A stretch of 64,000 bases of DNA from positions 1 to 64,000 of the forward strand of contig CAKTNW010000004.1 in the NCBI GenBank assembly GCA_934589145.1. The letters are read 5' to 3'. Every line of letters begins with the position of its first letter. Within the stretch, counting starts at the first letter, position 1. Below are positions 1 to 64,000 of the stretch, one piece after another. Both the position numbers and the translations under genes were made by a program. The notes under the pieces are model-generated. The model saw only the letters and a program-made list of their open reading frames with translations. It searched no databases and had not been told where the DNA came from. The stretch is from an uncultured Oscillospiraceae bacterium (lineage in GTDB: Bacteria; Bacillota; Clostridia; Oscillospirales; Oscillospiraceae).

Positions 1-555
<555 letters not shown>

Positions 556-591
556 TCGCGCCTGAAGTCGGTTCACATCGTTTTTAACCCC

Positions 592-621
592 GCTGACCCG
601 ACAAAAGCTTGTCGGGTCAGC
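592..621 (+). terminator. Hairpin terminator after lysS
   Basis: A perfect 13-bp stem (592-604 with 609-621) has the four-base loop AAGC. The T-tract behind it is short and broken (CTTTCC), so termination may be partial. It lies 33 bases before the next gene's GTG start. Confidence 0.7.
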
Positions 622-653
622 CTTTCCATTCCAACAAAAAGGAGGCGGTCAGC

Positions 654-1409
654 GTGGAAAAGATCACCAGCCGCGCCAATCCCCTGCTGGTCCATATGAA
701 AAAGCTGGCCGCGTCCGGCGCCTACCGCCGGGAGCAGGGCGTGTACCTGGGCGACAGTCCCAAGCTGCTGGCGGAGGCTTTGAAATGGCACGCCCCCATC
801 CGCGAGATCGCCGTCACCGGCGGTACGGCCCTGCCGTCCGTCCCGGCGGGCGTCCGGGTAGTGGAGGTGCCGGAGGACGTGATGGCCTCCATCTCGCCGA
901 TGAAGTCCCCCCAGGGCGCGCTGTTCACCGTAGCGCTGCCAGTGGGAGAAGCGCCGGAGACGCTGCCCGGCAGCCGCTATATGGTGCTGGACGGCGTGCA
1001 GGATCCCGGCAATGTGGGCACCATCCTGCGGACGCTGGACGCCTTTGATTTTGACGGCCTGCTGCTGCTGGAGGGCTGCGCCGACCCGTGGAGCGTCAAG
1101 ACGGTGCGCTCCTCCATGGGGGCGGTGTTCCGCCGCCCCGTGTGGTGCATGAAGGCGGAGGAGCTGCCGGGCCTGCTGGCACGCAGCGGCCTGCCCCTGT
1201 ACGGCACGGCCCTGCGGGAGGATACCGTGGATGTCCGGGACGTGCCCCTTGACCGCTGCGCCATCGTCATCGGCAGCGAGGGGCAGGGCATCCGCGATAC
1301 GGTGCTGGCCATGTGCCAAAAGACCATCAAGATCCCCATGACAGACCGCTGCGAATCCCTGAACGCGGCCATCGCCGCCGCGGTGCTGCTGTGGGAGAGC
1401 TATCGGTAA
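654..1409 (+). CDS. SpoU/TrmH-family RNA 2'-O-ribose methyltransferase
   Basis: A 251-residue SPOUT-superfamily enzyme that methylates ribose 2'-OH in rRNA or tRNA using S-adenosylmethionine. An N-terminal substrate-binding part (about 1-90) precedes the knotted SPOUT domain. All three family motifs are visible: DPGNVGTILRT, IVIGSEGQGI and the SAM-binding IPMTDRCESLNAA near the C-terminus. I chose the GTG at 654 because AAAGGAGG ends 8 bases upstream; an earlier in-frame TTG at 609 lies inside the terminator hairpin and has no ribosome site. The next gene, dprA, starts 22 bases after the stop, so they are probably co-transcribed. The target nucleotide cannot be read from the sequence; RlmB/YsgA-type 23S rRNA methylation is the likeliest role. 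Confidence 0.88.
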   Translation: MEKITSRANPLLVHMKKLAASGAYRREQGVYLGDSPKLLAEALKWHAPIREIAVTGGTALPSVPAGVRVVEVPEDVMASISPMKSPQGALFTVALPVGEAPETLPGSRYMVLDGVQDPGNVGTILRTLDAFDFDGLLLLEGCADPWSVKTVRSSMGAVFRRPVWCMKAEELPGLLARSGLPLYGTALREDTVDVRDVPLDRCAIVIGSEGQGIRDTVLAMCQKTIKIPMTDRCESLNAAIAAAVLLWESYR

Positions 1410-1430
1410 CAGGAAAGTGAGGTGCGGGCC

Positions 1431-2657
1431 ATGGCGGCGCTGAAATACTGGGTCTGGCTGACCACGCTGCCGGGCCTGACGGACAGCAGCAAGATGCTGC
1501 TGATGGAGCATTTTTCCTCGCCGGAGGACATATACTACGCGGACGAGGAGGCCCTGTGGCAGGTGGACGGGCTGAAGAAGGAGCAGGCGGCGCTGCTGGG
1601 CAGCAAATCGCTGGCCGCGGCAGACCGCATCCTGTCGGACTGCGCCCGGAAGGACATCTTCATCATCACCATGGCTGACGCACTGTATCCCGACCGGCTG
1701 CGGAACATCTATCAGCCGCCCCTGCTGCTGTACGGCAAGGGGGCCATGCCCCTCTTTGACGAGGAGGCGGCGGTGGCCGTGGTGGGCACCCGCTCCTGCA
1801 CGCCCTACGGCATCAAATGCGCCGAAAAGCTGGGCTATGAGCTGACCCAGCAGGGCGGCATGGTGGTGTCCGGCATGGCCAAGGGCGTCGATGGCGCGGC
1901 CATGCGGGGCGCGCTGCGGTTCGGCGGCTTTACCTGCGGCGTGCTGGGCGGCGGTGTGGACGTGGTCTATCCGGCGGAGAACCGGCGGCTGTATGAGGAC
2001 ATCGCCGCCACCGGCGTGCTTTTGTCGGAGTATCCGCCTCAGACGCTGCCGGAGGCGTGGCATTTCCCCGTCCGGAACCGGATCCTCAGCGGCCTCAGTG
2101 TGGCCGCCGTGGTGGTGGAGGCCCCGGTGAAGTCCGGCGCGCTGATCACCGCCGAAAACGCCATGGAGCAGGGCCGCGACGTGTTCGCCGTTCCCGGCCC
2201 GGTGGACGCGCCCAACAGCGCCGGATGCCATCGCCTGATCCGGGAGGGCGCCATCCTGGCCACCTGCGCCTGGGATATCCTGGGGGAGTACGAGAGCCGG
2301 TTCCCCCACAAGCTGCGGCGCGCCGCGCCGCCTATGCCGCCGCTGCCCCACCTGGCGGGAGAGCCCAAGCTGGCGGCGGAAAAACCGAAAGCCAACGCAT
2401 CCAAGCCGGAGGAAGCCGAAGCACCGGCCCTGCCCTGCCTGACGGCGGAGGAGCTGGCCGGACTGTCGGACGAGCAGCGCACGGTGCTGCGCGCTCTGCG
2501 TACAGACGCGCCGCTGCTGACCGACCAGCTGGCCGAGGACAGCGGCCTGCCCATCCAGCGGGTGCTGCCGGCATTGACGCTGCTGGAAATCAGCGGCTGG
2601 GCGGCCCAGAACGGCGCACGGAGCTTCGTGCGCACGGTGGCGCTGCCGGAAGAGTAA
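1431..2657 (+). CDS. dprA: DNA-processing protein DprA (Smf)
   Basis: DprA binds incoming single-stranded DNA during natural transformation and loads RecA on it. The 408-residue protein has a helix-hairpin-helix/SAM-like N-terminus (about 1-75), the Rossmann-like DprA core (VGTRSCTPYG, SGMAKGVDGAAM, GGGVDVVYPAEN, SEYPP, FPVRNRI, SGALITAENAM, PGPVDAPNSAG), then an Ala/Pro/Lys linker and a C-terminal winged-helix domain (about 345-405, TDAPLLTDQLAEDSGLP). The ATG at 1431 is preferred, with GAGGTG 6 bases upstream; a GTG at 1422 is possible. Placement directly before topA is common in Firmicutes. Competence is not proven by this gene alone, since dprA is widely kept in bacteria without known transformation. 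Confidence 0.93.
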   Translation: MAALKYWVWLTTLPGLTDSSKMLLMEHFSSPEDIYYADEEALWQVDGLKKEQAALLGSKSLAAADRILSDCARKDIFIITMADALYPDRLRNIYQPPLLLYGKGAMPLFDEEAAVAVVGTRSCTPYGIKCAEKLGYELTQQGGMVVSGMAKGVDGAAMRGALRFGGFTCGVLGGGVDVVYPAENRRLYEDIAATGVLLSEYPPQTLPEAWHFPVRNRILSGLSVAAVVVEAPVKSGALITAENAMEQGRDVFAVPGPVDAPNSAGCHRLIREGAILATCAWDILGEYESRFPHKLRRAAPPMPPLPHLAGEPKLAAEKPKANASKPEEAEAPALPCLTAEELAGLSDEQRTVLRALRTDAPLLTDQLAEDSGLPIQRVLPALTLLEISGWAAQNGARSFVRTVALPEE

Positions 2658-2684
2658 GAAGGAAGCAAAGAGGAAGTTAAAAGC

Positions 2685-5060
2685 ATGAGCAAAAAAAATC
2701 TGGTGATCGTGGAGTCTCCGGCCAAGGCCAAGACTATCGGCAAGTACCTGGGGCCTGACTATCAGGTCACGGCCTGTATGGGCCACCTGCGTGACCTGCC
2801 GAAAAGCACCTTGGGCGTGGACATCCAGCACGATTTTGAACCTGAATATAAACCCATCCGCGGCAAGGAGGAGCTGATCCGGCAGCTGAAAAAGGACGCT
2901 GCCGCCAGTGACACCGTGTATCTGGCCACCGACCCGGACCGCGAGGGAGAGGCCATCTCTTGGCATCTGCAGCATCTGCTGAACCTGCCGGACGACAAGG
3001 CCAAGCGTGTCACCTTCAACGAGATCACCCGCAAGGTGGTGGGCGAGAGCATCGCCCATCCCCGTGCCATCGACCAGGATCTGGTGGACGCCCAGCAGGC
3101 CCGCCGTGTGCTGGATCGTGTGGTGGGCTATCAGATCTCCCCGGTGATGTGGAAGAAGATCCGCCGTGGTCTGTCCGCCGGACGCGTCCAGAGCGTGGCC
3201 ACCCGCATGGTCTTTGACCGGGATCAGGAGATCGCGGAGTTCCAGCCCCAGGAGTACTGGACGCTGGACGCGGTACTGGAAAACGGGGATAATGTACCTT
3301 TTAAGGCCCATTATTACGGCCAAAACGGCAAGAAATACGAGCCCCAGACCCAGGCGGACGTGCAGGCCATCATGGACGAGCTGCGCAGCGCCGCCTTCGC
3401 CGTGAAGTCGGTGAAGCGCACCGACAAGAACCGCTCCCCGTCGCCCCCCTTTACCACCTCCACCATGCAGCAGGAGGCGTCCCGCAAGCTGAATATGACC
3501 CCTCGCCGTACCATGGCTATCGCCCAGCAGCTGTATGAGGGCGTGGACATCACCGGCGAGGGCACCGTGGGTCTGATCACCTACATGCGTACCGACTCGC
3601 TGCGCATCAGCGATGAGGCCCAGGCCGACGCCCGGGGCTTCATTCAGGAGCGCTACGGCAAGGGCTATGTGCCCGCCGCGCCCCGCCAGTACAAGACGAA
3701 GGCCAGTGCCCAGGACGCCCACGAGGCCATCCGCCCCAGCAACGTGAAGCTGACGCCGGAGAGCATCCGGGGCGACCTGACGGCGGAGCAGTACCGGCTG
3801 TACCGCCTGATCTGGAGCCGCTTCCTGGCCAGCCAGATGGCAAACGCCGTGTATGACAGCGTGTCCGTGGACATTTCCGCCGACCGCCACCTTTTCCGGG
3901 CCACCGCCAGCAAGCTGAAATTCTCCGGCTATACCGCCGTGTATGAGGAGAGCCGGGACGATGACGACAAGGAGGAGAAGGAGCCTGCCCTGCCCGACCT
4001 GAAGGAGGGCGAGGCCCTGACGCTGAAGGATTTCGCACCGGGCCAGCACTTCACCACACCGCCCGCTCACTATACCGAGGCGGCGCTGATCCGGGCCATG
4101 GAGGAAAACGGCATCGGCCGTCCCTCCACCTACGCCCCTACCGTGTCCACCATCCTTGACCGCCGCTATGTGAAGAAGGAGGGCAAGAGTCTGCTCATCA
4201 CCAATCTGGGCAAGGCGGTGACCACCTGGATGGAGAAGTACTTCGCCGATATCGCCGACCTGAAGTTCACCGCCAATATGGAGCAGCGGCTGGACGACGT
4301 GGAGGAGGGCAAGCTGCCCTGGAAGCAGGTGCTGCGCCAGTTCTATGACGACGGCTTCGCCCAGCATCTGACCGACGCCGAGCAGGGCGACTACATCCGC
4401 CCCGAGCCCACCGTCAGCGACGAGCTGTGCCCCGTGTGCGGCCGCAACCTGGTGGAGCGGGAGGGCCGGTTCGGCCCGTTCCTGGCCTGCCCCGGCTATC
4501 CGGAGTGTACCTTCACCATGCCGCTGGTGGTGGAGATGCCGGGCCGCTGCCCCAAGTGCGGCGGACGGCTCATGAAGCGCAGCGGCACCAGCAAGACCTC
4601 CGGAAAGCAGTACACCTACTACTGCTGCGAGTTCACCAACAACAAGAAGGGCGAGCGTACCTGCGATTTCATGACGTGGGACGTGCCCACCAAGGAGGAT
4701 TGTCCCCTCTGCGGCCAGACCATGTTCAAGCGGGCGGGCCGGGGCTTCAGCAAGCCCTTCTGCGTCAATGAGAAGTGCGCCAACTTCCTGCCGGAGGACA
4801 AGCGGGGCTATCACCGCAAGAAGGACACCACTGCCGAGGGCGGCGAGGCCGCCGCTGAAGCGGCGGTGGAGGCACCGGCAGAGGAAAAGTCCGCCAAAAA
4901 GCCTGCCGCCAAAAAGACGGCAGCCAAGACTACAGCGGCCAAGAAAACTACCACTACCGCGAAAAAGACCACTACAACGAAGAAAACCCCTACGAAGAAA
5001 GCGAGCACCACCAAAAAGACCGCCGCCAAGAAGACGGCGGAGAAAGGCAGCGCGGAATGA
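2685..5060 (+). CDS. topA: DNA topoisomerase I (type IA) with Lys/Ala-rich C-terminal tail
   Basis: Relaxes negative supercoils by passing a strand through a transient single-strand break. The 791-residue protein starts with the Toprim fold (LVIVESPAKAKTIGKYLG, DPDREGEAISWH). The active-site tyrosine is residue 300 in ITYMRTDSLRIS. Three C-terminal four-cysteine zinc ribbons follow (CPVCGRNL...CPGYPEC, CPKCGGRL...YYCCEF, CPLCGQTM...CVNEKC). The last 60 or so residues are a repetitive lysine/alanine/threonine tail resembling histone H1 or Hup/HupB-type basic tails, which probably adds non-specific DNA binding. The stop overlaps the trmFO start by 4 bases, so translation is coupled. Identification is certain. 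Confidence 0.98.
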   Translation: MSKKNLVIVESPAKAKTIGKYLGPDYQVTACMGHLRDLPKSTLGVDIQHDFEPEYKPIRGKEELIRQLKKDAAASDTVYLATDPDREGEAISWHLQHLLNLPDDKAKRVTFNEITRKVVGESIAHPRAIDQDLVDAQQARRVLDRVVGYQISPVMWKKIRRGLSAGRVQSVATRMVFDRDQEIAEFQPQEYWTLDAVLENGDNVPFKAHYYGQNGKKYEPQTQADVQAIMDELRSAAFAVKSVKRTDKNRSPSPPFTTSTMQQEASRKLNMTPRRTMAIAQQLYEGVDITGEGTVGLITYMRTDSLRISDEAQADARGFIQERYGKGYVPAAPRQYKTKASAQDAHEAIRPSNVKLTPESIRGDLTAEQYRLYRLIWSRFLASQMANAVYDSVSVDISADRHLFRATASKLKFSGYTAVYEESRDDDDKEEKEPALPDLKEGEALTLKDFAPGQHFTTPPAHYTEAALIRAMEENGIGRPSTYAPTVSTILDRRYVKKEGKSLLITNLGKAVTTWMEKYFADIADLKFTANMEQRLDDVEEGKLPWKQVLRQFYDDGFAQHLTDAEQGDYIRPEPTVSDELCPVCGRNLVEREGRFGPFLACPGYPECTFTMPLVVEMPGRCPKCGGRLMKRSGTSKTSGKQYTYYCCEFTNNKKGERTCDFMTWDVPTKEDCPLCGQTMFKRAGRGFSKPFCVNEKCANFLPEDKRGYHRKKDTTAEGGEAAAEAAVEAPAEEKSAKKPAAKKTAAKTTAAKKTTTTAKKTTTTKKTPTKKASTTKKTAAKKTAEKGSAE

Positions 5061-6370
5061 ACCATGTAACTGTGATCGGCGCGGGCCTGGCCGGAAGCGA
5101 GTGCGCGTGGCAGTTGGCCCAGCGGGGCATCCCCGTGACGCTGCGGGAGATGAAGCCCATTAAGCGTACCCCCGCCCATGTGACCGATGATTTTGCCGAG
5201 CTGTGCTGCTCCAACTCCCTGCGGGGCGCGGGTTTGGAAAACGCCGTGGGCCTGCTCAAGGAAGAACTGCGGCGGCTGGACAGCCTGATCCTGCGGTGCG
5301 CCGACGCCACGGCGGTGCCTGCCGGCGGCGCGCTGGCGGTGGATCGCCACGGCTTTGCCGCCATGGTGACCGAGGCCATCCGCAGCCATCCCAACATCAC
5401 CGTGGTGGCCGAGGAGGTGACGGACATCCCGGAGGGGGATGTGGTCATCGCCTCCGGCCCTCTGACCTCCGACGCGCTGGCGGACAAGCTGGCGGCGCTG
5501 TTCGGCAGCACCGACACGCTGCACTTTTTCGATGCCGCCGCGCCGCTGGTGGCCTTTGACAGTGTGGATATGACCAGCGCCTACTTTGCCAGCCGCTATG
5601 ACAAGGGGACGCCGGACTACATCAACTGCCCCATGGACAAGGAGCAGTATCTGGCCTTCTGGCAGGCGCTGACCGCCGCCGAGGAGGCGGAGGTTCACGG
5701 CTTCGAGGATAAGAACGTGTTCGAGGGCTGCATGCCTGTGGAGGTCATGGCCCGCCGGGGCGAGGATACCCTGCGGTTCGGCCCGCTGAAGCCCAAGGGT
5801 CTGCCGGATCCCAAGACGGGCCGGGATCCCTACGCCGTGGTGCAGCTCCGCAAGGACAACGCCGACGGCACCATCTACAACCTGGTGGGCTTCCAGACCC
5901 ATCTGAAATGGCCGGAGCAGAAGCGGGTGTTCTCTATGATCCCCGCCCTGCATGACGCACGGTTCCTGCGCTACGGCGTCATGCACCGCAACACCTATCT
6001 GGATTCTCCCCGGCTCCTTGACCGGTACTACCGGCTCAGGAGCGACCCCCGCATCACCTTTGCCGGACAGATGACCGGCGTGGAGGGCTATGTGGAGTCC
6101 TGCGCCAGCGGATTCCTGGTGGGCGTGGAGCTGGCCCGGCGGTTGCTGGGCAAGGCGCCCATCGACTTCCCGCGGGAGACCGCCATCGGCGCGCTGGGCC
6201 TGTACGTCAGCAACGAGTCCGTGGCGGAGTTCCAGCCTATGAACATCAACTTCGGCATTATCCCGCCCCTTGACCACAGGGTGAAGGGCAAGCGCAACAA
6301 GAACGCGGAGCTGAGCCAGCGGTCGCTGGCTATCATCGACGCCATCCGGGAGGAGGTACTGGCCAAATGA
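5057..6370 (+). CDS. trmFO: Folate/FAD-dependent tRNA (uracil-54-C5)-methyltransferase TrmFO
   Basis: Makes ribothymidine at position 54 of tRNA, using 5,10-methylenetetrahydrofolate as carbon donor and FAD as reductant. The 437-residue protein opens with the FAD dinucleotide fold VIGAGLAGSECAWQLA. GidA/TrmFO-family signatures follow: LREMKP, LCCSNSLRG, the substrate region YINCPMDKEQY, LKPKGLPDP, VQLRKDN, and the C-terminal GQMTGVEGYVESCASG. Length matches the family. The ATG overlaps the topA stop (ATGA) and its own stop overlaps plsX in the same way, so topA, trmFO and plsX form a tightly coupled operon. Confidence 0.97.
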   Translation: MNHVTVIGAGLAGSECAWQLAQRGIPVTLREMKPIKRTPAHVTDDFAELCCSNSLRGAGLENAVGLLKEELRRLDSLILRCADATAVPAGGALAVDRHGFAAMVTEAIRSHPNITVVAEEVTDIPEGDVVIASGPLTSDALADKLAALFGSTDTLHFFDAAAPLVAFDSVDMTSAYFASRYDKGTPDYINCPMDKEQYLAFWQALTAAEEAEVHGFEDKNVFEGCMPVEVMARRGEDTLRFGPLKPKGLPDPKTGRDPYAVVQLRKDNADGTIYNLVGFQTHLKWPEQKRVFSMIPALHDARFLRYGVMHRNTYLDSPRLLDRYYRLRSDPRITFAGQMTGVEGYVESCASGFLVGVELARRLLGKAPIDFPRETAIGALGLYVSNESVAEFQPMNINFGIIPPLDHRVKGKRNKNAELSQRSLAIIDAIREEVLAK

Positions 6371-7377
6371 GGATCATCGTAGACGCCATGGGCGGCGATA
6401 ACGCGCCGCTGGCCATCGTCAAGGGCGCGGTGCGGGGACAGAAGCGCTGGGGCGTGGACATTACCCTCACCGGCGACGAGACTGCCATCCGTGACGCGCT
6501 GGCCCAGTGCGGCGTCAGTGAGCTGCCCCAGGGCATGGACATCGTCCCCACCACCGAGGAGGTCACCATGGAGGACGATCCCGCCACGGTGTTCCGCCGG
6601 AAGAAGGACAGCTCCATGGGCGTGGGCCTGACGCTGCTGCGTGACGGCAAGGGCGATGCATTCATCTCCGCCGGCTCCACCGGCGCGCTGCTGACCGGGG
6701 CCACCCTGATCACCAAGCGCATCCGGGGCATCCGCCGGGCCGCCATGGCGCCGGTCATGCCCACCACCACCGGCCGCTGTGTGCTGATCGACTGCGGCGC
6801 CAACGCCGAGTGTACGCCGGAGTACCTGCTGCAGTTCGCCTATCTGGGCAGCTTTTACGCCAGCCATGTGCTGGGCATCGCAAATCCCCGGGTGGGCCTG
6901 CTCAACATCGGCGTGGAGGCGGAGAAGGGCACCGACCTTCAGCGCCAGACCCGTGAGCTGCTGCTGAAGCAGGAGCGGCTGAACTTCATCGGCAATATCG
7001 AGGCCAAGGAGGCCATCAAGGGCGGCTGCGACGTGCTGGTGACCGACGGCTTCTCCGGCAACGTGATGCTGAAGACCATCGAGGGCATCGGCTCCTACGC
7101 CGGAAGCTCCCTGAAGGCCATTTTTAAGAAGAATCTGATGACCAAGCTGGCGGGAGCCATGGTGCTGCCGGGGCTGAACGCCTTCAAGGCGCAGCTTGAC
7201 CCCAACAAGGTGGGCGGCACCGCCTTCATCGGTATCTCCAAGCCGGTGATCAAGGCCCACGGCTCCTCCAATGACGAGGCCATCGAGAATGCCATCGGCC
7301 AGGCGAAGGAGGTCGCCGCCAGCGGCCTGGTGGACGAGATCGCCGCCCATGTGGACGAAATGGCCGTCAATGCCTAA
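6367..7377 (+). CDS. plsX: Phosphate acyltransferase PlsX
   Basis: Converts acyl-ACP and phosphate into acyl-phosphate, the donor for PlsY in phospholipid synthesis, at the inner face of the membrane. The 336-residue protein has the family start IIVDAMGGDNAP, the glycine-rich SAGSTGALL region, and the signatures GLLNIGVEAEKGT and LVTDGFSGNV. The acyl-carrier protein gene lies 95 bases downstream, the common plsX-acpP linkage of Firmicutes, but acpP has its own promoter here. No fapR gene or FapR box was recognised nearby. Confidence 0.97.
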   Translation: MRIIVDAMGGDNAPLAIVKGAVRGQKRWGVDITLTGDETAIRDALAQCGVSELPQGMDIVPTTEEVTMEDDPATVFRRKKDSSMGVGLTLLRDGKGDAFISAGSTGALLTGATLITKRIRGIRRAAMAPVMPTTTGRCVLIDCGANAECTPEYLLQFAYLGSFYASHVLGIANPRVGLLNIGVEAEKGTDLQRQTRELLLKQERLNFIGNIEAKEAIKGGCDVLVTDGFSGNVMLKTIEGIGSYAGSSLKAIFKKNLMTKLAGAMVLPGLNAFKAQLDPNKVGGTAFIGISKPVIKAHGSSNDEAIENAIGQAKEVAASGLVDEIAAHVDEMAVNA

Positions 7378-7403
7378 ATCACGAGAAATTTACGAAAAAG
7401 GTA

Positions 7404-7432
7404 TTGACAGCGTGATAGGATTGCCGTATTAT
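7404..7432 (+). promoter_or_regulatory. Sigma-A promoter for acpP
   Basis: A perfect -35 TTGACA (7404-7409) and a -10 TATTAT (7427-7432) are separated by 17 bases. The match is nearly consensus, as expected for an abundant protein such as acyl carrier protein. The start point would fall near 7439, giving a leader of about 34 bases. Confidence 0.85.
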
Positions 7433-7472
7433 TTTCCAAGATAACGCAATCTGAAAGGAGGAATAACTTCCT

Positions 7473-7718
7473 ATGACACCGGAGACGATCTTCAAGACCA
7501 TGCAGGATCTGATCGCGGAGCAGTTTGCCATCGATGCAGACGAAGTGACCATGGACAGTTCCTTTGTGGACGACCTGGGCGCGGATTCCGTGGATCTGGT
7601 GGAGCTGGTGATGGCGATTGAGGAGGAATTCGACATCGGCGAGATCGATGAAGAGGATCTTCAGTCCCTGAAGACTGTAGGCGATTGTGTCCGCTATCTC
7701 AGCAGCCACATCGAGTGA
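7473..7718 (+). CDS. acpP: Acyl carrier protein
   Basis: An 81-residue acidic helical protein that carries growing fatty acyl chains on 4'-phosphopantetheine. The attachment site is Ser39 within the canonical [22 protein letters not shown] precedes the ATG. A near-consensus promoter lies directly upstream. The normal terminator after the stop is split by the 278-bp repeat element described at 7750-8027. The gene sits in the usual plsX-acpP-rnc order of Firmicutes. Confidence 0.97.
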
Positions 7719-7730
7719 TACTTGTACATA

Positions 7731-8043
7731 GAAAGAAAACCCCACTATAGGCCGACTGACATAAGAAAACATACGGTTTTGCCTGTGCCTGTCCGGTTAA
7801 AATCACCCGCAAAAATTCCCGCATACGCCAGTATGTGGGAATCTTTTGCAGCCGATTTTCCCTCGAACTTGCTTTGGCAAAACTGCTTCGCACCAGAAAA
7901 GAGCGGATTTTGCGCAGGGCCAAGACGCGGCGCCGCGGGCATACTCGATGTCTGGCAAGGCGGCGCAACGCTGGATTCTGTGCAAAAGCCGCCTTTTATG
8001 GCGTGTGTTTCCTTGTGTCAGGCGGCCTTTGGGTTTTCTTTTC
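7731..8043 (+). terminator. acpP terminator split by an inserted element
   Basis: Seventeen bases after the acpP stop lies AGAAAACCC (7735-7743). Its exact complement GGGTTTTCT (8031-8039) sits nearly 290 bases later, followed by TTTC. Outer bases also pair loosely. Brought together, the arms would form an ordinary A-stem-T intrinsic terminator. The 278-bp element at 7750-8027 occupies the loop. Confidence 0.55.
7750..8027. mobile_element. Non-coding inverted-repeat element, copy 1 (MITE-like)
   Basis: The 278-bp block begins GGCCGACTGACATAAGAAAA and ends with the near inverse, CTTGTGTCAGGCGGCC, giving terminal inverted repeats of about 27 bp with a few mismatches. A second copy of 279 bp lies at 29287-29565. 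Blocks shared by both copies include CGGTTTTGCCTG, TTTTGCAGCCGATTTT, TTGGCAAAACTGC, TCGCACC, GAAAAGAG and GCGTGTGTTT. An internal hairpin (arms about 7816-7827 and 7832-7843) is present in both copies, with the second base pair from its tip side changed from T-A to A-T in a compensating way. No reading frame is shared. It could be a transposon-derived repeat moved by an enzyme encoded elsewhere, or a structured RNA; insertion into terminators favours the former. Confidence 0.7.
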
Positions 8044-8123
8044 GGAAATTTGCTTTGGGCCACCGCCCATGGGATCCACACCGTGGGATCCTGTGGGCGA
8101 CGGCCCGGAAAGGGATGGAAAGC

Positions 8124-8810
8124 ATGGAAACTTTACATCAACTGGAGGAGCGGCTGGGCTATCGCTTCAACGATCCGGAGCTGCTGCGGGGCGCGCTGTA
8201 CCACAGCTCCTACGCCAACGAGCACCGCAATATGGGCATCGCCAGCAACGAGCGGCTGGAGTTCCTGGGCGACGCGGTGCTGGGCTTCGTGTCGGCGGAC
8301 TTTCTGTACCGCAAGCATCCCGACCTGCCGGAGGGCGAGCTGACCCGCATCCGCGCCGCCCTGGTGTGCGAGGAGAGCCTGCACGAGGTGGCCCAGAGTC
8401 TGCGCCTGGGGGACTTCCTGCTGCTGGGCAAGGGCGAGGAGAGCGGCGGCGGCCGCCGCCGTCCGTCCATTCTGGCGGACGCGGTGGAGGCGGTGTTGGC
8501 CGCGGTGTATCTGGACGGCGGCATCGACAAGGCCCGTGCGCTGATCCATCGCATCCTGCTGGATAAGGAGCAGGAGGAGGTGGTGGAGAGCCGCCGCCGT
8601 GACTGCAAGACCGAGCTGCAGGAGCTGGTGCAGCGCAAGCCCAACCAGGTGCTGCACTATGAGCCGGTGTCCGAGAGCGGCCCGGATCACGCCAAGGTGT
8701 TCGCCGTGGCGGTGACGCTGAACGGCCAGGTCATCGGCCTGGGCTCCGGCCACAGCAAGAAGGAGGCGGAGCAGTCCGCCGCCCGCGCCGCATTGGAGCA
8801 GATGAAGTAA
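8124..8810 (+). CDS. rnc: Ribonuclease III
   Basis: Cuts double-stranded RNA in rRNA precursors and regulatory RNAs, and would process sense-antisense duplexes. The 228-residue protein carries the RNase III signature NERLEFLGDAVLGF with the metal-binding acidic residues, a second acidic helix (LADAVEAVLAAVYLDGG), and a C-terminal double-stranded-RNA-binding domain (about 155-226, DCKTELQELVQ ... KKEAEQSAARAALEQM). The ATG at 8124 is chosen because AAAGGG ends 9 bases upstream and the family normally starts here. Earlier in-frame codons reach back into the repeat element and are not part of the gene. Confidence 0.95.
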   Translation: METLHQLEERLGYRFNDPELLRGALYHSSYANEHRNMGIASNERLEFLGDAVLGFVSADFLYRKHPDLPEGELTRIRAALVCEESLHEVAQSLRLGDFLLLGKGEESGGGRRRPSILADAVEAVLAAVYLDGGIDKARALIHRILLDKEQEEVVESRRRDCKTELQELVQRKPNQVLHYEPVSESGPDHAKVFAVAVTLNGQVIGLGSGHSKKEAEQSAARAALEQMK

Positions 8811-8841
8811 GCTGACAAGAAATCTTCGGCCTTTCTGCTTC

Positions 8842-8893
8842 GTAGGGGGCGATGCCCACATCGCCCCGCCGTATACCGGAAGTGCCATCGCAG
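8842..8893. repeat. GTAGGGG-type intergenic palindromic repeat, copy A
   Basis: GTAGGGGGCGATG is followed by CATCGCCCC, forming a hairpin with loop CCCA, and then CCGCCGTATACCGGAAGTGCCATCG-like sequence. The reverse complement of the same sequence is found at 40635-40691, and related units lie at 9438-9510 and 11737-11819. Confidence 0.7.
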
Positions 8894-8916
8894 ACAACGA
8901 CCACACAGGAGAACAT

Positions 8917-9375
8917 ATGCTGACCTATCACAAGACCACCGAAGAGGAGAAATACCGCATCACCGCATGGCAGTATGATGGCGCATACGCCATCTATAAC
9001 AACGGCGCCTATGAGAACCAGAAGGCCCGCGGCGTGGGCTTTGCCAATCCGAAGAACAACTTCTATTCCTTTTATGACGGCGCGGCACTGGTGGGCTTCA
9101 TCAATCTCTATGAGGAGGAGACGGAGGTCTTCTTTGGCATCGGGGCAGACCCGGCCTGCTGCGGCAGGGGGTACGGCCAGCAGATGACCCGGATGGCATG
9201 GGACGTCTCCCAACGCCTTTTTCCGGGGAAGCCCTTGTATCTGGAGGTCAGAACATGGAACGCACGGGCGGTCAGGTGCTATGAGAAGGCGGGCTTCCGC
9301 ATTGTGGGAGAGCCGATCCACCAGACCACCTCGGCGGGAGACGGTGTGTTCTATCACATGGTCCGGGAGAAATAA
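8917..9375 (+). CDS. GNAT-family N-acetyltransferase
   Basis: A 152-residue single-domain GNAT protein that would move an acetyl group from acetyl-CoA to an amino group of an unknown substrate. The acetyl-CoA loop is visible as CCGRGYGQQM (motif A, Q/RxxGxG/A), preceded by FFGIGADP and followed by LEVRTWNARAVRCYEKAGF, which is typical of RimI-like enzymes. AGGAG lies upstream of the ATG. It appears to be a single-gene unit closed by a strong terminator. The substrate cannot be deduced. Confidence 0.85.
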   Translation: MLTYHKTTEEEKYRITAWQYDGAYAIYNNGAYENQKARGVGFANPKNNFYSFYDGAALVGFINLYEEETEVFFGIGADPACCGRGYGQQMTRMAWDVSQRLFPGKPLYLEVRTWNARAVRCYEKAGFRIVGEPIHQTTSAGDGVFYHMVREK

Positions 9376-9381
9376 AGCTTC

Positions 9382-9411
9382 AAAACGGCGCGGCTATGGC
9401 CGCGCCGTTTT
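9382..9411 (+). terminator. Strong intrinsic terminator
   Basis: A perfect 13-bp stem, AAAACGGCGCGGC (9382-9394) with its complement (9399-9411) and loop TATG, ends in TTTT. It starts 6 bases after the GNAT stop codon. Confidence 0.9.
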
Positions 9412-9437
9412 GTCATGAGGATTATATCGAGCACCGC

Positions 9438-9510
9438 GGCGGCATGTGGTCATGCCGCCCTACGCAGCTTGGACGGGTTCCTTTGTAGGGCGGGGTGACT
9501 ACACCCCGCC
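9438..9510. repeat. Intergenic double-hairpin repeat, copy B
   Basis: Two hairpins lie in tandem: GGCGGCATG with CATGCCGCC (9438-9459, followed by CTAC) and GGCGGGGTG with CACCCCGCC (9489-9510, preceded by GTAG). They share the CCCTAC/GTAGGG outer motif with the other copies but differ inside the hairpins. The rest of the 9412-9622 gap shows only an AT-rich stretch with a possible -10 TATAGA at 9585-9590. Confidence 0.6.
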
Positions 9511-9622
9511 GCCCATGCACCGTTTTGCCTGTATTGTTTCCTGCCTCAAAAATTTTCCGTGGGTTTTGGGTGAAAATGGTGTAGTATAGAGTAGAGAAAC
9601 ATCCGGAGGGGAGGGGATACGG

Positions 9623-10156
9623 TTGGACGAGCGGACGCTGATGACGAAGATCGCGGGCGGAGACGAGGCCGCGCTGCATGCGCTTCTGCGGCAGTACGGG
9701 CCGCTGATCCGGTACATCCTGCGGCCCATTCTGACGGATGAGCGGGATCGGGAGGAGTGCTATGCCGACATCTCCCTGAAGATCTGGCAGACGGCGGGCA
9801 GCTTCGACGGTGACAAGGGCGCATTGAAAGCATGGCTGACGGTGCTGAGCCGCAACGCCGCGCTGAACCGTGCCCGCCATGCCCGGACGGACGCGCCGCT
9901 GGAGGAGACCGTACCCCACACCGGCGGCAGCGCCGAGGAGGAGCTGCTGCGCCGGGAGCGCCAGCGGCGGCTGCAGGCGGCCATCGCGGGTCTGCTGCCG
10001 GAGGATCGGAGCCTGTTCTATCGCAAATACTACTACTGCCAGTCCACCGCCCAGATGGCCGCCGAGCTTTGCCTGACGGAGCGGGCGGTGGAAGGGCGGC
10101 TGTACCGCCTGCGGCAAAAGCTGCGGCAGTTGTTGGGAGGTGACTTCTGTGAGTGA
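9623..10156 (+). CDS. ECF-type sigma-70 family sigma factor
   Basis: A 177-residue sigma factor with only regions 2 and 4. Region 2 spans about residues 20-90 (EALHALLRQYGPLIRYILR, REECYADISLKIWQ), and region 4 about 115-170, ending in a helix-turn-helix (STAQMAAELCLTERAVEGRLYRLRQKL). The start is TTG at 9623, supported by GGAGGGGAGGGG 7 bases upstream; an ATG at 9641 lacks such a site. The stop overlaps the following membrane-protein gene by 8 bases, an arrangement typical of a sigma factor and the protein that controls it. Its regulon is unknown. Confidence 0.85.
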   Translation: MDERTLMTKIAGGDEAALHALLRQYGPLIRYILRPILTDERDREECYADISLKIWQTAGSFDGDKGALKAWLTVLSRNAALNRARHARTDAPLEETVPHTGGSAEEELLRRERQRRLQAAIAGLLPEDRSLFYRKYYYCQSTAQMAAELCLTERAVEGRLYRLRQKLRQLLGGDFCE

Positions 10157-11672
10157 TGATCTGCGTTTTGATCAGCTGCTGCGGGAGGACGCCTCTGCGC
10201 TGCCGCCGGCCCTGGCGGAGGTAAATCCCTGGCGCGAATCCATGTGTCTGGTGCTGTGGGGCATGGGCCTGACCACCATTACCTTCAATTTCCTGAATCT
10301 GGACATGATCCTGCTCGCTCTGGGCGGTATTCTGATGGTGTTGGGCTTCCGCACCCTGCGGAAAGAGAACCGGGCGCTGCAATGGTGCTGGCGGCTGTCC
10401 ATCGCTATCGCCGCGGTGCGCAGCGCGTCCTTTGTGCTGGCGGCCCTGCCGGTGGATGTGAAAAACATCCCGGCCTATGCGGTCATGGCCATGACGTTCG
10501 CGCTGTATTGCTGCCTGTGGCGGGGCATGGTGGGGGTATCCCGCGCCGCAGGCGCGGAAAAACCCGCCGCGCCCGCCGCCGGTGCACTGGTGATCTTCTA
10601 TGTGGTGATATGCGTGCTGGCCTTCCTGGAGCTGAGCGGCTGGCTGGCGGTGCTGCCGCTGTTGATCGCGTATATCGTGATCCTGCGGAATCTGGTAAAG
10701 CTGGCCCGCTCTCTCGCGGATACGGGCTACACCATCCACGCCGCGCCGGTGCGCCTGCCCTCGGCGGCGGTGCTGTGGAGCTATCTGGGGCTGACACTGG
10801 CGGCGGTGCTGCTGGCCATGTTCCTGGGCCAGCGGTATCCCATGAACTGGCAGGTGCGTGACGACGCGCCTCAGGACGAGACTATCCGGGCGGAACTGCT
10901 GGACTTGGGTTTCCCGGAGCAGGTGCTGGATGACCTGACGGCGGAGGAAGTGGCGCACATGTCCGGCGCGGTGAAGGTGTATACGGAGACAGAGCCTCTG
11001 TATGAGAGGGATATCTACCGCGAGGTCACCACATCGGTGTGGAACGATGACCCGCCGCCCCGCTGGGAGTATAGCAGTGCGGAAAAGCAGCCGGACGGCA
11101 GCTACCGTTATACCTATCGGGTGTACGACATTTATGAGAACGCTGTGACCCATGTGGTGGTGCTGGTGGAGGAAGCGGGCAGACAGCGGGCTGTCGTGCT
11201 GCACTATGCGGCGATCGACCGGCCGTCCGGAGACTGCCTTGCGGAGGGTATGGAGATCTGGCCTGTGTGGCAGGAAAACGAGGAGTCGTGGAGCCCCGGC
11301 GGATGGTACAGCGGCCGCCTGCTGTGCGAGAAGGACGGCCAGTCCTATGCGGCGGACTTCTACTCGGTGGAGAGCGGCAGCTATGAGACCACCAACATCT
11401 TCGGCACCACACAGAACACCGGCATGATCGCGGAGTGGTCGCGGATGCGCCGCGGCGAGAACACACGGGCCTATCTCCTGTACGATGCCGAAATGCTGAC
11501 ACCGGAGCTGCCGTCGCTGTATAGCTGGTGCAACTACGCCCGGCAGACGAAGCCGGTCTATCCCTTCCGGGACGCGCTGACACTGTGGCACGAGTGGAAT
11601 ACGAACGGCTGCTATGACAAGTGGCAGACCTGTATACAGATCTGGCCGCCTGTGGAGGACGAAACCGAATAG
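10149..11672 (+). CDS. Multi-pass membrane protein, candidate partner of the ECF sigma factor
   Basis: I do not recognise a named family. The 507-residue protein has a short cytoplasmic N-terminus (about 1-30), then about seven hydrophobic segments between residues 33 and 225, in pairs separated by short loops. A soluble C-terminal half of about 280 residues (about 230-507) follows, rich in Glu, Trp and Tyr. The GTG at 10149 has GGGAGG 8 bases upstream. The start lies inside the end of the sigma gene, so translation is coupled. By position it could be an anti-sigma or sensor protein, but no zinc-binding anti-sigma motif is visible. Confidence 0.7.
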   Translation: MSDDLRFDQLLREDASALPPALAEVNPWRESMCLVLWGMGLTTITFNFLNLDMILLALGGILMVLGFRTLRKENRALQWCWRLSIAIAAVRSASFVLAALPVDVKNIPAYAVMAMTFALYCCLWRGMVGVSRAAGAEKPAAPAAGALVIFYVVICVLAFLELSGWLAVLPLLIAYIVILRNLVKLARSLADTGYTIHAAPVRLPSAAVLWSYLGLTLAAVLLAMFLGQRYPMNWQVRDDAPQDETIRAELLDLGFPEQVLDDLTAEEVAHMSGAVKVYTETEPLYERDIYREVTTSVWNDDPPPRWEYSSAEKQPDGSYRYTYRVYDIYENAVTHVVVLVEEAGRQRAVVLHYAAIDRPSGDCLAEGMEIWPVWQENEESWSPGGWYSGRLLCEKDGQSYAADFYSVESGSYETTNIFGTTQNTGMIAEWSRMRRGENTRAYLLYDAEMLTPELPSLYSWCNYARQTKPVYPFRDALTLWHEWNTNGCYDKWQTCIQIWPPVEDETE

Positions 11673-11708
11673 CACAAAAGAGAACGCTCCGGCGTTCTCT
11701 TTTGTGCT
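11671..11708. terminator. Perfect terminator hairpin
   Basis: A 17-bp perfect stem (11671-11687 with 11692-11708) around the loop TCCG carries A-rich and T-rich sides, so it could stop transcription from either direction. It overlaps the last base pair of the preceding stop codon. Confidence 0.9.
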
Positions 11709-11736
11709 TATCAGGCTGCAGGGCGATTACTTGTGC

Positions 11737-11819
11737 GTAGGGGCGGGGTTCTACCCCGCCCGCCGCTTGTCGGAAATGCCATTGTGTATTTGGCGGGAGG
11801 GGCAGAGCCCCTCCCCTAC
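11737..11819. repeat. GTAGGGG-type intergenic repeat, copy C
   Basis: The unit runs from GTAGGGGCGGGG to CCCCTCCCCTAC. Two hairpins (GGGGCGGGG/CCCCGCCC and GGGAGGGGC/GCCCCTCCC) flank a centre containing CGGAAATGCCATT. The two-hairpin architecture and the GGAA-TGCCAT centre are shared with the copy at 40608-40691. The rest of this 337-bp gap contains a possible -10 TATACT (11912-11917) for uppP and the direct repeat CGGATATGACA at 11967-11977 and 11987-11997. Confidence 0.7.
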
Positions 11820-12009
11820 ACCCGGTGTAAGAAATTCCTGCGCTATACTTTGTGTTCTCTTTTTGCATGGCCCTGCTGTAAATAACAGTGGCATTTTTTT
11901 CATAGATATGGTATACTATATTTGATATCTTCCACGATAACCGATAACAAACAGTAATTTCCATGCCGGATATGACAAAAAGTATTCGGATATGACATGA
12001 GGTGACTCT

Positions 12010-12837
12010 ATGACATATTTTTCTTCCTTCCTGCTGGGCCTGGTGCAGGGCCTTGCGGAGTTCCTGCCCATCTCCAGCTCCGGCCATCTGGCCATCGCCC
12101 AGAATCTGCTGAACATCAAAACCGAGGTGCCGGAGTTCTTCGACGTGCTGCTGCATCTGGGTACGCTGGTGGCGGTGTTCGTGGCCTATTGGCGGGACAT
12201 CTGCGACATGGTGATGGAGCTGATCCACGGCGTCAGCGATCTGGCCCACGGCACCACGCCCAAGCAGGTGCCGCCCGCCCGGCGGCTGATCCTGCTGATC
12301 ATCGTCGGCACGCTGCCGCTGTTCGCCGTCCTGCCTATTCATAAGAAGGTGCAGGCCCTCAGCAACAACATGATCTTCATCGGCGCGGCGCTGGTGGTGA
12401 CGGGCTTTCTGCTGTTCGCCTGCGACTTGGTGCGCAAGGGCCGCAAGACCGAGCGCAGCGCCACGCTGGTGGATGTGCTGGTGGTGGGCGTCGGCCAGGC
12501 CATCGCCACCATGCCCGGCATCTCCCGCTCCGGCATGACCATCACCACCGGCTGCTTCATGGGCTTCGAGCGGAAGTTTGCCGTGCGCTTTTCCTTCCTG
12601 CTGTCCATCCCCGCCGTGCTGGGCGCCAATATCCTCAGTCTGAAGGACGCCATCGAGGCCGGTATCGTCTGGGCGGAGGTGCCCATGTATCTGGTGGGCG
12701 TGGTCACCGCCGCGGTGGTGGGCTATGCCTGCATCCGGCTGCTGCGCCTGGTGGCGGAGAAGGGCCGCTTCGGCGCGTTTGCATATTACTGCTGGGCGGC
12801 GGGTCTGCTGACGCTGCTGCTCAACGCCATCAAGTGA
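12010..12837 (+). CDS. uppP: Undecaprenyl-diphosphatase (BacA/UppP)
   Basis: An integral membrane enzyme that recycles undecaprenyl pyrophosphate to the monophosphate carrier used for peptidoglycan; extra copies give bacitracin resistance. The 275-residue protein has the two hallmark motifs: QGLAEFLPISSSGHLAI near the N-terminus, with catalytic Glu and Ser, and PGISRSGMT near residue 172. The remainder is a set of hydrophobic helices of the expected number. GAGGTGAC precedes the ATG. The next gene, ftsK, starts 8 bases after the stop. Confidence 0.97.
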   Translation: MTYFSSFLLGLVQGLAEFLPISSSGHLAIAQNLLNIKTEVPEFFDVLLHLGTLVAVFVAYWRDICDMVMELIHGVSDLAHGTTPKQVPPARRLILLIIVGTLPLFAVLPIHKKVQALSNNMIFIGAALVVTGFLLFACDLVRKGRKTERSATLVDVLVVGVGQAIATMPGISRSGMTITTGCFMGFERKFAVRFSFLLSIPAVLGANILSLKDAIEAGIVWAEVPMYLVGVVTAAVVGYACIRLLRLVAEKGRFGAFAYYCWAAGLLTLLLNAIK

Positions 12838-12845
12838 GGTAAGCT

Positions 12846-15452
12846 ATGGCGAATACACCCAAGAAAAAAACCACATCCTCCTCCGCCAAGAGCGGCGGAA
12901 AGGGAAAGAGCACGGCCAAGCGCCGCAGCGCGCCGCCGCCTCCCGCCTATAACGCCCAGGCCCGGATCATCGGCGGCATCGTGTGCCTGCTGCTGGCGCT
13001 ATGCGTGCTGGTGACATATTTCAACGTGGACGCCATTCTGCTGACGTTTCTGGCAAACGTCCTGAAGGGCTGCGTGGGCTATGGCTACTGGCTGGCGGCC
13101 CCGGCGCTGCTGTACGCCGGGATCCTGCTGGTGAACCACAAGGGCCGCCCGGTGAAGCTGCGGCTGGTCTGCACGCTGCTGCTGCCGGTGCTGGTGGGCA
13201 TGGTGCTGCACCTGCTGCTGGCCGGGGGCCCCTACGGATTCGATCTGGAGCACATCAAGCCCATGTGGAAGGACGGCCAGTCGCTGCTGTGCGGCGGCGT
13301 GGTGTCCGGCTCACTGGCGGTGGGTATGGAGGCCCTGCTCAGCCGCGTGGTGTCGCTGATCCTGACCATCCTGCTGACGCTGCTGGCGGTGCTGGGCGCG
13401 CTGCAGGTGAAGCCTGCCGAGCTGATCGCCGAGATGAAGCGCCGGGCCGAGGAGCGTGCTCAGTGGGACGAGGAAGAGGACGACTATTACGAGGACGAAG
13501 TCCCCACAAAGCCTGTAAAGGCAGATGCCGTTACACCTCCTACCCGGAAGCGGCGGCCCAATATCGACATCCCGCTGGACGACGAGACGGCGGAGCCCAG
13601 CCGCGAGGCCGCGGCGCTGAAGTCCCCCGGCGGCAGTCTGTTCCGGGGCCGCACCGGCGATGTCAAGACCCCGGCGGAGCTGCTGGATCCCACGCTGGCC
13701 GCCCCGGCGGCGGAAGCGCCTGCGCCCGCCGCGCCCCAGCCGGAGCCTGAACCGGCCCCGGCACCGGCGCCTGTGAAGGAGCCCATGACGGAGAAGCAGC
13801 GGAAGGAGGCCGTCCGCGCGGAGGTGGAGACCGCCACCGCCGAGGTCAGCGAGGCCATCGAGAAGGAGCTGGCCGAGGGGGAGGAGGCCTACCGCTATCC
13901 CCCCATCACGCTGCTGGACGAGAACACCGACGACAACCATCAGGAGGTGGGCGCGGAGCTGCGGCTGAATTCCCAGCGGCTGGCGTCGGCCCTGGCCTCC
14001 TTTGGCGTGGACGCCCACCCCGGCGAGGTGGTTCACGGCCCCAGCGTTACCCGCTATGAGTTCACCCTGGATCAGGGCGTGAAGCTCAGCAAGCTCACCA
14101 ACCTCAGCGACGATATCGCCCTGGCGCTGGGCGCCACCGGCGTGCGCATCGCGCCCATCCCCGGCAAGATCTCCGCCGTGGGCATCGAGGTGCCCAACAA
14201 GGCGGTCACCGCCGTCCGCATCCGCGATGTCATCGAGAGCCGGGAGTTCACCAACCATCCCAGCACCGTGGCCTTCGCCGTGGGCAAGGACATCGGCGGC
14301 AGCGCCATCGTGGGCAACATCGCCCGGCTGCCCCATGTGCTGATCGCCGGTACCACAGGCTCCGGTAAGTCCGTGTGTACCAATTCGCTGATCGTCAGTC
14401 TGCTGTATAAGTCCACCCCCGACGAGGTGCGCTTTATCATGGTGGACCCCAAGATGGTGGAGCTGGCCCCCTATAACGGCATCCCCCATCTGCTGATCCC
14501 CGTGGTCACCGATCCCAAGAAGGCCGCCGGTGCGCTGCAATGGGCGGTGTACGAGATGATGAAGCGGTATAAGATGTTTTCCGAGCGGGGCGTGAAGGAT
14601 CTGGCGGGCTTCAACGCCCTGTGCGAGAGTGACCCGGAGCTGAAGAAGCTGCCCACCGTGGTGGTGGTCATCGACGAGTTGGCCGACCTGATGCTGGTGG
14701 CCGCCAAGGAGGTGGAGGAATCCATCTGCCGCGTGGCCCAGATGGGCCGTGCCGCCGGTATGCACCTGGTCATCGCCACCCAGCGTCCCTCTTCCGATGT
14801 CATCACCGGCCTGATGAAGGCCAATATCCCCAGCCGTATCGCCTTCGCCGTGGCATCGTCGCTGGAGTCCCGCATCATCCTGGACACCACCGGCGCGGAA
14901 AAGCTGGTGGGTAAAGGCGATATGCTTTACTTCCCCTTGGGCAACCAGAAGCCCACCCGTGTGCAGGGCTGCTTCATCACTCCCGAGGAGATCGAGCGCG
15001 TGGTGAACTTCGTCAAGGAGAGCGGCACCGCCGACTACTCCGACGAGGTCATGGAGAAGATCGAGGAGGTCATGAAGCAGAGCGACAAGGGCGGCGGCAA
15101 GTCCTCCGGCGGCAGCGCACCCTCCGCCGACGAGGGCGAGGGCTGCGACGAGCTGCTGGGCGCGGCGGTGGAGGTCATCCTGGAGACGGGACAGGCCAGC
15201 GTGTCCATGCTGCAGCGGCGATTGAAGCTGGGCTATTCCCGGGCCGCCCGTCTGGTGGATCAGATGGAGGAGCGGGGCATCGTGGGCCCCTTTGAGGGCA
15301 GCAAGCCCCGGCAGCTGCTGATCACCAAGGAGCAGTGGCAGGAGCTGAAGATGAAGGGTTCCTTTGACGCCGCACAGCCGGAGCCGGAGAGCCATCCCGA
15401 CCCCTACGGCAGCATCAGCGACGTATTCAACAGCCACGACGCGTTAGATTAA
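12846..15452 (+). CDS. FtsK/SpoIIIE-family DNA translocase
   Basis: A septum-anchored ATPase that pumps DNA across the closing division or sporulation septum. The 868-residue protein starts with a basic cytosolic stretch, then four membrane segments (about 38-185), a long acidic and Pro/Ala-rich linker (about 195-335), and the motor. In the motor, Walker A is GTTGSGKSV (about 502-510) and Walker B is VVVIDELADLMLV. The C-terminal winged-helix gamma domain (about 765-835, LQRRLKLGYSRAARLVDQME) reads KOPS/SRS polarity sequences. The length and single copy do not settle whether this is the vegetative FtsK/SftA type or SpoIIIE; four membrane segments fit SpoIIIE. Confidence 0.95.
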   Translation: MANTPKKKTTSSSAKSGGKGKSTAKRRSAPPPPAYNAQARIIGGIVCLLLALCVLVTYFNVDAILLTFLANVLKGCVGYGYWLAAPALLYAGILLVNHKGRPVKLRLVCTLLLPVLVGMVLHLLLAGGPYGFDLEHIKPMWKDGQSLLCGGVVSGSLAVGMEALLSRVVSLILTILLTLLAVLGALQVKPAELIAEMKRRAEERAQWDEEEDDYYEDEVPTKPVKADAVTPPTRKRRPNIDIPLDDETAEPSREAAALKSPGGSLFRGRTGDVKTPAELLDPTLAAPAAEAPAPAAPQPEPEPAPAPAPVKEPMTEKQRKEAVRAEVETATAEVSEAIEKELAEGEEAYRYPPITLLDENTDDNHQEVGAELRLNSQRLASALASFGVDAHPGEVVHGPSVTRYEFTLDQGVKLSKLTNLSDDIALALGATGVRIAPIPGKISAVGIEVPNKAVTAVRIRDVIESREFTNHPSTVAFAVGKDIGGSAIVGNIARLPHVLIAGTTGSGKSVCTNSLIVSLLYKSTPDEVRFIMVDPKMVELAPYNGIPHLLIPVVTDPKKAAGALQWAVYEMMKRYKMFSERGVKDLAGFNALCESDPELKKLPTVVVVIDELADLMLVAAKEVEESICRVAQMGRAAGMHLVIATQRPSSDVITGLMKANIPSRIAFAVASSLESRIILDTTGAEKLVGKGDMLYFPLGNQKPTRVQGCFITPEEIERVVNFVKESGTADYSDEVMEKIEEVMKQSDKGGGKSSGGSAPSADEGEGCDELLGAAVEVILETGQASVSMLQRRLKLGYSRAARLVDQMEERGIVGPFEGSKPRQLLITKEQWQELKMKGSFDAAQPEPESHPDPYGSISDVFNSHDALD

Positions 15453-15486
15453 AAAATGTGCACCCCGTATGGGGTGCACATTTTTT
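15451..15486. terminator. Bidirectional terminator between ftsK and the DUF6320 gene
   Basis: A perfect 16-bp stem (15451-15466 with 15471-15486), loop GTAT, with six A and six T at its ends. It sits between convergent genes and can serve both, although the leftward gene ends about 65 bases away. Confidence 0.92.
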
Positions 15487-15549
15487 GATCAGTGAAGAGA
15501 GAAGAGTGAAAAGTGAAAAGTTGAGGTATGCCGCTCGAGCGGCATGATC

Positions 15550-16248
15550 TCAAATGAAAAACTTCCGGTGCAGGGACTGGCGCAGAGGCTTGCAGCCGGC
15601 CACCGCCAGCAACATGCCGCCCAGGATCACCCCGGCGGCCAGCGGGTACAGGGACCAGAAGAAGGTCTCGTGGAGCCGGAAGGTCAGGTTGATGAGAAAT
15701 TCGATCAGCACCGCAAGGCCGCCGGAGAGGATCAGTCCGCCGCCCACCACATACAGGTGGCCGCCCGGCAGATACCGCAGCAGCGTCACCATGGCCGTCA
15801 CCAGAAGGCCGATGGCCCCGGTGACCGGGAAGGCGAAAGACAAAAACCAGTGTCCGCCGGTGGCGAAGTTGATATACAGCAGATAGAGCCCGATGGCCGC
15901 AAAGTCGATGGGCACAAAGATCACCGGGTTGGGGCGGCGGAACCACAGCGGCAGCGCCACCATGATATACAGCAGCGCCACGCCGCCGGAGGCGTACCCC
16001 GACCAGACAATGGTGCCGTTGATGCGCCAGTCGCACAGGATGAACAGCACCGCCGGCAGCAGGGCCAGCACCGTCAGAATAAACAGCACGCCGGAGCGGC
16101 TGACCTCCTCCATATGGGGCCGCGGATCCGGGGGATAGGGGGGCTCCCCCTGTTGGGGCGGCATATCCGGGTGGAAGGCCCGCGTGCCGCACAGGGGACA
16201 GACCTTTTCACTGTCCGCCAGCTCTACGCCGCATTTGACACAATACAT
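15550..16248 (-). CDS. Zinc-ribbon membrane protein (DUF6320-type)
   Basis: The 232-residue protein begins with a zinc ribbon, MYCVKCGVELADSEKVCPLCG (Cys residues as two CxxC pairs, here given by position 3-20), then a Pro-rich linker and six hydrophobic segments (about 52-220). In Clostridia such proteins often sit beside an alpha/beta hydrolase with an acyltransferase domain, exactly as here: the upstream gene on the same strand ends 24 bases before this start. GAAAGGAGC precedes the ATG. This suggests a joint role at the membrane, perhaps in lipid or cell-surface acylation. The family name is from memory of domain layout, so treat it as probable; no enzymatic motif is visible. Confidence 0.78.
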   Translation of the reverse strand: MYCVKCGVELADSEKVCPLCGTRAFHPDMPPQQGEPPYPPDPRPHMEEVSRSGVLFILTVLALLPAVLFILCDWRINGTIVWSGYASGGVALLYIMVALPLWFRRPNPVIFVPIDFAAIGLYLLYINFATGGHWFLSFAFPVTGAIGLLVTAMVTLLRYLPGGHLYVVGGGLILSGGLAVLIEFLINLTFRLHETFFWSLYPLAAGVILGGMLLAVAGCKPLRQSLHRKFFI

Positions 16249-16272
16249 GATACGCTCCTTTCCCGCTGTCCG

Positions 16273-18435
16273 TCAGCGCTGGTTGCTCTCCACCCTTACG
16301 GGGAGGCCCAACTGGTGCAGGACGCGGTAGAAATGCAGCTCCAGCTCCGGTTCCCGGATGCTGCGGATGCAGTTGATATACGCGGTGCCGTTCCAGGTGA
16401 GAACGCCGCAGTTGTGGGGCGCCTTGGCCTGTACGCCGATGATGAAATCCATCCGCTCCACATAGGGGGCCATCACCTCCGGCAGGTGTACCACCCCCAG
16501 GTTGGACAGGCACAGGCAGGATTTGCACTCGCCCACCGTGTCGAACACCGCCTTCATGGCCAGATTCTTGATGAACAGCGGCATCACCCGCAGCAGGGGC
16601 GACTGCTCACTGGCCACGTTGGCGGCGAATTTGGCCCGCATGGTCTGGGGATTGTTCTCCAGTCCCATCCGGTGGTGGACGGCGGCGCAGATCTCGTCAA
16701 AGGTGTAGTCGCCCATCCGGGGATCCACCTCCGGCGTGATATACGAGGCGAAGTTCCGCAGCGTCCGGCTGGGGAACAGGTTCCGCAGGTTCACCGGCAG
16801 CAGCACCTTCACCGGCCTGCGGCGGCTGCGCTGGGGCACCTTCTCCGCCTGAAGGCGGCAGATGGCCTGCATCATGGCGGCGCACACCAGCTCCGTCACC
16901 GTGACGCCGTGGGCCTTGGCGCAGCTCCGCAGCGCGTCGGCGGGCACCATCATGGTCACCAGATCCTTGAAGCCGTCCTTCTCCGGCGTGCCGGTCAGGT
17001 GCCAGGCGGTGGATTCCCTGCGGCTGGCCTTCACGCTTCCGGCATAGCGCAGGAAGCTGTCCTCCAGCTCCTCCTCGTCCGGCTCCTCCAGCCGTCCCAG
17101 CACGCCGTCCCCGGCGGGGATGGTCAGACCGTGCTTTTGGCTGAGGTATTCCGCCAGCAGCGTCTTAAAAAAGATCAGGCCGCCGGTGCCGTCGGTCAGG
17201 GCGTGGAAGAATTCCACCGCGAACCGGTTATGATAGACCAGTACCCGGAAGGCGCACTGGCGCACCTCGTGGAAGGGGACGTGGGCCAGGGGGCAGCTCT
17301 TCTCCTCCTGGATGGCGGGGGGATGGGGGATCTGCTCCAGATAGTACCAGAATACGCCCCGCCGCAGCCGCACGGCGATGGAGGGGAAGCGCCGGGCCGT
17401 CACGTCCAGCGCGCTGCGCAGCACCGCCGTGTCCACCGGCTCGGTGAGGGTGGCGGAGATGCGGAAGAAGTTGTTCCAGTTGCGCCGCTTGGCGGCGGGA
17501 TAGATCTTGGCGGCGTTGTCCAGCTTCATCCACCGCAGGCTCCGGGCGGGGGACAGCACCTTGTCCATAAAGCGGTTGATGGTCTCAAAGTCCTGGGGCA
17601 TATTCTCGCTGAGGCAGTACAGCACATAGGCGTGCCACCGCTCCGGCGCCACGATCATTTTGCTGCGGCATCCGCTTTTCAGCAGCTTCTCGTGGAGGAG
17701 CCGGGTGTCGTCCAGCATCACCTCGTCCCCGCCCACGAACAGCAGCGACGGGGGAAAGCCCGTCACATCGCCGAACAGCGGCGAACACAGGGGATCGGCG
17801 GGATCGTCGGTATAGCACTTGGCATAGAACTGCAGCAGCTCCGGCGACATGGAGGGATCCACCTCACGGTTTTCCTCATAGGACTTGCCGCTGCCGGTGA
17901 GGTCCGTCCAGGGCGAGATGCCGATGAGACCGCAGGGCAGGGGCAGTCCCAGCGCCTTCAGCTTCAGGCACAGGGCGTAAATCAGCCCGCCGCCGGCACT
18001 CTCGCCGCATAGCAGGATCTGATGGCCCGCGTAGCCCTTTTTCAGCAGGTACTGATACGCCTCCAGCGCGTCCTCCAGCGCCGCAGGATAACGGTGCTCC
18101 GGGGCCAGACGGTACGCCGCGCAGAACACCCGCACGCCGCACTCCGCCGCCAGCACCGAGGAAAAGCCCTTGGCGTATTCCAGGCTGCCGCAGGTGTAGC
18201 CGCCGCCGTGGAGATACAGCACCACGCCGCTGCGCCGCTGATCCTGGGGCATGATCCACGCCCCCTGAAAGCGCTGGAAATCGTGGCCCTTGGCCATGAT
18301 CTCGCTCCGGTGCAGGGCGGTCATCAGTTCTCCCAGCTTATCCTGCCCCTTCCGGCTGGCCTCCAGCGAACAGCTCGTCATAATGGGCTTGAACAGATTC
18401 AGTTGTGCGCGGACACGCTTGGCGTGAAGCTCCAT
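16273..18435 (-). CDS. Fusion of an HSL-type alpha/beta hydrolase and a condensation-like acyltransferase
   Basis: A 720-residue two-domain protein. The N-terminal half (about 30-295) is a hormone-sensitive-lipase-type esterase: oxyanion motif HGGG at 76-79, nucleophile Ser146 in GESAGG, probable Asp237 (GGDE) and His268 (RWHAY). The C-terminal half (about 303-720) resembles the chloramphenicol-acetyltransferase/condensation fold of alcohol acetyltransferases, with the HxxxDG active-site motif HALTDG at 411-416. One half could release an acyl or alcohol that the other transfers. It is probably co-transcribed with the zinc-ribbon membrane protein downstream and has its own promoter upstream. 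The substrate is unknown. Confidence 0.85.
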   Translation of the reverse strand: MELHAKRVRAQLNLFKPIMTSCSLEASRKGQDKLGELMTALHRSEIMAKGHDFQRFQGAWIMPQDQRRSGVVLYLHGGGYTCGSLEYAKGFSSVLAAECGVRVFCAAYRLAPEHRYPAALEDALEAYQYLLKKGYAGHQILLCGESAGGGLIYALCLKLKALGLPLPCGLIGISPWTDLTGSGKSYEENREVDPSMSPELLQFYAKCYTDDPADPLCSPLFGDVTGFPPSLLFVGGDEVMLDDTRLLHEKLLKSGCRSKMIVAPERWHAYVLYCLSENMPQDFETINRFMDKVLSPARSLRWMKLDNAAKIYPAAKRRNWNNFFRISATLTEPVDTAVLRSALDVTARRFPSIAVRLRRGVFWYYLEQIPHPPAIQEEKSCPLAHVPFHEVRQCAFRVLVYHNRFAVEFFHALTDGTGGLIFFKTLLAEYLSQKHGLTIPAGDGVLGRLEEPDEEELEDSFLRYAGSVKASRRESTAWHLTGTPEKDGFKDLVTMMVPADALRSCAKAHGVTVTELVCAAMMQAICRLQAEKVPQRSRRRPVKVLLPVNLRNLFPSRTLRNFASYITPEVDPRMGDYTFDEICAAVHHRMGLENNPQTMRAKFAANVASEQSPLLRVMPLFIKNLAMKAVFDTVGECKSCLCLSNLGVVHLPEVMAPYVERMDFIIGVQAKAPHNCGVLTWNGTAYINCIRSIREPELELHFYRVLHQLGLPVRVESNQR

Positions 18436-18467
18436 AGACCGTCGTTCCTTTACAAGTTTATCTTATC

Positions 18468-18496
18468 ATTATAGCATTTACCGGCGGCGTTGTAAA
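18468..18496 (-). promoter_or_regulatory. Promoter for the hydrolase/acyltransferase gene
   Basis: Reading leftward, TTTACA (18496-18491), 17 bases, then a perfect TATAAT (18473-18468). It lies between the bioY stop and the hydrolase start, so the hydrolase unit is transcribed separately from bioY. Confidence 0.8.
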
Positions 18497-18506
18497 TACA
18501 CGCGCC

Positions 18507-19043
18507 TTAGCGCAGTCCCTTTACCCGCTTGCGCAGCAGGGGACACAGCAGCGCCGTCACCGCGATCTTGATGGCGTCGCCCGGCAGAAAGGGGATCATT
18601 CCGGCCCATAAAAGGGCGGAAAGGGACATATTTTTCCCCATATAGCCGTTCAGGATCAGCGCCATATAGGGCACGCCCACGGCGTACAGCGCCGCAAGCC
18701 CCGCCACGCAGGCCAGGGCGATGCGCAGGGGAGAGGTGCTCTTGCCGCTGATGGCGCCGATGATGGCGGCGGCGGGGATCAGTCCCAGCAGAAAGCCGAA
18801 GGTGGGCTGCAGCACATAGCCGAAGCCGCCGCCGGTGGTGAAGATGGGCAGGCCCATCAGCCCCAGCGCCACATAGACGCCCTGGCTCAGCGCGCCGCAG
18901 CCCGGGCCCAGCAGCACGCCCGCCATGGCGGTGAACAGAAATTGCAGCGTGATGGACGAAAAGCCCAGGGGGATCCGCAGAAACGCGCCTGCCGCCGTCA
19001 GGGCGGCCAGCAGCGCGGTAAAGACCAGCTTGCGTGATGTCAT
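18507..19043 (-). CDS. bioY: Biotin transporter BioY
   Basis: The substrate-binding S component of an ECF-type biotin transporter. The 178-residue protein has about six hydrophobic segments and the BioY signatures LQFLFTAMAGVLLGP, GLPIFTTGGG and GYVLQPTFGFLLG. The ATG at 19043 is chosen because GGAGG ends 8 bases upstream and the family starts with this MTSRKLVFTALLAAL-like helix; earlier in-frame codons overlap the promoter. It is divergent from birA, joining biotin uptake and biotin attachment. No A-component or T-component genes are nearby. Confidence 0.95.
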   Translation of the reverse strand: MTSRKLVFTALLAALTAAGAFLRIPLGFSSITLQFLFTAMAGVLLGPGCGALSQGVYVALGLMGLPIFTTGGGFGYVLQPTFGFLLGLIPAAAIIGAISGKSTSPLRIALACVAGLAALYAVGVPYMALILNGYMGKNMSLSALLWAGMIPFLPGDAIKIAVTALLCPLLRKRVKGLR

Positions 19044-19079
19044 GGCAACCGCCTCCTGTTTCAGGAAAAGAATGGAGAC

Positions 19080-19109
19080 ATGATACCCTGCTGACAGCGG
19101 TGCTGTCAA
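19080..19109 (-). promoter_or_regulatory. bioY promoter
   Basis: Leftward TTGACA (19109-19104), 18 bases, TATCAT (19085-19080). The -35 overlaps a small dyad GACAGC-GGT-GCTGTC (19093-19107), a possible operator. No classical BirA box is seen, and the BirA here has no DNA-binding domain. Confidence 0.7.
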
Positions 19110-19130
19110 GCCGCTTGACGATTTTTTTAC

Positions 19131-19159
19131 TTTACTGCCGGGGGAAAAAGTGGTAATAT
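19131..19159 (+). promoter_or_regulatory. birA promoter
   Basis: TTTACT (19131-19136), 17 bases, TAATAT (19154-19159). The predicted start lies about 22 bases before the birA ATG. Confidence 0.65.
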
Positions 19160-19187
19160 GGGCCACGAACGAGAGGAGGCGACCCAT

Positions 19188-19934
19188 ATGGAGCAGCCGA
19201 AGGTCTATCGCTATGACACGGTGGATTCCACCAATACCGTATGTAAGACGCTGGCCCGGGAGGGCGCAGCCGACGGCACCGCCGTTATCGCGGCGCGGCA
19301 GACGGCGGGCCGGGGCCGTATGGGCCGGGGCTTTGAGTCACCGGAGGGCCTGGGGCTGTACCTCTCCATGCTGTGGCGGCCTGTGGCGTCGCCGGAGGGC
19401 CTGCTGCCGCTGACGGCCATGGCCTCCGCCTCCGCCGCGCTGGCCATCCGCCGTGTCACCGGTGCGGATGTGCGGATCAAGTGGCCCAACGATCTGGCGC
19501 TGCATGGGAAAAAGCTGGCGGGCATCCTGACGGAGGTGACCCTTGCCGGCAGCGGCGTGGATCATGTGGTCATCGGCATCGGCGTCAACCTGCGGCAGCG
19601 GCCGGAGGATTTCTCGCCGGAGGTGGCGGCACTGGCCACCTCGCTGGCGGCGGAGGGCTATGACGTGGATCAGGCGGCGCTGGAGACGGCATTGGTGGAC
19701 GCGCTGCGGCAGTCGTTCCGCCATCTGTGCGCGCCGGAGACGTATGTGGACGAATACCGGCAGCTATGCCTGAATCTGGGGCAGCAGGCCCGCATTTTAC
19801 AGACGGGCGAGACGGTGACGGCCCTGGATATCGACGGGCAGTACGGCCTTGTGGTACGGCACGAAAACGGCGCGGTGGAGACGCTGCGCTGCGGCGAGGT
19901 GTCGGTGCGGGGCCTGTACGGCTACGCGGAATAA
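19188..19934 (+). CDS. birA: Biotin-[acetyl-CoA-carboxylase] ligase, short form without DNA-binding domain
   Basis: Attaches biotin to carboxylase carrier proteins via biotinyl-AMP. The 248-residue protein begins directly with the catalytic domain: YDTVDSTNTVCKTLA, the ATP/biotin loop AARQTAGRGRMGRGFESP, KWPNDLALHGKKLAGIL and VIGIGVNL. A small C-terminal SH3-like domain follows (about 200-246). The N-terminal winged helix of repressor-type BirA is absent, so this enzyme cannot act as the classic biotin repressor. The ATG at 19188 is supported by GAGAGGAGG upstream; an ATG at 19158 lies inside the promoter -10. Confidence 0.94.
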   Translation: MEQPKVYRYDTVDSTNTVCKTLAREGAADGTAVIAARQTAGRGRMGRGFESPEGLGLYLSMLWRPVASPEGLLPLTAMASASAALAIRRVTGADVRIKWPNDLALHGKKLAGILTEVTLAGSGVDHVVIGIGVNLRQRPEDFSPEVAALATSLAAEGYDVDQAALETALVDALRQSFRHLCAPETYVDEYRQLCLNLGQQARILQTGETVTALDIDGQYGLVVRHENGAVETLRCGEVSVRGLYGYAE

Positions 19935-19965
19935 GAGATAACCATACAAAAGAGGTGTTTTTCAA

Positions 19966-20508
19966 GTGAAGGAGTTTTTGGATCTGTTTCTGACGTTCGC
20001 CAAGGTGGGCGTCATGACCTTCGGCGGCGGCATGGCCATGCTTCCCATCTTACAGCGTGAGGTGGTGGAGAACAAGGGCTGGGCCACCGACGAGGAGCTG
20101 ACGGACTATTTTGCCATCGGCCAGTGTACGCCGGGCATCATCGCCGTCAATACCGCCACGTTCATCGGCCAGAAGCGCAAGGGCATCTGGGGCGGCATCG
20201 TGGCCACGCTGGGCATGGTGTTCCCGTCTCTGATCATTATCACGGTGCTGGCGGGGCTGATCACCAGCTTCTCCCATCTGGAGTGGGTGCAGAACGCCTT
20301 TGCCGGTATCCGCGTGTGCGTGTGCGTGCTGATCTTCAACGCCACGCTGAAGCTGTGGCAGGGCGCGGTGAAGGACGTGTGGGGCGCGCTGATCTTCGCG
20401 GCGGTGCTGGCGGCGTCGCTGCTGACGGATCTGTCTCCCGTGCTGTTCGTGCTGGCGGCCGCCGTGGCGGGCATCATCATCCGTAACGTGGGAGGTGCCC
20501 GGAAATGA
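19966..20508 (+). CDS. Chromate transporter, N-terminal-half type (ChrA-like)
   Basis: The 180-residue membrane protein corresponds to one half of a CHR-family chromate/sulfate transporter. It has about five or six hydrophobic segments and the family motif FGGGMAMLPILQREVV with ...FAIGQCTPGIIAVNTATFIG. It starts at GTG with AGAGGTG upstream and overlaps the next gene by 4 bases. In Firmicutes these short CHR proteins occur as pairs that together form the transporter. Whether the natural substrate is chromate is not known. Confidence 0.9.
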   Translation: MKEFLDLFLTFAKVGVMTFGGGMAMLPILQREVVENKGWATDEELTDYFAIGQCTPGIIAVNTATFIGQKRKGIWGGIVATLGMVFPSLIIITVLAGLITSFSHLEWVQNAFAGIRVCVCVLIFNATLKLWQGAVKDVWGALIFAAVLAASLLTDLSPVLFVLAAAVAGIIIRNVGGARK

Positions 20509-21065
20509 TCTATCTGAAGCTATTTTACGAGTTTTTCAAGACCGGCCTGTTTGCCATCGGCGGCGGCCTGGCCACGCTGCCCTTCCTGTCGGATATGGCC
20601 GACCGCACCGGCTGGTTCACTCAGGCCCAACTGGCGGACATGCTGGCCGTCAGCGAATCTACCCCCGGCCCGGTGGGCGTCAACATGGCCACCTATGTGG
20701 GCTTTGAGACGTCGGGCATCCTGGGCGCGATCATCGCCACGCTGGGATTGGTGACGCCGTCTGTGATCGTCATTCTCATCATCGCCAGCTTCCTGAAGGC
20801 ATTCCGGGACAACCAGTATGTGGACGCCGCCTTCTACGGCCTGCGCCCCGCCTCCACCGCCATGGTGGCCTCCGCCGGTATCGGCGTGGTGCTGCTGAGC
20901 CTGGTGGATACCTCCGCCTCCGGACTGGATTTTTTCCGTTGGAAGGAGCTGGCCCTGGCGGCGGTGATCCTGGTGCTGACCCGCTGGGTGCCCTTCACGA
21001 AGAAGCTGCACCCCATCGTGTTCATCGCGGCCGCCGCCGTGGTGGGCGTGGTGTTCCATTTCTGA
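20505..21065 (+). CDS. Chromate transporter, second half (ChrA-like)
   Basis: A 186-residue partner of the preceding gene with the same fold and motifs (FAIGGGLATLPFLSDMA, SESTPGPVGVNMATYVG). Overlap of the two genes by ATGA indicates equal, coupled synthesis of the two halves. The pair shares the birA strand but starts 31 bases after it, so the three may be one transcript. A clear terminator follows. Confidence 0.9.
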   Translation: MIYLKLFYEFFKTGLFAIGGGLATLPFLSDMADRTGWFTQAQLADMLAVSESTPGPVGVNMATYVGFETSGILGAIIATLGLVTPSVIVILIIASFLKAFRDNQYVDAAFYGLRPASTAMVASAGIGVVLLSLVDTSASGLDFFRWKELALAAVILVLTRWVPFTKKLHPIVFIAAAAVVGVVFHF

Positions 21066-21074
21066 GCCAATGAG

Positions 21075-21112
21075 AAAAGCGTACCTTATGCTTTTGATAA
21101 GGTACGCTTTTT
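21075..21112 (+). terminator. Terminator after the chromate transporter pair
   Basis: AAAAGCGTACCTTAT (21075-21089) pairs with its complement ending at about 21111, with a 7-base loop and a T-run. Confidence 0.9.
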
Positions 21113-21171
21113 CTTTGTGTGAAGTGTCAAAATGCCCATTTTTACGACAGAATTGTTAGGGTATTTGTCAG

Positions 21172-21200
21172 TTGTAATTTATTTCCCGGCGGGTTATGAT
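21172..21200 (+). promoter_or_regulatory. Promoter for xpt-guaA
   Basis: TTGTAA (21172-21177), 17 bases, TATGAT (21195-21200). The leader would be only about 26 bases long, so there is no room for a purine riboswitch, and none of the riboswitch core bases are present. Confidence 0.7.
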
Positions 21201-21232
21201 AGAAGCAAACTATTATAAGGAGGACTATTCCC

Positions 21233-21814
21233 ATGGAGCAGTTGAAGGAACGCATTCGCCGCGAGGGCAAGGTGCTGCCGGGTAATATCATCAAGATCGA
21301 CGGATTTCTGAATCACCGGGTGGACACCAAGCTGTTGGGCGATATCGCGGATGAATTTGCCAAGTATTTCGATACCAGCAAGGCCACGGTGGTGCTGACC
21401 GCCGAAGCCAGCGGTATCGCGCTGGCCACCGTGTGTGCCGAGAGGTACGGCGTTCCCATGCTGTTTGCCAAGAAGGCCAAGAGCGACAACATCGAAAGCG
21501 GCCTGATCCAGAGTGAAATTTTCTCCTATACCTATAAGAAGAAGGTCACCCTGCTGGTGTCTCAGGAGTGGCTCAGCGAGGATGACCGCGTGCTGATTAT
21601 CGACGACTTTATGGCCAACGGCTACGCCATGGGCGGCCTGGTGGACATCGTGAAGAAGGCCGGCGCCCAGTTGGTGGGCATCGGCGTGGCGGTGGAGAAG
21701 GGCTTCCAGGGCGGCGGCGACAAGTTCCGCGCTATGCCGGATATCCCCTATAAGGCCCTGGCCGTCATCGAATCCGCCGACGAGAACGGCATTATCTTCC
21801 GGGAGGACGACTGA
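21233..21814 (+). CDS. xpt: Xanthine phosphoribosyltransferase
   Basis: Salvages xanthine with PRPP to give XMP, which the next gene product GuaA converts to GMP. The 193-residue protein matches the Xpt family in length and shows the PRPP-binding motif [17 protein letters not shown] and the flexible-loop region ([18 protein letters not shown]). A strong AAGGAGG precedes the ATG. Only 1 base separates its stop from guaA, so the two steps of xanthine-to-GMP salvage are made together. Confidence 0.95.
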
Positions 21815-21815
21815 G

Positions 21816-23345
21816 ATGAAAAAAGTTCTGGTTCTGGACTTCGGCGGCCAGTATAACCTGCTGGTGGCCCGCCGCGTCCGCGAGTGCGGCGTGTATTGCG
21901 AGATCAAATCCTTCCGCATGTCCCTGGCGGAGATCCGTGCCTTTGCCCCCGACGCATTGATCTTTACCGGCGGCCCCGCCACCGTGTTCGAGCCCAACGC
22001 CCCCATGGTGGACAAGGCGCTGTTTGAGATGGGCATCCCCGTGCTGGGCATCTGCTATGGCGAGCAGTTGATGATGCACCTGCTGGGCGGCCAGTGCCGC
22101 AAGGCGGAGACCCGTGAATACGGCAAGGTGGAGCTGACCCACAAGGAATCCCCCCTGTTTGACAGCGTACCGGAGAAGGCCGTCTACTGGATGAGCCACG
22201 GCGTCGAGGTGGAGCGCTTGGCGCCCGGCTTCGAGATCATCGGCTCAACCGAGGGCTGCCTCCACGCGGCGGTGCAGTGCGCCGATAAGAAGCTCTACGG
22301 CGTGCAGTTCCATCCCGAGGTGCTGCATACCGAGTACGGCACCCAGATCCTGAAGAATTTCCTCTACACCATCTGCGGCTTCGGCCCCGAGTGGACCATG
22401 GCCTCCTACATGGAGGAGGCGGTGGCCGAGTGCCGCCGCCAGATCGGCGATGGCCGCGTGTTGCTGGCCCTGTCCGGCGGCGTGGACAGCTCCGTGGCCG
22501 CTGCCCTGCTGCAGCGCGCCGTGGGTGATCAGCTGACCTGCATCTTCGTGGATCACGGCCTACTGCGCAAGGACGAGGGCGACCAGGTGGAGCAGGTGAT
22601 GAAGCACCAGTTCCATGTGGATGTCCGCCGCGTCAACGCCGGGCCTCGCTTCCTGGCCAAGCTGGCCGGTGTCACCGAGCCGGAGCGCAAGCGCAAGATC
22701 ATCGGCGAGGAGTTCATCCGCGTGTTCGAGGAGGAGGCCAAGAAGATCGGCGCTGTGGACTTCCTGGCCCAGGGTACCATCTATCCCGACGTGGTGGAGT
22801 CCGGCCTGGGCGGCGAGAGCGCCGTCATCAAGAGCCACCACAACGTGGGCGGCCTGCCCGACTGCGTGGACTTCAAGGAGATCGTGGAGCCCCTGCGCCG
22901 CCTGTTCAAGGACGAGGTGCGCCAGTTGGGCACTGAGCTGGGCCTGCCTGACGAGCTGGTGTGGCGCCAGCCCTTCCCCGGCCCCGGCCTGGCCATCCGC
23001 GTCATCGGCGACATCACCGAGGAGAAGCTGGACATCCTGCGGGATGCCGACGCCATCTTCCGCGAGGAGATGAAGCTGGCGGGGCTTGACCGCACCACCA
23101 GCCAGTTCTTCGCCGTGTTGACCGACCTGCGCAGCGTGGGCGTCATGGGCGACGAGCGGACGTATGACTATACCCTGGCCCTGCGCGCCGTGCAGTCCCA
23201 GGACTTCATGACCGCCACCTGGTCCCGCCTGCCCTATGAGCTGCTGGACAAGGTGTCCAACCGCATCGTGGGCGAGGTGAAGCACATCAACCGCATCTGC
23301 TACGACATCACCTCCAAACCCCCTGCCACCGTGGAGTGGGAATGA
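21816..23345 (+). CDS. guaA: GMP synthase (glutamine-hydrolysing)
   Basis: Converts XMP to GMP using glutamine and ATP. The 509-residue protein has the N-terminal class I glutamine amidotransferase domain with nucleophile Cys80 (GICYGEQ) and the His/Glu of FHPEVLH. The ATP-pyrophosphatase domain follows (P-loop SGGVDSSV at about 221-228), and then the C-terminal dimerisation domain ([13 protein letters not shown], ending KPPATVEWE). Everything needed for activity is present. A strong terminator follows. Confidence 0.98.
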
Positions 23346-23360
23346 TTTCATCTTGATCTG

Positions 23361-23399
23361 AATATCCCGGAAGACGCAGACAGCGTCTTCCGGGATATT
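23361..23399. terminator. Terminator after guaA
   Basis: A perfect 17-bp stem (23361-23377 with 23383-23399) with a five-base loop, followed by a T-rich run. Confidence 0.92.
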
Positions 23400-23439
23400 T
23401 TTATATGGCTACAAATTGGTTACAGTTGCGGCGGGGGAG

Positions 23440-23468
23440 TTGACGGAGAACGGCAAACGTAGTATAAT
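23440..23468 (+). promoter_or_regulatory. Near-consensus promoter
   Basis: TTGACG (23440-23445), 17 bases, perfect TATAAT (23463-23468). An AT-rich stretch follows to the ribosome site AAAGGAG of the next gene. Confidence 0.82.
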
Positions 23469-23517
23469 TATTATATATTAACCATTATATATCAAAGACT
23501 ATAAAGGAGACACGCCA

Positions 23518-24429
23518 TTGAATCTGAAAAAAGAGAATGATTTGTTAGAGACTACATTGTCCATTGCCGAGAACGGGTATGCCGAGGCATACCGTTTTTT
23601 GCTGGATGCCTATGAAAAGGAGCCGGAAGCCTGCGGGCCCCAGACCTTCTACTTCCTGGCCTGCCTGGCGGGCGGAGCGGATATGCCGGAGGCGGCGCTG
23701 GACTGGCTGCGGAAGGCCGTCGAGGATCACGGCTGGTGGTATCGGCCGGAGGTGCTGGTGGACGACGACCTGGCGGCGCTGGAGAACGACCCTGCGTTCC
23801 GCGCGCTGAAGGCCGTTTCCGACGCCCGCTACGGGGAGGCCGTCTCCAGGACGGAGGCAGTGCTCTCGTGGAAAGCGAAGACGGCGGATGACCTGCTGCT
23901 GGCCGTACACGGAAACACCCAGAACGGAGAGACCGCCCGCGGCGACTGGACGCCGGTGCTGGCGGGGGATGACCGCTGGCAGCTCGAGACCATCCAGAGC
24001 GCCGAGCCGGACGGCTACGGAACGTATCGCTGGAGCTACGACATGACGTCCTATCTGCCGGTGGCCGATGCCATGGAGAAGCTGCGGGGCGCGGGCTATC
24101 AGAAATTCGTCTGCGGCGGCTTTTCCGCCGGATGCGACATGCTGCTGCGGGCGGTCACGTTTACCGCCGCGCGCTGCGATATGCTGATCCTGCAGAGCCC
24201 GTGGATCCCGCTCCTGGAGGAGCAGGCGGAGGCGCTGCTCCGCGCCATCGGGGAGAAAAAGATCGCCCTGCGGATCTTCTGCGGCGCCGATGACGAGGAC
24301 TGCCTGCCTCTGGCGAAGCAGCTATACGCCGCGGCGCAGCGTGAGGGACTGGACGCGGCCCTTACGATCCAGGAAAACAGCCGCCATCAGTTCCCTGCGG
24401 AGCTGTACACGGTACAGGATCTGTGGTAA
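23518..24429 (+). CDS. TPR-like/alpha-beta hydrolase protein of unknown role
   Basis: A 303-residue cytoplasmic protein. The N-terminal 100 residues form helical repeats resembling a TPR (AYRFLLDAYEKEP, AALDWLRKAVEDHGWW, LENDPAFRALK). The C-terminal part is a small alpha/beta hydrolase: LLLAVHGNTQNG at the oxyanion strand, nucleophile elbow GGFSAGCDM, and a plausible acidic residue and His in GADDEDC and NSRHQFP. The start is TTG at 23518 with AAAGGAG 8 bases upstream. rsgA begins 13 bases after the stop. Substrate unknown; a serine hydrolase acting in the cytoplasm is the safest description. Confidence 0.75.
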   Translation: MNLKKENDLLETTLSIAENGYAEAYRFLLDAYEKEPEACGPQTFYFLACLAGGADMPEAALDWLRKAVEDHGWWYRPEVLVDDDLAALENDPAFRALKAVSDARYGEAVSRTEAVLSWKAKTADDLLLAVHGNTQNGETARGDWTPVLAGDDRWQLETIQSAEPDGYGTYRWSYDMTSYLPVADAMEKLRGAGYQKFVCGGFSAGCDMLLRAVTFTAARCDMLILQSPWIPLLEEQAEALLRAIGEKKIALRIFCGADDEDCLPLAKQLYAAAQREGLDAALTIQENSRHQFPAELYTVQDLW

Positions 24430-24442
24430 AGGGAGGGACAGC

Positions 24443-25438
24443 ATGAGCGAAGTACGCGCAAGAGTCATCTCTCAGGAAAAGGGATTGTATCGGATCAGCG
24501 ACGGAACGGCGGTCAAGCAGGCGTCCGTCTCCGGAAAATACCGGTATGAGGCGCTGACCGTCTCCGACTATCCGGCGGTGGGCGACTACGTCCTGGCCCA
24601 GTGGCCGGAGGGCGACGATCCCGCCGTCATCCGCAGCCTCTTCCCCCGGAAGAGCTGCTTTATCCGGCGGGCCGCCGGCAGCGCCAGGCAGGAGCAGGTG
24701 GTGGCCGCCAATATCGACACGGTGCTGATCTGCATGTCGCTGAACCAGAACTTCAACCTCCGCCGCCTGGAGCGCTACCTCTCCGTCACCTACGACAGCG
24801 GCGCTGCACCGGTGGTGGTGCTTACCAAGGCGGATCTGTGCCCGGATGTGGACGGCATGATCGCCCAGGTGCAGGGCGCCGCTCCCGGCGTGGAGATCCT
24901 GGCCATCTCGTCCCTGAGCGGCGACTATGAGGCGGTGTTGCCCTACATTGTCCCCGGTAAGACTGTGGCCTTCCTGGGCTCCTCTGGCGTGGGAAAATCC
25001 ACACTGATCAACAAGCTGACGGGAAGCGACAGCATGGCTACCGGCGCCATCGGAACGGATGACAAGGGGCGGCACACCACCACCCACCGTGAGCTGCTGG
25101 CCCTGCCCAACGGCGCGTTTCTGATCGACACGCCGGGCATGCGTGAGCTTGGCATGTGGGACAGCGGCGAGGGTATCGACGCGGCCTTCCGGGATCTGGA
25201 GGAGCTGTCCCACGCCTGCAGATTTTCCAACTGCACCCACACCACGGAGCCCGGCTGCGCCATTCAGGCGGCCCTGGCGGACGGCACCCTGGACGCCGCC
25301 CGGTGGAATTCCTTCCGCAAGCTGAAGGCCGAGAACAAGTCCGCGGCGGACAACAGCAAATATCTGGAGGCCAAGCGGGAGAAGTTCAAGGAGATCGCCA
25401 AGACCAACAAGGCCGCCAAGAAGAACAGACACGCATAA
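24443..25438 (+). CDS. rsgA: Ribosome small-subunit-dependent GTPase RsgA (YjeQ/YloQ)
   Basis: A circularly permuted GTPase that helps late maturation of the 30S subunit. The 331-residue protein has an N-terminal OB fold (about 1-70), then G motifs in permuted order: TKAD (G4), SSLSG (G5), GSSGVGKSTLINKL (G1), and DTPGMREL (G3). A C-terminal zinc site follows, with the pattern C-x4-C-x-H-x5-C (CRFSNCTHTTEPGC). The ATG at 24443 has GGGAGG 6 bases upstream. It is probably co-transcribed with the preceding hydrolase gene. Confidence 0.97.
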   Translation: MSEVRARVISQEKGLYRISDGTAVKQASVSGKYRYEALTVSDYPAVGDYVLAQWPEGDDPAVIRSLFPRKSCFIRRAAGSARQEQVVAANIDTVLICMSLNQNFNLRRLERYLSVTYDSGAAPVVVLTKADLCPDVDGMIAQVQGAAPGVEILAISSLSGDYEAVLPYIVPGKTVAFLGSSGVGKSTLINKLTGSDSMATGAIGTDDKGRHTTTHRELLALPNGAFLIDTPGMRELGMWDSGEGIDAAFRDLEELSHACRFSNCTHTTEPGCAIQAALADGTLDAARWNSFRKLKAENKSAADNSKYLEAKREKFKEIAKTNKAAKKNRHA

Positions 25439-25461
25439 AATACGATATATCATCAGATGGC

Positions 25462-25492
25462 AGCAGCCCGGCTTTTCAAAGGCCGGGCTGCT
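25462..25492 (+). terminator. Terminator after rsgA
   Basis: An 11-bp stem AGCAGCCCGGC with its complement around a 9-base loop, followed by GTTTG. The short T-tract makes it moderate in strength. Confidence 0.75.
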
Positions 25493-25644
25493 GTTTGCGT
25501 ATTGTGAGATATCGCAAAGGTACATGCCGAATTTCGTATAAACCGCCGGGAATGTTCCCCTTGAGGGTGGGGAACGGGCATGGTACAATAATAATAGTGT
25601 GCCGCGGTGGGATGCCGTGGGAAGAGAGACAGGAGGAGAGGCGT

Positions 25645-27564
25645 ATGAAAAAGCGCGTTATGGGATGGCTGCTGGCGCTGGTGATGGCGGCGACGCTGCT
25701 GCCGGTGCAGGCCCTGGCTGCCGAATTGGAGCAGCCGGACGAACTGCGGTGGATGGTGACCTATCGCGACCCGGTAACGGGAGAGATCGTGACCTATGAA
25801 GACGACATGGAGGAAGTCGCGGCGAAACCGGCGGACGATGGCGGCATATCCCTTTATGCAGAGGATGACGGTTATCGCTACAATGATTCCTTGCCCCGTT
25901 ACGGCTATAACATGTTAGCACAGATGGAAAAGGGTTCAGCATTGACGGCTCTTTACCGAGGATTGCTGGCTGCTGCGAAGCGGTATGACGGTACAGGCGA
26001 ATACGATTCAAGAATGGATGGGATTAAAGGAGAGTACGTTTGGACGGATGACCTGGATGAGGATATTACACAGGATGACGCGTGGCTGGTGATTTGCACA
26101 ATGCGTAATGACCATCCGGAGTTGTTCTGGGTCAAGTCTGCATATGGCTGTTCGTTGGGTTGGGGTCAGAGTGATGTTTGCTCTGCGGTATATCTATTTT
26201 ACTATACATATGACACCACGATACAGGCGGCAAAAGCAGATGTTATGAGTGTGACGGATAAGTTCCTGTCGGCGGCTCCTCAGAGCGGGAGCGATTATGA
26301 GAAGGAAAAGTATTTCCACGACGCACTGGCGGCGCATATCACCTACAATATCAACGAAATGGATCAGGGCGCTTATACCGCAATGGTGAAGGGTGAAGGA
26401 GTCTGCGCCGGTTATGCCACGGCGTTTCAGTACCTGCTGCAATGCGCCGGTATCGAGAGCTTTGTGGTGACCGGATGGGGAAAAGGCGGCTGCCATGCGT
26501 GGAATACCGTGAAGCTGGGTGATGACTGGTATTTCGTTGACCTGACGTGGGACGATCAGTCCAGAGTCATCTATACATACTTCAACCGTGGAACGGCATT
26601 TATGGAAAAAACACATGAGATCGATGAAAGCAGTAATGTTTCCATAGGTACACTGTATGATTATGATCCCAATAAAGTGACAACACGGTATGAGGATCAG
26701 GATGATACTTACCATAAGATCATCAAGAGCGACGGCACGAAGTTACTGGAAGAGCATTTGTATAATGACGATTGGACGGTTATCGATCAGGTAAGCTGCA
26801 TGGTAGACGGTACCAGACGGCGCTCTTGTGTGAAATGCGGCCATGTGCAGGAAGAACGGATCGCGGCCCCAGGACAGCATACATCGATATTCTGGGACGC
26901 CTGCGGCGATTACGAGGTTCAGTACGGATGTCGGGCTTGCGGTGTGACATGGAAAGACAGCCGGTTCAAGTACACACAGCAGGACGAAAGCGTGACGATT
27001 GGCGGATTCCTGGGTGATCTGGAGAATATTGTGATTCCGTGCCAGTTGAATGGGCTGCCGGTGACGGCGATTGAGACGGACAATGATGATCCTTTCTGCT
27101 CGAATACTGTGCTGAAGACGGTCGCGCTCCTGGATACAGTGCTTACTCTCGGGGCCAGTGCGTTTGAGAACTGTGCCGCACTGGAGGCAATCCTGATCCC
27201 CGCCAGCGTGACGGCCATCGGGAACGATGCCTTTGCGCATTGCACCGGCTTACAAGACGTTTATTTCAATGGTACCCCGTCACAGTGGAATAAAATTACC
27301 ATAGGCAGCGGCAACGACTGCCTGACCGGTGCTACCATCCACTATATTCAGTCCGGTGACCTGAACGGCAGCGGGAGCGCGGCGGACGCCAGCGATGTGC
27401 AGTGCCTGTATACCTATTTGACCGGCGGAGGGATCGACGGCGCGCTTGCCCAGCGAGAGACGTTTTTCAAAGCAGTGGCCGATGTGAATGGCGACGGCAA
27501 TGTGGACGTGTATGATCTTCAGCGGCTGTATGAGACTGTCAGCGGTGTTGTCCCGGCAGCATAA
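25645..27564 (+). CDS. Secreted transglutaminase-like protein with LRR-type segment and C-terminal dockerin (paralogue 1)
   Basis: A 639-residue exported protein. Residues 1-26 are a signal peptide (MKKRVMGWLLALVMAA...ALAA). The transglutaminase-like core holds a complete triad: Cys254 in GVCAGYA, His284 in CHAWN and Asp299 in FVDLTW. A Cys-containing segment (CVKCGHVQE, CGVTWKD) and BspA-like leucine-rich turns (LGASAFENCAALEAILIP) follow. The last 65 residues carry two calcium-loop repeats of type I dockerin form (GDLNGSGSAADASD and DVNGDGNVDVYDLQRLY). A dockerin normally plugs into a cohesin on a scaffold or cell-wall protein; no cohesin gene is in this window. The ATG at 25645 has AGGAGGAGAGG upstream. 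Confidence 0.88.
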   Translation: MKKRVMGWLLALVMAATLLPVQALAAELEQPDELRWMVTYRDPVTGEIVTYEDDMEEVAAKPADDGGISLYAEDDGYRYNDSLPRYGYNMLAQMEKGSALTALYRGLLAAAKRYDGTGEYDSRMDGIKGEYVWTDDLDEDITQDDAWLVICTMRNDHPELFWVKSAYGCSLGWGQSDVCSAVYLFYYTYDTTIQAAKADVMSVTDKFLSAAPQSGSDYEKEKYFHDALAAHITYNINEMDQGAYTAMVKGEGVCAGYATAFQYLLQCAGIESFVVTGWGKGGCHAWNTVKLGDDWYFVDLTWDDQSRVIYTYFNRGTAFMEKTHEIDESSNVSIGTLYDYDPNKVTTRYEDQDDTYHKIIKSDGTKLLEEHLYNDDWTVIDQVSCMVDGTRRRSCVKCGHVQEERIAAPGQHTSIFWDACGDYEVQYGCRACGVTWKDSRFKYTQQDESVTIGGFLGDLENIVIPCQLNGLPVTAIETDNDDPFCSNTVLKTVALLDTVLTLGASAFENCAALEAILIPASVTAIGNDAFAHCTGLQDVYFNGTPSQWNKITIGSGNDCLTGATIHYIQSGDLNGSGSAADASDVQCLYTYLTGGGIDGALAQRETFFKAVADVNGDGNVDVYDLQRLYETVSGVVPAA

Positions 27565-27612
27565 ATGGTTTGCTGAACCGGGTCAGCAAAAGAAACAGAG
27601 AAGGAGAGACGT

Positions 27613-29262
27613 ATGAAAAAGCGCGTTATGGGATGGCTGCTGGCGCTGGTGATGGCAGCGACGCTGCTGCCGGTGCAGGCCCTGGCTGCCGAATTGGAGC
27701 AGCTGGGCGAGCTGCAGCGTATGGTGATGTATCAGGATCCGGTGACGGGAGAGATCGTTACCAAAGAGAGCACCGTGGACGCGTCTGCGGCGGAAAGCGG
27801 CATTGCCACATATGAGATCGTTGTAGACACCGACGAAAACTATAACTACAATGATGATGTTCACAGGTACGGACGCGAGGCGCTGGGAGAGTTGGATAAG
27901 GGCTGGGCGCTGCAATTTATCTATGATGTGCTGGTGGCTGTTGCGAAGATGTATGAAGGCGATACCCTGAACGGCCAGAAGATGAAATACGATGACGTGA
28001 TCGGCGGCTATGAGGGTGCATTTTTTCCGGTTTCTAACCTAGGCGTGACAATTACACCGGCTGACGCCTGGCTGGTAGCCAGCACGATACGCAATGACAA
28101 CCCGGAGATGTTCTGGATCATGTGCGCCGTTGGATGGGATCGCGCCTGTAATGACACGGGTATCTGCTCCTCGGTGGGTATGTATTATTATAAATATGAT
28201 ACGCCCTTTGATGAAATGAAGCAGAGCTTTATGGATGTGGCGAACGAAATTCTGAAGGATGCGCCGCAGAATGGAAGCGACTATGAGACGGAGAAATATC
28301 TGCACGACACGCTGGTGGATCATATCACCTATGACAAAACTTATGGCTGGGATCAGGGCGCTTATACGGCGATGGTGGAAGGCCGGGCTGTGTGTGCCGG
28401 TTATGCGGCTTCGTTCCAGTACTTGCTTCACTGCGCCGGGATCGAAAGCTTCGTGTTGACCGGCAAGGCAGACAACGGTTCGCATGCATGGGATATCGTC
28501 AAGCTTGAGGATGGCTGGCACTTTGTGGATCCTACATGGGATGACGCCGGTAATCAGCTTTCGTATACCTATTTCAACCGGGGAACGGACTTCATGCAGA
28601 AAACGCATGAAGTCGACCCGGAGAGAAATGTCCTGGTGGAGATACTGCATGACTATATCTCCGACGAATTTGCCTATGTCATGCAGTTGGACGGAAGCCT
28701 TTCCGTGGGAGGCTGCCGGGGAGAGGCGGAGGATCTGGTGATCCCCCGCCAGATGAAAGGCGCGTCGGTAACGACGATCCAAAAAAACAGCCGCTATCTG
28801 TTTGGATGGAACAGCAGCATGAAATCTGTGACGATTCCCGATACAGTCACATCCATTGACAGCTACGCTTTCGAGAACTACACGGCACTGGAAGCGGTGT
28901 TTATTCCAGCCAGCGTAACGACACTTGTGACAGGTGCATTCAGCGGCTGCACCAGCTTGAAGGATGTCTATTATACCGGCACCGCGGCGCAGTGGCGAAA
29001 GCTTACCCAATATAACCGCGATACCTACCTGACCGGCGCCACCATCCACTATATTCAGTCCGGTGACCTGAACGGCAGCGGCAGCGCGGCGGACGCTACC
29101 GATGTGCAGTGCTTGTATACCTATTTGACCGGCGGAGGGCTCGACGGCGCGCTTGCCCAGCGAGAGACGTTTTTCAAAGCAGTGGCCGATGTGAACGGCG
29201 ACGGCAGCGTGGATGTGTACGACCTCCAGCGCCTGTATGAGACCGTTAGTGGGGCTGCATGA
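27613..29262 (+). CDS. Secreted transglutaminase-like protein with C-terminal dockerin (paralogue 2)
   Basis: A 549-residue tandem paralogue of the preceding gene, 48 bases downstream. It has the same 26-residue signal peptide, the triad Cys261 (AVCAGYA), His291 (SHAWD) and Asp306 (FVDPTWDD), leucine-rich turns, and an almost identical two-loop dockerin. It lacks the Cys-rich insert of paralogue 1, which explains its shorter length. The DNA for the signal peptide and the last 220 or so bases is almost identical in the two genes while the middles have diverged, as expected from gene conversion or exchange of end modules. Its terminator is interrupted by the 279-bp repeat element. Confidence 0.88.
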   Translation: MKKRVMGWLLALVMAATLLPVQALAAELEQLGELQRMVMYQDPVTGEIVTKESTVDASAAESGIATYEIVVDTDENYNYNDDVHRYGREALGELDKGWALQFIYDVLVAVAKMYEGDTLNGQKMKYDDVIGGYEGAFFPVSNLGVTITPADAWLVASTIRNDNPEMFWIMCAVGWDRACNDTGICSSVGMYYYKYDTPFDEMKQSFMDVANEILKDAPQNGSDYETEKYLHDTLVDHITYDKTYGWDQGAYTAMVEGRAVCAGYAASFQYLLHCAGIESFVLTGKADNGSHAWDIVKLEDGWHFVDPTWDDAGNQLSYTYFNRGTDFMQKTHEVDPERNVLVEILHDYISDEFAYVMQLDGSLSVGGCRGEAEDLVIPRQMKGASVTTIQKNSRYLFGWNSSMKSVTIPDTVTSIDSYAFENYTALEAVFIPASVTTLVTGAFSGCTSLKDVYYTGTAAQWRKLTQYNRDTYLTGATIHYIQSGDLNGSGSAADATDVQCLYTYLTGGGLDGALAQRETFFKAVADVNGDGSVDVYDLQRLYETVSGAA

Positions 29263-29266
29263 CAAC

Positions 29267-29586
29267 ATAAAAAGAGGACGGATCAAGGCCGGCTCCGCAC
29301 AAGAAAACACACGGTTTTGCCTGCGCCTATTTGGCTAAAATGCGACCGAAAAAATACCCCCATACGTCAGTATGGGGGTATTTTTGCAGCCGATTTTATC
29401 GCAAATATTCATTGGCAAAACTGCATCGCACCGGAAAAGAGTAAATTTTGTGTGGGGTCGCGGCGCGATGGTGAAGGCATGCTGCCGCATGGCAAACCAG
29501 CGCAACAATGACATCCACGCAAAAGCTGCCTTTTCCGGCGTGTGTTTTCTTGTGTGGAGTCGGCCAATGATCCGTCCTCTTTTTAT
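29267..29586. terminator. Bidirectional terminator split by an inserted element
   Basis: The left arm at 29267-29285 (ATAAAAAGAGGACGGATCA) and the right arm at 29568-29586 are perfect inverted repeats of 19 bp, with A5 on one side and T5 on the other. They lie between two convergent genes; the leftward gene's stop codon lies within the right arm. The intervening 279-bp element fills what should be the loop. Confidence 0.7.
29287..29565. mobile_element. Non-coding inverted-repeat element, copy 2 (MITE-like)
   Basis: A 279-bp copy of the element at 7750-8027. It starts GGCCGGCTCCGCACAAGAAA and ends TTTCTTGTGTGGAGTCGGCC, giving terminal inverted repeats of 28 bp with two or three mismatches, better preserved than in copy 1. 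The internal hairpin is a perfect 12-bp stem here (ATACCCCCATAC, loop GTCA). Flanking DNA is unrelated to that of copy 1 apart from being the two arms of a terminator, so the element is the unit that moves. The flanking AA on both sides could be a 2-bp target duplication. It has no protein-coding content. Confidence 0.75.
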
Positions 29587-31010
29587 GCCTTTTCCATGGT
29601 AAACGAGAAGTCATAGGACACCGCCTGGCCCTCCTCAGGCCAGAGGTAGTTGCCGCCTATCTGCTGATAGCCTGACCAGGCTGCCTGGCAGGTGACGGTC
29701 ACGCCGTTTTCCGTGAAGGAAAAGCTCTCGTAGGGATGGGCTCGGATGTTCTCAAGTATGGCGTCCCGCGCACCCAGATAGCCGAAAAAGCCATCCTGCA
29801 CTCCGGCATAGGAGAGGGCTGCCAGGATCATCTGCTCCTGATAATGGGAGGGATAGACGGCATGGTTGGTGGTGCTGTACTGAAAGCTGATGGCGGTGAC
29901 CACGCCGTCTGTCTCGGTGATGATGAAGTCCGGCGTGGGTACCTGAGCGCCCATGTGGATCACATAGGGGTAGTCATCCGCCTGCCATGCGCCGGTGCCG
30001 TCCCAGGTGCCGCCGAAGTCGATGCCCTGATAGGCGGCCATGCGGTTCACATTGCCGCAGAACTCCGCCGCTGTGATGTCGCCCCGGTGCGGGGGCAGCT
30101 CCGCCAGCACGATGCATAGCAGCAGCACGCCGAACAGCGCGGCGGCATAGGCGCAGGTCAGCACCGGCATGAACCACCGCTTCCGCTGCCGCAGGGACAG
30201 CACCGATCCGTCCTCCCAGGGCAGATCGCAGTTCGTGTCGCAGGTCTTGTAGCTCTTCCACAGGCGGATCAGTCGATAGACTGGCAGGCCCCAGCCCAGA
30301 CCGTACCGCAGCACACCGACGGTGCGGGCCAGGCCGTCACTGTAGGAGAGGCGGCGGTCGCCGTCGTCGGCGGCGACGGACAGGCCCATGAGCCACTTGC
30401 CGGGAGTAGTGCCCCAGAGGTGCAGCGGCAGCGGCTCCAGAAACAGCATCCCCAGCAGCGCCAGAACGATACTCAGCACGCCAAAGCCGCTGCCCTGCCG
30501 GGCGGGGTTCAGGTGACATACGATCAGCAGAAAGGCGTCGGCCAACAGGGAATACAGCCAGAAGTCCAGCAGTCGGGCGAAGAACCGCCGCCACGGCGCA
30601 CGGACAGGGGGGATCACATCGGCGGCCAGGTTTTTTTCCTCCGCGGGACACTCCAGCGCGTTCAGATACTTCTGGGCGTCCAGCGTCTGATAGGTGACGC
30701 CGTCATCGCGCATGTTCCGGCACACCCGCTCCGACCGGTCGATGTCCTGCCGCTCTGCGCTTAGAGCGACCATATGGCGCTCCAGCGCGTGGAGCAGGTC
30801 GTCGCTGCCGCTGTCCAGCGCCTTGATCTCCTCCAGCGGAAGGCGCAGGCTCCGCAGCAGCCGGATACGCTTCAGCACGGCCAGATCGTCATCGGAGTAG
30901 TTCCGGTAGCCGTTGGCGTCCCGTGCCGGGGCCAGCAGGCCCTCTGCTTCATAAAACCGGATATTGGCCCGGCTCATCCCGGATAGAGCTTCCATCTCCT
31001 TGATGGTCAT
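29583..31010 (-). CDS. MerR-type regulator fused to an RDD membrane domain and an extracytoplasmic domain
   Basis: A 475-residue protein. Residues 1-70 are a MerR winged helix (MTIKEMEALSGMSRANIRFYE, EGLLAPARDANGYRNYSDDDL), followed by a coiled coil (about 85-110). Then comes an RDD-type membrane domain (about 138-275, FARLLDFWLYSLLADA, WGTTPGKWLMGLSV), another hydrophobic segment (about 283-305), and an outside-facing domain of about 170 residues (EFCGNVNRMAAYQGIDFGG...). A DNA-binding domain tethered to the membrane is unusual and suggests direct sensing of an envelope signal. A textbook MerR promoter with a 19-bp spacer lies directly upstream. The stop codon lies in the split terminator arm. 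Confidence 0.82.
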   Translation of the reverse strand: MTIKEMEALSGMSRANIRFYEAEGLLAPARDANGYRNYSDDDLAVLKRIRLLRSLRLPLEEIKALDSGSDDLLHALERHMVALSAERQDIDRSERVCRNMRDDGVTYQTLDAQKYLNALECPAEEKNLAADVIPPVRAPWRRFFARLLDFWLYSLLADAFLLIVCHLNPARQGSGFGVLSIVLALLGMLFLEPLPLHLWGTTPGKWLMGLSVAADDGDRRLSYSDGLARTVGVLRYGLGWGLPVYRLIRLWKSYKTCDTNCDLPWEDGSVLSLRQRKRWFMPVLTCAYAAALFGVLLLCIVLAELPPHRGDITAAEFCGNVNRMAAYQGIDFGGTWDGTGAWQADDYPYVIHMGAQVPTPDFIITETDGVVTAISFQYSTTNHAVYPSHYQEQMILAALSYAGVQDGFFGYLGARDAILENIRAHPYESFSFTENGVTVTCQAAWSGYQQIGGNYLWPEEGQAVSYDFSFTMEKA

Positions 31011-31029
31011 GGCTTCACCTCCTGGGACT

Positions 31030-31060
31030 ATTGTAAAGGGTAAAGTCCCTTGATAGTCAA
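31030..31060 (-). promoter_or_regulatory. MerR-type promoter with long spacer and central operator dyad
   Basis: Leftward TTGACT (31060-31055), a 19-base spacer, and TACAAT (31035-31030). Inside the spacer is AAGGG-ACTTTA-CCCTT (31036-31051 read leftward). A long spacer carrying a centred dyad is the hallmark of MerR-family control by DNA untwisting. It would drive the MerR-RDD gene itself. Confidence 0.85.
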
Positions 31061-31089
31061 GTGTTTTTTGAAAATTCCCGGAATTTTTC

Positions 31090-31150
31090 TTGACAAATTG
31101 GTTTACTCTTGATAAACTGACGATGACGATAGAGTTTATCGAGAATAAAC
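31090..31150 (+). promoter_or_regulatory. blaI promoter with two dyad operators
   Basis: TTGACA (31090-31095), 17 bases, TAAACT (31113-31118). Two matching dyads of the form GTTTA-N7-TAAAC lie at 31101-31117, covering the spacer and -10, and at 31134-31150, just downstream of the start. Their centres are 33 bp apart, about three helical turns, so two BlaI dimers would bind the same face. Confidence 0.8.
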
Positions 31151-31168
31151 CGATAAGGAGGGAAACCT

Positions 31169-31534
31169 ATGGAGAACATGGAGCTGGGCGAGGTGCAGCT
31201 TCGCTTCGCGGAGTTGGTGTGGCACTACGCGCCGCTGCCATCGGGCGAGCTGGTGAAGATCTGCCAGCGGGAGCTGAACTGGAAGAAGCCCACCACCTAC
31301 ACCGTGCTGCGGAAGCTGTGCGAAAAGGGGCTGTTCAAAAACGAGAACGGCCTGGTGTCGGTGGTGATGACCCAGGAGCAGTTCTACGCCGCCAGATCGG
31401 AGCAGTTCGTGGAGGACGCCTTTGACGGGTCGCTGCCCGCCTTCATCACGGCCTTCACCTCCCGGAAGAAGCTGTCGGCGGCGGAAGTGGAGGAGATCCA
31501 GCAGATGATCGACACATTCCGGAAGGAGGGCTGA
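31169..31534 (+). CDS. BlaI/MecI/CopY-family transcriptional repressor
   Basis: A 121-residue repressor with an N-terminal winged helix (about 8-75: LRFAELVWHYAPLPSGELVKI, KKPTTYTVLRKLCEKGLF) and a C-terminal dimerisation part with the usual FITAFTSRKKLSAAEVEEI. It would bind the two GTTTA-N7-TAAAC dyads upstream and repress its own operon. The M56 metalloprotease gene follows after 2 bases. In known systems the repressor is cut by its membrane partner when the signal arrives. No beta-lactamase or mecA-like gene is adjacent, so the target set is unknown. Confidence 0.92.
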   Translation: MENMELGEVQLRFAELVWHYAPLPSGELVKICQRELNWKKPTTYTVLRKLCEKGLFKNENGLVSVVMTQEQFYAARSEQFVEDAFDGSLPAFITAFTSRKKLSAAEVEEIQQMIDTFRKEG

Positions 31535-31536
31535 GC

Positions 31537-33861
31537 GTGGATACCTTGCGTCAATTGTTTATCGACTCATTGAATCTGGCGGTGGCGGCCAGCTGGCTGA
31601 TCGTGGTGATCCTGCTGCTGCGGCCCCTGCTGAAGAAGATGGCCCCCAAATGGGTGCTGTGCGCCCTGTGGGCGGTGGTGGCGGTGCGTCTGGTTTGCCC
31701 TGTGCTGCTGCACTCCGACCTGTCGGTCTATCGGTTGGCGGGCGATGCCGTTAACGCCAACGGACAGGTAACGTATTTCGAGGATACAGGCTTCTGCGGC
31801 GATGTCAGCTACCGGCCCGCCACGCTGCTGCCCGGCGTGTCGGAGCCCACCGTCACCCCAAGCACGGTGGATGATACCGCGCCGGAGGCTTCCGCGGATG
31901 TGGCGGCGCAGCTCTCGACACCGTCACGCTATGTTGACATGAATCTGCCGTCCATCGCGTGGGCCATGGGCATCTATATCATCGTGATGGCGGCACTGGC
32001 GGGCTATCTGAGCCTGCGGAGCACGGTGGCGGCGTCCATCCCGCTGGAGGGCAACGTCTACCTGTGCGACAACATCAAGTCGCCCTTCATCCTGGGCGTG
32101 TTCCGGCCCCGTATCTATCTGACCTCCGGCATGGACGAGGCGGCCCGGGACTGCGTGCTGCGGCACGAGCGGGCCCATCTGCGGCGCTGGGATCATGTGT
32201 GGAAGCCGCTGGGCTTTGCGCTGCTGGCGGTGTATTGGTATAATCCGCTGATGTGGGTGGCGTATATCCTCTTCTGCCGTGACATGGAGCTGGCCTGCGA
32301 TGAGCGGGTGATCCGGGACATGGCGGCGGAGGAACGGGCCGCCTACTCCCAGGCGCTGCTGGATTGCAGCCAGGGCCGCCGCTGGGTGGCCGCCTGCCCG
32401 CTGGCCTTTGGCGAGGTGGGGGTCAAGACCCGGGTAAAGGCGGTGCTGTGGTATAAAAAGCCCGGCTACTGGGTCTCGGTGGCGGCGGTGCTGGTGTGCA
32501 TCGCGGTGGCGGTGTGCTTCCTGACCAACCCAAAGGGAGCGGGGAGCGAGGAGCCGGATCTGTCCCTGGCCAACTATAAGAATGTGGCGACACTGGCCTA
32601 TCAGACGGACACCATCACACTGACAGGCTACGCCGGCGATGTGGAGACGACTCCCGGTTATGCCCTGGGGCGGCTGCTGTCAAGCGCCGACTGGACTCTC
32701 CTACGGGAGGGCCGGGCTGATGACGGCTCGGATGAGGACTACACCATCCTTGCGCAGGTGGACGACAACACCGCCCTTCGCTTCTATGCCGCCGCGCCGG
32801 GGGAGAGTACCGTCAAGATCACTGCCGGTGATGAGAGCCGCTGGTATAACATGGGAGAGATGGGCTGCGCCGATGTGCGGCGGGCCCTGACCCAGACCGA
32901 CCCGCTGCTGCGGGAATTGGCGGAGCAGGCGGATGAACTGGATACCTTCGATATGAGCTGGGCGGAGGGTGACATACTGTACCCGGACGACGACATCCCC
33001 GCGCCGGTGCTGTCCCGCTTCCTGCGGTCGCTGGATTGGCAGCGCGACGAGGGTATGACGACCGAGCTGTTTGAACGGTCGGGCTATCAGCTGGCGGCCC
33101 AACTGGCGCTGGGCGACAGCACGCTGGCCTTCTACGAGGTGCCGGATGGGGCGGACGAGGTCGTTGTGATCCACAGCGGCGGCACAGACTACTTCTACAC
33201 CGTCCTGAACGGCTTCCGCCGCTGGCTGGAGGGCGACGGCCGCTACCTGGGCCGGGTGGATCAGAAAACGGAGACCTATACCTTCGGCAGCTATGAACAG
33301 GACGGCGATTCCAGTAACGGCAAGGAGCCCATCGAGTGGCTGGTGCTGGATCGTGACGGCGACAGGGCGCTGCTGCTCAGTAAGTACGCCCTGGACTATC
33401 AGTCCTTCATGCCCTTCTACGAGCCGGTGACGGAGCCTTATACCTGGGGGAGCTGCTCTCTCCGCCAGTGGCTCAACAGTACGTTCCTCAACGCTGCCTT
33501 CAGTGCCGATGAACAGCGGCGGCTGCTGACCACCACGGTCATCACCTCGCCCGGCAGTCTCCATCGCAGCGACGGCTCTATCACCACCGAGGATCGTGTG
33601 TTCCTGCTGAGCAATACGGAGATGTATGCCTACTTTGCCAATGAGGCGGCCACCGCCGCCGAATATACCGCCTATGCCCTGTCGGAGAATCCCTGGCCCG
33701 GGAATGCCACAGCACCCGGCCCGGCGGATTGGTGGCTGCGTAGCACCGACGGCAGCGATCACCCCGATGGCGTGTATTCCGGCGGCCGTGTGGGCGAGGG
33801 AGCACGTGCCTATGAGGGCGAATATGTCCGTCCCGCCATCTGGATCACCGTGGACGAATAA
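31537..33861 (+). CDS. BlaR1/MecR1-like M56 metalloprotease with a DUF6273-type C-terminus
   Basis: A 774-residue membrane protease starting at GTG. Four membrane segments lie at about 8-30, 40-58, 138-160 and 310-330. The zinc-protease motif is HERAH at residues 210-214, with the third ligand in MELACDERVI. The outer part is not the penicillin-binding domain of BlaR1. It contains two partly similar segments (about 345-440 and 440-560) and then a DUF6273-type domain (about 575-774, FGSYEQDG, EWLVLDRDGDRALLLSKYAL, WWLRSTDG, VRPAIWI), found in many clostridial surface proteins. The signal sensed is therefore probably not a beta-lactam. Confidence 0.88.
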   Translation: MDTLRQLFIDSLNLAVAASWLIVVILLLRPLLKKMAPKWVLCALWAVVAVRLVCPVLLHSDLSVYRLAGDAVNANGQVTYFEDTGFCGDVSYRPATLLPGVSEPTVTPSTVDDTAPEASADVAAQLSTPSRYVDMNLPSIAWAMGIYIIVMAALAGYLSLRSTVAASIPLEGNVYLCDNIKSPFILGVFRPRIYLTSGMDEAARDCVLRHERAHLRRWDHVWKPLGFALLAVYWYNPLMWVAYILFCRDMELACDERVIRDMAAEERAAYSQALLDCSQGRRWVAACPLAFGEVGVKTRVKAVLWYKKPGYWVSVAAVLVCIAVAVCFLTNPKGAGSEEPDLSLANYKNVATLAYQTDTITLTGYAGDVETTPGYALGRLLSSADWTLLREGRADDGSDEDYTILAQVDDNTALRFYAAAPGESTVKITAGDESRWYNMGEMGCADVRRALTQTDPLLRELAEQADELDTFDMSWAEGDILYPDDDIPAPVLSRFLRSLDWQRDEGMTTELFERSGYQLAAQLALGDSTLAFYEVPDGADEVVVIHSGGTDYFYTVLNGFRRWLEGDGRYLGRVDQKTETYTFGSYEQDGDSSNGKEPIEWLVLDRDGDRALLLSKYALDYQSFMPFYEPVTEPYTWGSCSLRQWLNSTFLNAAFSADEQRRLLTTTVITSPGSLHRSDGSITTEDRVFLLSNTEMYAYFANEAATAAEYTAYALSENPWPGNATAPGPADWWLRSTDGSDHPDGVYSGGRVGEGARAYEGEYVRPAIWITVDE

Positions 33862-33878
33862 TGCGGAGCAAATGAAAA

Positions 33879-33921
33879 GCAGAAAGCAGAAAAGCGCCAA
33901 CGGCGCTTTTCTGCTTTCTGC
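33879..33921 (+). terminator. Terminator after the BlaR1-like gene
   Basis: A perfect 20-bp stem (33879-33898 with 33902-33921) around the loop AAC, containing A4 and T4 tracts inside the stem. Confidence 0.85.
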
Positions 33922-33950
33922 ACATATTCTCCCGCAAATCCCACATACTA
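33922..33950 (+). promoter_or_regulatory. Candidate forespore (sigma-G-like) promoter for spoVAD
   Basis: ACATA (33922-33926), 17 bases, then CATACTA (33944-33950). The -10 fits the CATnnTA form recognised by sigma-G and sigma-F, which is expected for spoVA genes. No sigma-A promoter is seen in this gap. Confidence 0.6.
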
Positions 33951-33976
33951 CCGGAAAAACTGTGAGGTGAAGCAAA

Positions 33977-34990
33977 ATGGAAATGCATCGAACCGGGCGG
34001 ACGGTGTCCTTTTCCGGCGGCGTCAGCGTCCTGTCCTGGGGCAGTATCGGCGGCAAGCTGGAGGGCCAGGGCCCGCTGGGCACCTATTTTGACGAGATCG
34101 AGACGGATTCCTTCTGCGGCCAGGCCAGTTGGGAGAAGGCGGAGTCCATTTTCCAGCAGCGGGCGCTGGCCCACGCCCTGGAGCGGGGCGGTATGCAGGC
34201 GGAGGACGTGGATCTGGTGCTGGCGGGGGATCTGCTCAACCAGTGCGCCGCCAGCAATTTCGCCCTGCGCAACCAGCCCTTCAGCGTGGGCGGCCTGTAC
34301 GCCGCCTGCGCCACCATGGGCGAGGGGCTTTCTCTGGCGGCCATGCTGCTGCAGGGGGGCGCGGCCAACGTGGCGGCGGCCATGACCTCCTCTCACTACT
34401 GCACCGCCGAGCGGCAGTACCGCATGCCCCTGCCCTACGGCTCCCAGCGGTGCCCCACCGCCCAGTGGACGGCCACCGCCTCCGGCTGCTGCATCCTGGG
34501 CCGCACCGGCGACGGACCCTATCTCACCCACGCCACCATGGGCCGGGTGGTGGATATGGGCGTCAACGACGAGTGCAACATGGGCGGGGCCATGGCTCCG
34601 GCGGCCATCGACACGCTGGAGACCCTGTTCCGGGACACCCGCACCACGCCCCAGGACTATGACCTGATCGTCACCGGCGACCTGGGCGCCATCGGCCACA
34701 GCGTGGTGAAGGATCTGATGGCCCGGGACGGCTTCGACATGGACAGCCGCTATACCGACTGCGGACTGCTGCTGTTCGACCGGCAGAAGCAGGACATGCA
34801 CGCCGGCGGCTCCGGCGCGGGGTGCAGCGCCTCGGTGCTGTGCGCCTATCTGCTGCCGGGGCTGAAGAGCCGCCGGTGGAAGCGGATGATCTTCGCCCCC
34901 ACCGGGGCGCTGCAAAGCCCCACCACCGTGTTCCAGAAGGAGACCATGCCGGCGGTGTGCCACGCGGTGGTGCTGTCGGCAGAGCGATAA
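33977..34990 (+). CDS. spoVAD: Stage V sporulation protein AD
   Basis: A component of the spore inner-membrane SpoVA channel that moves dipicolinic acid into the forespore. The 337-residue protein has the thiolase-like fold of the family (SFSGGVSVLSWGSIGG, the DPA-binding region around ERGGMQAEDVDLVLAGDLLNQC, FSVGGLYAACATMGEG, SHYCTAERQYRMPLPYG). GAGGTGAAGC precedes the ATG. spoVAE follows after 10 bases. The usual first gene, spoVAC, is not next to it here. Confidence 0.95.
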   Translation: MEMHRTGRTVSFSGGVSVLSWGSIGGKLEGQGPLGTYFDEIETDSFCGQASWEKAESIFQQRALAHALERGGMQAEDVDLVLAGDLLNQCAASNFALRNQPFSVGGLYAACATMGEGLSLAAMLLQGGAANVAAAMTSSHYCTAERQYRMPLPYGSQRCPTAQWTATASGCCILGRTGDGPYLTHATMGRVVDMGVNDECNMGGAMAPAAIDTLETLFRDTRTTPQDYDLIVTGDLGAIGHSVVKDLMARDGFDMDSRYTDCGLLLFDRQKQDMHAGGSGAGCSASVLCAYLLPGLKSRRWKRMIFAPTGALQSPTTVFQKETMPAVCHAVVLSAER

Positions 34991-35000
34991 GGAGGAGAAG

Positions 35001-35357
35001 ATGGATTATCTGTGGTGTTTTCTCTGCGGCGGACTGCTGTGCGCCGTGGGCCAGGTGCTCATCGACCTGACGAAGCTGACCCCCGCCCGGATCCTGACGG
35101 GCTATGTGGTGGCGGGCGTGATCCTGCAGGCGGTGGGCCTCTATCAGCCGCTGGTGGACTGGGCCGGGGCGGGCGCCACCGTGCCCCTGACGGGCTTTGG
35201 CTACTCCCTGGCCAAGGGCGTGGCAAGGGCGGTGGCGGACAAGGGCCTTCTGGGCGTGCTGACCGGCGGCCTGACCGCCACGGCAGGCGGCATCGCCGCG
35301 GCGGTGGTGTTTGCCCTTGTCATGGCAATTTTCTGCAAACCGAAAGAAAAGCGTTGA
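35001..35357 (+). CDS. spoVAE: Stage V sporulation protein AE (short, membrane form)
   Basis: A 118-residue membrane protein with four hydrophobic segments (GGLLCAVGQVLIDLTKLTPARI, GYVVAGVILQAVG, GFGYSLAKG, GGLTATAGGIAAAVVFALVMA) that matches the SpoVAEb type. It forms part of the dipicolinate channel with SpoVAC and SpoVAD. AAGGAGG precedes the ATG. Its stop codon TGA lies inside the -35 hexamer of the following copper operon promoter, so the two units are packed without any gap. Confidence 0.93.
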   Translation: MDYLWCFLCGGLLCAVGQVLIDLTKLTPARILTGYVVAGVILQAVGLYQPLVDWAGAGATVPLTGFGYSLAKGVARAVADKGLLGVLTGGLTATAGGIAAAVVFALVMAIFCKPKEKR

Positions 35358-35413
35358 CAAATACCCTGTGGGGGTATATAATGCCACCATCAAAACATAC
35401 CCCCAGGAGGTAT
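35354..35413 (+). promoter_or_regulatory. csoR-copA promoter with CsoR operators
   Basis: A fully consensus promoter: TTGACA (35354-35359), 17 bases, TATAAT (35377-35382). The spacer is filled by ATACCCTGTGGGGGTAT (35361-35377), a G-tract dyad of the CsoR operator type. A second one, ATACCCCCAGGAGGTAT (35397-35413), covers the ribosome site. Copper-free CsoR would block both polymerase and the start of the message. Confidence 0.88.
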
Positions 35414-35418
35414 ACGAT

Positions 35419-35715
35419 ATGGATTGCTGCCACTGTCAGAAGACGAAGCACCGCTCCGACGAGGAGCAGAAGCGCCTGACGAACCGCCTGAACCGGATCG
35501 AGGGACAGGTACGGGGCCTGAAGGACATGCTGCAAAGGGACGCCTACTGTCCCGACATTCTCATCCAGGTATCCGCCGTCAGCGCGGCGCTGAACAGCTT
35601 CAGCAAGGAGCTGCTGGCCACCCACATCCGCACCTGCGTGGCGGACGGCATCCGCCAGGGGGACGACGCGGTCATCGACGAGCTGGTGACCACGCTGCAA
35701 AAGCTGATGAAATAA
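35419..35715 (+). CDS. csoR: Copper-sensing repressor CsoR
   Basis: A 98-residue helical repressor that releases DNA on binding Cu(I). The conserved ligands are all present: Cys44 (DAYCPD), His69 and Cys73 (THIRTC). The DNA-contacting RLNRIEGQVRGLKDM helix is intact. The N-terminus adds an unusual MDCCHC run that may provide further metal ligands. It is autoregulated through the two operators upstream, and copA follows after 12 bases with its own AAGGAGG. Confidence 0.95.
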   Translation: MDCCHCQKTKHRSDEEQKRLTNRLNRIEGQVRGLKDMLQRDAYCPDILIQVSAVSAALNSFSKELLATHIRTCVADGIRQGDDAVIDELVTTLQKLMK

Positions 35716-35727
35716 GGAGGCGGCGTG

Positions 35728-38229
35728 ATGAAAGAAAAATTTGTGGTGACGGGCATGACCTGCGCGGCCTGCTCGGCCCATGTGGAAAAGGCGGCGGGCG
35801 CACTGCCCGGCGTTGACAGTGCGGTGGTGAACCTGATGCTGGGCACCATGCTGGTGGACTATGACCCGGAAAAGGTGACGGCGGAGCAGATCATCTCCGC
35901 CGTGGAGAGCGGCGGCTACGGCGCCAAGCGGGCGTCCGACGTGAAGCAGGATGTCCACAAGGAGCAGGACGCGGCCCTGGCGAAGATGCGCCGCCGTCTG
36001 GTGTGGTCCATCGTGTGCCTGGTGCCCCTGTTCTATATCAGCATGGGCCACATGATGGGTCTGCCCCTGCCCGGCTTCCTGACGGCCAGCCACCTGACCC
36101 ATGCCATTTCCCAACTGGTGTTCTGCGTGCCCATCCTGATCCTGAACCGCAGCTATTTCACCGTGGGCTTTACCCAGCTCTTCCGCCGCAGTCCCAACAT
36201 GGACACGCTGGTGGCGCTGGGCGCCAGCGCGGGACTGCTGTACAGCCTCATCGAGATGGTGCGCCTGGCCGCCGGACAGGTGTCCGGCATGCCGGAGCTG
36301 TACTTCGAGTCGGCGGGCATGATCTGCGCACTGGTGACGGTGGGCAAGTATCTGGAGGAGCGCAGCAAGGGCAAGACCACTGACGCTATTTCCGCCCTGC
36401 TGGCCCTGGCGCCCGACAGCGCCGTCGTGAAGCGAAACGGCGTAGAGGTCACCGTGGCGGCGGAGGACATCCAAAAGGGTGACATCGTGGTGGTGCGCCA
36501 GGGCGGCAAGATCCCCGTGGACGGCGTAGTGGTGTCCGGCAGCGGCTCGGTGGACGAGTCCGCCATCACCGGCGAGAGCCTGCCGGTGGAGAAGACCGTG
36601 GGCGACCCCGTCACCTCCGCTACCGTGAACCAGAGCGGCTATCTGGAGCTGGAGGCCACCCGCGTGGGCGCGGATACCACCCTGTCCCAGATCGTGAAGC
36701 TGATGGAGGAGGCGTCCTCCAGTAAGGCGCCCATCTCCCGTCTGGCCGACAAGATCAGCGGTGTGTTCGTGCCGGTGGTCATGTCCATCGCGCTGGCGGC
36801 GGCGCTGCTGTGGGCCTTCGTGGGCGGCCAGAGCGTGCAGTTCTGCCTCTCCGTGGGCATCGCCGTGCTGGTGATCTCCTGCCCCTGTGCCCTGGGCCTG
36901 GCCACGCCCGTGGCCATCATGGTGGGCACCGGCAAGGCGGCGGAGAACGGCATCCTCATCAAATCCGCCCAGTCCCTGGAGCTGATGGGCCGGGTGAATA
37001 CGGTTGTGCTGGATAAGACCGGCACCGTCACAGAGGGCAAGCCCCGCCTGACCGACTGTCTGGCGGCAGAGGGCGTCACCCAGGAGGAGCTCCTCTGCGT
37101 AGCGGCCAGCGTGGAGCAGCCCAGTGAGCATCCCCTCAGCCGGGCCGTCACCGAGGCGGCCCAGGAGCGGCACATCCCCCTGTGCGAGGTGACGGATTTC
37201 ACCGCCGTCCCCGGCGGCGGTGTGCAGGCGATGCTGCACGGACAGAAAATATTCGCCGGAAACGGCACCTTTATGCACCAGAATGGGGTAGATATTGCAC
37301 CGTTTTCCGTCCAATCTGAGGCGTGGGCCAACGACGGCAAGACGGTCCTGTACTTCGCCGAGGCGGGGAAGCTGCTGGGTATGCTGGCGGTGGCCGACAC
37401 CGTGAAGCCCGATAGCGCCGCCGCCATCGCGGCCCTGAAGCGCTCCGGCTGTCGGGTGGTGCTGCTGACCGGCGACAATACCCAGACCGCCAACGCCATC
37501 GCCCGCCAGGTGGGCGTGGATCAGGTCATCGCCCAGGTGCTGCCCCAGGATAAGGCCGCCTGCGTGGAGCGCCTGCAGAAGGAGGGCCAGCTGGTGGCCA
37601 TGGTGGGCGACGGCATCAACGACGCCCCGGCCCTGGTGCAGGCGGATGTGGGCCTTGCCATCGGCGCGGGCACCGACATCGCCATCGAGTCGGCGGATAT
37701 CGTGCTGATGAAGAGCAGCCTGGCCGACGTGGCCTCTGCCGCCGAGCTGAGCCGGGCGGTGCTGCGGAACATCCGGCAGAATCTGTTCTGGGCCTTCTTC
37801 TACAACAGCGTGGGCATCCCCGTGGCGGCGGGCGTGCTGTACCCGGCGCTGGGCCTGTTGCTGAACCCCATGATCGCCGCCGCCTGCATGTCCCTCAGCA
37901 GCGTGTGCGTGGTGTCCAACGCCCTGCGCCTGCGGCTGTGGAAGCCGAAAACCAAGCCTGTATCCAGCGCCGCCAACACGGCGGTGACAGAGAATATTGC
38001 TGACAATGACAATGAGGAGGAACCGACCATGAAAAAGACCGTGACCATCGAGGGCATGATGTGCAATCACTGCGTGGCCCATGTGGAGAAGGCGCTGAAC
38101 GCCCTGCCCGGCGTGAAGGCCACCGTGGATCTGGCGGCGGGCACCGCCGTGGTGGAGGGCGACGTGACCGACGAGGCCATCCGTGCTGCCGTCACCGACG
38201 CGGGCTATACCGTCAAGGGGATTCAGTAA
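35728..38229 (+). CDS. copA: Copper-exporting P1B-type ATPase with N- and C-terminal metal-binding domains
   Basis: Pumps Cu(I) out of the cell. The 833-residue protein has an N-terminal heavy-metal domain (GMTCAAC at 9-15), eight membrane helices with the CPC metal site at 385-387, the actuator motif TGES, phosphorylated Asp429 in DKTGT, the nucleotide-binding SEHPL and the hinge GDGINDAP. A second heavy-metal domain is attached at the C-terminus (about 768-833, GMMCNHC). In most bacteria such a domain is either at the N-terminus or a separate CopZ protein. A ribosome site and ATG exist in frame at its start (see 38029). Start chosen at ATG 35728; GTG 35725 is possible. Confidence 0.96.
38029..38229 (+). 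CDS. Possible internal start giving a CopZ-like copper chaperone
   Basis: Within copA and in the same frame, AGGAGG (38015-38020) lies 8 bases before ATG 38029, which opens a complete 66-residue heavy-metal-binding domain ([15 protein letters not shown]...). This is a better ribosome site than that of many real genes here and is preceded by an acidic, flexible linker. Translation from it would give a free chaperone matching CopZ in size and fold, next to the full ATPase. Escherichia coli makes a similar product from copA by frameshifting. The alternative is chance, since linker codons for Glu-Glu (GAGGAG) resemble ribosome sites. Confidence 0.5.
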
Positions 38230-38259
38230 GAGAGAAGGCGTGATCTCCCTTCTTATTTT

Positions 38260-38297
38260 GCGAGAAAAGAGGAGCCAAAGGCTCCTCTTTTTCTCGC
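38260..38297. terminator. Terminator after copA
   Basis: A long stem GCGAGAAAAGAGGAGCC (38260-38276) with its complement (38280-38297) and loop AAA, with an internal T5 run. Confidence 0.85.
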
Positions 38298-38299
38298 GG

Positions 38300-38328
38300 T
38301 TGCCAAAACGGGGCAAATGGGGTATACT
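38300..38328 (+). promoter_or_regulatory. Promoter for the small exporter gene
   Basis: TTGCCA (38300-38305), 17 bases, TATACT (38323-38328), starting 2 bases after the preceding terminator. Confidence 0.75.
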
Positions 38329-38360
38329 GGTACCATCTCAACAAAGGATATCATTGTCAT

Positions 38361-38837
38361 ATGTTCAAACACATTCTCATCGTTTTTCTGGTCTCCATGG
38401 TGCCGCTGATCGAGCTGCGGGGCGCCATCCCCTACGGTGTGCTGTATGGCCTGCCCCTGTGGCTGACGTTTGTGGTGGCTATCGTGGGCAATATGCTGCC
38501 GGTGCCGGTGATCTATTTCCTGGCCCGGAAGGTGCTGGTGTGGGGCCAGGATAAGCCTGTCATCGGGCGGTTCTTCTCCTTCTGCCTGCGGAAGGGCGAG
38601 GCCGCCGGAGAAAAGCTGAAGGCCAAGGCGGGCCGGGGCCTTTTCTGGGCGCTGCTGCTGTTCGTGGGTATCCCCCTGCCGGGCACCGGCGCATGGACGG
38701 GCACCCTGGCGGCCAGCCTGCTGAACATGGGCTTCAAAAAGAGCGTGCTGGCCTGTATGGGCGGTGTGGTGCTGGCGGGCGTCATCATGGGCACGCTGAG
38801 CCTGCTGGGCGTGTCGGTGTTCGGAACGATAGGGTAA
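38361..38837 (+). CDS. Small multidrug export (Sm_multidrug_ex) family membrane protein
   Basis: A 158-residue membrane protein of the COG2426 type. It shows the family start LVSMVPLIELRGAIPYGV, then VAIVGNMLPVPVIYFLARKVL and the central FVGIPLPGTGAWTGTLAAS. About four hydrophobic segments are visible. Despite the family name, transport function is poorly documented; related proteins belong to the DedA/VTT-like group by some accounts. It stands alone between a promoter and a strong terminator. GATATC-rich sequence precedes the ATG and no strong ribosome site is visible. Confidence 0.85.
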   Translation: MFKHILIVFLVSMVPLIELRGAIPYGVLYGLPLWLTFVVAIVGNMLPVPVIYFLARKVLVWGQDKPVIGRFFSFCLRKGEAAGEKLKAKAGRGLFWALLLFVGIPLPGTGAWTGTLAASLLNMGFKKSVLACMGGVVLAGVIMGTLSLLGVSVFGTIG

Positions 38838-38875
38838 AAAGAAAAAGGCGGCTTGCCGCCTTTTTCTTTTTACCC
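38832..38875 (+). terminator. Strong terminator
   Basis: A 21-bp stem from GGGTAAAAAGAAAAAGGCGG (38832-38851) to its complement ending at 38875, with a two-base loop. It overlaps the stop codon of the exporter gene. Confidence 0.9.
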
Positions 38876-38938
38876 CTGAAACATTTCCCGAGCCCGGTGT
38901 GTTATACCAGTGAAAAGCTTTTCAAGGAGATCATTTCC

Positions 38939-39418
38939 ATGACAGATCAACAGTTTGCCCTGGCGGCGGAGCGGTACATGGACACCATTTTCCGGGTGGC
39001 CTATGGCTATCTGCGCAGCAAAGCGGACGCCGACGACGTGACCCAGGACGTATTGATACAGCTCTATAAGACCGACGCACCCTTCGAGGGCGACGAGCAT
39101 CTGAAGCGGTGGCTCATCCGGGTGACCATCAACCGGTGCAAGAACATCTTCCGCTCCCCGTGGCACAGGATGGAGGACATCGCCGACTATGAGGCTGCCC
39201 TGTCCTTCGAGGCCCCGGAGTGCCGGGAGCTGTTCGACGCGGTGATGGCGCTGGACAAGCGCTATCGCGTGCCGGTGCTGCTGTATTACTACGAGGGCTA
39301 CTCCCAGAAGGAGATCGCCGAGATGCTGTCCGTCCCGGAGGAGACCGTCCGGACGCGGCTGTTCCGGGCCAGAGGAAAATTGAAAGCAACATTGACGGAG
39401 GTACTGCAATATGATTGA
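38939..39418 (+). CDS. ECF-type sigma factor
   Basis: A 159-residue sigma factor with region 2 (about 8-75: AERYMDTIFRVAYGYLRSKADADDVTQDVLIQLYK) and region 4 (about 100-150, DKRYRVPVLLYYYEGYSQKEIAEMLSVPEETVRTRLFRARGKLK region). The ATG at 38939 follows AAGGAG. A possible autoregulatory promoter, TGAAAC (38877-38882) with GTTATA near 38901, lies in the upstream gap. The gene overlaps the next one by 8 bases, the usual sigma/anti-sigma arrangement. Confidence 0.9.
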   Translation: MTDQQFALAAERYMDTIFRVAYGYLRSKADADDVTQDVLIQLYKTDAPFEGDEHLKRWLIRVTINRCKNIFRSPWHRMEDIADYEAALSFEAPECRELFDAVMALDKRYRVPVLLYYYEGYSQKEIAEMLSVPEETVRTRLFRARGKLKATLTEVLQYD

Positions 39419-40568
39419 CCGGAAACTGTTTCAGCAAACCTTCTCCGCGCTGCATGCCTCCCCTGACACACTTTCGGAGGTATATAAAGTGGTACGGAGA
39501 AATAAAAGACATCATACGATCACAAAAGGCATGCTGATCGCCGCGGTGCTGGCCATGTGCATCACGGTGGCGGGCGCGGTGGGCATCGCCACGCTGATCA
39601 AGGCCGATGTGGCCCCGGCGGACAGTATTACCGATGCCGACCGGAACGCCTTTGACAAGGATACCGTGGGCAGCGACACGCCCCTGGTGCTGGGCAACGA
39701 CGGCCAGCCCATCAGCCTGCCCCGGATGGAGCGCGCCTCCACCGACACGGCCACGGTGCAGCGCCTGCTGGGCGATTACCTCTGCACCGTGAACGCCACC
39801 ATGGAGGTGGACGGCTACACCATCAAGCTGAACACCTTCCTCATTGACGAGAACGGCTCCGGCTTTTTGACCTACACCCTGTCCAATCCCAACGGCGTTG
39901 AACCGGATGAAAACGGCTACGGCGAGGTGTATACACCCTTGGATCCCTGGCTGATCATCGGCGATGACCCGAAGAGCTTCGACTATATGGACGCCAAGAC
40001 CTATCTGGACACCGCCGCCACCACCGACACGGAGATGCATTTGGTGCTGTATTTCAGCGACTTCGGCTATTGGCACAAGGGGGATGACCTGATCTTCGCG
40101 GTGAAGCCCCAGCGTGCCGGAGACGATCCCGATACGCAGACATGGGGCGGCAGCATCAGCATTTCGCCCATCGCCTATCTGCCTGTGACCACCTTTACCA
40201 GCGAAAATGGCAGCACGGTGTCGGTCTCCGCGCTGGGTATGCGGGTGAACGCCCCTGCTGATATCACCAATCAGATCAGCGACGTGAACACCAAAGAGCT
40301 GGTGCTGCACATGAAGGACGGCAGCCACTTTGCGGTGGAAAGCGACCGCGAGAACGTCATGAACTGGGTGGTGGGTCTCGGCACGGTGGATGAGAACCAC
40401 GATGCCAACGGCCTGGGCTTCAGCTTCAACCGGCTGGTGGACGTGGACGAGATCGAATCTGTCACCGCTGAGGGATATACGATGGTCTTCCTGACGCCCT
40501 TCACAGGCCTTGAGGATAAGATGCCTGATACGGAGGACATCAACTTCAATTACACCTATACGCGGTGA
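39411..40568 (+). CDS. Membrane-anchored anti-sigma factor candidate (DUF4179-like)
   Basis: A 385-residue protein with a short cytoplasmic segment (about 1-42) containing RKLFQQTFSALHASPDTLSEV, one membrane helix (about 43-66, GMLIAAVLAMCITVAGAVGI) and a large outside domain of beta-rich character (about 70-385). This layout, and the 8-base overlap with the sigma gene, is that of clostridial one-pass anti-sigma proteins: the inside segment would hold the sigma factor and the outside domain would sense the stress. The stress is unknown. Confidence 0.8.
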   Translation: MIDRKLFQQTFSALHASPDTLSEVYKVVRRNKRHHTITKGMLIAAVLAMCITVAGAVGIATLIKADVAPADSITDADRNAFDKDTVGSDTPLVLGNDGQPISLPRMERASTDTATVQRLLGDYLCTVNATMEVDGYTIKLNTFLIDENGSGFLTYTLSNPNGVEPDENGYGEVYTPLDPWLIIGDDPKSFDYMDAKTYLDTAATTDTEMHLVLYFSDFGYWHKGDDLIFAVKPQRAGDDPDTQTWGGSISISPIAYLPVTTFTSENGSTVSVSALGMRVNAPADITNQISDVNTKELVLHMKDGSHFAVESDRENVMNWVVGLGTVDENHDANGLGFSFNRLVDVDEIESVTAEGYTMVFLTPFTGLEDKMPDTEDINFNYTYTR

Positions 40569-40607
40569 GGGCCGCGCGGTGACGCGCTGCGGTGTCGTTG
40601 ATGCGTT

Positions 40608-40691
40608 GTAGGGGCGGACGACTCTGTCGGCCCGCTGGTTTACGATGGCAGCTCCGATATGCGGCGGGGCGATGTGGGCATCGCCCCCTAC
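40608..40691. repeat. GTAGGGG-type intergenic repeat, copy D
   Basis: The 84-bp unit starts GTAGGGGCGG and ends GCCCCCTAC. Its right half (about 40640-40691) is the reverse complement of the unit at 8842-8893, including GATGTGGGCATCGCCCCCTA and CGATGGCAGCTCCGATATGC. Two hairpins flank the central GATGGCA-GCTCCG segment. Confidence 0.72.
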
Positions 40692-40789
40692 GAAAAGTTT
40701 ACCAATGAATTCCCCCGCCCCATGAAACAAAACCGGCCCCTGGCGCGTTATATCCCACAGAGACAGAATCCCACAGAAGGAGAGCGGCC

Positions 40790-41578
40790 ATGTACACAGA
40801 ATATCTATCCCAACAGGAGGCACCCCGGGAAGCGCCATCCCGGCAGGCGCCGCCCCCGCGCCGTGCCGCGCCCCGGCGGCGCGATCCCCGGCGGGACAGG
40901 CAGCGGCGGATGCTGCTGGCCCTGGCGGCGCTGGTGCTGTTCCTGGCGGGCTTCATCTCCGGCTGCTGCGTGGGCCGCGGCCGCAGCGGCGGCGCTGAAA
41001 ACGGCGGCGAGGGGAGCGGCACCGGCGGCGTAGGGACTGCCGTCAAGCCGCAGAAGAGCAACATCCCCGCCAGCATCACCCTGCCGGACTATGTGAAGGA
41101 GGATCTGCTGCCGGTGAATGAGTACTCCCGCTGCGGCGACAAGCTCCAACGGGTCAACGCCGTGGTGATCCACTATGTGGGCAACCCCAACACCACCGCC
41201 TGGCAGAACCGCTCCTATTTCGAGAATCTGGCCACCAGCGGCGAGACCTCCGCCAGCAGCAACCTCATCGTGGGCCTGGATGGCGAGGCGCTGCTGTGTG
41301 TGCCGCTGGACGAGGTGGCCTATTGCTCCAACGACCGGAACTACGACACCGTGTCCATCGAGTTCTGCCATCCCGACGCCGAGGGCAAGCCCAACCAGGC
41401 CACCTATGACACGCTGGTGAAGCTGACGGCGTGGCTGTGCGATCTGTACGGACTGGACGCCAGGGAGGGCGTCATCCGCCACTACGACGTGACCGGCAAG
41501 CAGTGCCCTATGTACTTCGTGCAGAACGCCGCGGAGTGGACGCAGTTCCAGTCCGACGTGGCTAAGGCTATGAAATAG
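40790..41578 (+). CDS. Membrane-anchored N-acetylmuramoyl-L-alanine amidase (Amidase_2/PGRP fold)
   Basis: Cleaves the bond between muramic acid and the stem peptide of peptidoglycan. The 262-residue protein has a basic, Pro/Arg-rich cytoplasmic tail (about 1-39), one membrane anchor (about 41-62) and a Gly-rich linker. The amidase domain (about 95-262) has zinc ligands in AVVIHYVGN and in IRHYDVTGKQCP (His...Cys). TSASSNLIVGLDG and FCHPDAEGKPN are family signatures. AAGGAG precedes the ATG. It may act in sporulation or germination, but nothing in the sequence fixes this. Confidence 0.92.
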   Translation: MYTEYLSQQEAPREAPSRQAPPPRRAAPRRRDPRRDRQRRMLLALAALVLFLAGFISGCCVGRGRSGGAENGGEGSGTGGVGTAVKPQKSNIPASITLPDYVKEDLLPVNEYSRCGDKLQRVNAVVIHYVGNPNTTAWQNRSYFENLATSGETSASSNLIVGLDGEALLCVPLDEVAYCSNDRNYDTVSIEFCHPDAEGKPNQATYDTLVKLTAWLCDLYGLDAREGVIRHYDVTGKQCPMYFVQNAAEWTQFQSDVAKAMK

Positions 41579-41633
41579 CAGGAATAGCAGAAATAGCAGG
41601 AATAACAAAAGAGGCGGCCAAGCCGCCTCTTTT
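41574..41633 (+). terminator. Short tandem repeat and terminator after the amidase gene
   Basis: A 9-base unit, AATAGCAGG/A, repeats about three and a half times over the stop codon and beyond (41574-41605). Directly after it lies a terminator, AAAAGAGGCGGC (41607-41618) with its complement (41622-41633) and loop CAA. Confidence 0.85.
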
Positions 41634-41665
41634 GGGGGTTATAACAAAGATTTCAACCAAAAGCG

Positions 41666-41694
41666 TTGACAAAAAGCAATAATTACGATACGAT
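41666..41694 (+). promoter_or_regulatory. Promoter of the small-peptide gene
   Basis: TTGACA (41666-41671), 17 bases, TACGAT (41689-41694). It would give a leader of about 63 bases with a hairpin (41739-41760) that pairs the ribosome site AGGAGG with upstream CCTCC. Confidence 0.75.
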
Positions 41695-41764
41695 TGTTCG
41701 TGCAAGGGTATTACATAAACATTGCGGGGCGGTGGCCTGATCTCCTCCGGAAGGAGGTGATATC

Positions 41765-41848
41765 ATGCCTGTCACGTTGACCTTTCATTTGTTTGGATTC
41801 GTCTTTACATTGAAGATCAAACGCGAAAACCGCCACCCTGGCCGGTGA
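41765..41848 (+). CDS. 27-residue hydrophobic peptide, candidate type I toxin
   Basis: A very short gene with an ideal AAGGAGGTGAT ribosome site. The peptide starts MPVTLTFHLFGFVFTLK and ends in a basic tail with ENRHPGR: one hydrophobic stretch of about 14 residues followed by charged residues, the pattern of membrane-acting type I toxins. Its ribosome site is sealed in a hairpin with loop GGAA, its last codons form the terminator stem, and a consensus promoter on the other strand points back into it. I do not know a named family for it. Alternative readings are a regulatory leader peptide or a small membrane-protein modulator. Confidence 0.6.
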   Translation: MPVTLTFHLFGFVFTLKIKRENRHPGR

Positions 41849-41856
41849 CGGTTTTC
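41825..41856. terminator. Hairpin at the end of the small-peptide gene
   Basis: GAAAACCG (41825-41832) pairs with CGGTTTTC (41849-41856), and CACC with GGTG inside, separated by one C-A mismatch. It overlaps the last eight codons and could end both the peptide message and the opposing RNA. Confidence 0.7.
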
Positions 41857-41912
41857 TTGAATAACTAAGAAAATTGATCCTGACAGGTCAACCGCTCTGC
41901 GGTAGTACCCTT
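41825..41912 (-). ncRNA. Predicted antisense RNA opposite the small-peptide gene
   Basis: The leftward promoter at 41946-41919 would start an RNA near 41912 that runs through a small hairpin (CCGC-AGA-GCGG) and the shared terminator hairpin at 41856-41825. Overlap with the peptide message would be its last 80 or so bases. No reading frame with a ribosome site is seen in it. The ends are predicted, not observed. Confidence 0.5.
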
Positions 41913-41918
41913 GCTTAT

Positions 41919-41946
41919 ATTATACCGTTTTTCCGTGGATTGTCAA
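41919..41946 (-). promoter_or_regulatory. Consensus promoter facing the small-peptide gene
   Basis: Leftward, perfect TTGACA (41946-41941), 16 bases, perfect TATAAT (41924-41919). It lies after the end of the alarmone synthetase gene, so it cannot drive that gene, and there is no other leftward gene before the amidase. Confidence 0.85.
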
Positions 41947-41961
41947 GAGTGGGTGCATGTA

Positions 41962-42648
41962 TCAGTCCTCATACTCCGGGGCCTTGCCCTGGTAGATGTT
42001 CTGCATCTCGCGATCCACCTCGTAGATGGCGTCGCTGCACAGCCGCAGGCGGTTGCTCTCCGCCGGGCCCCAGTGCCGGTCGGACTTATACCGCAGCTCG
42101 TGCTCCAGGCTGGCCCACATGTCCATGGCGATGGTGCGCAGCTGGATCTCCACCGGCAGCTTCAGCGTCCCCTCGGAGATGACGATGGGCACCTCTACGA
42201 TCAGGTGCAGGCTGCGATAGCCGGTCTCCTTGGGCTCCTTGATATAGTCGGCCTCGCGGATGACGCGGAAGGACTCCGTCCGGGTCAGCAGGCTCCGCAG
42301 ATAGTAGATGTCGTCCAGATAGTTGCAGATGACCCGCACGCCCGCCATGTCCTGGATGTGGGCGTAGATGTTGTCGATGGTCAGGTCATAGCCCCGGCGC
42401 TTCAGCTTTTTGGCGGCGCTCTCCAGTGTCTTGATGCGGTGCTCGATGTGGTGAATGGGGGAGTGGTCGTACAGGCTGGCGAATTCCTCGTCCAGGATCT
42501 CCATCTGGGTCACGGCGATCTTCAGCGCACTGCGGTACAGGTGCTTCACCCGTACCATCCCGGCGGCCATCTCCTTTATTTCCGGCGTCAGCTCCTCGGC
42601 GATGGAAATATCCCGCAGCTCGATGCTGCCGCTTTTTTCGATCATCAT
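41962..42648 (-). CDS. Small alarmone synthetase (RelA/SpoT-domain GTP pyrophosphokinase)
   Basis: Makes (p)ppGpp from ATP and GTP or GDP. The 228-residue protein consists only of the synthetase domain of the YjbM/YwaC (SAS) group, lacking hydrolase and regulatory domains. Visible family parts are HHIEHRIKTLESAAKKLKR, the G-loop region DMAGVRVICNYLDDIY, KETGYRSLHLIVEVP and VEIQLRTIAMDMWASLEHE with the catalytic Glu. The ATG at 42648 follows AAGGAG. Its promoter has a perfect -10. It lies beside the candidate toxin-antitoxin locus and the tRNA used by the integrated element, a stress-related neighbourhood, though a functional link is only inferred. Confidence 0.93.
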   Translation of the reverse strand: MMIEKSGSIELRDISIAEELTPEIKEMAAGMVRVKHLYRSALKIAVTQMEILDEEFASLYDHSPIHHIEHRIKTLESAAKKLKRRGYDLTIDNIYAHIQDMAGVRVICNYLDDIYYLRSLLTRTESFRVIREADYIKEPKETGYRSLHLIVEVPIVISEGTLKLPVEIQLRTIAMDMWASLEHELRYKSDRHWGPAESNRLRLCSDAIYEVDREMQNIYQGKAPEYED

Positions 42649-42679
42649 AGGCGCACTCCTTCTATCCTCATTGTTAAAT

Positions 42680-42708
42680 ATTATACTATGTGCGGTCGGG
42701 GAACGCAA
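42680..42708 (-). promoter_or_regulatory. Promoter of the alarmone synthetase gene
   Basis: Leftward TTGCGT (42708-42703), 17 bases, perfect TATAAT (42685-42680). Confidence 0.75.
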
Positions 42709-42745
42709 GTCAATAAAAATTGCCGCTTTTTTCTGTTTTGCACTA

Positions 42746-42773
42746 TTGACAAATGGCAAAAGTTTGATATAAT
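42746..42773 (+). promoter_or_regulatory. Promoter of tRNA-Ser
   Basis: Perfect TTGACA (42746-42751), 16 bases, perfect TATAAT (42768-42773), about 33 bases before the tRNA. Confidence 0.88.
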
Positions 42774-42806
42774 AAATGATGCTGTGCTTCGCAGCGAATT
42801 GAATAT

Positions 42807-42898
42807 GCAGTGGTATCGAAGAGGTCATAACGAGCACGACTGGAAATCGTGTTGTCGTCAAAAGCGGCACGAGGGTTCGAATCCCTCCCACTGCGCCA
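42807..42898 (+). tRNA. tRNA-Ser (GGA anticodon)
   Basis: A class II tRNA of 92 bases with encoded CCA. The acceptor stem GCAGTGG pairs with CCACTGC. The anticodon stem CACGA/TCGTG encloses the loop CTGGAAA (anticodon GGA, reading UCC and UCU). A long variable arm is present, as expected for serine, and the T arm is GAGGG-TTCGAAT-CCCTC. The last 23 bases form one end of the attachment site of the integrated element, which has restored the tRNA. Confidence 0.95.
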
Positions 42899-42949
42899 AC
42901 GGAAAAGTCCCGAAAACACAAGGTTTTCGGGACTTTTTGCTATGCGGAT
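42876..42949. repeat. Left attachment site (attL), 74-bp direct repeat
   Basis: The 74 bases from TTCGAATCCCTCCCACTGCG to GCTATGCGGAT are repeated exactly at 50124-50197. They cover the end of the T arm, the acceptor stem and CCA of tRNA-Ser plus its complete terminator (stem 42903-42917 with 42923-42937, then T5). Such a long perfect identity suggests a recent insertion. Confidence 0.95.
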
Positions 42950-42977
42950 TTGGGGCGTTCACCCTTTATTTCCCCCT

Positions 42978-44237
42978 TTACAGGTTTCGGACGCCCTTGA
43001 TGTAGGATTCCATGCGGGCGGCGCTGGCCTGTTTCATCTGGTCGGTGACGTGGCCGTACACGTCCAGGGTGAAAGCTGCCGTTGCGTGGCCCAGGTTTCC
43101 CTGTACCGTCTTGATATCATCACCGGAGCGGATAGCAGCCACGGCGTAGCTGTGGCGCAGATCGTGAAAGCGGGCATCAGGGCGGCCGATGCTGGCCACG
43201 ATCCGCTTGAACTTCTTCGTGACTGTCCAGGACACCAGGTGCCCGCCGATCTCGTTGGTGAACACGTACCCGGCGGGATTGTCCCACAGCTCACCGGCCC
43301 GGAGCTGCCAGGCGGTCTGCTGCTTGCGGTGCTGCCGCAGCAGTTCCATGATGGAGGGCGCGGGCGTGATGGTGCGGGGCTTGTCGTTCTTCAAGGGCAC
43401 AAGTCGGTACTGGCCGCCGGGCTTCTTCTCCCGCTGGAGCTGCTGCTTTATCAGGATCGTACCGGCGGCGAAGTCTACACAGGGCCACGTCAGGCCCAGC
43501 ACTTCGCCCTCACGCATACCGGTGAACAGCGTCACCGTATACAGCGTTTCGAACTCGTGGCCCCGGATGGCTTCCAGAAAGGCCCGCGTTTCCCGCTCGT
43601 CTAAGGGGTGCAGCTCTGGCCGCTCGACACGGGGCAGGGTACAGGCATCCGCCGGATTAAAGCGTATCAGACCGGCGGCTATGGCCTGCTGCAAGGCCTT
43701 GTGGAGTACCCCGTGGATGTTCTTGATGGTCTTAGGGGACAGGGGCGCGGCCTCGTACACAATGCGCCCGCCGCGCCTGACAATCTCGCCCGCCTGGTTC
43801 CGCTTCGGCACCTGCTGGCCGGTCTTGGCAAGCTGGTTGTAAAACTGCTGAATGGTGGGGGTGTCCAGAGCCTCCAGGCGTACCGCGCCGATGGCGGGCT
43901 TGATGTGGTTGGCGATCTGTGTCTTGTAGGAGACCACCGTGTGAGGCTTGACGCCGCCCAGGTAGGTATCTGCTCAGGTGTCCATCCACTGGCCCACCGT
44001 CTGTTTGCTGGGGGCTATGTAGGTGCCGCTGTCGATGGACGTCACCACCGCCGCCAGCTTCTGCGATACCTCCCGCTGTGTCTTGCCGGTGATGGTGCGC
44101 TGCACCTGCTTGCCGGTGCCTGGATCACGTCCGGCGGTGTACCGCGCCTCCCACCACTCGTATTTCTTGCCGGTCTTTTTATCGACCTTGGTTTTCTTCC
44201 TGATGTTGCCCATGCCACGCGCATTTCTCCCGGCCAT
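42978..44237 (-). pseudogene. int: Tyrosine recombinase (integrase) interrupted by an in-frame TGA
   Basis: The reading frame encodes 419 residues of a Tn916/phage-type integrase. It has an N-terminal AP2-like arm-binding part (about 10-60, KYEWWEARYTAGRDPGTGKQ), a SAM-like core-binding domain (about 85-180) and a catalytic domain with Arg in FTGMREGEVLGL, HDLRHSYA, the GNLGHAT histidine and the final Tyr in TLDVYGHV. All catalytic residues are present. Codon 88 (43976-43974) is TGA where the context QWMDT-stop-ADTYLGG strongly suggests a former TGG (Trp). Both sides stay in the same frame. Either the enzyme is dead, or an internal start or readthrough gives activity. The start ATG at 44237 follows AAAGGAG. 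Confidence 0.88.
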
Positions 44238-44297
44238 GGTGAAAAAACTCCTTTCCAAAACGGCCCCGGTATGCTATAATAGGCATACGGAGACCTT

Positions 44298-44358
44298 GCA
44301 TTTGTTGTGTGTGGTTTTCCTGCTGTCCCGCCTGTGGCCGCTATCCACGGGCGGGATT
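44298..44358. repeat. Shared leader repeat upstream of the integrase (inverted copy)
   Basis: About 60 bases, read leftward from AATCCCGCCCGTGGATAGCG to ACAAATGC, are nearly identical to 47573-47631, which lies in the same orientation relative to rep. The block folds as CCCGCC-TGTGG with CCAC-GGGCGGG. Here it lies between the ribbon-helix-helix gene and the integrase start. Confidence 0.75.
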
Positions 44359-44375
44359 TTTCTATACTTGTGATT

Positions 44376-44417
44376 GTGCCCGAATTGGGCACGGCCCGGC
44401 GGCTGCTCCCGCCGGGC
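44376..44417. terminator. Palindrome plus hairpin, copy 1
   Basis: A perfect palindrome GTGCCCGAATTGGGCAC (44376-44392) is followed by the hairpin GCCCGGCGG/CCGCCGGGC (44394-44417). It stands directly after the stop of the leftward gene at 44418. The same pair of structures is found at 45200-45241, and the palindrome again at 48679. Confidence 0.65.
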
Positions 44418-44612
44418 TTATTGCTTTTCTTGATCCCGGTCAAGGGTTTCGTCAATCGCCCGATTGATAAAGGCGTTGACGCTTTCCCCCATGGCTTCGG
44501 CGTGGGCTTTCAGGGTGTCCTTTTTGCCCTTTGCCATGGTTACATTGATACGATCATAGTTGTTTTTGACGTACTTATTAACGGCCCTCTGGTTGGCCTT
44601 TGTAACTGCCAA
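44418..44612 (-). CDS. Ribbon-helix-helix DNA-binding protein
   Basis: A 64-residue protein with the RHH pattern: a short strand DRINVTMAKG, then helices KKDTLKAHAEAMGES and VNAFINRAIDETLDRD. Such proteins bind DNA as dimers and act as repressors or as accessory factors for recombination or nicking. I chose TTG at 44612, since AAGGAGG ends 7 bases upstream; the frame upstream has no credible start. Three similar dyads directly upstream (44697-44780) look like its own operators. Confidence 0.78.
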   Translation of the reverse strand: MAVTKANQRAVNKYVKNNYDRINVTMAKGKKDTLKAHAEAMGESVNAFINRAIDETLDRDQEKQ

Positions 44613-44696
44613 GGCTTGGCCTCCTTTCTTCGTTATCGCGGTGGCTGCCGAAAAACGCAGCCACCCTTCCAGTGTAGCTATATTATAGTAGAAAAG

Positions 44697-44780
44697 TATA
44701 TTGATGTAAATATACAATCTCTACAAATATATTGGCGTAAATATGTTTATAATGTCAATATACATATTGGTGTAAATATG
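44697..44780. promoter_or_regulatory. Three dyad operators between divergent element genes
   Basis: Three similar 18-base dyads of the form YATATT-GRYGTA-AATATR lie at 44697-44714, 44728-44745 and 44763-44780, about 31 and 35 bases apart. A leftward -35 TTGACA (44759-44754) lies between the second and third, and rightward TATAAT (44748-44753) and TATACT (44782-44787) are present. The spacing fits cooperative binding of the adjacent ribbon-helix-helix protein. Iterons for replication are an alternative. The rest of the gap to 44918 shows nothing further. Confidence 0.7.
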
Positions 44781-44918
44781 CTATACTAAGACCATAGATT
44801 AAGGGAGCGGCCTTAAACAAGCCACGATCGGGCGGCAGACCTACTGGTGAAAAGCCCCTTGAGCGCTCAATACATTCCAGACGCCGCCCAGCTCCCCACA
44901 TAACAAGGAGGATCACAT

Positions 44919-45188
44919 ATGAGCACCAACGAAATGGAACGCAAGGCGCGGGAGCTGCGCCAGCTGCAAGCCCTGATCGAAGAAGCCCAGCAGGAGGCCG
45001 AAGCCCTCAAGGACGCCATCAAGGCGGCAATGGGGGACGCGGAGACGATCACCGCCGGGGAGTACAAGATCACCTGGAAGAACGTCACCAGCGCCCGCAT
45101 CGACACCGGGGCGCTGCGTAAGGCCCTGCCGGATGTGGCCGTAGCGTTCACCAAAGAAACCACCGTCCGGCGGTTCTGCGTGGCCTGA
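44919..45188 (+). CDS. Phage-type hypothetical protein with coiled coil
   Basis: An 89-residue protein: a helical coiled-coil start (about 1-45, ELRQLQALIEEAQQEAEALKDAIKAAMG) followed by a small beta domain (TITAGEYKITWKNVTSARIDTGALRKALPDV) ending in a basic VRRFCVA. Sequences with this plan occur in many phages and mobile elements, often as the C-terminal part of, or beside, YqaJ-type exonucleases, but the function is not known. GGAGG precedes the ATG. It is the first rightward gene after the operator region and is closed by a palindrome-hairpin pair. Confidence 0.7.
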   Translation: MSTNEMERKARELRQLQALIEEAQQEAEALKDAIKAAMGDAETITAGEYKITWKNVTSARIDTGALRKALPDVAVAFTKETTVRRFCVA

Positions 45189-45199
45189 TGGCCCGCAAT

Positions 45200-45241
45200 G
45201 TGCCCGAATTGGGCACACAGCCCGGCGGCAGCAGCCGCCGG
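45200..45241. terminator. Palindrome plus hairpin, copy 2
   Basis: A perfect palindrome GTGCCCGAATTGGGCAC (45200-45216) is followed by the hairpin GCCCGGCGGC/GCCGCCGGGC (45220-45243 region). It lies between the stops of two convergent genes. It has the same order and orientation as copy 1 at 44376. Confidence 0.65.
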
Positions 45242-45249
45242 GCGTGGGG

Positions 45250-45807
45250 TTAGTCTTGCTTATCTTCTGAAATATTGTCGCTACCCTCATTTGCTTTTTT
45301 AAGCTTTAGATATTCTGCGTATGCTTCCCACTTTTCAAATTCTCTGTCCATCCGTTCTTCTTCACGTGCTTCTGCCATCTGAGCAAGCTTGTCGGCGTTA
45401 TAGCGGATATATGAGAAAATGCTCTCTTTGAACGCAAGATATTCTTCAGGAGTTATATAACCTGAGCCGAGTTGCACCGACCCAAATACAATTTTCTTGC
45501 CTGACGAATATACGCTGATCTCATAATTTAGCTTTCGCAGTAGATTTTGAAAAGTCGGGTCAATCAAGCCATCGTCTGCAACGTCCTTTGTCCATCCTAA
45601 TAACCAATCTGGCGTTGTGCACAATGCGCTTGAAAGCGCCTCAAGGCGCTGCATCGGAAGATTTTTTATGCCTCCGGTTTCATAACGCTGTAGCGTAGAC
45701 TTGCTAATGCCCGCTTCATCTGCTACTTCTTGCAGGCTGAGACCGAGTTCATTTCGGCGTGCTTTCATTCGCTCGGCAATAGCGTCAAGTAGACGTTCAT
45801 TCCTCAT
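45250..45807 (-). CDS. CI-like Xre-family repressor
   Basis: A 185-residue regulator with an N-terminal Xre helix-turn-helix (about 8-65: LLDAIAERMKARRNELGLSLQEVADEAGISKSTLQRYETG in pieces) and a C-terminal oligomerisation part ending in a charged coiled coil (about 125-180). It lacks a LexA/CI-type self-cleaving peptidase motif. It is divergent from the Cro-like gene, with three matching operators in the 157-base gap between them, the arrangement of a lysogeny-type switch. The ATG at 45807 follows AAAGGAG. Codon use is more AT-rich than in the neighbours. Confidence 0.88.
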   Translation of the reverse strand: MRNERLLDAIAERMKARRNELGLSLQEVADEAGISKSTLQRYETGGIKNLPMQRLEALSSALCTTPDWLLGWTKDVADDGLIDPTFQNLLRKLNYEISVYSSGKKIVFGSVQLGSGYITPEEYLAFKESIFSYIRYNADKLAQMAEAREEERMDREFEKWEAYAEYLKLKKANEGSDNISEDKQD

Positions 45808-45851
45808 AACGGATGCTCCTTTTCTCTTTAACTTGATAATAGTCCGGGCGG

Positions 45852-45946
45852 CCCAAATAGTCAACAAAATTTTCAAAAAAGTTGCATTTTTGGGTTGACG
45901 GGGCAGTTATCTTGTGGTAGCATCTATTTAATCCCAAATACGCAAC
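45852..45946. promoter_or_regulatory. CI/Cro-type operator region
   Basis: Three copies of a 14-base motif, consensus CCCAAATAYGCAAC, lie at 45852-45865, 45881-45894 (inverted) and 45933-45946. A fourth lies at 46163-46176, just after the Cro-like gene. The rightward promoter TTGACG (45895-45900), 17 bases, TAGCAT (45918-45923) starts directly beside the inverted copy, so binding there would block it. Confidence 0.78.
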
Positions 45947-45964
45947 ACGAGGAGGTGGAATTTT

Positions 45965-46159
45965 ATGAATGCAAATATGCTTCGCGCGAAGATTAAAGAA
46001 AACGGCTTGACACAGAAAGACGTATCGGAAAGGATTGGAATGTCCGAAAACTCACTTAGTAGAAAGATTTGCGGCAAACGTGACTTTTCCTTGTCAGAAA
46101 TTATGACCCTTTGCGCCGTGCTGTCTATCGAACGACCTCAAGATATTTTTTTCAGTTGA
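45965..46159 (+). CDS. Cro-like Xre helix-turn-helix protein
   Basis: A 64-residue protein consisting of little more than a helix-turn-helix (KIKENGLTQKDVSERIG, MSENSLSRKICGKRDFS) with the plan of phage Cro and of clostridial element regulators. GAGGAGGTGG precedes the ATG. It is divergent from the CI-like gene and flanked on both sides by the CCCAAATAYGCAAC motif. It would oppose the CI-like protein and set expression of xis and rep. Confidence 0.85.
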   Translation: MNANMLRAKIKENGLTQKDVSERIGMSENSLSRKICGKRDFSLSEIMTLCAVLSIERPQDIFFS

Positions 46160-46259
46160 CGTCCCAAATATGCAACAAACAAGAGAAGTGCAACAGTCAA
46201 AATCCCAGGTCGTCCGGCCCGGCGGCCCGGCGGATCAGGCGCGGGAGGGGGGTGAGTTG

Positions 46260-46460
46260 ATGGAGCGAGTAGCCTTGAGCGTGACCGAGGCGGCCAAGCT
46301 ACTGGGGGTGTCCCCGAAGCTGGTCTATAACCTGTGCCACGCGGAGGGGTTCCCGGCGTTCCGGGTGGGCAGCCGTACCGTGGTGTCCCGCGTGGGCCTT
46401 GAGCGCTGGGTGGAAGAACAGGCAGAAAAACAAAGCGGCCTTGCCGTGGGAACATTGTAA
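46260..46460 (+). CDS. Excisionase-like helix-turn-helix protein
   Basis: A 66-residue MerR-type small DNA-binding protein of the excisionase/AlpA group: ALSVTEAAKLLGVSPKLVYNLCHAEGFPAF followed (after a break) by VGSRTVVSRVGLERWVEEQAE. In integrative elements such proteins steer the integrase towards excision. The ATG at 46260 is chosen, with GGAGGGGGG upstream. The reading frame is open further back over the operator motif but has no ribosome site there. Confidence 0.8.
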   Translation: MERVALSVTEAAKLLGVSPKLVYNLCHAEGFPAFRVGSRTVVSRVGLERWVEEQAEKQSGLAVGTL

Positions 46461-46473
46461 AGGAGAAAAGAGT

Positions 46474-46740
46474 ATGGTCAAATTAGCACTTGAAGCAATC
46501 GAAGCCGCAAGCTGCGGCTGTACGCTTCGTGACTTCGAGGCGCTTGTGGTAAACACGACGCCGATGATTGAGGAAGCCAGGGAGGATGTAATGAAGATCA
46601 TCCGGGGTGAAGTCAAGCTGAAAGAAACGGACGACGACCAGGCGGCCCTTATGGGCTATGGCGTTGCCTGCCAGTCCCTGGGCTTCCAGAACGGCTTCCG
46701 ACTGGCTGTCCGCATGATGGCCGAGTGTATGATGGATTAG
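46474..46740 (+). CDS. Hypothetical element protein
   Basis: An 88-residue acidic, helical protein not recognised as any family. A Cys pair near the start (ASCGCTLRDFEALVV) and a helical C-terminus (LMGYGVACQSLGFQNGFRLAVRMMAECMM) are its visible features. AAAGGAG precedes the ATG. It lies 13 bases after xis and 11 before the next gene, so it belongs to a right-hand operon that leads to rep. The end resembles phage proteins with a repeated YxxGxxxGF helix, which gives no function. Confidence 0.65.
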   Translation: MVKLALEAIEAASCGCTLRDFEALVVNTTPMIEEAREDVMKIIRGEVKLKETDDDQAALMGYGVACQSLGFQNGFRLAVRMMAECMMD

Positions 46741-46751
46741 GAGGTATCACA

Positions 46752-47030
46752 ATGGAATATCATGGTAACTTTAGCGCAGCCAGCAGACAGGGCGAAAAGG
46801 TAGAAACGCGCTATATGTATGCGCCGGGCATCGGTGCAACTCTTACAGCGGCCCCACGCGATCACTGGAGCACCGAAAAGGCCGGCAATGCGGCGGAGGT
46901 GGAGGAATACAGTCTGGAAATGGCCCATCTGCTGTTTGAGCAGCTGACGCCGTATAATCAGCATGAGATCATCGTCATGCTGATGGAGCTTGCCAACGAC
47001 ACCGGCGCGGCGGAAGCCGTGAGAGATTAA
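46752..47030 (+). CDS. Hypothetical element protein
   Basis: A 92-residue protein with a disordered first half and a helical second half (VEEYSLEMAHLLFEQLTPYNQHEIIVMLMELAND). No family is recognised. The GAGGTATCACA site before the ATG is acceptable. It overlaps nothing and keeps tight spacing in the xis-rep operon. The second half resembles short helical proteins common in clostridial elements and could be a small adaptor, but that is a guess. Confidence 0.6.
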   Translation: MEYHGNFSAASRQGEKVETRYMYAPGIGATLTAAPRDHWSTEKAGNAAEVEEYSLEMAHLLFEQLTPYNQHEIIVMLMELANDTGAAEAVRD

Positions 47031-47042
47031 CAGGAGATACTT

Positions 47043-47441
47043 ATGGACGAAAACGAAATGATTATGACCGATGAAGAGCTTATGGTGGCGTGTGAACTCG
47101 CTCCCTACAATCGGGAGTCGACACTTATTCCTCTGCTGCTGGAGGCGTCTTGCGCTGCCAAGGTGGCCGCTCCCTATGTCCGACGGCTCAGTACAGTACA
47201 GGAGCGGGCGGTCTTTGCGCTGCATTTAATGTACTTGCTGGGCGTCCAGCGCGGCGCAGAGGCATACCGCAGCGCGATCCAGCCGGAGAAAGACGTTTCG
47301 TGGCTGCCCTGTATGCAGGACGAAGGAGATACGGAGGACACCATAGAAGAGATTGCAGAGCGCAAAATGACAGACCTCAACGAAATCACCCGCTTATTCG
47401 GCTTTAGCTTCTTGGAGAAAGGGGCGGCTATTCTTGTCTGA
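47043..47441 (+). CDS. Hypothetical element protein
   Basis: A 132-residue mostly helical acidic protein without recognised domains. Visible parts are EELMVACELAPYNRESTLIPLLLEA, a central FALHLMYLLGVQRGAEAYRSAI and an acidic stretch (DEGDTEDTIEEIAERK). AGGAG precedes the ATG. The central motif, a helix with LGxxxGAEAY, resembles that of the gene at 46474, so the two could be distantly related or bind the same partner. Its stop overlaps a further small frame starting at 47434. Confidence 0.6.
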   Translation: MDENEMIMTDEELMVACELAPYNRESTLIPLLLEASCAAKVAAPYVRRLSTVQERAVFALHLMYLLGVQRGAEAYRSAIQPEKDVSWLPCMQDEGDTEDTIEEIAERKMTDLNEITRLFGFSFLEKGAAILV

Positions 47442-47574
47442 CACAGCGGCCCGGCGGCTTGCCGCCATGCTGACAGAGGCGCAGCGGGCACAGATCGTCC
47501 AGCTGGCGCAGATCATCACCAGTCCGGCGGCTGCATCCGCCGGAGCGTGTACGGCCCAGACGCCGGTTAAGTAA
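47434..47574 (+). CDS. Possible 46-residue protein overlapping the previous gene
   Basis: A frame from TTG 47434 with AAAGGGG 9 bases upstream overlaps the end of the preceding gene by 8 bases. The product (MSDTAARRLAAMLTEAQRAQ...) is a helix with an Ala-rich tail and no recognised family. The overlap and ribosome site favour a real gene; the short length and GC-rich composition do not. It fills a gap that otherwise has no gene before rep. Confidence 0.4.
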   Translation: MSDTAARRLAAMLTEAQRAQIVQLAQIITSPAAASAGACTAQTPVK

Positions 47575-47631
47575 TCCCGCCCGTGGATAGCGGCCACAGG
47601 CGAGGACAGCAGGAAACCACACAACAGATGC
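47573..47631. repeat. Shared leader repeat upstream of rep
   Basis: About 60 bases, from AATCCCGCCCGTGGATAGCG to ACAGATGC, are nearly identical to the leftward copy upstream of the integrase (44298-44358). It folds into a hairpin with arms CCCGCC(C/T)GTGG. Confidence 0.75.
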
Positions 47632-47680
47632 AGCGGCCACAGCCCCTAAGGCGCGCGCCCAGGGGAAAGGCCGCTGCATC
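47627..47680. promoter_or_regulatory. Large hairpin before rep, candidate replication origin
   Basis: GATGCAGCGGCC (47627-47638) pairs perfectly with GGCCGCTGCATC (47669-47680). Inside, CCCCT (47643-47647) pairs with AGGGG (47661-47665), giving a cruciform-forming structure 25 bases before the rep ATG. Origins nicked by HUH Rep proteins commonly have such a hairpin near the gene. The nick sequence itself cannot be identified by eye. Confidence 0.5.
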
Positions 47681-47704
47681 TTTCCACATCACAGGGTACT
47701 TACT

Positions 47705-48460
47705 ATGGCAAAACGTAAAAAGACCATTATCGCCGGGCGTATTCGCAAGACGGTGATCTATACCGCGCCGGAGTCTCAGGACAGCCCGCGAGTACGGGCG
47801 GCCAAGTCCAAGGCCACCAGCGCCGCGCAAAAGGCCATGAACGACAAAACGGCCCGCGGGCGGCTTGAACTGCTGCTGGCCTGTAACTTCACCGGGAAAG
47901 ATTTGTTCCTGACGCTGACCTATCGGGACGGTGACGTACCGGCCACCCGCAAGGAGGCCGTGCAGAACGTCCGGCGGTTCCTGGCTGATCTCCGCAAGTC
48001 CCGGCGGCTGCGGGGCGTGAGCCTCCGCTACATCTACACCACCGAGGACAAGCACGGAGACGGGCGGCTGCATCATCATGTCATGATGTCCGCCACCGGC
48101 CACGACATGGAGGAAGTCCGCAGCCTGTGGCCCTTCGGTGATATCGTCGACATGGAGCCGGTAGGCTGCCGGGAATACGACCAGTGGGCGGCCTACATGA
48201 CCAAGGAGAGCGTAGAGGGGCGGCCCGTAGGCGCTCAGATGTGGACGTGCTCCAAGGGCCTGGCACGGCCCGTGGTGGTGTCGGAGTATGTGCCGAACGA
48301 TACGGCCCTGGGTGTGCCGGTTGGCTGCCACGTCATGGAGCGTGAGGAGCGCATGACGGAGTTCGGCAGCTATCAGTATGTCAAGTACAAAGTCCCCATG
48401 AATTACCGGGACGATCACCTATCAGTGCCACAAGGCCGGGGCCTTGTTTCTTACTTGTAG
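47705..48460 (+). CDS. rep: HUH-type replication initiator (rolling-circle Rep)
   Basis: A 251-residue Rep-class endonuclease that would nick the element's origin and stay attached to the 5' end while the strand is displaced. The three motifs are in order: LFLTLTY (67-73), the metal-binding RLHHHVMM with His123 and His125, and Y164-MT-K167 in WAAYMTKE. The first 60 residues are basic. No helicase domain is present. A large hairpin and a repeat shared with the integrase leader lie just upstream. No ribosome site stronger than AGGG is seen. A role as a relaxase in transfer is also possible. Confidence 0.82.
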   Translation: MAKRKKTIIAGRIRKTVIYTAPESQDSPRVRAAKSKATSAAQKAMNDKTARGRLELLLACNFTGKDLFLTLTYRDGDVPATRKEAVQNVRRFLADLRKSRRLRGVSLRYIYTTEDKHGDGRLHHHVMMSATGHDMEEVRSLWPFGDIVDMEPVGCREYDQWAAYMTKESVEGRPVGAQMWTCSKGLARPVVVSEYVPNDTALGVPVGCHVMEREERMTEFGSYQYVKYKVPMNYRDDHLSVPQGRGLVSYL

Positions 48461-49290
48461 TAAGATATAACTTTAGGAAAGGGTACAGAGAAACACGGCG
48501 GGAGGCCTTGCAAAGTCACCGGCCACAGGCTACCATGGAGATAATCAAAAACGCACGGGCGCACGGGCGGCCCGGCGGATGGAGGTGCTACCATGGCTGC
48601 TATCGTGACCGCGATCTGCAAGAGTGCACCGGCGGGTGTTTTCGTCGTGTGCCCCTTTTTGCTGCGCTGCGGCCTGCTGTGCCCGACTTGGGCACCGGCG
48701 GGCGCGGCATATCCCCCCCTCCCTGCGGCGGCGGGGGTATCGGCCTTGGAGACCGGCCAGAGGGCTTCGTGCACACACGGCGGAAAAATTTTGCGGGGCG
48801 GCGGCCTCGCGCATAATGCGCAGCGGGCGCACAGCCAGGACACAGGCACACCGTGCGGCGGCGCTTCGCCGGTACGCTGCGGCCTCTCACGCGCAGGCGA
48901 GGCCAGGAAAGCCGCCTGTGGCCGCCTGATGGCGCACACCGCCAACCGGCCAGCTTTGCCCGCCTGAGGGCGTGTGCGGGCGTACAGCGAGCGTAGCGTG
49001 GGCGTGCAGGCGCGGCCCCGGAGGGGCAGCCCACCCCCCTGGTCAAAAAGATCACGTCGGCCCGCCGGAGATGCCCCGCTTCCCCTCGGCTGTGCGAAAA
49101 AATCCCCCATGCCGCAAAAGGGCCGTCAGAGGCCGCCCAGGGCGGGCGCTGCCGCCGGGTGCTGTGTCTACCCCCGCCGCCACCGGCGGGCGTCTGCGGC
49201 CACCAGGAGCCGCACAGGGCAGATGCAGCCGCCGGGCGTCGGTCTGATCTCTGACGCCACCGCCGGGACGCATCTGACCGGCAAAAACGG
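48461..49290. other. GC-rich stretch without a convincing gene
   Basis: About 830 bases have several overlapping open frames on both strands, but all encode Arg/Ala/Pro/Cys-rich sequence typical of chance frames in GC-rich DNA. The best candidate start is ATG 48593 after GGAGGTG, opening 124 codons that match nothing I know. The stretch contains a third GTGCCC palindrome (48679-48695, one mismatch), several strong hairpins and the GCGAGCGTAGCG motif near 48986, so it could hold a transfer or single-strand origin or a structured RNA. Confidence 0.5.
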
Positions 49291-49295
49291 CCCCA

Positions 49296-49324
49296 TTGAC
49301 AAATGTGTATTTAGTGTGTATAAT
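49296..49324 (+). promoter_or_regulatory. Consensus promoter for hicAB
   Basis: Perfect TTGACA (49296-49301), 17 bases, perfect TATAAT (49319-49324). Two GTGTAT direct repeats in the spacer may be part of the HicB operator. Confidence 0.85.
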
Positions 49325-49343
49325 AAACTTGCGAGGTGAAGAT

Positions 49344-49517
49344 ATGAAACGACGCGATCTGATAAAGCTGCTGGAAAAGAACGGCTGGTACTACAAGCGC
49401 AGCGGCGGCGACCACGACATATACACCGATGGAAAGAGCATTGAGCCGATCTCCCGGCAGAAGGAGATCAAGGAAGCGGTCGCACAGGCGATCATCCGGC
49501 GGCGGGGCTTGAAATAA
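49344..49517 (+). CDS. hicA: HicA mRNA interferase toxin
   Basis: A 57-residue double-stranded-RNA-binding-fold toxin that cuts mRNA. It has the family start MKRRDLIKLLEKNGW, the catalytic His24 in GGDHDIYTDG, and the final EIKEAVAQAIIRR helix. GAGGTG precedes the ATG. Its partner HicB lies 45 bases downstream. Such modules keep mobile elements in the cell, since loss of the element would free the toxin. Confidence 0.93.
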   Translation: MKRRDLIKLLEKNGWYYKRSGGDHDIYTDGKSIEPISRQKEIKEAVAQAIIRRRGLK

Positions 49518-49562
49518 GTCCGCTGCTTTCCACATATCATATATCTTTAGGGGGTTACGATC

Positions 49563-49949
49563 ATGAAAATTGTGTATCCTGTGATTTTTACAAAGCAGCC
49601 AGAGGGCGGCTATATGGCCTATGTCCCGGACTTGGATATTAACACCCAGGGCGAAGACCTACCGGAAGCTATCGCCATGGCCCGCGACGCCATCGGCTTG
49701 GTGGGCATTGATATGCAGGACGATGGGAAGCCGTTCCCCGCACCCAGCGAGCACGTAGACCATGCCGCCGGGGATGTTGTGTCCCTGGTAGATGTTGACC
49801 TGTTGGCCTACCGCCGGGCCAACGAACAGCGCACGGTGCGCCGGAATGTGACGCTTCCCTCGTGGCTGAACGCTGCCGCCAACGAGGCCGGGCTGAATGT
49901 CTCCGCGATCCTGCAAACCGCCCTCAAGCAGCAGCTGAACTTTTCGTAA
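49563..49949 (+). CDS. hicB: HicB antitoxin
   Basis: A 128-residue antitoxin. The N-terminal partial RNase H-like fold (MKIVYPVIFTKQPEGGYMAY, VPDLDINTQGEDLPEAIAMARDAIG in pieces) binds HicA. The C-terminal ribbon-helix-helix (RRNVTLPSWLNAAANEAGLNVSAILQTALK in pieces) would bind the promoter and repress the pair. GGGGG upstream of the ATG is a weak ribosome site. A strong terminator follows, then attR. Confidence 0.93.
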   Translation: MKIVYPVIFTKQPEGGYMAYVPDLDINTQGEDLPEAIAMARDAIGLVGIDMQDDGKPFPAPSEHVDHAAGDVVSLVDVDLLAYRRANEQRTVRRNVTLPSWLNAAANEAGLNVSAILQTALKQQLNFS

Positions 49950-49977
49950 GGTCGGGCGGCAAAACACATAGAACAAG

Positions 49978-50005
49978 GGGGAGAAACGCCGGTGTTTCTC
50001 CCCCT
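49978..50005 (+). terminator. Terminator after hicAB
   Basis: GGGGGAGAAAC (49978-49988) with its complement (49995-50005), loop GCCGGT, followed by TTATTTT. The remaining bases to attR (50006-50123) show no feature. Confidence 0.88.
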
Positions 50006-50123
50006 TATTTTCACCCTTTAGGCGGAAATGAAAACCGGAACAAAAGGCGGCTGTGTGCCGCACAAAACCGCAAAACAGCCCGTAAAACATATGGGGAGCA
50101 CGGCATAAAACCGCCTTTTCTAA

Positions 50124-50197
50124 TTCGAATCCCTCCCACTGCGCCAACGGAAAAGTCCCGAAAACACAAGGTTTTCGGGACTTTTTGCTATGCGGAT
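50124..50197. repeat. Right attachment site (attR), 74-bp direct repeat
   Basis: An exact copy of 42876-42949: the last 23 bases of tRNA-Ser and the tRNA terminator. It marks the right end of the element. The 50198-50264 stretch beyond it contains no recognisable gene, only a short open frame (HSSAHFSEVHQIVLYR) that may be a remnant. Confidence 0.95.
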
Positions 50198-50264
50198 CAC
50201 AGCTCGGCGCATTTCTCGGAGGTGCATCAGATCGTGTTGTATCGCTGTGCGAAAAAGGAGCGGT

Positions 50265-50296
50265 TCCCGGTCGGGAACCGCTCCTTATTGTCAACT
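50265..50296. terminator. Terminator of the aldo/keto reductase gene
   Basis: A perfect 15-bp stem AAGGAGCGGTTCCCG (50265-50279) with its complement (50282-50296). Read leftward it is followed by TTTTTC, so it ends the leftward reductase message. Confidence 0.88.
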
Positions 50297-50308
50297 GATC
50301 GACCGGGC

Positions 50309-51403
50309 TCACGCGCCGAAATACGTCCGGATGGTCTCCATCCGCTGGCTCTGGGCCACCCGGAAGGGGCAGCGGCTGTCGCAGTGGCCGCAGGCGATGC
50401 AGTCACCGGCCCGCTTTTCCAACGTCAGATAGTGCTCGCGGGCCAGGTTGTCCCCCTGCATGGCCAGGTCGTAGTACTTGTTGATCAGGGCGATGTCCAG
50501 CCCGGCGGGACAGGGATGGCAGTGCTTGCAGTAGACGCAGCGTCCCACCGCGCCGTCCGGCGCCAGACGCCCCAGACAGGCGTAGTCCCGGGCTTCTTCC
50601 GGCGCGTCGAAGAAGGACAGTACCTCATGCATCTCCTTCTCGCTGCCGAAGCCCGGCAGCACGGTCATGACGCCCGGCTTATCCAGGGCGTACTGGATGC
50701 ACTGCTCCCGGGTCAGGGCCACGCCGAAGGGGGATTGTGCCGCATCCAGCAGCTGGCCGCCGCAGAAGGGCTTCATGACGGTGATGGCCACGCCCTCCCG
50801 CTGGCAGCGGCGGTACATGTCATAGCGTTCGCTGTTCCCGCCGATGCCGAAGTCACCCTGGCCGTAGTCGTAGGCGGGGTTGATGCTGAACATCACCACG
50901 TCCACGATGCCCATGTCCAGCACCTTGTTCACCAGCGCCGGGGTATGGGAGGACAGGCCGATGTGGCGGATGACGCCCTGCTTTTTCAGGTCGAGAACGT
51001 AGTCCAGCACGCCGTTTGCCTGATAGGCGGCCAGGTCGCTCTCCTCGTCCAGACAGTGGATGAAGCCCACGTCGATATAGTCGGTCTGCAGCTTCTCCAG
51101 CTGCCACGCCACGGATTTTTTGATCTCGTCCAGCTCTGTTGTCCAGCCGTACTCGCCGGAGGTATAGTCCGCACCGAAATGGATCTGGAGATACACCTTA
51201 TCCCGGATGCCCTGCAGCGCCTTGCCGTAGGCGGCGAAGATGGCGGCATGGCCGCCGGCCATATCGAAATAGTTGACGCCGCTTTCATAGGCGGCGCGGA
51301 CGGTAGCGATGATCTCCTCCTCCGGCTGCGCGCCGATCACGGACGAGCCCATGCCGATGACGCTGATCTTTTCACCGCCGTGGGGCAGAATACGGTATTC
51401 CAT
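50309..51403 (-). CDS. Aldo/keto reductase with C-terminal 4Fe-4S ferredoxin domain
   Basis: A 364-residue protein: a TIM-barrel aldo/keto reductase domain (about 1-280) followed by two iron-sulfur motifs (CVYCKHCHPCP and CIACGHCDSRCPF) that suggest electrons come from or go to ferredoxin. The region that carries the Asp/Tyr of classic enzymes reads NYFDMAGGHAAIFAAYG, so the Asp is kept but the usual Tyr is not in place, and the Lys position reads KVYLQIHFGA, with His. This resembles a clostridial subgroup with altered catalysis. The ATG follows GAGGAGG. It is separate from trkA by 51 bases on the same strand. Substrate unknown. Confidence 0.87.
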   Translation of the reverse strand: MEYRILPHGGEKISVIGMGSSVIGAQPEEEIIATVRAAYESGVNYFDMAGGHAAIFAAYGKALQGIRDKVYLQIHFGADYTSGEYGWTTELDEIKKSVAWQLEKLQTDYIDVGFIHCLDEESDLAAYQANGVLDYVLDLKKQGVIRHIGLSSHTPALVNKVLDMGIVDVVMFSINPAYDYGQGDFGIGGNSERYDMYRRCQREGVAITVMKPFCGGQLLDAAQSPFGVALTREQCIQYALDKPGVMTVLPGFGSEKEMHEVLSFFDAPEEARDYACLGRLAPDGAVGRCVYCKHCHPCPAGLDIALINKYYDLAMQGDNLAREHYLTLEKRAGDCIACGHCDSRCPFRVAQSQRMETIRTYFGA

Positions 51404-51454
51404 AGAAACCCTCCTCGTTTACTTCATCCGGACGCGCCGACCGGTGCGTCCGCC

Positions 51455-52813
51455 TTACGCCAGAATGTCGGTCAGATCGTCCAGGCCGGTGGCCTGGGTG
51501 ACCACCACGACGTGGTCGCCGTCCTCGATAGTGGTCATACCGCCGGGGATGATGGTGTGCAGATCCCGGACGATGGCGGCCACCAGCAGGCCCTTGCGCA
51601 GGGTAAGATCCTTCAGGGGCCTGCCCAGCACGGCGTGGCTGGAGGCGGTGGCGGTGAAGGACAGCGCCTCCACATGGCCGCCCAGCATCTTGTATAGGCT
51701 CTCCACCTTGCTGCCCTCGGCGTTGCCCAGGGCCCGGACATACCGCAGGATCTGGCTGGAGATGATGTCCTTGGGTGAGATGATGGAGTCGATGCCGGTG
51801 CTGTTGACCAGCTCCATGTAGTTGGGGCGGGTCATCTTGGCCAGCACCTTGGGTACGCCGCTGCGCTGGGCGTGCATGGCCATCAGCAGGTTCTCCTCGT
51901 CCCGGTTGGTGACGGCCACAAAGGCGTCGGTATCCAGAATGCCCTCCTGCTGCAGAAGGGTGTTGTCGGTGCCGTCGCCCTGGATCACCAGCACATGGGG
52001 CAGCTGGGCCGACAGACGCAGGCATTTGTCGGCGTCCATCTCCACGATGCGGACGCTGGTGTTGGTTTTTTGCAGTTCCCAGGCCAGATACATGGCGCTG
52101 CGGCTGCCGCCCAGCACCGAGACCTTCTTCACCTTCTGCCAGGTGCGGCCCATGTCCTTCAGCATCCGCTGCAGCTCCGGCTTGGCGCCCAGCATGTACA
52201 CACGGTCGCCCGCGGCGGGGGTGAAGTTGCCGTCGGGAATGATATATTCGCCCTGATGCTCCGCCGCGCAGATCAGCACCTCCGCCTGACGCAGGCGGTG
52301 GGACTGGCTCAGGGGCACGCCGCAGATGGTGTCGCTGTCCGACACCTGAAAGCCGATCATGTCGATGCGGCCCCGGGCAAAGGGCTCCACGCTGAAGGCA
52401 GCGGGGAAAGCCAGGATCCGGGCGATCTCCTGGGCGGCGGCCAGATCGGGGTTGATGACCATGTCCAGGCCGATCTCCTTTTTCAGCATCTCCTCGTCCC
52501 GGCGATAGTCGGTGTTGCGAACCCGGGCGATGGTGTGGCCCGCCCCCAGCTTTTTGGCGATCAGGCAGCACACCAGGTTGATCTCATCCTGGTTGGTGAC
52601 GGCAATGACCAGGTCGGCAGTGCGGACACCGGCCTCGATCAGCACGCTGATGCTGGCGCCGTTGCCCTCCACGCACAGCACGTCCATGGTGCTCTCCGCC
52701 TTGCGCAGGGCGTTGGTGTTGGCGTCCACCATGACGATGTCGTGATCCTCCTCCGCCAGAGAATTGGCGATGGCATATCCCACCTTGCCGTTGCCGACAA
52801 TGATAATTTTCAT
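51455..52813 (-). CDS. trkA: Trk potassium uptake regulatory protein TrkA
   Basis: The cytosolic NAD(H)-binding regulator of a Trk/Ktr potassium transporter. The 452-residue protein is a tandem duplication: RCK-N Rossmann domain (MKIIIVGNGKVGYAIANSLA) with RCK-C, then a second pair (VSVLGGSRSAMYLAWELQK; final C-terminal RCK-C about 370-452). The ATG at 52813 follows AGGAGG and gives the usual N-terminus; the frame upstream is not part of the gene. The membrane subunit TrkH is not in the window. It may be read together with the reductase gene downstream. Confidence 0.94.
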   Translation of the reverse strand: MKIIIVGNGKVGYAIANSLAEEDHDIVMVDANTNALRKAESTMDVLCVEGNGASISVLIEAGVRTADLVIAVTNQDEINLVCCLIAKKLGAGHTIARVRNTDYRRDEEMLKKEIGLDMVINPDLAAAQEIARILAFPAAFSVEPFARGRIDMIGFQVSDSDTICGVPLSQSHRLRQAEVLICAAEHQGEYIIPDGNFTPAAGDRVYMLGAKPELQRMLKDMGRTWQKVKKVSVLGGSRSAMYLAWELQKTNTSVRIVEMDADKCLRLSAQLPHVLVIQGDGTDNTLLQQEGILDTDAFVAVTNRDEENLLMAMHAQRSGVPKVLAKMTRPNYMELVNSTGIDSIISPKDIISSQILRYVRALGNAEGSKVESLYKMLGGHVEALSFTATASSHAVLGRPLKDLTLRKGLLVAAIVRDLHTIIPGGMTTIEDGDHVVVVTQATGLDDLTDILA

Positions 52814-52964
52814 AATGATCCTCCTGTGGGGCGTTTTCCGCCGCCACGCTACATATTTTAACACAGCTATGTAAAAAATAAAAGTGGTTTTTCCGGCAGG
52901 AAACGGGCGAAATGTCGATTTAAAATGGAAATTGTAAAAAAACTATTAAATTTTATCTTATATC

Positions 52965-52992
52965 TTGCTAAAAAAACCATTCGTGGTATAAT
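52965..52992 (+). promoter_or_regulatory. Promoter of the HTH gene
   Basis: TTGCTA (52965-52970), 16 bases, perfect TATAAT (52987-52992). The surrounding 52860-53056 gap is very AT-rich and also holds the leftward trkA promoter region, in which I cannot fix a clear pair. Confidence 0.7.
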
Positions 52993-53056
52993 GTTAATTG
53001 CCTAAAATTGGAAACTGCACAACCTAAAAGAACGTTAGAGTAAAGGACGGGAAACA

Positions 53057-53413
53057 ATGGATAACCTTACGAAGATCATCCGTGAAGAAATTGGCAAGCA
53101 GTATAAGAGCGTTCGCCAGTTTGCTTTTGCGGTAGGTGTTCCCCTTTCCACAGTGAACAGCGCGCTGCACAATGGCGTAGGCGGCTCCAGCTTTGACACG
53201 GTTCTGCGCCTGTGCAAGGTGCTGGGCATCAAGGCTCTGGGCGACGACGCCGCATTCTATCTGACGGACGACACCGAAAAGCTGCTGACCCAGTATGCCA
53301 AGCTGGATGACTATGGCCGGCATACGATTTCCGCAGTGATGCAGGTGGAATACAACCGCTGCACCGAGCTGAGCAAACCCGATTTGGAGGAGCACAGCAG
53401 CGTCAATATCTGA
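53057..53413 (+). CDS. Helix-turn-helix (Xre-like) regulator
   Basis: A 118-residue protein with an N-terminal helix-turn-helix (about 15-60: SVRQFAFAVGVPLSTVNSALHNG, SSFDTVLRLCKVLGI) and a helical C-terminal part (DDTEKLLTQYAKLDDYGRHTI) that is often seen in clostridial regulators and would allow dimerisation. It has its own promoter and terminator. Its targets are unknown. The motif YAKLDDYGRHTISAVMQVEYNRC matches the common tail 'KLD..GK..V......E..R' of such proteins. Confidence 0.85.
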   Translation: MDNLTKIIREEIGKQYKSVRQFAFAVGVPLSTVNSALHNGVGGSSFDTVLRLCKVLGIKALGDDAAFYLTDDTEKLLTQYAKLDDYGRHTISAVMQVEYNRCTELSKPDLEEHSSVNI

Positions 53414-53440
53414 CGCAACGTTTTACTTGTGACAGGACAG

Positions 53441-53479
53441 AAAAGAGAACCGCATGGCTCAGCCATGCGGTTCTCTTTT
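53441..53479. terminator. Bidirectional terminator
   Basis: A perfect 18-bp stem AAAAGAGAACCGCATGGC (53441-53458) with its complement (53462-53479) around TCA. It lies between convergent genes and can serve both. Confidence 0.92.
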
Positions 53480-53500
53480 TGTGTCTTGTTATGCGCTGCC

Positions 53501-55588
53501 TTACATAATGCCGGAGCGCGCCTTGCTCTCGGCAATGGCGGCGTTCAGCTTCCGGGCCGGATAATACACCAGCAGGCCGAACACGGTGAAGATCACGCAC
53601 ATGCCCAGCAGGATCAGGGCGCAGTTGCGATAGGTGTGACCGTACATGCCGCCGATGGTCTCGCGGATCATGTCCATGCCGTAGTGGAAGGGCATCAGGA
53701 AATAGAGCTTCTGGAACAGCATGGGCAGCACATGGATGGGGTAGGAGCCGCCGGAGCCCGCCACCTGGATCACCATGATGATGACGGCGGCGGCCATGCC
53801 CACATTGTCCAGGGCGTAGACCAGGCCGAAGTTCATCATGGCAAAATTCAGCGAACAGATGCAGCAGGCCAGCACGAACCGTGCCGGTTCCACGCACTGG
53901 ATGCCCACGAAGTACAGACAGCCGAAGGCCGTCACCAGCGCCTGGGCCATGCCCACGAAGAAGAACAGCGTGAAGCGGCCGAAGTACCGCTCGACGGCCC
54001 GATAGCCCAGAAATTGGGGCTGGGTCACCGGAACCTTGATCATCACCGCCGCCAGCAGCGAGCCCACGAACAGCGCCAGCATGATGTAGTAGGGGGACAT
54101 GGCGGAGCCGTAGTCGCCGATCTCGTAGGCGATCTCCGTGTTCATCTGCACCGGGGAGGCCAGATAGTCGGCAATGCCGTCGGGGTTGTTCTCCAGCATG
54201 TCCATGAACTCCCGGAAGGCGGCGCTGTCGGTGATGCGGCGGACGTCGGCCTCCATGTCCGCCAGATAGCCGGACACGGTGTCTGCCAGCGTGGCACCTG
54301 CCGCCAGGGTGTTCTGGGACTGGGCCAGGGCGTTGGCATAGCCGGTCAGGGTGCTGGACAGGCCGCTCAATTTGCCGGAGCCGCTTTTCAGCAGCTCCTG
54401 GATGGAATCCAGGGCGGCCAGGGCCTTGTCATTCTTGTCGTGGATGAAGTCGTTGACCTTGTCGTTGGTCTCCAGCGCCGCCGCCCGGACGGTCTGGCGT
54501 ACCTCCGCCAGCTTGTCCAGCAGCGCGTCCTTTACGGCGGAGTCACCGAAGTTGGCGATGTCGTCCCGGAGCTGGGCCAGCTTATCCACGGCGGCGTCGA
54601 TCTTGTCCGCCAGCTGGGGCGCCTGCTCCTTCAGGCTGATCAGCCGGGCGGTCACGTCGTCGATCTGCTGCAGAAGCTGCTGCTGCAGCAGGGAGGGATC
54701 CTCCGCGGTGCCCCAGCCCCGCAGCTTGTCCTCCAGATCGGTCAGGCTCTTGTCGATGGCGTTCAGGATATTCAGCACGTCATTGGACGCGCCGTCCGCC
54801 GTGTCGGAGCCGCCGCTGATGATGTCGCCCACGCCGCCCACGGCGTTGGACGCGCCGATCAGCACGCCGTTCACGTCATCCACTGTGACGGCGGAGGCGG
54901 TCAGCAGGTCGTCGGCGTTGTCCATCACGTCCTCCAGCGACCGCAGGATCTTGCTGAGCTGGTTCATCTGCCACTGGGCATCCTGCAGCTTCTCGATAAG
55001 GCCGTTGGCGATGTCCTCACTGTCCAGGCCCAGGGCCTTGAACACGGAGCTGGCGGTGGTCAGGGCATCGGCCACCTTTTCGATGATGGTGTTGTTGATC
55101 TCTTCCTGCACGGCGGTCTTGGCCTTGCCGGTGATCTTGGGGGCGATGGCGTTCTTTTTCTCGTTTTCATAGTACTGGATCTGGGGATGCTCCAGCTCGC
55201 CGTCCAGCAGGCTGACGAAATCAGCGGTGAACTCCGCCGGGACGATCAGCGCCGCGTAGTAGTCACCGGCGTACACGCCATCCAGGGCGGTCTCCTGATC
55301 CTCCAGAAAGACCCAGCCCATCTGGTCGTTGGTCTGCAGGCCGTCCATCACCAGTGAGCCGATGTTCAGCTGCAGGCCCAGGATCTCGCAGCCCTCATCC
55401 TCGTTGGCCACGGCCACCTTGATGTTGCCGGTGGAGGCAGGGCCGTAGGGGTCCCAGTTGGAGAGAATGTTGAACCATGCGTACAGGCAGGGCACCAGGC
55501 ACAGGCCCATCATCACCACGACGGCCACCACGCTGGCGGTCAGCCGCTGCCAGTCGGCGCGGAAAACGCTCCATATGCGCTTGATCAT
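53501..55588 (-). CDS. YhgE/Pip-family membrane protein 1
   Basis: A 695-residue protein with one membrane helix near the N-terminus (about 17-38, followed by YAWFNILSNWDPYG), a very long extracytoplasmic region with helical coiled-coil segments (about 60-490), and five or six membrane helices at the C-terminus (about 500-690, ABC-2-like). This is the plan of YhgE/Pip proteins, first known as phage-infection protein and related to ESX/type VII EsaA. Its start overlaps the end of the following small gene by 4 bases, and a paralogue lies upstream, so three genes form an operon. Cargo or function is unknown. Confidence 0.9.
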   Translation of the reverse strand: MIKRIWSVFRADWQRLTASVVAVVVMMGLCLVPCLYAWFNILSNWDPYGPASTGNIKVAVANEDEGCEILGLQLNIGSLVMDGLQTNDQMGWVFLEDQETALDGVYAGDYYAALIVPAEFTADFVSLLDGELEHPQIQYYENEKKNAIAPKITGKAKTAVQEEINNTIIEKVADALTTASSVFKALGLDSEDIANGLIEKLQDAQWQMNQLSKILRSLEDVMDNADDLLTASAVTVDDVNGVLIGASNAVGGVGDIISGGSDTADGASNDVLNILNAIDKSLTDLEDKLRGWGTAEDPSLLQQQLLQQIDDVTARLISLKEQAPQLADKIDAAVDKLAQLRDDIANFGDSAVKDALLDKLAEVRQTVRAAALETNDKVNDFIHDKNDKALAALDSIQELLKSGSGKLSGLSSTLTGYANALAQSQNTLAAGATLADTVSGYLADMEADVRRITDSAAFREFMDMLENNPDGIADYLASPVQMNTEIAYEIGDYGSAMSPYYIMLALFVGSLLAAVMIKVPVTQPQFLGYRAVERYFGRFTLFFFVGMAQALVTAFGCLYFVGIQCVEPARFVLACCICSLNFAMMNFGLVYALDNVGMAAAVIIMVIQVAGSGGSYPIHVLPMLFQKLYFLMPFHYGMDMIRETIGGMYGHTYRNCALILLGMCVIFTVFGLLVYYPARKLNAAIAESKARSGIM

Positions 55589-56223
55589 TCCTCCACCTCC
55601 TTCCGGGAAGGCTCCTGGGCCGCCTGGGTCTCCAGATCAGCCGACAGGGCTTGCAGCGCCTGTGCCAGCCGGGACAGATCGGCGGCCATCTTCTGGGGAT
55701 CGGACTTCAGGATGGCGTCCATATCCAGGGGGATGGCGGCGGGGCCGTCCACCGCCACGGGGCGGGCGCCCTCCTTCGGCATGGGCAGGGTGACGGCGCG
55801 GTGATCGCTCTCCGCGGGCGTGGGCTGAACGCCCTGCGCCTCCTCCTCTTCGGCCAGCTCCTCGCCCTTCCACTTCAGCAGTTGGGGCAGGCGGGCCGTG
55901 CGGCTGAGCTGGGGCAGGGCGATCAACTGGCCCAGCGTCTCCTGCTCCTCCTGGGTGATGTCCCGCAGCTTCTTCTGCAGCTCATAGTCCATGTACTCCA
56001 CGCCAATCAGGTACGCCGACAGGGCGAACATGGACAATATCCACAGGATCAGGGTAAAGACCCGGTTGCCCTCCGCCAGGAACATCAGCAGCAGAAGGCC
56101 CACGGTGACGATCACCAGCGCCCGCATACCGGTGCGGATGCGCTGCTGGTTGGCTTTGTGCAGGGCGGCCACTGCCTCCAGCAGCCGGTCATAGAGCTGA
56201 TGGTACTTTTCTTCCAGAGTCAT
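55585..56223 (-). CDS. Small membrane protein between two YhgE/Pip genes
   Basis: A 212-residue protein with an N-terminal helix (MTLEEKYHQLYDRLLEAVAALHKA), two adjacent membrane segments (about 33-51 and 56-76) and a long charged cytoplasmic C-terminus ending in coiled coil. No family is recognised. The ATG at 56223 has GGAGG 11 bases upstream; translation of the next gene is coupled by a 4-base overlap. Its place between two YhgE/Pip paralogues suggests that it links or regulates them, which is inference. Confidence 0.75.
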   Translation of the reverse strand: MTLEEKYHQLYDRLLEAVAALHKANQQRIRTGMRALVIVTVGLLLLMFLAEGNRVFTLILWILSMFALSAYLIGVEYMDYELQKKLRDITQEEQETLGQLIALPQLSRTARLPQLLKWKGEELAEEEEAQGVQPTPAESDHRAVTLPMPKEGARPVAVDGPAAIPLDMDAILKSDPQKMAADLSRLAQALQALSADLETQAAQEPSRKEVEE

Positions 56224-56239
56224 AAAGCGGCACACCTCC

Positions 56240-58297
56240 TCAGAACAGCTCAGTCTCTTCCAGCTTGGCCTCCATGAAGTGGTTCAGCCCCATGAAGGGC
56301 CGCCGCACCAGCAGGCCGATGATCAGCGCCGCGGCGCAGAACAGCAGCAGGAAGAGAAGCTGCGTGACGTAGTACTCGCCATACAGGCCGCAGATGCACT
56401 CGCGCATGGCGTCGATGGCGTAGGGGAAGGGGAAGAAGCGGTAGATCTTCTGATAGACCTCCGGCAGCAGCTCGATGGGGAAGGTGCCGGAGGAGCCGGC
56501 GATCTGCAGCACCATGACCACCACCACGATAGCCTTGCCCACGTCGCCGAAGGACAGGGCCAGGGAGTAGATCAGCAGGCTGAAGGTCAGGGCCGTCAGC
56601 GCGCCGGTCAGGTACAGCAGGCCCGGATGCAGGCATTGGATCTTCAGCAGGAACAGGTCGCCGGTGATGATGACCGCCGCCTGGATCTGGCTCAGCAGGA
56701 AGAAGATGATATATCGGCCGAAGAACAGCTCACGGGGCTTGGGGTCGATCAGACCGTCCAGCCGGGCGTGGGGCTTGATGATGGCCACCAGAATGACGCC
56801 GCCCACCCAGATGGCCAGCACCGTATAGAAGGGGGCCATGGCGGAGCCGTAGTTCTCGATGGGATAGATGGGGGTGACGGTGGTCTGCACCATCTGGGAG
56901 AAGTACTGGCCGTACTCCTCCGGGTCGCCGCCCAGGATCTCCAGCAGAAGATCCAGATATTCGCTGTCGGTGAGATCCTGCAGCTTGTCAACCAGGTCGG
57001 ACACCGACTGGGACAGCCGCTGGGCGGCGGGCCGCAGCAGCTCCATGGTCTCGTCCAGGGCCAGCGCCGTGTTGGCCAGGGCATTGCGGACGGCCCGGGC
57101 GTCGTCGGCCAGATCCTTCACATTGCCCACGGAGGCGGTGATCTGGCTCATGACGTAGTCCAGATCCTGCCGCAGGTCGTCGGCGGTGGGCAGCAGCTTG
57201 CCGGTCAGATCGCCGATGGCGGCGATGATGTCCCGGCAGTCCTTGATGGCGGTCTGCAGATCGTCGTTGTCCGGCAGGGCGGCCAGACGGCTCTGCAGGG
57301 CGTAGCACCTGTCGGCGATGTCACGGGCGATCCGGGCGGCCAGATGGCCGGGGGACTGCTGCTCCAGCCGGTCGGCCCAGGCGGTGAGCTGATCGCCCAT
57401 CTGCCCCATGGCGGCGGCAGCCTCCTCGATGGCCTGGCGGGCCTCCTCCAGCTTGCTGTCGTCCATGGCGGCCTGCTGGATCTTGTCCAGGGCCCGCTGC
57501 ACCTTCTCCAGGGCGGCGTAGATGGTTCGGTCGATCTGGGCCACGGTCTCCAGGATCTTGTCGCCGTCCGGCAGCTTGTTGTTGATGTCCTGGATGATCT
57601 GGGCCAGCCTGCCCGCGTCGATGTCCACGGTGCTGTTGCTTCGGGCGGCGTCAAAGGCGTCCATGGTGGCCCGGCAGCCCGCCAGCAGATCCTGCACCTG
57701 ATAGAACAGGCCCTTCACCGCCGTCTCGGGATCGTCCGCCGTCAGGTCGGCGGCCAGCAGGTTGGCCTGGGTCATCACCCGGCCGATGACCACCTCCAGA
57801 TAGTTCTCGCTGATGGAGCGCTTCAGACTCTCCACCGCGGTGTCGGTGATCTTGGTGGCCACGGCGTTCTTCTTGGCGTTTTCATAGTAGGTGATGGTGG
57901 GCTTGCCGGTCCACTCCGTCAGCATGTGGTACATCTTATAGGAGAAATCCTTGTCGATGACCACCGCGGCGTAGTAATCCCCGGCGTATACGCCGTCCTT
58001 GGCCTGCTTTTCGCTGTCCACCACGACCCAGTTGATGCTGGTGGCCTCCCGCAGGTCGTTGACCACGTCCTCGCCCTTGTTGACGTACACGCCGTCCTCG
58101 TCGGTGTAGCCCTTGTCCAGCGAGGCCAGGGCGATGGAGATCCCGCCGGTGTTGCCGTAGGGATCCCAGTTGGAATAGATGTTCAGCCATGCGTACAGGC
58201 TGGGCAGCACGGCGATGGCTACCACCACCGCGCAGGCAAAGAAGCATTTGCTCAGCGTTTTGATGTCGGTTTTGAATACCGTCCAGATATTGCGCAT
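56240..58297 (-). CDS. YhgE/Pip-family membrane protein 2
   Basis: A 685-residue paralogue of the gene at 53501 with the same plan: an N-terminal membrane helix with SLYAWLNIYSNWDPYGN, a conserved GVYAGDYYAAVVI segment, a long coiled-coil region, and C-terminal ABC-2-like helices. The ATG at 58297 follows GGGAGG. It is the first gene of the leftward operon and divergent from a padR gene, which often regulates such membrane proteins. Two paralogues in one operon suggest a heteromer. Confidence 0.9.
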   Translation of the reverse strand: MRNIWTVFKTDIKTLSKCFFACAVVVAIAVLPSLYAWLNIYSNWDPYGNTGGISIALASLDKGYTDEDGVYVNKGEDVVNDLREATSINWVVVDSEKQAKDGVYAGDYYAAVVIDKDFSYKMYHMLTEWTGKPTITYYENAKKNAVATKITDTAVESLKRSISENYLEVVIGRVMTQANLLAADLTADDPETAVKGLFYQVQDLLAGCRATMDAFDAARSNSTVDIDAGRLAQIIQDINNKLPDGDKILETVAQIDRTIYAALEKVQRALDKIQQAAMDDSKLEEARQAIEEAAAAMGQMGDQLTAWADRLEQQSPGHLAARIARDIADRCYALQSRLAALPDNDDLQTAIKDCRDIIAAIGDLTGKLLPTADDLRQDLDYVMSQITASVGNVKDLADDARAVRNALANTALALDETMELLRPAAQRLSQSVSDLVDKLQDLTDSEYLDLLLEILGGDPEEYGQYFSQMVQTTVTPIYPIENYGSAMAPFYTVLAIWVGGVILVAIIKPHARLDGLIDPKPRELFFGRYIIFFLLSQIQAAVIITGDLFLLKIQCLHPGLLYLTGALTALTFSLLIYSLALSFGDVGKAIVVVVMVLQIAGSSGTFPIELLPEVYQKIYRFFPFPYAIDAMRECICGLYGEYYVTQLLFLLLFCAAALIIGLLVRRPFMGLNHFMEAKLEETELF

Positions 58298-58405
58298 AGT
58301 CCCTCCCGATGCCACACAGGGTGATAATTCTACAATTTATCATTATACAGGAGCGGTTTGGAAAAATCCACCTTTTTTCACGGCTTTTTGACAAAAGAAT
58401 ACTCC

Positions 58406-58414
58406 GGGGGGGGG
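58406..58414. repeat. Run of nine G between divergent operons
   Basis: A homopolymer of nine G lies between the yhgE operon and padR promoters. Its length could vary by slippage and alter promoter spacing or an operator. It is the only such run of this length I noticed in the window. Confidence 0.8.
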
Positions 58415-58437
58415 ACGCGCGAAATTTGTCGAACTAT

Positions 58438-58482
58438 TTTGCGTCGCAAAGTATTGAAATACAAAAGTATCTATGCTATAAA
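58438..58482 (+). promoter_or_regulatory. padR promoter and probable operator
   Basis: TTGAAA (58454-58459), 17 bases, TATAAA (58477-58482). A perfect dyad TTTGCG-T-CGCAAA (58438-58450) lies just upstream of the -35, and ATACAAAAGTAT (58460-58471) fills the spacer. Both are candidate PadR sites. Confidence 0.65.
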
Positions 58483-58498
58483 AGATAAGGAAAGGGGC

Positions 58499-58858
58499 AT
58501 GATGCCAGTGGCCAGGGATACGTCACAGAGCAACTACCGGCGGGGCGTCATGTCGCTGGTGATCCTCTCGCTGCTGCGGGAGGAAAACATGTATGGTTAT
58601 CAGCTCTGTCAGGAGATCGCGCGGCTCAGCGGCGGGCGGCTGACCATACAGGAAGGGTCGCTGTACCCGGTGCTGTACCGCTTGCAGGATCAGGGCCTGA
58701 TCTCCGAGGATCGGGTGCTGGTGGGCAGACGCATGACGCGGAACTACTACCATCTGGAGCAGGCCGGACGGGAACGTCTGACGGAGATGCAGGCGGAGTA
58801 TGAGGAGATGACAGCGGGCGTTTTTGCCATTATCCACAGAGAGGAGGCGGCGCGATGA
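58499..58858 (+). CDS. PadR-family transcriptional regulator
   Basis: A 119-residue winged-helix regulator with the PadR signature: RGVMSLVILSLLREENMYGYQLCQEI, the wing region EGSLYPVLYRLQDQGLI and a C-terminal helix with RNYYHLEQAGRERLTEM. There are two adjacent ATG codons; 58499 is used. It overlaps the next gene by 4 bases. PadR regulators of this form commonly control nearby membrane proteins, here the divergent YhgE/Pip operon or the following two genes. Confidence 0.92.
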   Translation: MMPVARDTSQSNYRRGVMSLVILSLLREENMYGYQLCQEIARLSGGRLTIQEGSLYPVLYRLQDQGLISEDRVLVGRRMTRNYYHLEQAGRERLTEMQAEYEEMTAGVFAIIHREEAAR

Positions 58859-59223
58859 CGGATAAGATTATTCGCCGTTACTGCCGCGCTGTGGGCAGCT
58901 ATCTTCCCTGTTCCGTCCGGCAGAAGCGGCAGATCCTGCGGGATCTGCGCCAGCGGTTGGAGGAGTATCGCGGCGAGCATCCCGGCGACGCCGTGCCGGA
59001 GACACGGTTCGGTACGCCCCAGCAGGTGGCGGCAGGCTATGTGGATGACATGGATACCACGGAGCTGCTGCAGGCGCTGCGCTACCGGCGGCGTGTGACG
59101 GCGATTGCCGTGACGGGTGTGCTGACGGCGCTGGTAATTCTTACGGTGACCCTGTGCATTCAGCTGCACGATTATCACCAGTCTATAGATGGCTGGAACA
59201 CTATGGTAATTATGGAAAAATAG
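58855..59223 (+). CDS. Small membrane protein (DUF6120-like)
   Basis: A 122-residue protein with a helical cytoplasmic part (IRRYCRAVGSYLPCSVRQK, ILRDLRQRLEEYRGEHP, ETRFGTPQQVAAGYVDDM) and one membrane helix near the C-terminus (about 85-107). Such small proteins follow padR genes in many Clostridia. The family assignment is from layout and should be checked. Coupled to padR by the ATGA overlap; the next gene begins 13 bases later. Confidence 0.72.
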   Translation: MTDKIIRRYCRAVGSYLPCSVRQKRQILRDLRQRLEEYRGEHPGDAVPETRFGTPQQVAAGYVDDMDTTELLQALRYRRRVTAIAVTGVLTALVILTVTLCIQLHDYHQSIDGWNTMVIMEK

Positions 59224-59236
59224 AAGGGGATATAAA

Positions 59237-59689
59237 ATGAAGAAGATAGTGACTCTGCTTCTGACTGTGATGATCCTTTCACTGATGACTGTACCGGCGT
59301 TTGCGGCAGACCGCAATGTGATCCATTATGAGGATGGCAGTTATAGTGTTGTTACCATTGAGCCTGATCAACAAAGCGTAACACGAGCTTCGACCATAAA
59401 GTCGGGTACAGTAAAGTATGAGCATTACAGTGCCAGTAACGAGCTTGAATGGGTGATCTCATTTAAAGCATCCTTCAGCTATAACGGCTCTACCTCCACA
59501 TGTATCTCGGTGAATATCCCGGTGGTGACCATCTACAACAGCAATTGGAGTGTGGTTTCCCAGACCTCCTCCAAGAGCGGTAATACTGCTACGGCGAATA
59601 TCACCATGGGATTGAAGCAAATTATTGGAACCTCGAAAGTGCCTATTACTCTAACGCTTTCCTGTGATAAAAACGGCAATCTGTCCTGA
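59237..59689 (+). CDS. Small secreted protein with signal peptide
   Basis: A 150-residue exported protein: signal peptide at 1-24 (MKKIVTLLLTVMILSLMTVP...AFA) and a beta-rich mature part (EYHYSA-like, KYEHYSASNELEWVISFKA) with two Cys residues (CISVNIP and LSCDKNG) that could form a disulfide. I think it belongs with the DUF6147-type proteins of Clostridia but cannot prove that. AT-richer than its neighbours. It shares the padR operon and is closed by a strong terminator. Confidence 0.72.
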   Translation: MKKIVTLLLTVMILSLMTVPAFAADRNVIHYEDGSYSVVTIEPDQQSVTRASTIKSGTVKYEHYSASNELEWVISFKASFSYNGSTSTCISVNIPVVTIYNSNWSVVSQTSSKSGNTATANITMGLKQIIGTSKVPITLTLSCDKNGNLS

Positions 59690-59691
59690 GG

Positions 59692-59729
59692 TTGAAAAAT
59701 GACCGGCCATCTGGCCGGTCATTTTTCAA
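59692..59729. terminator. Bidirectional terminator
   Basis: A perfect 17-bp stem TTGAAAAATGACCGGCC (59692-59708) with its complement (59713-59729), loop ATCT, between convergent genes. T5 lies on the right arm and A5 on the left. Confidence 0.92.
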
Positions 59730-59733
59730 TGCT

Positions 59734-59904
59734 TCAATGCAAGCAGCTCTTGACATCCTCCAGGGCGCTGTCCATGGCCTTGCCCATGCGTTCCATGGTG
59801 CGGCTGACGGCGCGGCGGGCCTTCCGGTCAGAGGACATGCGATCCACCGTGGCGCCGGCCACCATGCCCAGGCACAGACCGCTGACGAATGCGGCGATTT
59901 TCAT
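59734..59904 (-). CDS. 56-residue membrane-associated small protein
   Basis: A short leftward gene with AAGGAG 12 bases before its ATG at 59904. The product starts MKIAAFVSGLCLGMVAGATV, a hydrophobic helix with small-residue packing, followed by a basic helical tail (DRMSSDRKARRAVSRTMERM) and a terminal Cys. This is the plan of YtxH-like and other small envelope proteins. It ends just before a terminator shared with the secreted-protein gene. Length alone makes it easy to miss; the codon pattern and ribosome site support it. Confidence 0.75.
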   Translation of the reverse strand: MKIAAFVSGLCLGMVAGATVDRMSSDRKARRAVSRTMERMGKAMDSALEDVKSCLH

Positions 59905-59976
59905 ATTTCATCCACTCCTTTTTTATCGTCTGGCGTCAGTTTGCCCGGAAAAAGGGCGAAAAACACGGGGCATTAC

Positions 59977-60037
59977 TTGCCAAAACAGGTGCGGAATGGT
60001 ACAATAACTTGATGATAAAGCCACAAAATGGTACAAT
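59977..60037 (+). promoter_or_regulatory. Two tandem promoters made from a repeated unit
   Basis: TTGCCA (59977-59982), 17 bases, TACAAT (60000-60005), and TTGATG (60009-60014), 17 bases, TACAAT (60032-60037). The second lies in a repeat of the first: AATGGTACAATAA followed by TTG-TGATAAA occurs twice, 32 bases apart. Both drive the gene at 60076. Confidence 0.7.
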
Positions 60038-60075
60038 AATTTGTTGATAAATCTGTGACCAAAGGAGTACCCGCC

Positions 60076-60831
60076 ATGTCCATCGAGAAATTGCAGGCCG
60101 CCATCCGGGAGCGCAAGACTCCCATCGCGCTGGGCCTTGCCCCGGAGATCGGGAAGATCTCCCCCAAGATCGTGAAAAATTTTGAAGAGATGTTCGGCCC
60201 CGGCCTGATGGCCAGCGCCGAGGCGCTGCGGTTCCACGCCTGCCAGGCCATGGACGCGGCCCAGGGCAAGCTGCCCGCCGTGGTCATCAGTGCCGAGCAC
60301 TATCTGCGCTATGGCATGATGGGCGCGGACGTGCTGAGCAATCTCACCGGCGCGGCGTCGGCCCGCGGGCTGTACGCCATCGTGGACTGCCGCACCACCC
60401 GGCCTGAGCTGTGGCTGTCAAGCCCCATGGCGGGCGACGGCTTTACGGTGATGCCCTATGTGGGCGGCGACTGCGTGCCCCAGGATACGGACAAGGCCGT
60501 CTTTGCCGTGGTGCGCACCGCCAACGAGAGCTCCGGTGAGGTGCAGAACCTCATCGCCGGCGACCGGCCCCTGTACGCCGCCGTGGCCCAGCAGATGGCC
60601 CGGAAGGGCGCGGCCCTGGTGGTGGAGACCGGGTACAGCCTGGACGTGAAGGAGGTGCGGAAGCGGGCGGGCAGCGCCTTCCTGCTGCTGCCCTACTGCG
60701 ATGGACAGAACGCCCTGCCCGCCTTTGACGACCTGGGCCACGGGGCCATGGTGGTGGACTACGCCCTGCAGTACAGCGGCGACGTGGACGCGGCCATTCA
60801 GGAGATGAAAGCGTGGGTGAACGTACTGTGA
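60076..60831 (+). CDS. OMP decarboxylase (PyrF type 2)-like protein lacking the catalytic motif
   Basis: A 251-residue TIM-barrel protein resembling orotidine-5'-phosphate decarboxylase type 2. The beginning (RERKTPIALGLAP) parallels the VVVGLDP start, YVGGDCVPQ parallels NPYLGIDG, and AVFAVVRTANESSGEVQNL matches the PyrF2 segment VLVRTSNPSSGDFQ. The catalytic segment, which should read D-x-K-x-x-D, is IVDCRTT (102-108): Asp is kept but the essential Lys is absent, as is the second Asp. It therefore probably does not decarboxylate OMP. It may have become a binding or structural protein. AAAGGAG precedes the ATG; two tandem promoters lie upstream. Confidence 0.68.
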   Translation: MSIEKLQAAIRERKTPIALGLAPEIGKISPKIVKNFEEMFGPGLMASAEALRFHACQAMDAAQGKLPAVVISAEHYLRYGMMGADVLSNLTGAASARGLYAIVDCRTTRPELWLSSPMAGDGFTVMPYVGGDCVPQDTDKAVFAVVRTANESSGEVQNLIAGDRPLYAAVAQQMARKGAALVVETGYSLDVKEVRKRAGSAFLLLPYCDGQNALPAFDDLGHGAMVVDYALQYSGDVDAAIQEMKAWVNVL

Positions 60832-61865
60832 CAACGGTTTATCTTGTGCGGCATGCCGAGGCGGAGGGCAACCTCTACCGTATTGCCCATGGCCAGTATA
60901 ACGGCCTGATCACCGACCGGGGCTATCAGCAGCTCCATGTGCTGAAAAAGCGGTTTGACGATGTGCACATCGACGCGGTGTACAGCAGCGACCTGTTCCG
61001 GGCCCGCACCACCGCCCGCGCGGTGTACGAGCCCAAGGGACTGGAGCTCCATCTGGAGCCCGCCTTCCGGGAGATCCACATGGGCTGCTGGGAGGGACGC
61101 CCCTGGCAGGAGCTGAACACCGCCTATGAGGAGCAGATGTTTTACTTCAACCGCCAGTTGGACAAGTTCCATGTGGAGGGCAGCGAGACGGCCCAGCAGG
61201 TGCTGGATCGCTACATCCCCGCATTGAAGCGCGCAGCGGCGGAGAACGACGGCAAGACCATCGCCATATTCAGCCACGGCGCGGCCATGCGGATGGTGCT
61301 GGGCACGCTGAACGGCCTGCCCCTCTCCCAGGTGGGCGAAACGCCCCACGGCGACAACACCGCCGTGTCGCTGCTGGAGATCGACGGCGACGATATCCGG
61401 GTGGTGTACATGAACGACAACAGCCACCAGGTGGAGGCGGGGCTTTCCACCTTCGCCAAGCAGACGTGGTGGCGGGACAAGCGGATGATGAGCGGCGGCC
61501 AGTACTATAAGGATATGGACGAGGCCACGGCGGCGCGCTTCGGCGTTCCGGCGGAGGGCAAGCGCATCGCCGTGTGGTTTGAAAACGAGCCGGTGGGCGC
61601 GGTGACGCTGCTGCCGGACAGGGCCAGCGACGCGGGCTGGATCGGATTTTACTACCTGGAACCCACCATGCGGGGCCGCAACTACGGCATCCCGCCCCTG
61701 GGGCAGGCGGTGCAGTTCTACCGGGAGCGGGGCATCGACCGGCTGCGGCTGCGGTGCGTGGACGAGCAGACGAGAGGCTTTTTCGCCCATTACGGCTTCT
61801 ATCCCCTGGAGGGCGACGTGATGGAGAAGTATATCGGCTATGAGCCGCGGGAGATCGTATGGTAA
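60813..61865 (+). CDS. Histidine phosphatase-GNAT acetyltransferase fusion
   Basis: A 350-residue two-domain protein. Residues about 8-215 form a phosphoglycerate-mutase-like phosphatase with the RHG motif in VYLVRHAEAEGN, YSSDLFRARTTA, and the second His in FSHGAAMRM. Residues about 240-345 form a GNAT domain (VWFENEPVGAVTLLP, the acetyl-CoA loop region TMRGRNYGIPPLG, and RLRCVDEQTRGFFAHYGF). The two activities on one chain suggest one substrate is dephosphorylated and acetylated, or that one domain regulates. GTG 60813 has GGAG 8 bases upstream and overlaps the preceding gene by 19 bases. The next gene also overlaps. Confidence 0.85.
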   Translation: MGERTVTTVYLVRHAEAEGNLYRIAHGQYNGLITDRGYQQLHVLKKRFDDVHIDAVYSSDLFRARTTARAVYEPKGLELHLEPAFREIHMGCWEGRPWQELNTAYEEQMFYFNRQLDKFHVEGSETAQQVLDRYIPALKRAAAENDGKTIAIFSHGAAMRMVLGTLNGLPLSQVGETPHGDNTAVSLLEIDGDDIRVVYMNDNSHQVEAGLSTFAKQTWWRDKRMMSGGQYYKDMDEATAARFGVPAEGKRIAVWFENEPVGAVTLLPDRASDAGWIGFYYLEPTMRGRNYGIPPLGQAVQFYRERGIDRLRLRCVDEQTRGFFAHYGFYPLEGDVMEKYIGYEPREIVW

Positions 61866-63841
61866 AGGGAACGGAATTTTTGCCGGTGAGCCGGGACGAG
61901 ATGATCGGCCGGGGCTGGTACTACTATGACTTTCTGGTGGTGACGGCGGACGGCTATATCGACCATCCCAGCTTCGGCAGCGCCATCATCGCCCGGCTGC
62001 TGGAGGGCGAGGGCTACCGGGTGGCGGTGCTGGCCCAGCCGGACTGGCACGACGCCGAGGCCTTCCGTGCCATGGGCAAGCCCCGGTACGGCGTGCTGAT
62101 CGGCGGCGGCAATCTGGACTCCATGGTGGCCCACTATACGGTGGCCAAGCGGCGGCGGACACAGGACCTGTACAGTCCCGGCGGCAAGCTGGGCTTCCGG
62201 CCCGACCGGCCCACCATCGTGTACGCCAACCGGGCCAGGGAGGCATTTCCCGACACGCCCATCGTCATCGGCGGCCTGGAGGCGTCGCTGCGGCGGTTTG
62301 CCCACTATGACTACTGGGACGACAAGGTGCGTCGCCCCATCCTGTTTGACGCCCCCGCCGACCTGCTGGTGTACGGCATGGGGGAGAGCGCCACGGTGGA
62401 GATCGCCCGCCGTCTGGCGGCGAAAACGCCGGTGGGCGACATCACCGATGTCCGGGGCACCGCCTGCATCGTCACCGATCCGGCGGTGTGCCGGTATCAT
62501 GAGGTGACGTGTCCCTCCTTCGAGGAGGTGCGGGACGACAAGACCGCCTACGCCCAGGCCACCAAGGTGCAGTATGACGAGCATGACCCCATCCGGGGCA
62601 AGGCCATTCTGCAGCAGTGCCAGGGCCGGTGGCTGCTGGTGAATCCGCCCCAGCGTCCCCTGAACCGCCAGGCGCTGGACAGGCTCTATGACCTGCCCTT
62701 CACCCGCGAGGTGCATCCCATGTACACCGAGGGCATCCCCGCCATCGAGGAGGTGCGGTTCTCCATCTGCCACAACCGGGGCTGCTTCGGCGGGTGCAAC
62801 TTCTGCGCCCTGGCCTTCCATCAGGGGCGGATGGTCACCTCCCGCAGCATCGAGTCGGTGCTTGCGGAGGCGGAGCTGCTGACCCACGATCCCAGGTTCA
62901 AGGGCTATATCCACGATGTGGGCGGCCCCAGCGCCAACTTCCGCCACACCTCCTGCCGCCAGCAGAAGGAGCACGGCATGTGCAAGGGCAAGTCCTGCCT
63001 TGCGCCGGAGCCCTGCAAGAATCTGGACGCCGACCACAGCGAGTATACGGAGCTTTTGCAGCGGATGCGAAGGATCCCCGGCATCAAGAAGGTGTTCGTC
63101 CGCAGCGGCGTGCGGTATGACTATATGCTGCAGGACAAGAACAAGGACTTTTTCAAGGAACTGGTGGATTATCACGTCAGCGGCCAGCTGAAGGTGGCGC
63201 CGGAGCACTGCGTCAGCAGCGTGCTGGACTATATGGGCAAGCCCCATTTCGACGTGTTCCTGAAATTCTGGCGGCAGTATCAGAAGCTGAACGAGTCCGA
63301 CGGGCGGGAGCAGTATCTGGTGCCGTATCTCATGTCCTCTCACCCCGGCTGCACCCTGAACGACGCGGTGGAGCTGGCGGTGTTCCTCAAGCGCACCGGC
63401 CACCAGCCGGAGCAGGTGCAGGACTTCTATCCCACGCCGGGCACCATGTCCACCTGCATGTACTACACCGGCATCGATCCCCGCACCATGAAGCCGGTGT
63501 ATGTGGCCCGGGATCCCCATGACAAGGCGCTGCAAAGGGCGCTGCTGCAGTGGGGCCGGGGCGACAGGCGGGCGCTGGTGATCGAGGCGCTGGAGAAAAC
63601 GGAGCGTACCGACCTCATCGGCTTTACACCGGACTGCCTTATCCGCCCGGTGAAGGGGGAGAAGTACTTCAGCCTGAAGCCGGAGGAGCGGCAGCAGCCG
63701 CCCAAGAAGAAAAAGGACGGCCGTCCGCCCAAGCCGGAGGGCACCGTTCATCGGGGCCGCCGCACCGACGGCCAAAAGGGGAAGATGTCCCCCAAGAAGA
63801 AGGCTGCCTTTGCCAAGCAGCGGGCGAAAAAGACGAAATAA
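61859..63841 (+). CDS. YgiQ-family radical SAM protein
   Basis: A 660-residue protein of the UPF0313/YgiQ group. The N-terminal part (about 1-290) is a B12-binding-like region (GWYYYDFLVVTADGYIDHPSFG, GVLIGGGNLDSMV). The radical SAM centre is CFGGCNFC (CxxxCxxC, preceded by CHNRG), and further conserved cysteines follow (SCLAPEPCKNLD; TPGTMSTCMYYTG). The C-terminus is a Lys/Pro-rich basic tail (about 610-660). It cleaves SAM to give a radical and modifies an unknown substrate. Its start overlaps the end of the phosphatase-acetyltransferase gene by 7 bases. A strong terminator follows. Confidence 0.95.
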   Translation: MVKGTEFLPVSRDEMIGRGWYYYDFLVVTADGYIDHPSFGSAIIARLLEGEGYRVAVLAQPDWHDAEAFRAMGKPRYGVLIGGGNLDSMVAHYTVAKRRRTQDLYSPGGKLGFRPDRPTIVYANRAREAFPDTPIVIGGLEASLRRFAHYDYWDDKVRRPILFDAPADLLVYGMGESATVEIARRLAAKTPVGDITDVRGTACIVTDPAVCRYHEVTCPSFEEVRDDKTAYAQATKVQYDEHDPIRGKAILQQCQGRWLLVNPPQRPLNRQALDRLYDLPFTREVHPMYTEGIPAIEEVRFSICHNRGCFGGCNFCALAFHQGRMVTSRSIESVLAEAELLTHDPRFKGYIHDVGGPSANFRHTSCRQQKEHGMCKGKSCLAPEPCKNLDADHSEYTELLQRMRRIPGIKKVFVRSGVRYDYMLQDKNKDFFKELVDYHVSGQLKVAPEHCVSSVLDYMGKPHFDVFLKFWRQYQKLNESDGREQYLVPYLMSSHPGCTLNDAVELAVFLKRTGHQPEQVQDFYPTPGTMSTCMYYTGIDPRTMKPVYVARDPHDKALQRALLQWGRGDRRALVIEALEKTERTDLIGFTPDCLIRPVKGEKYFSLKPEERQQPPKKKKDGRPPKPEGTVHRGRRTDGQKGKMSPKKKAAFAKQRAKKTK

Positions 63842-63847
63842 GATGCG

Positions 63848-63877
63848 AAAAACACCACCCATCCGGGTGGTGTTTTT
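63848..63877. terminator. Bidirectional terminator
   Basis: A perfect 13-bp stem AAAAACACCACCC (63848-63860) with its complement (63865-63877), loop ATCC, A5 and T6. It lies between ygiQ and a leftward gene entering from the right edge. Confidence 0.9.
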
Positions 63878-63892
63878 TGCGTATGTGTTGGG

Positions 63893-64000
63893 TCATGCGG
63901 CGGGGGTGTCGGCGGTTTCGTCCGGCTGGGGCAGGTCGTCGGGGACGGTCTGCGCCGGGGCGGCGCCGCGCTCCAGGCTGTAAATGGGCTGGGCGATCCC
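63893..64000 (-). CDS. C-terminal end of a leftward gene (start beyond window)
   Basis: The leftward frame that ends with TGA at 63895-63893 stays open to the right edge. The visible 35 residues (GIAQPIYSLERGAAPAQTVP...) are Pro/Ala/Asp-rich, as in a flexible tail, and do not reveal a family. The frame and its placement before the shared terminator suggest a real gene, but the evidence is thin. Confidence 0.45.
   Translation of the reverse strand, partial: GIAQPIYSLERGAAPAQTVPDDLPQPDETADTPAA

Follow-up and report, generated by a model that had tools for sequence, protein, structure and literature searches.

A recurrent two-RNA unit of Oscillospiraceae encoding a predicted beta-hairpin peptide, probably a type I toxin-antitoxin-like module

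As set out in the relevant part of PMC7472228, the par/Fst locus of pAD1 (RNA I and RNA II) combines convergent promoters with a shared bidirectional terminator, a short peptide and a small antisense RNA. The Shine-Dalgarno (SD) sequence is held in an intramolecular stem-loop, pairing of the two RNAs starts at the complementary terminator loops, and the direct repeats DRa and DRb, at the initiation site, form their second region of complementarity. For aapA3, the corresponding portion of PMC6733600 describes a closed full-length mRNA of 225 nt, and a form without the last 35 nt that is translated. The type I toxins of C. difficile have 34 to 59 aa with a transmembrane (TM) domain (in part of PMC6563280), and the membrane type I toxins treated in one portion of the review PMC8309996 are alpha-helical, with a transmembrane helix.

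Here we analysed a 64,000-nt stretch of DNA (the window; contig CAKTNW010000004.1) from an uncultured Oscillospiraceae bacterium. The unit at 41666-41946 consists of two convergent promoters, a hairpin-locked SD, a 27-codon ORF and a shared hairpin, and sequence comparison makes it likely that this element is one copy of a widespread two-RNA module of the type I toxin-antitoxin kind. Like par/Fst and the chromosomal par-like loci, it has convergent promoters, a shared hairpin (the predicted terminator), a short peptide, a paired SD and a predicted antisense RNA. Unlike in par, the element has inverted arms, which make its two leaders similar and not complementary to each other, and par-like direct repeats were at background level in 80 de-duplicated copies (own 14.8 versus other 14.3, p 0.2). 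With hok/sok and aapA/IsoA the element shares the 5'-3' closure of the message, here a predicted, covarying helix between leader and arm. As with aapA3, there would be a long form, here the read-through form of about 212 nt, and the shared hairpin would supply a natural short form. In contrast to hok/aapA, the antisense gene converges on the sense gene from the 3' side and has a leader that repeats the sense one; in the predicted fold a local hairpin retains the SD, and the peptide is predicted to be beta, not alpha. The element also departs from the C. difficile pairs, its peptides being mostly predicted amphipathic beta-hairpins of 25 to 30 aa accompanied by a covarying closing helix.

The initial annotation had proposed a type I system like txpA or bsrG. 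The general kind has strong comparative support, but the likeness to txpA/RatA and bsrG/SR4 is one of layout only: the closing helix is nearer to hok/aapA and the peptide is not helix-like. That interpretation is thus partly supported by the comparison, right in kind and wrong in likeness, and it lacked the two features that set this family apart, the matching 5' leaders and the beta-hairpin peptide.

The initial annotation had matched the peptide sequence to no toxin, and the library searches gave only weak matches. In Pfam, the window peptide had no family at E up to 10, and 52 peptides of the family reached no family cut-off, with seven families weakly matched (best E 0.019). The Fst family was absent for the window peptide (E up to 10) and for the 52 peptides (E up to 1). 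NCBIfam had no family for five peptides; no txpA/bsrG toxin family was matched at a Pfam cut-off or, for these five, in NCBIfam, a result limited to the families those libraries hold. None of the five was matched in PADLOC, and one weakly matched two PHROGs families of unknown function (best E 0.011). The fold search against the PDB returned 93 matches at E up to 10, none of them with an E of 0.001 or below; a 30-residue hairpin would be expected to behave like this. At the Rfam gathering score, the window held only a tRNA and 15 loci held only group II intron parts (in locus L133); Rfam matches over or beside the element were far below the cut-offs. Bac_small_YrzI (PF09501) was matched weakly and below threshold by 5 of the 52 peptides, again with a best E of 0.019. 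The one match viewed, a lead only, covers a 12-residue stretch at 13.9 bits against a cut-off of 23, in a family model of 45 positions, and a literature search on YrzI returned nothing of use. Judging from a literature search in one open library, this family of putatively antisense-guarded genes for predicted beta-hairpin peptides is apparently undescribed. We regard the element as a variant outside any named family, and its type I toxin-antitoxin-like character as the probable one.

Layout and setting of the unit

The 281-nt unit has a G+C content of 44%, compared with 61% for the window, and is flanked by an Amidase_2 gene (40790-41578, + strand) and a RelA_SpoT gene (41962-42921, - strand). 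Its sense promoter (41666-41694, +; 10/12 consensus), which would serve the peptide mRNA, has the -35 box TTGACA at 41666-41671 and the -10 box TACGAT at 41689-41694, with a spacing of 17, and predicts an RNA start near 41702. The predicted sense 5' leader (41702-41738, +) is at the same time the left arm of the closing helix, and matches the leader of the antisense RNA; the inverted repeat, the read-through fold and covariation all point to this segment. Next comes the SD hairpin ATCTCCTCC-GGAA-GGAGGTGAT (41740-41761, +), with GGAGG within its 3' arm, so that the SD is paired. The ORF (41765-41848, +) encodes the 27-aa peptide MPVTLTFHLFGFVFTLKIKRENRHPGR, which ends in a basic tail, and its 3' end is overlapped by the shared hairpin GAAAACCGCCACC...GGTGACGGTTTTC (41825-41837 and 41844-41856, both strands). 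The right arm of the closing helix follows (41886-41914, +; again from the inverted repeat, fold and covariation), and on the opposite strand it would be the antisense 5' leader. The antisense promoter (41919-41946, -; 12/12 consensus) has its -35 box TTGACA at 41946-41941 and its -10 box TATAAT at 41924-41919, with a spacing of 16. It is predicted to produce an RNA of about 90 nt (41820-41912, -), starting near 41912-41914 and ending at the shared hairpin, both ends being predictions.

Most of the signals named in the initial annotation were recovered here: the rightward TTGACA/TACGAT promoter, the AGGAGG locked in a hairpin, the 27-residue peptide, the fully consensus leftward promoter and, elsewhere in the window, rnc. 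The last corresponds to the RNase III signature NERLEFLGD in the open frame 7719-8810, a motif from which the window probably encodes RNase III. The annotated shared terminator stands as a hairpin, but a terminator scan of 40500-43000 did not list it. In relatives this hairpin is flanked by at least five T in the next 8 nt at 95 of 120 sites on the sense side and 68 of 120 on the antisense side (background 7%), and on account of these T-rich sides it is a probable bidirectional terminator. The same range, 40500-43000, contains five promoter-like sites, one of them an alternative -10 box of the leftward site, versus 1.2 +/- 1.1 in shuffles.

The peptide and its predicted fold

Relatives were collected by a profile search over loci, which gave 130 usable non-identical copies (114 different peptides, 118 loci); because 52 of these peptides had served to build the profile, not every copy is an independent find. 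Most peptides have 25 to 30 residues and there are two main classes, MRITLHIGxFTVTIIVKxRNRHSxK and MPITxTFHIxxxTVTIxVKxRNRHSAK. The pN/pS ratio was 0.14 for the 25-aa class (743 pairs), 0.14 for 26 aa (19 pairs), 0.30 for 27 aa (265 pairs) and 0.34 for 30 aa (5 pairs), versus 1.4 to 2.9 when the 25- and 27-aa classes are read in the two other frames. By these ratios the peptide is a real gene under purifying selection. The RNRHS/P tail is encoded by the shared hairpin, and in some copies (L001, L011, L041) the peptide stops ahead of it; the tail is thus dispensable, and it looks as if the hairpin is maintained as nucleic acid, though this latter conclusion is weakened by the hairpin having been the search pattern for most such loci.

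In 39 peptides of the 27-aa class the mean hydrophobic moment at 180 degrees was 0.74, compared with 0.29 +/- 0.15 after shuffling, while at 100 degrees it was 0.23 versus 0.33. With a 50-row alignment, AlphaFold2 modelled the window peptide as a two-stranded hairpin, with strands at residues 3-9 and 12-18 (pLDDT 92 over model residues 11-20, mean 79, pTM 0.34). A 32-residue relative, modelled without an alignment, had strands at 3-11 and 14-22 (mean pLDDT 71). The peptide is therefore predicted to be an amphipathic beta-hairpin, and two alternating beta strands describe it better than the single hydrophobic stretch that had been read from it initially; the basic tail read alongside that stretch stands. 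No alpha-helical transmembrane segment was predicted in the window peptide, the model, a prediction only, giving the two-strand hairpin instead. In this it differs from the membrane type I toxins covered in the part of PMC8309996 referred to above, a point against the type I reading. If the peptide is toxic, the folds of membrane type I toxins would widen from alpha-helical peptides to beta-hairpins.

These same properties bear on whether the peptide is a toxin at all. It could instead be a non-toxic regulator whose hairpin adds a strand to, or sits on, a host protein or membrane, with the antisense RNA setting its level. The residue pattern of the hairpin is strongly conserved across the peptides, both in the alignments and in the alternation test; this and the lack of a predicted TM helix would suit such a role, and the promoter, helix and coding data fit it equally. 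We nevertheless consider it unlikely, because the spread is patchy (31 of 150 family genomes) with many copies at unrelated sites, and because the absence of the unit beside relA homologues and the existence of solo antisense units, both described below, fit an addiction or mobile-type module better.

Promoter pair, leaders and closing helix

The antisense promoter reached at least 10/12 consensus in 98 of the 104 copies found mainly via the hairpin pattern and in all 25 copies found via the peptide alone (shuffles 1.8%). The sense promoter reached at least 9/12 in 62/104 (shuffles 7.0%) and 21/25 (shuffles 7.6%). Over the 130 copies the antisense promoter scored higher in 98, the two tied in 25 and the sense promoter was higher in 7; on these counts the leftward promoter is the peptide's most constant partner. 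Among the matches listed, 120 hairpin-pattern sites held the peptide together with the antisense promoter in 97 cases, the antisense promoter only in 14, the peptide only in 7 and neither in 2 (the tally covers sites other than the window, the loci from L129 on, 6 loci of unrelated phyla and 8 sites close to a contig end). By eye, three of the 14 antisense-only sites hold a divergent peptide ORF (L063, L093, L128), which leaves 11 solo antisense units; those of L004, L045 and L048 adjoin a full element. Such an excess is the expected pattern if a peptide without its antisense RNA is costly and the reverse is not, yet there are the 7 peptide-only copies among 104, some of them visibly truncated, and these count against the type I reading. 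A wider joint reading, in which the solo antisense units would in addition act in trans as anti-addiction copies, is possible but rather doubtful. Units without a recognised peptide ORF were seen in L004 (around 2003), L045, L048 and L069, some in tandem with a full element.

The two RNAs of the window would start nearly alike (GCAAGGGTATTAC and GCAAGGGTACTAC): their first 13 nt differ at one position, and the match is an inverted repeat, 41702-41714 / 41902-41914. Across the relatives, the sense leader scored a mean of 28.9 against its own antisense leader and 19.2 against those of other elements (highest of 2000 permutations, 20.6); for 84 de-duplicated copies the values were 28.0 and 19.0. 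The own partner was the single best leader match in only 19 of 130 copies (21 of 84 after de-duplication), with about one expected. The distant copies L168 and L175 have an additional CCTCCTTTC stretch in the antisense leader but not in the matching sense leader, and this stretch could pair with a Shine-Dalgarno sequence.

Covariation in the closing helix was counted in an alignment of 56 of 61 references (A6); L106, L050, L150, L052 and L156 were dropped because they had long insertions, runs of N or irregular starts, and the irregular rows L101, L121 and L091 were retained. There were 89 double-change cells versus 21.2 +/- 3.8 after shuffling, and 92.0% of the cells were paired, compared with 82.6% shuffled and 35 to 55% when the arms were slid; sequence relatedness inflates the shuffle-based figures and affects the slid control less, and the structure, taken from the consensus of the same sequences, is favoured in the slid control.

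The folding tests drew on the 124 of 130 copies whose antisense promoter reaches 10/12 or better, de-duplicated to 80. The own right arm was predicted to pair more strongly than the mean of six foreign arms in 75/80, and than all six in 52/80. The duplex energy of the arms was lower as sense RNA than as the complement in 72/80 (chimeras 67%, p 3e-8), and one pair of the helix is G-U in 48 of 56 sequences. A repeat maintained at the DNA level has no reason to keep a G-U pair. The kept G-U and the lower energy as sense RNA suggest that selection has acted on the arms as RNA of the sense strand. This energy comparison with chimeras took the place of a strand-asymmetry count of arm mismatches (358 sense-compatible and 183 antisense-compatible transitions); the count was set aside since most of its excess came down to a single mismatch class (G/A), and antisense leaders are in general enriched in A.

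In 120 of the 130 copies a local hairpin has the SD in its 3' arm; a stem of at least 6 pairs is present in 119, and in the predicted fold of the window's read-through form the SD remains in this hairpin. The predicted leftward RNA of the window is more stable than its own shuffles (fold z -4.3). For the sense RNA, taken as far as the shared hairpin, the fold is not clearly better than shuffles (z -1.5), which counts against our best explanation. We found no special complementarity of the 5' part of the antisense RNA to the region of the sense ribosome-binding site (RBS) (own -32.6 versus -32.9 kcal/mol for other elements, p 0.6). This speaks against a direct block of the RBS; the sequence thus gives no account of how translation would be blocked, and the antisense RNA has to be assumed to act at the 3' end.

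Starting from the coding, the promoter pair, the SD hairpin and the covarying helix, which the comparison supports, we infer the following course for a type I module. The weaker rightward promoter would give the mRNA of the short amphipathic beta-hairpin peptide, and the stronger leftward one a short antisense RNA overlapping the 3' part of this mRNA at the shared hairpin. The SD hairpin would be a first hold on translation, quieting the message during its synthesis. Should transcription run on beyond the shared hairpin, the leader at the 5' end of the mRNA could pair with its own 3' arm, closing the message end to end. This step requires read-through of a hairpin that is T-rich on the sense side at most sites, which also counts against the proposal. 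Termination at the shared hairpin could yield a short translatable form, comparable to that described for aapA3 in the cited part of PMC6733600. The antisense RNA, fully complementary to the 3' arm and carrying the same leader, might compete with or displace the cis leader. Its pairing could start at the loops of the shared hairpin, as it does at the complementary terminator loops of par/Fst (in the relevant part of PMC7472228), and the resulting duplex would be cut by RNase III. Without the antisense RNA the peptide would be produced and would probably act at membranes. Given the covarying end-to-end helix and the leader mimicry, compensatory mutation offers a direct approach to how such mRNAs are silenced.

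Distribution of the unit and its neighbours

A search for the peptide and the hairpin in other Clostridia, as initially suggested, found that the unit recurs. The genome scan with the hairpin pattern matched at least 120 stretches, mostly with titles of Oscillospiraceae, Ruminococcaceae, Clostridia or unnamed bacteria; among the matches listed there were also some Lachnospiraceae, six from unrelated phyla and F. prausnitzii ATCC 27768. By this sequence evidence the unit recurs mainly in Oscillospiraceae, with varied neighbours. The 52-peptide profile found matches in 31 of 150 genomes from the family to which an Evtepia gabavorous genome (G001) belongs, and a 50-row profile in 15 of 295 genomes of its order and 6 of 398 of its phylum. 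With up to ten profile matches in a single genome, the weakest near the cut-off, an unannotated coding/antisense pair appears to be common in commensals. The 84-nt ORF of the peptide is below the minimum gene length of common gene callers.

The initial annotation had named a conserved leader of a downstream gene as a refuting case, and an ORF that runs into a hairpin with a T-rich 3' side could indeed be a leader peptide or attenuator of its neighbour. However, among the 112 of 129 copies flanked by ORFs on both sides, 49 are followed by an ORF in sense orientation and 63 by one on the opposite strand. Of 2759 cross-locus pairs, 2745 lose their similarity within 180 nt of the peptide ORF on both sides, as do 568 of the 580 with at least 80% identity (117 of the 130 copies, those with at least 500 nt of flank on both sides), so the similarity stops before the neighbours. 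The element's own antisense promoter is, moreover, nearly always present. We rejected the leader on the neighbour orientation and the confined similarity, and regard it as highly improbable.

The same confinement would be expected of a miniature mobile element, in which the inverted arms were transposon ends and the promoters and peptide secondary. Two peptide-bearing copies on the same strand, no more than 600 nt apart, were observed in 11 of the 118 loci (L050, L106, L142, L144 and seven others), and these pairs would suit it as well. Against it, the arms sit inside the two promoters and not at the ends of the unit, their pairing keeps the sense-strand G-U and is better as sense RNA, and the peptide is under purifying selection. 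This makes a transposon origin of the arms improbable, though less so than the leader. Beside 10 relA homologues (48 to 79% identical, from 300 genomes; about 1.5 kb on each side) the unit was absent. Given the confined similarity, the varied neighbours and this absence, the element is most likely a discrete unit that is often gained and lost, as type I modules are.

By blastn against records of annotated phages and plasmids, three faecal phage contigs contain the unit wholly or in part (69%, 35% and 10% of the query). The Vescimonas fastidiosa replicon NZ_AP023416, which has 8 hairpin-pattern matches, also contains part of the unit. At L133 (91-1816) the element lies between the two group II intron parts matched by Rfam, and it is possibly inside an intron. 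In the window, a second fully consensus promoter (42746-42773, +) lies 33 nt upstream of the tRNA gene 42807-42895, which it most likely serves. This tRNA and a phage-type integrase on the opposite strand lie next to each other within 42807-43937, and an integrated element probably begins here, just beside the peptide locus.
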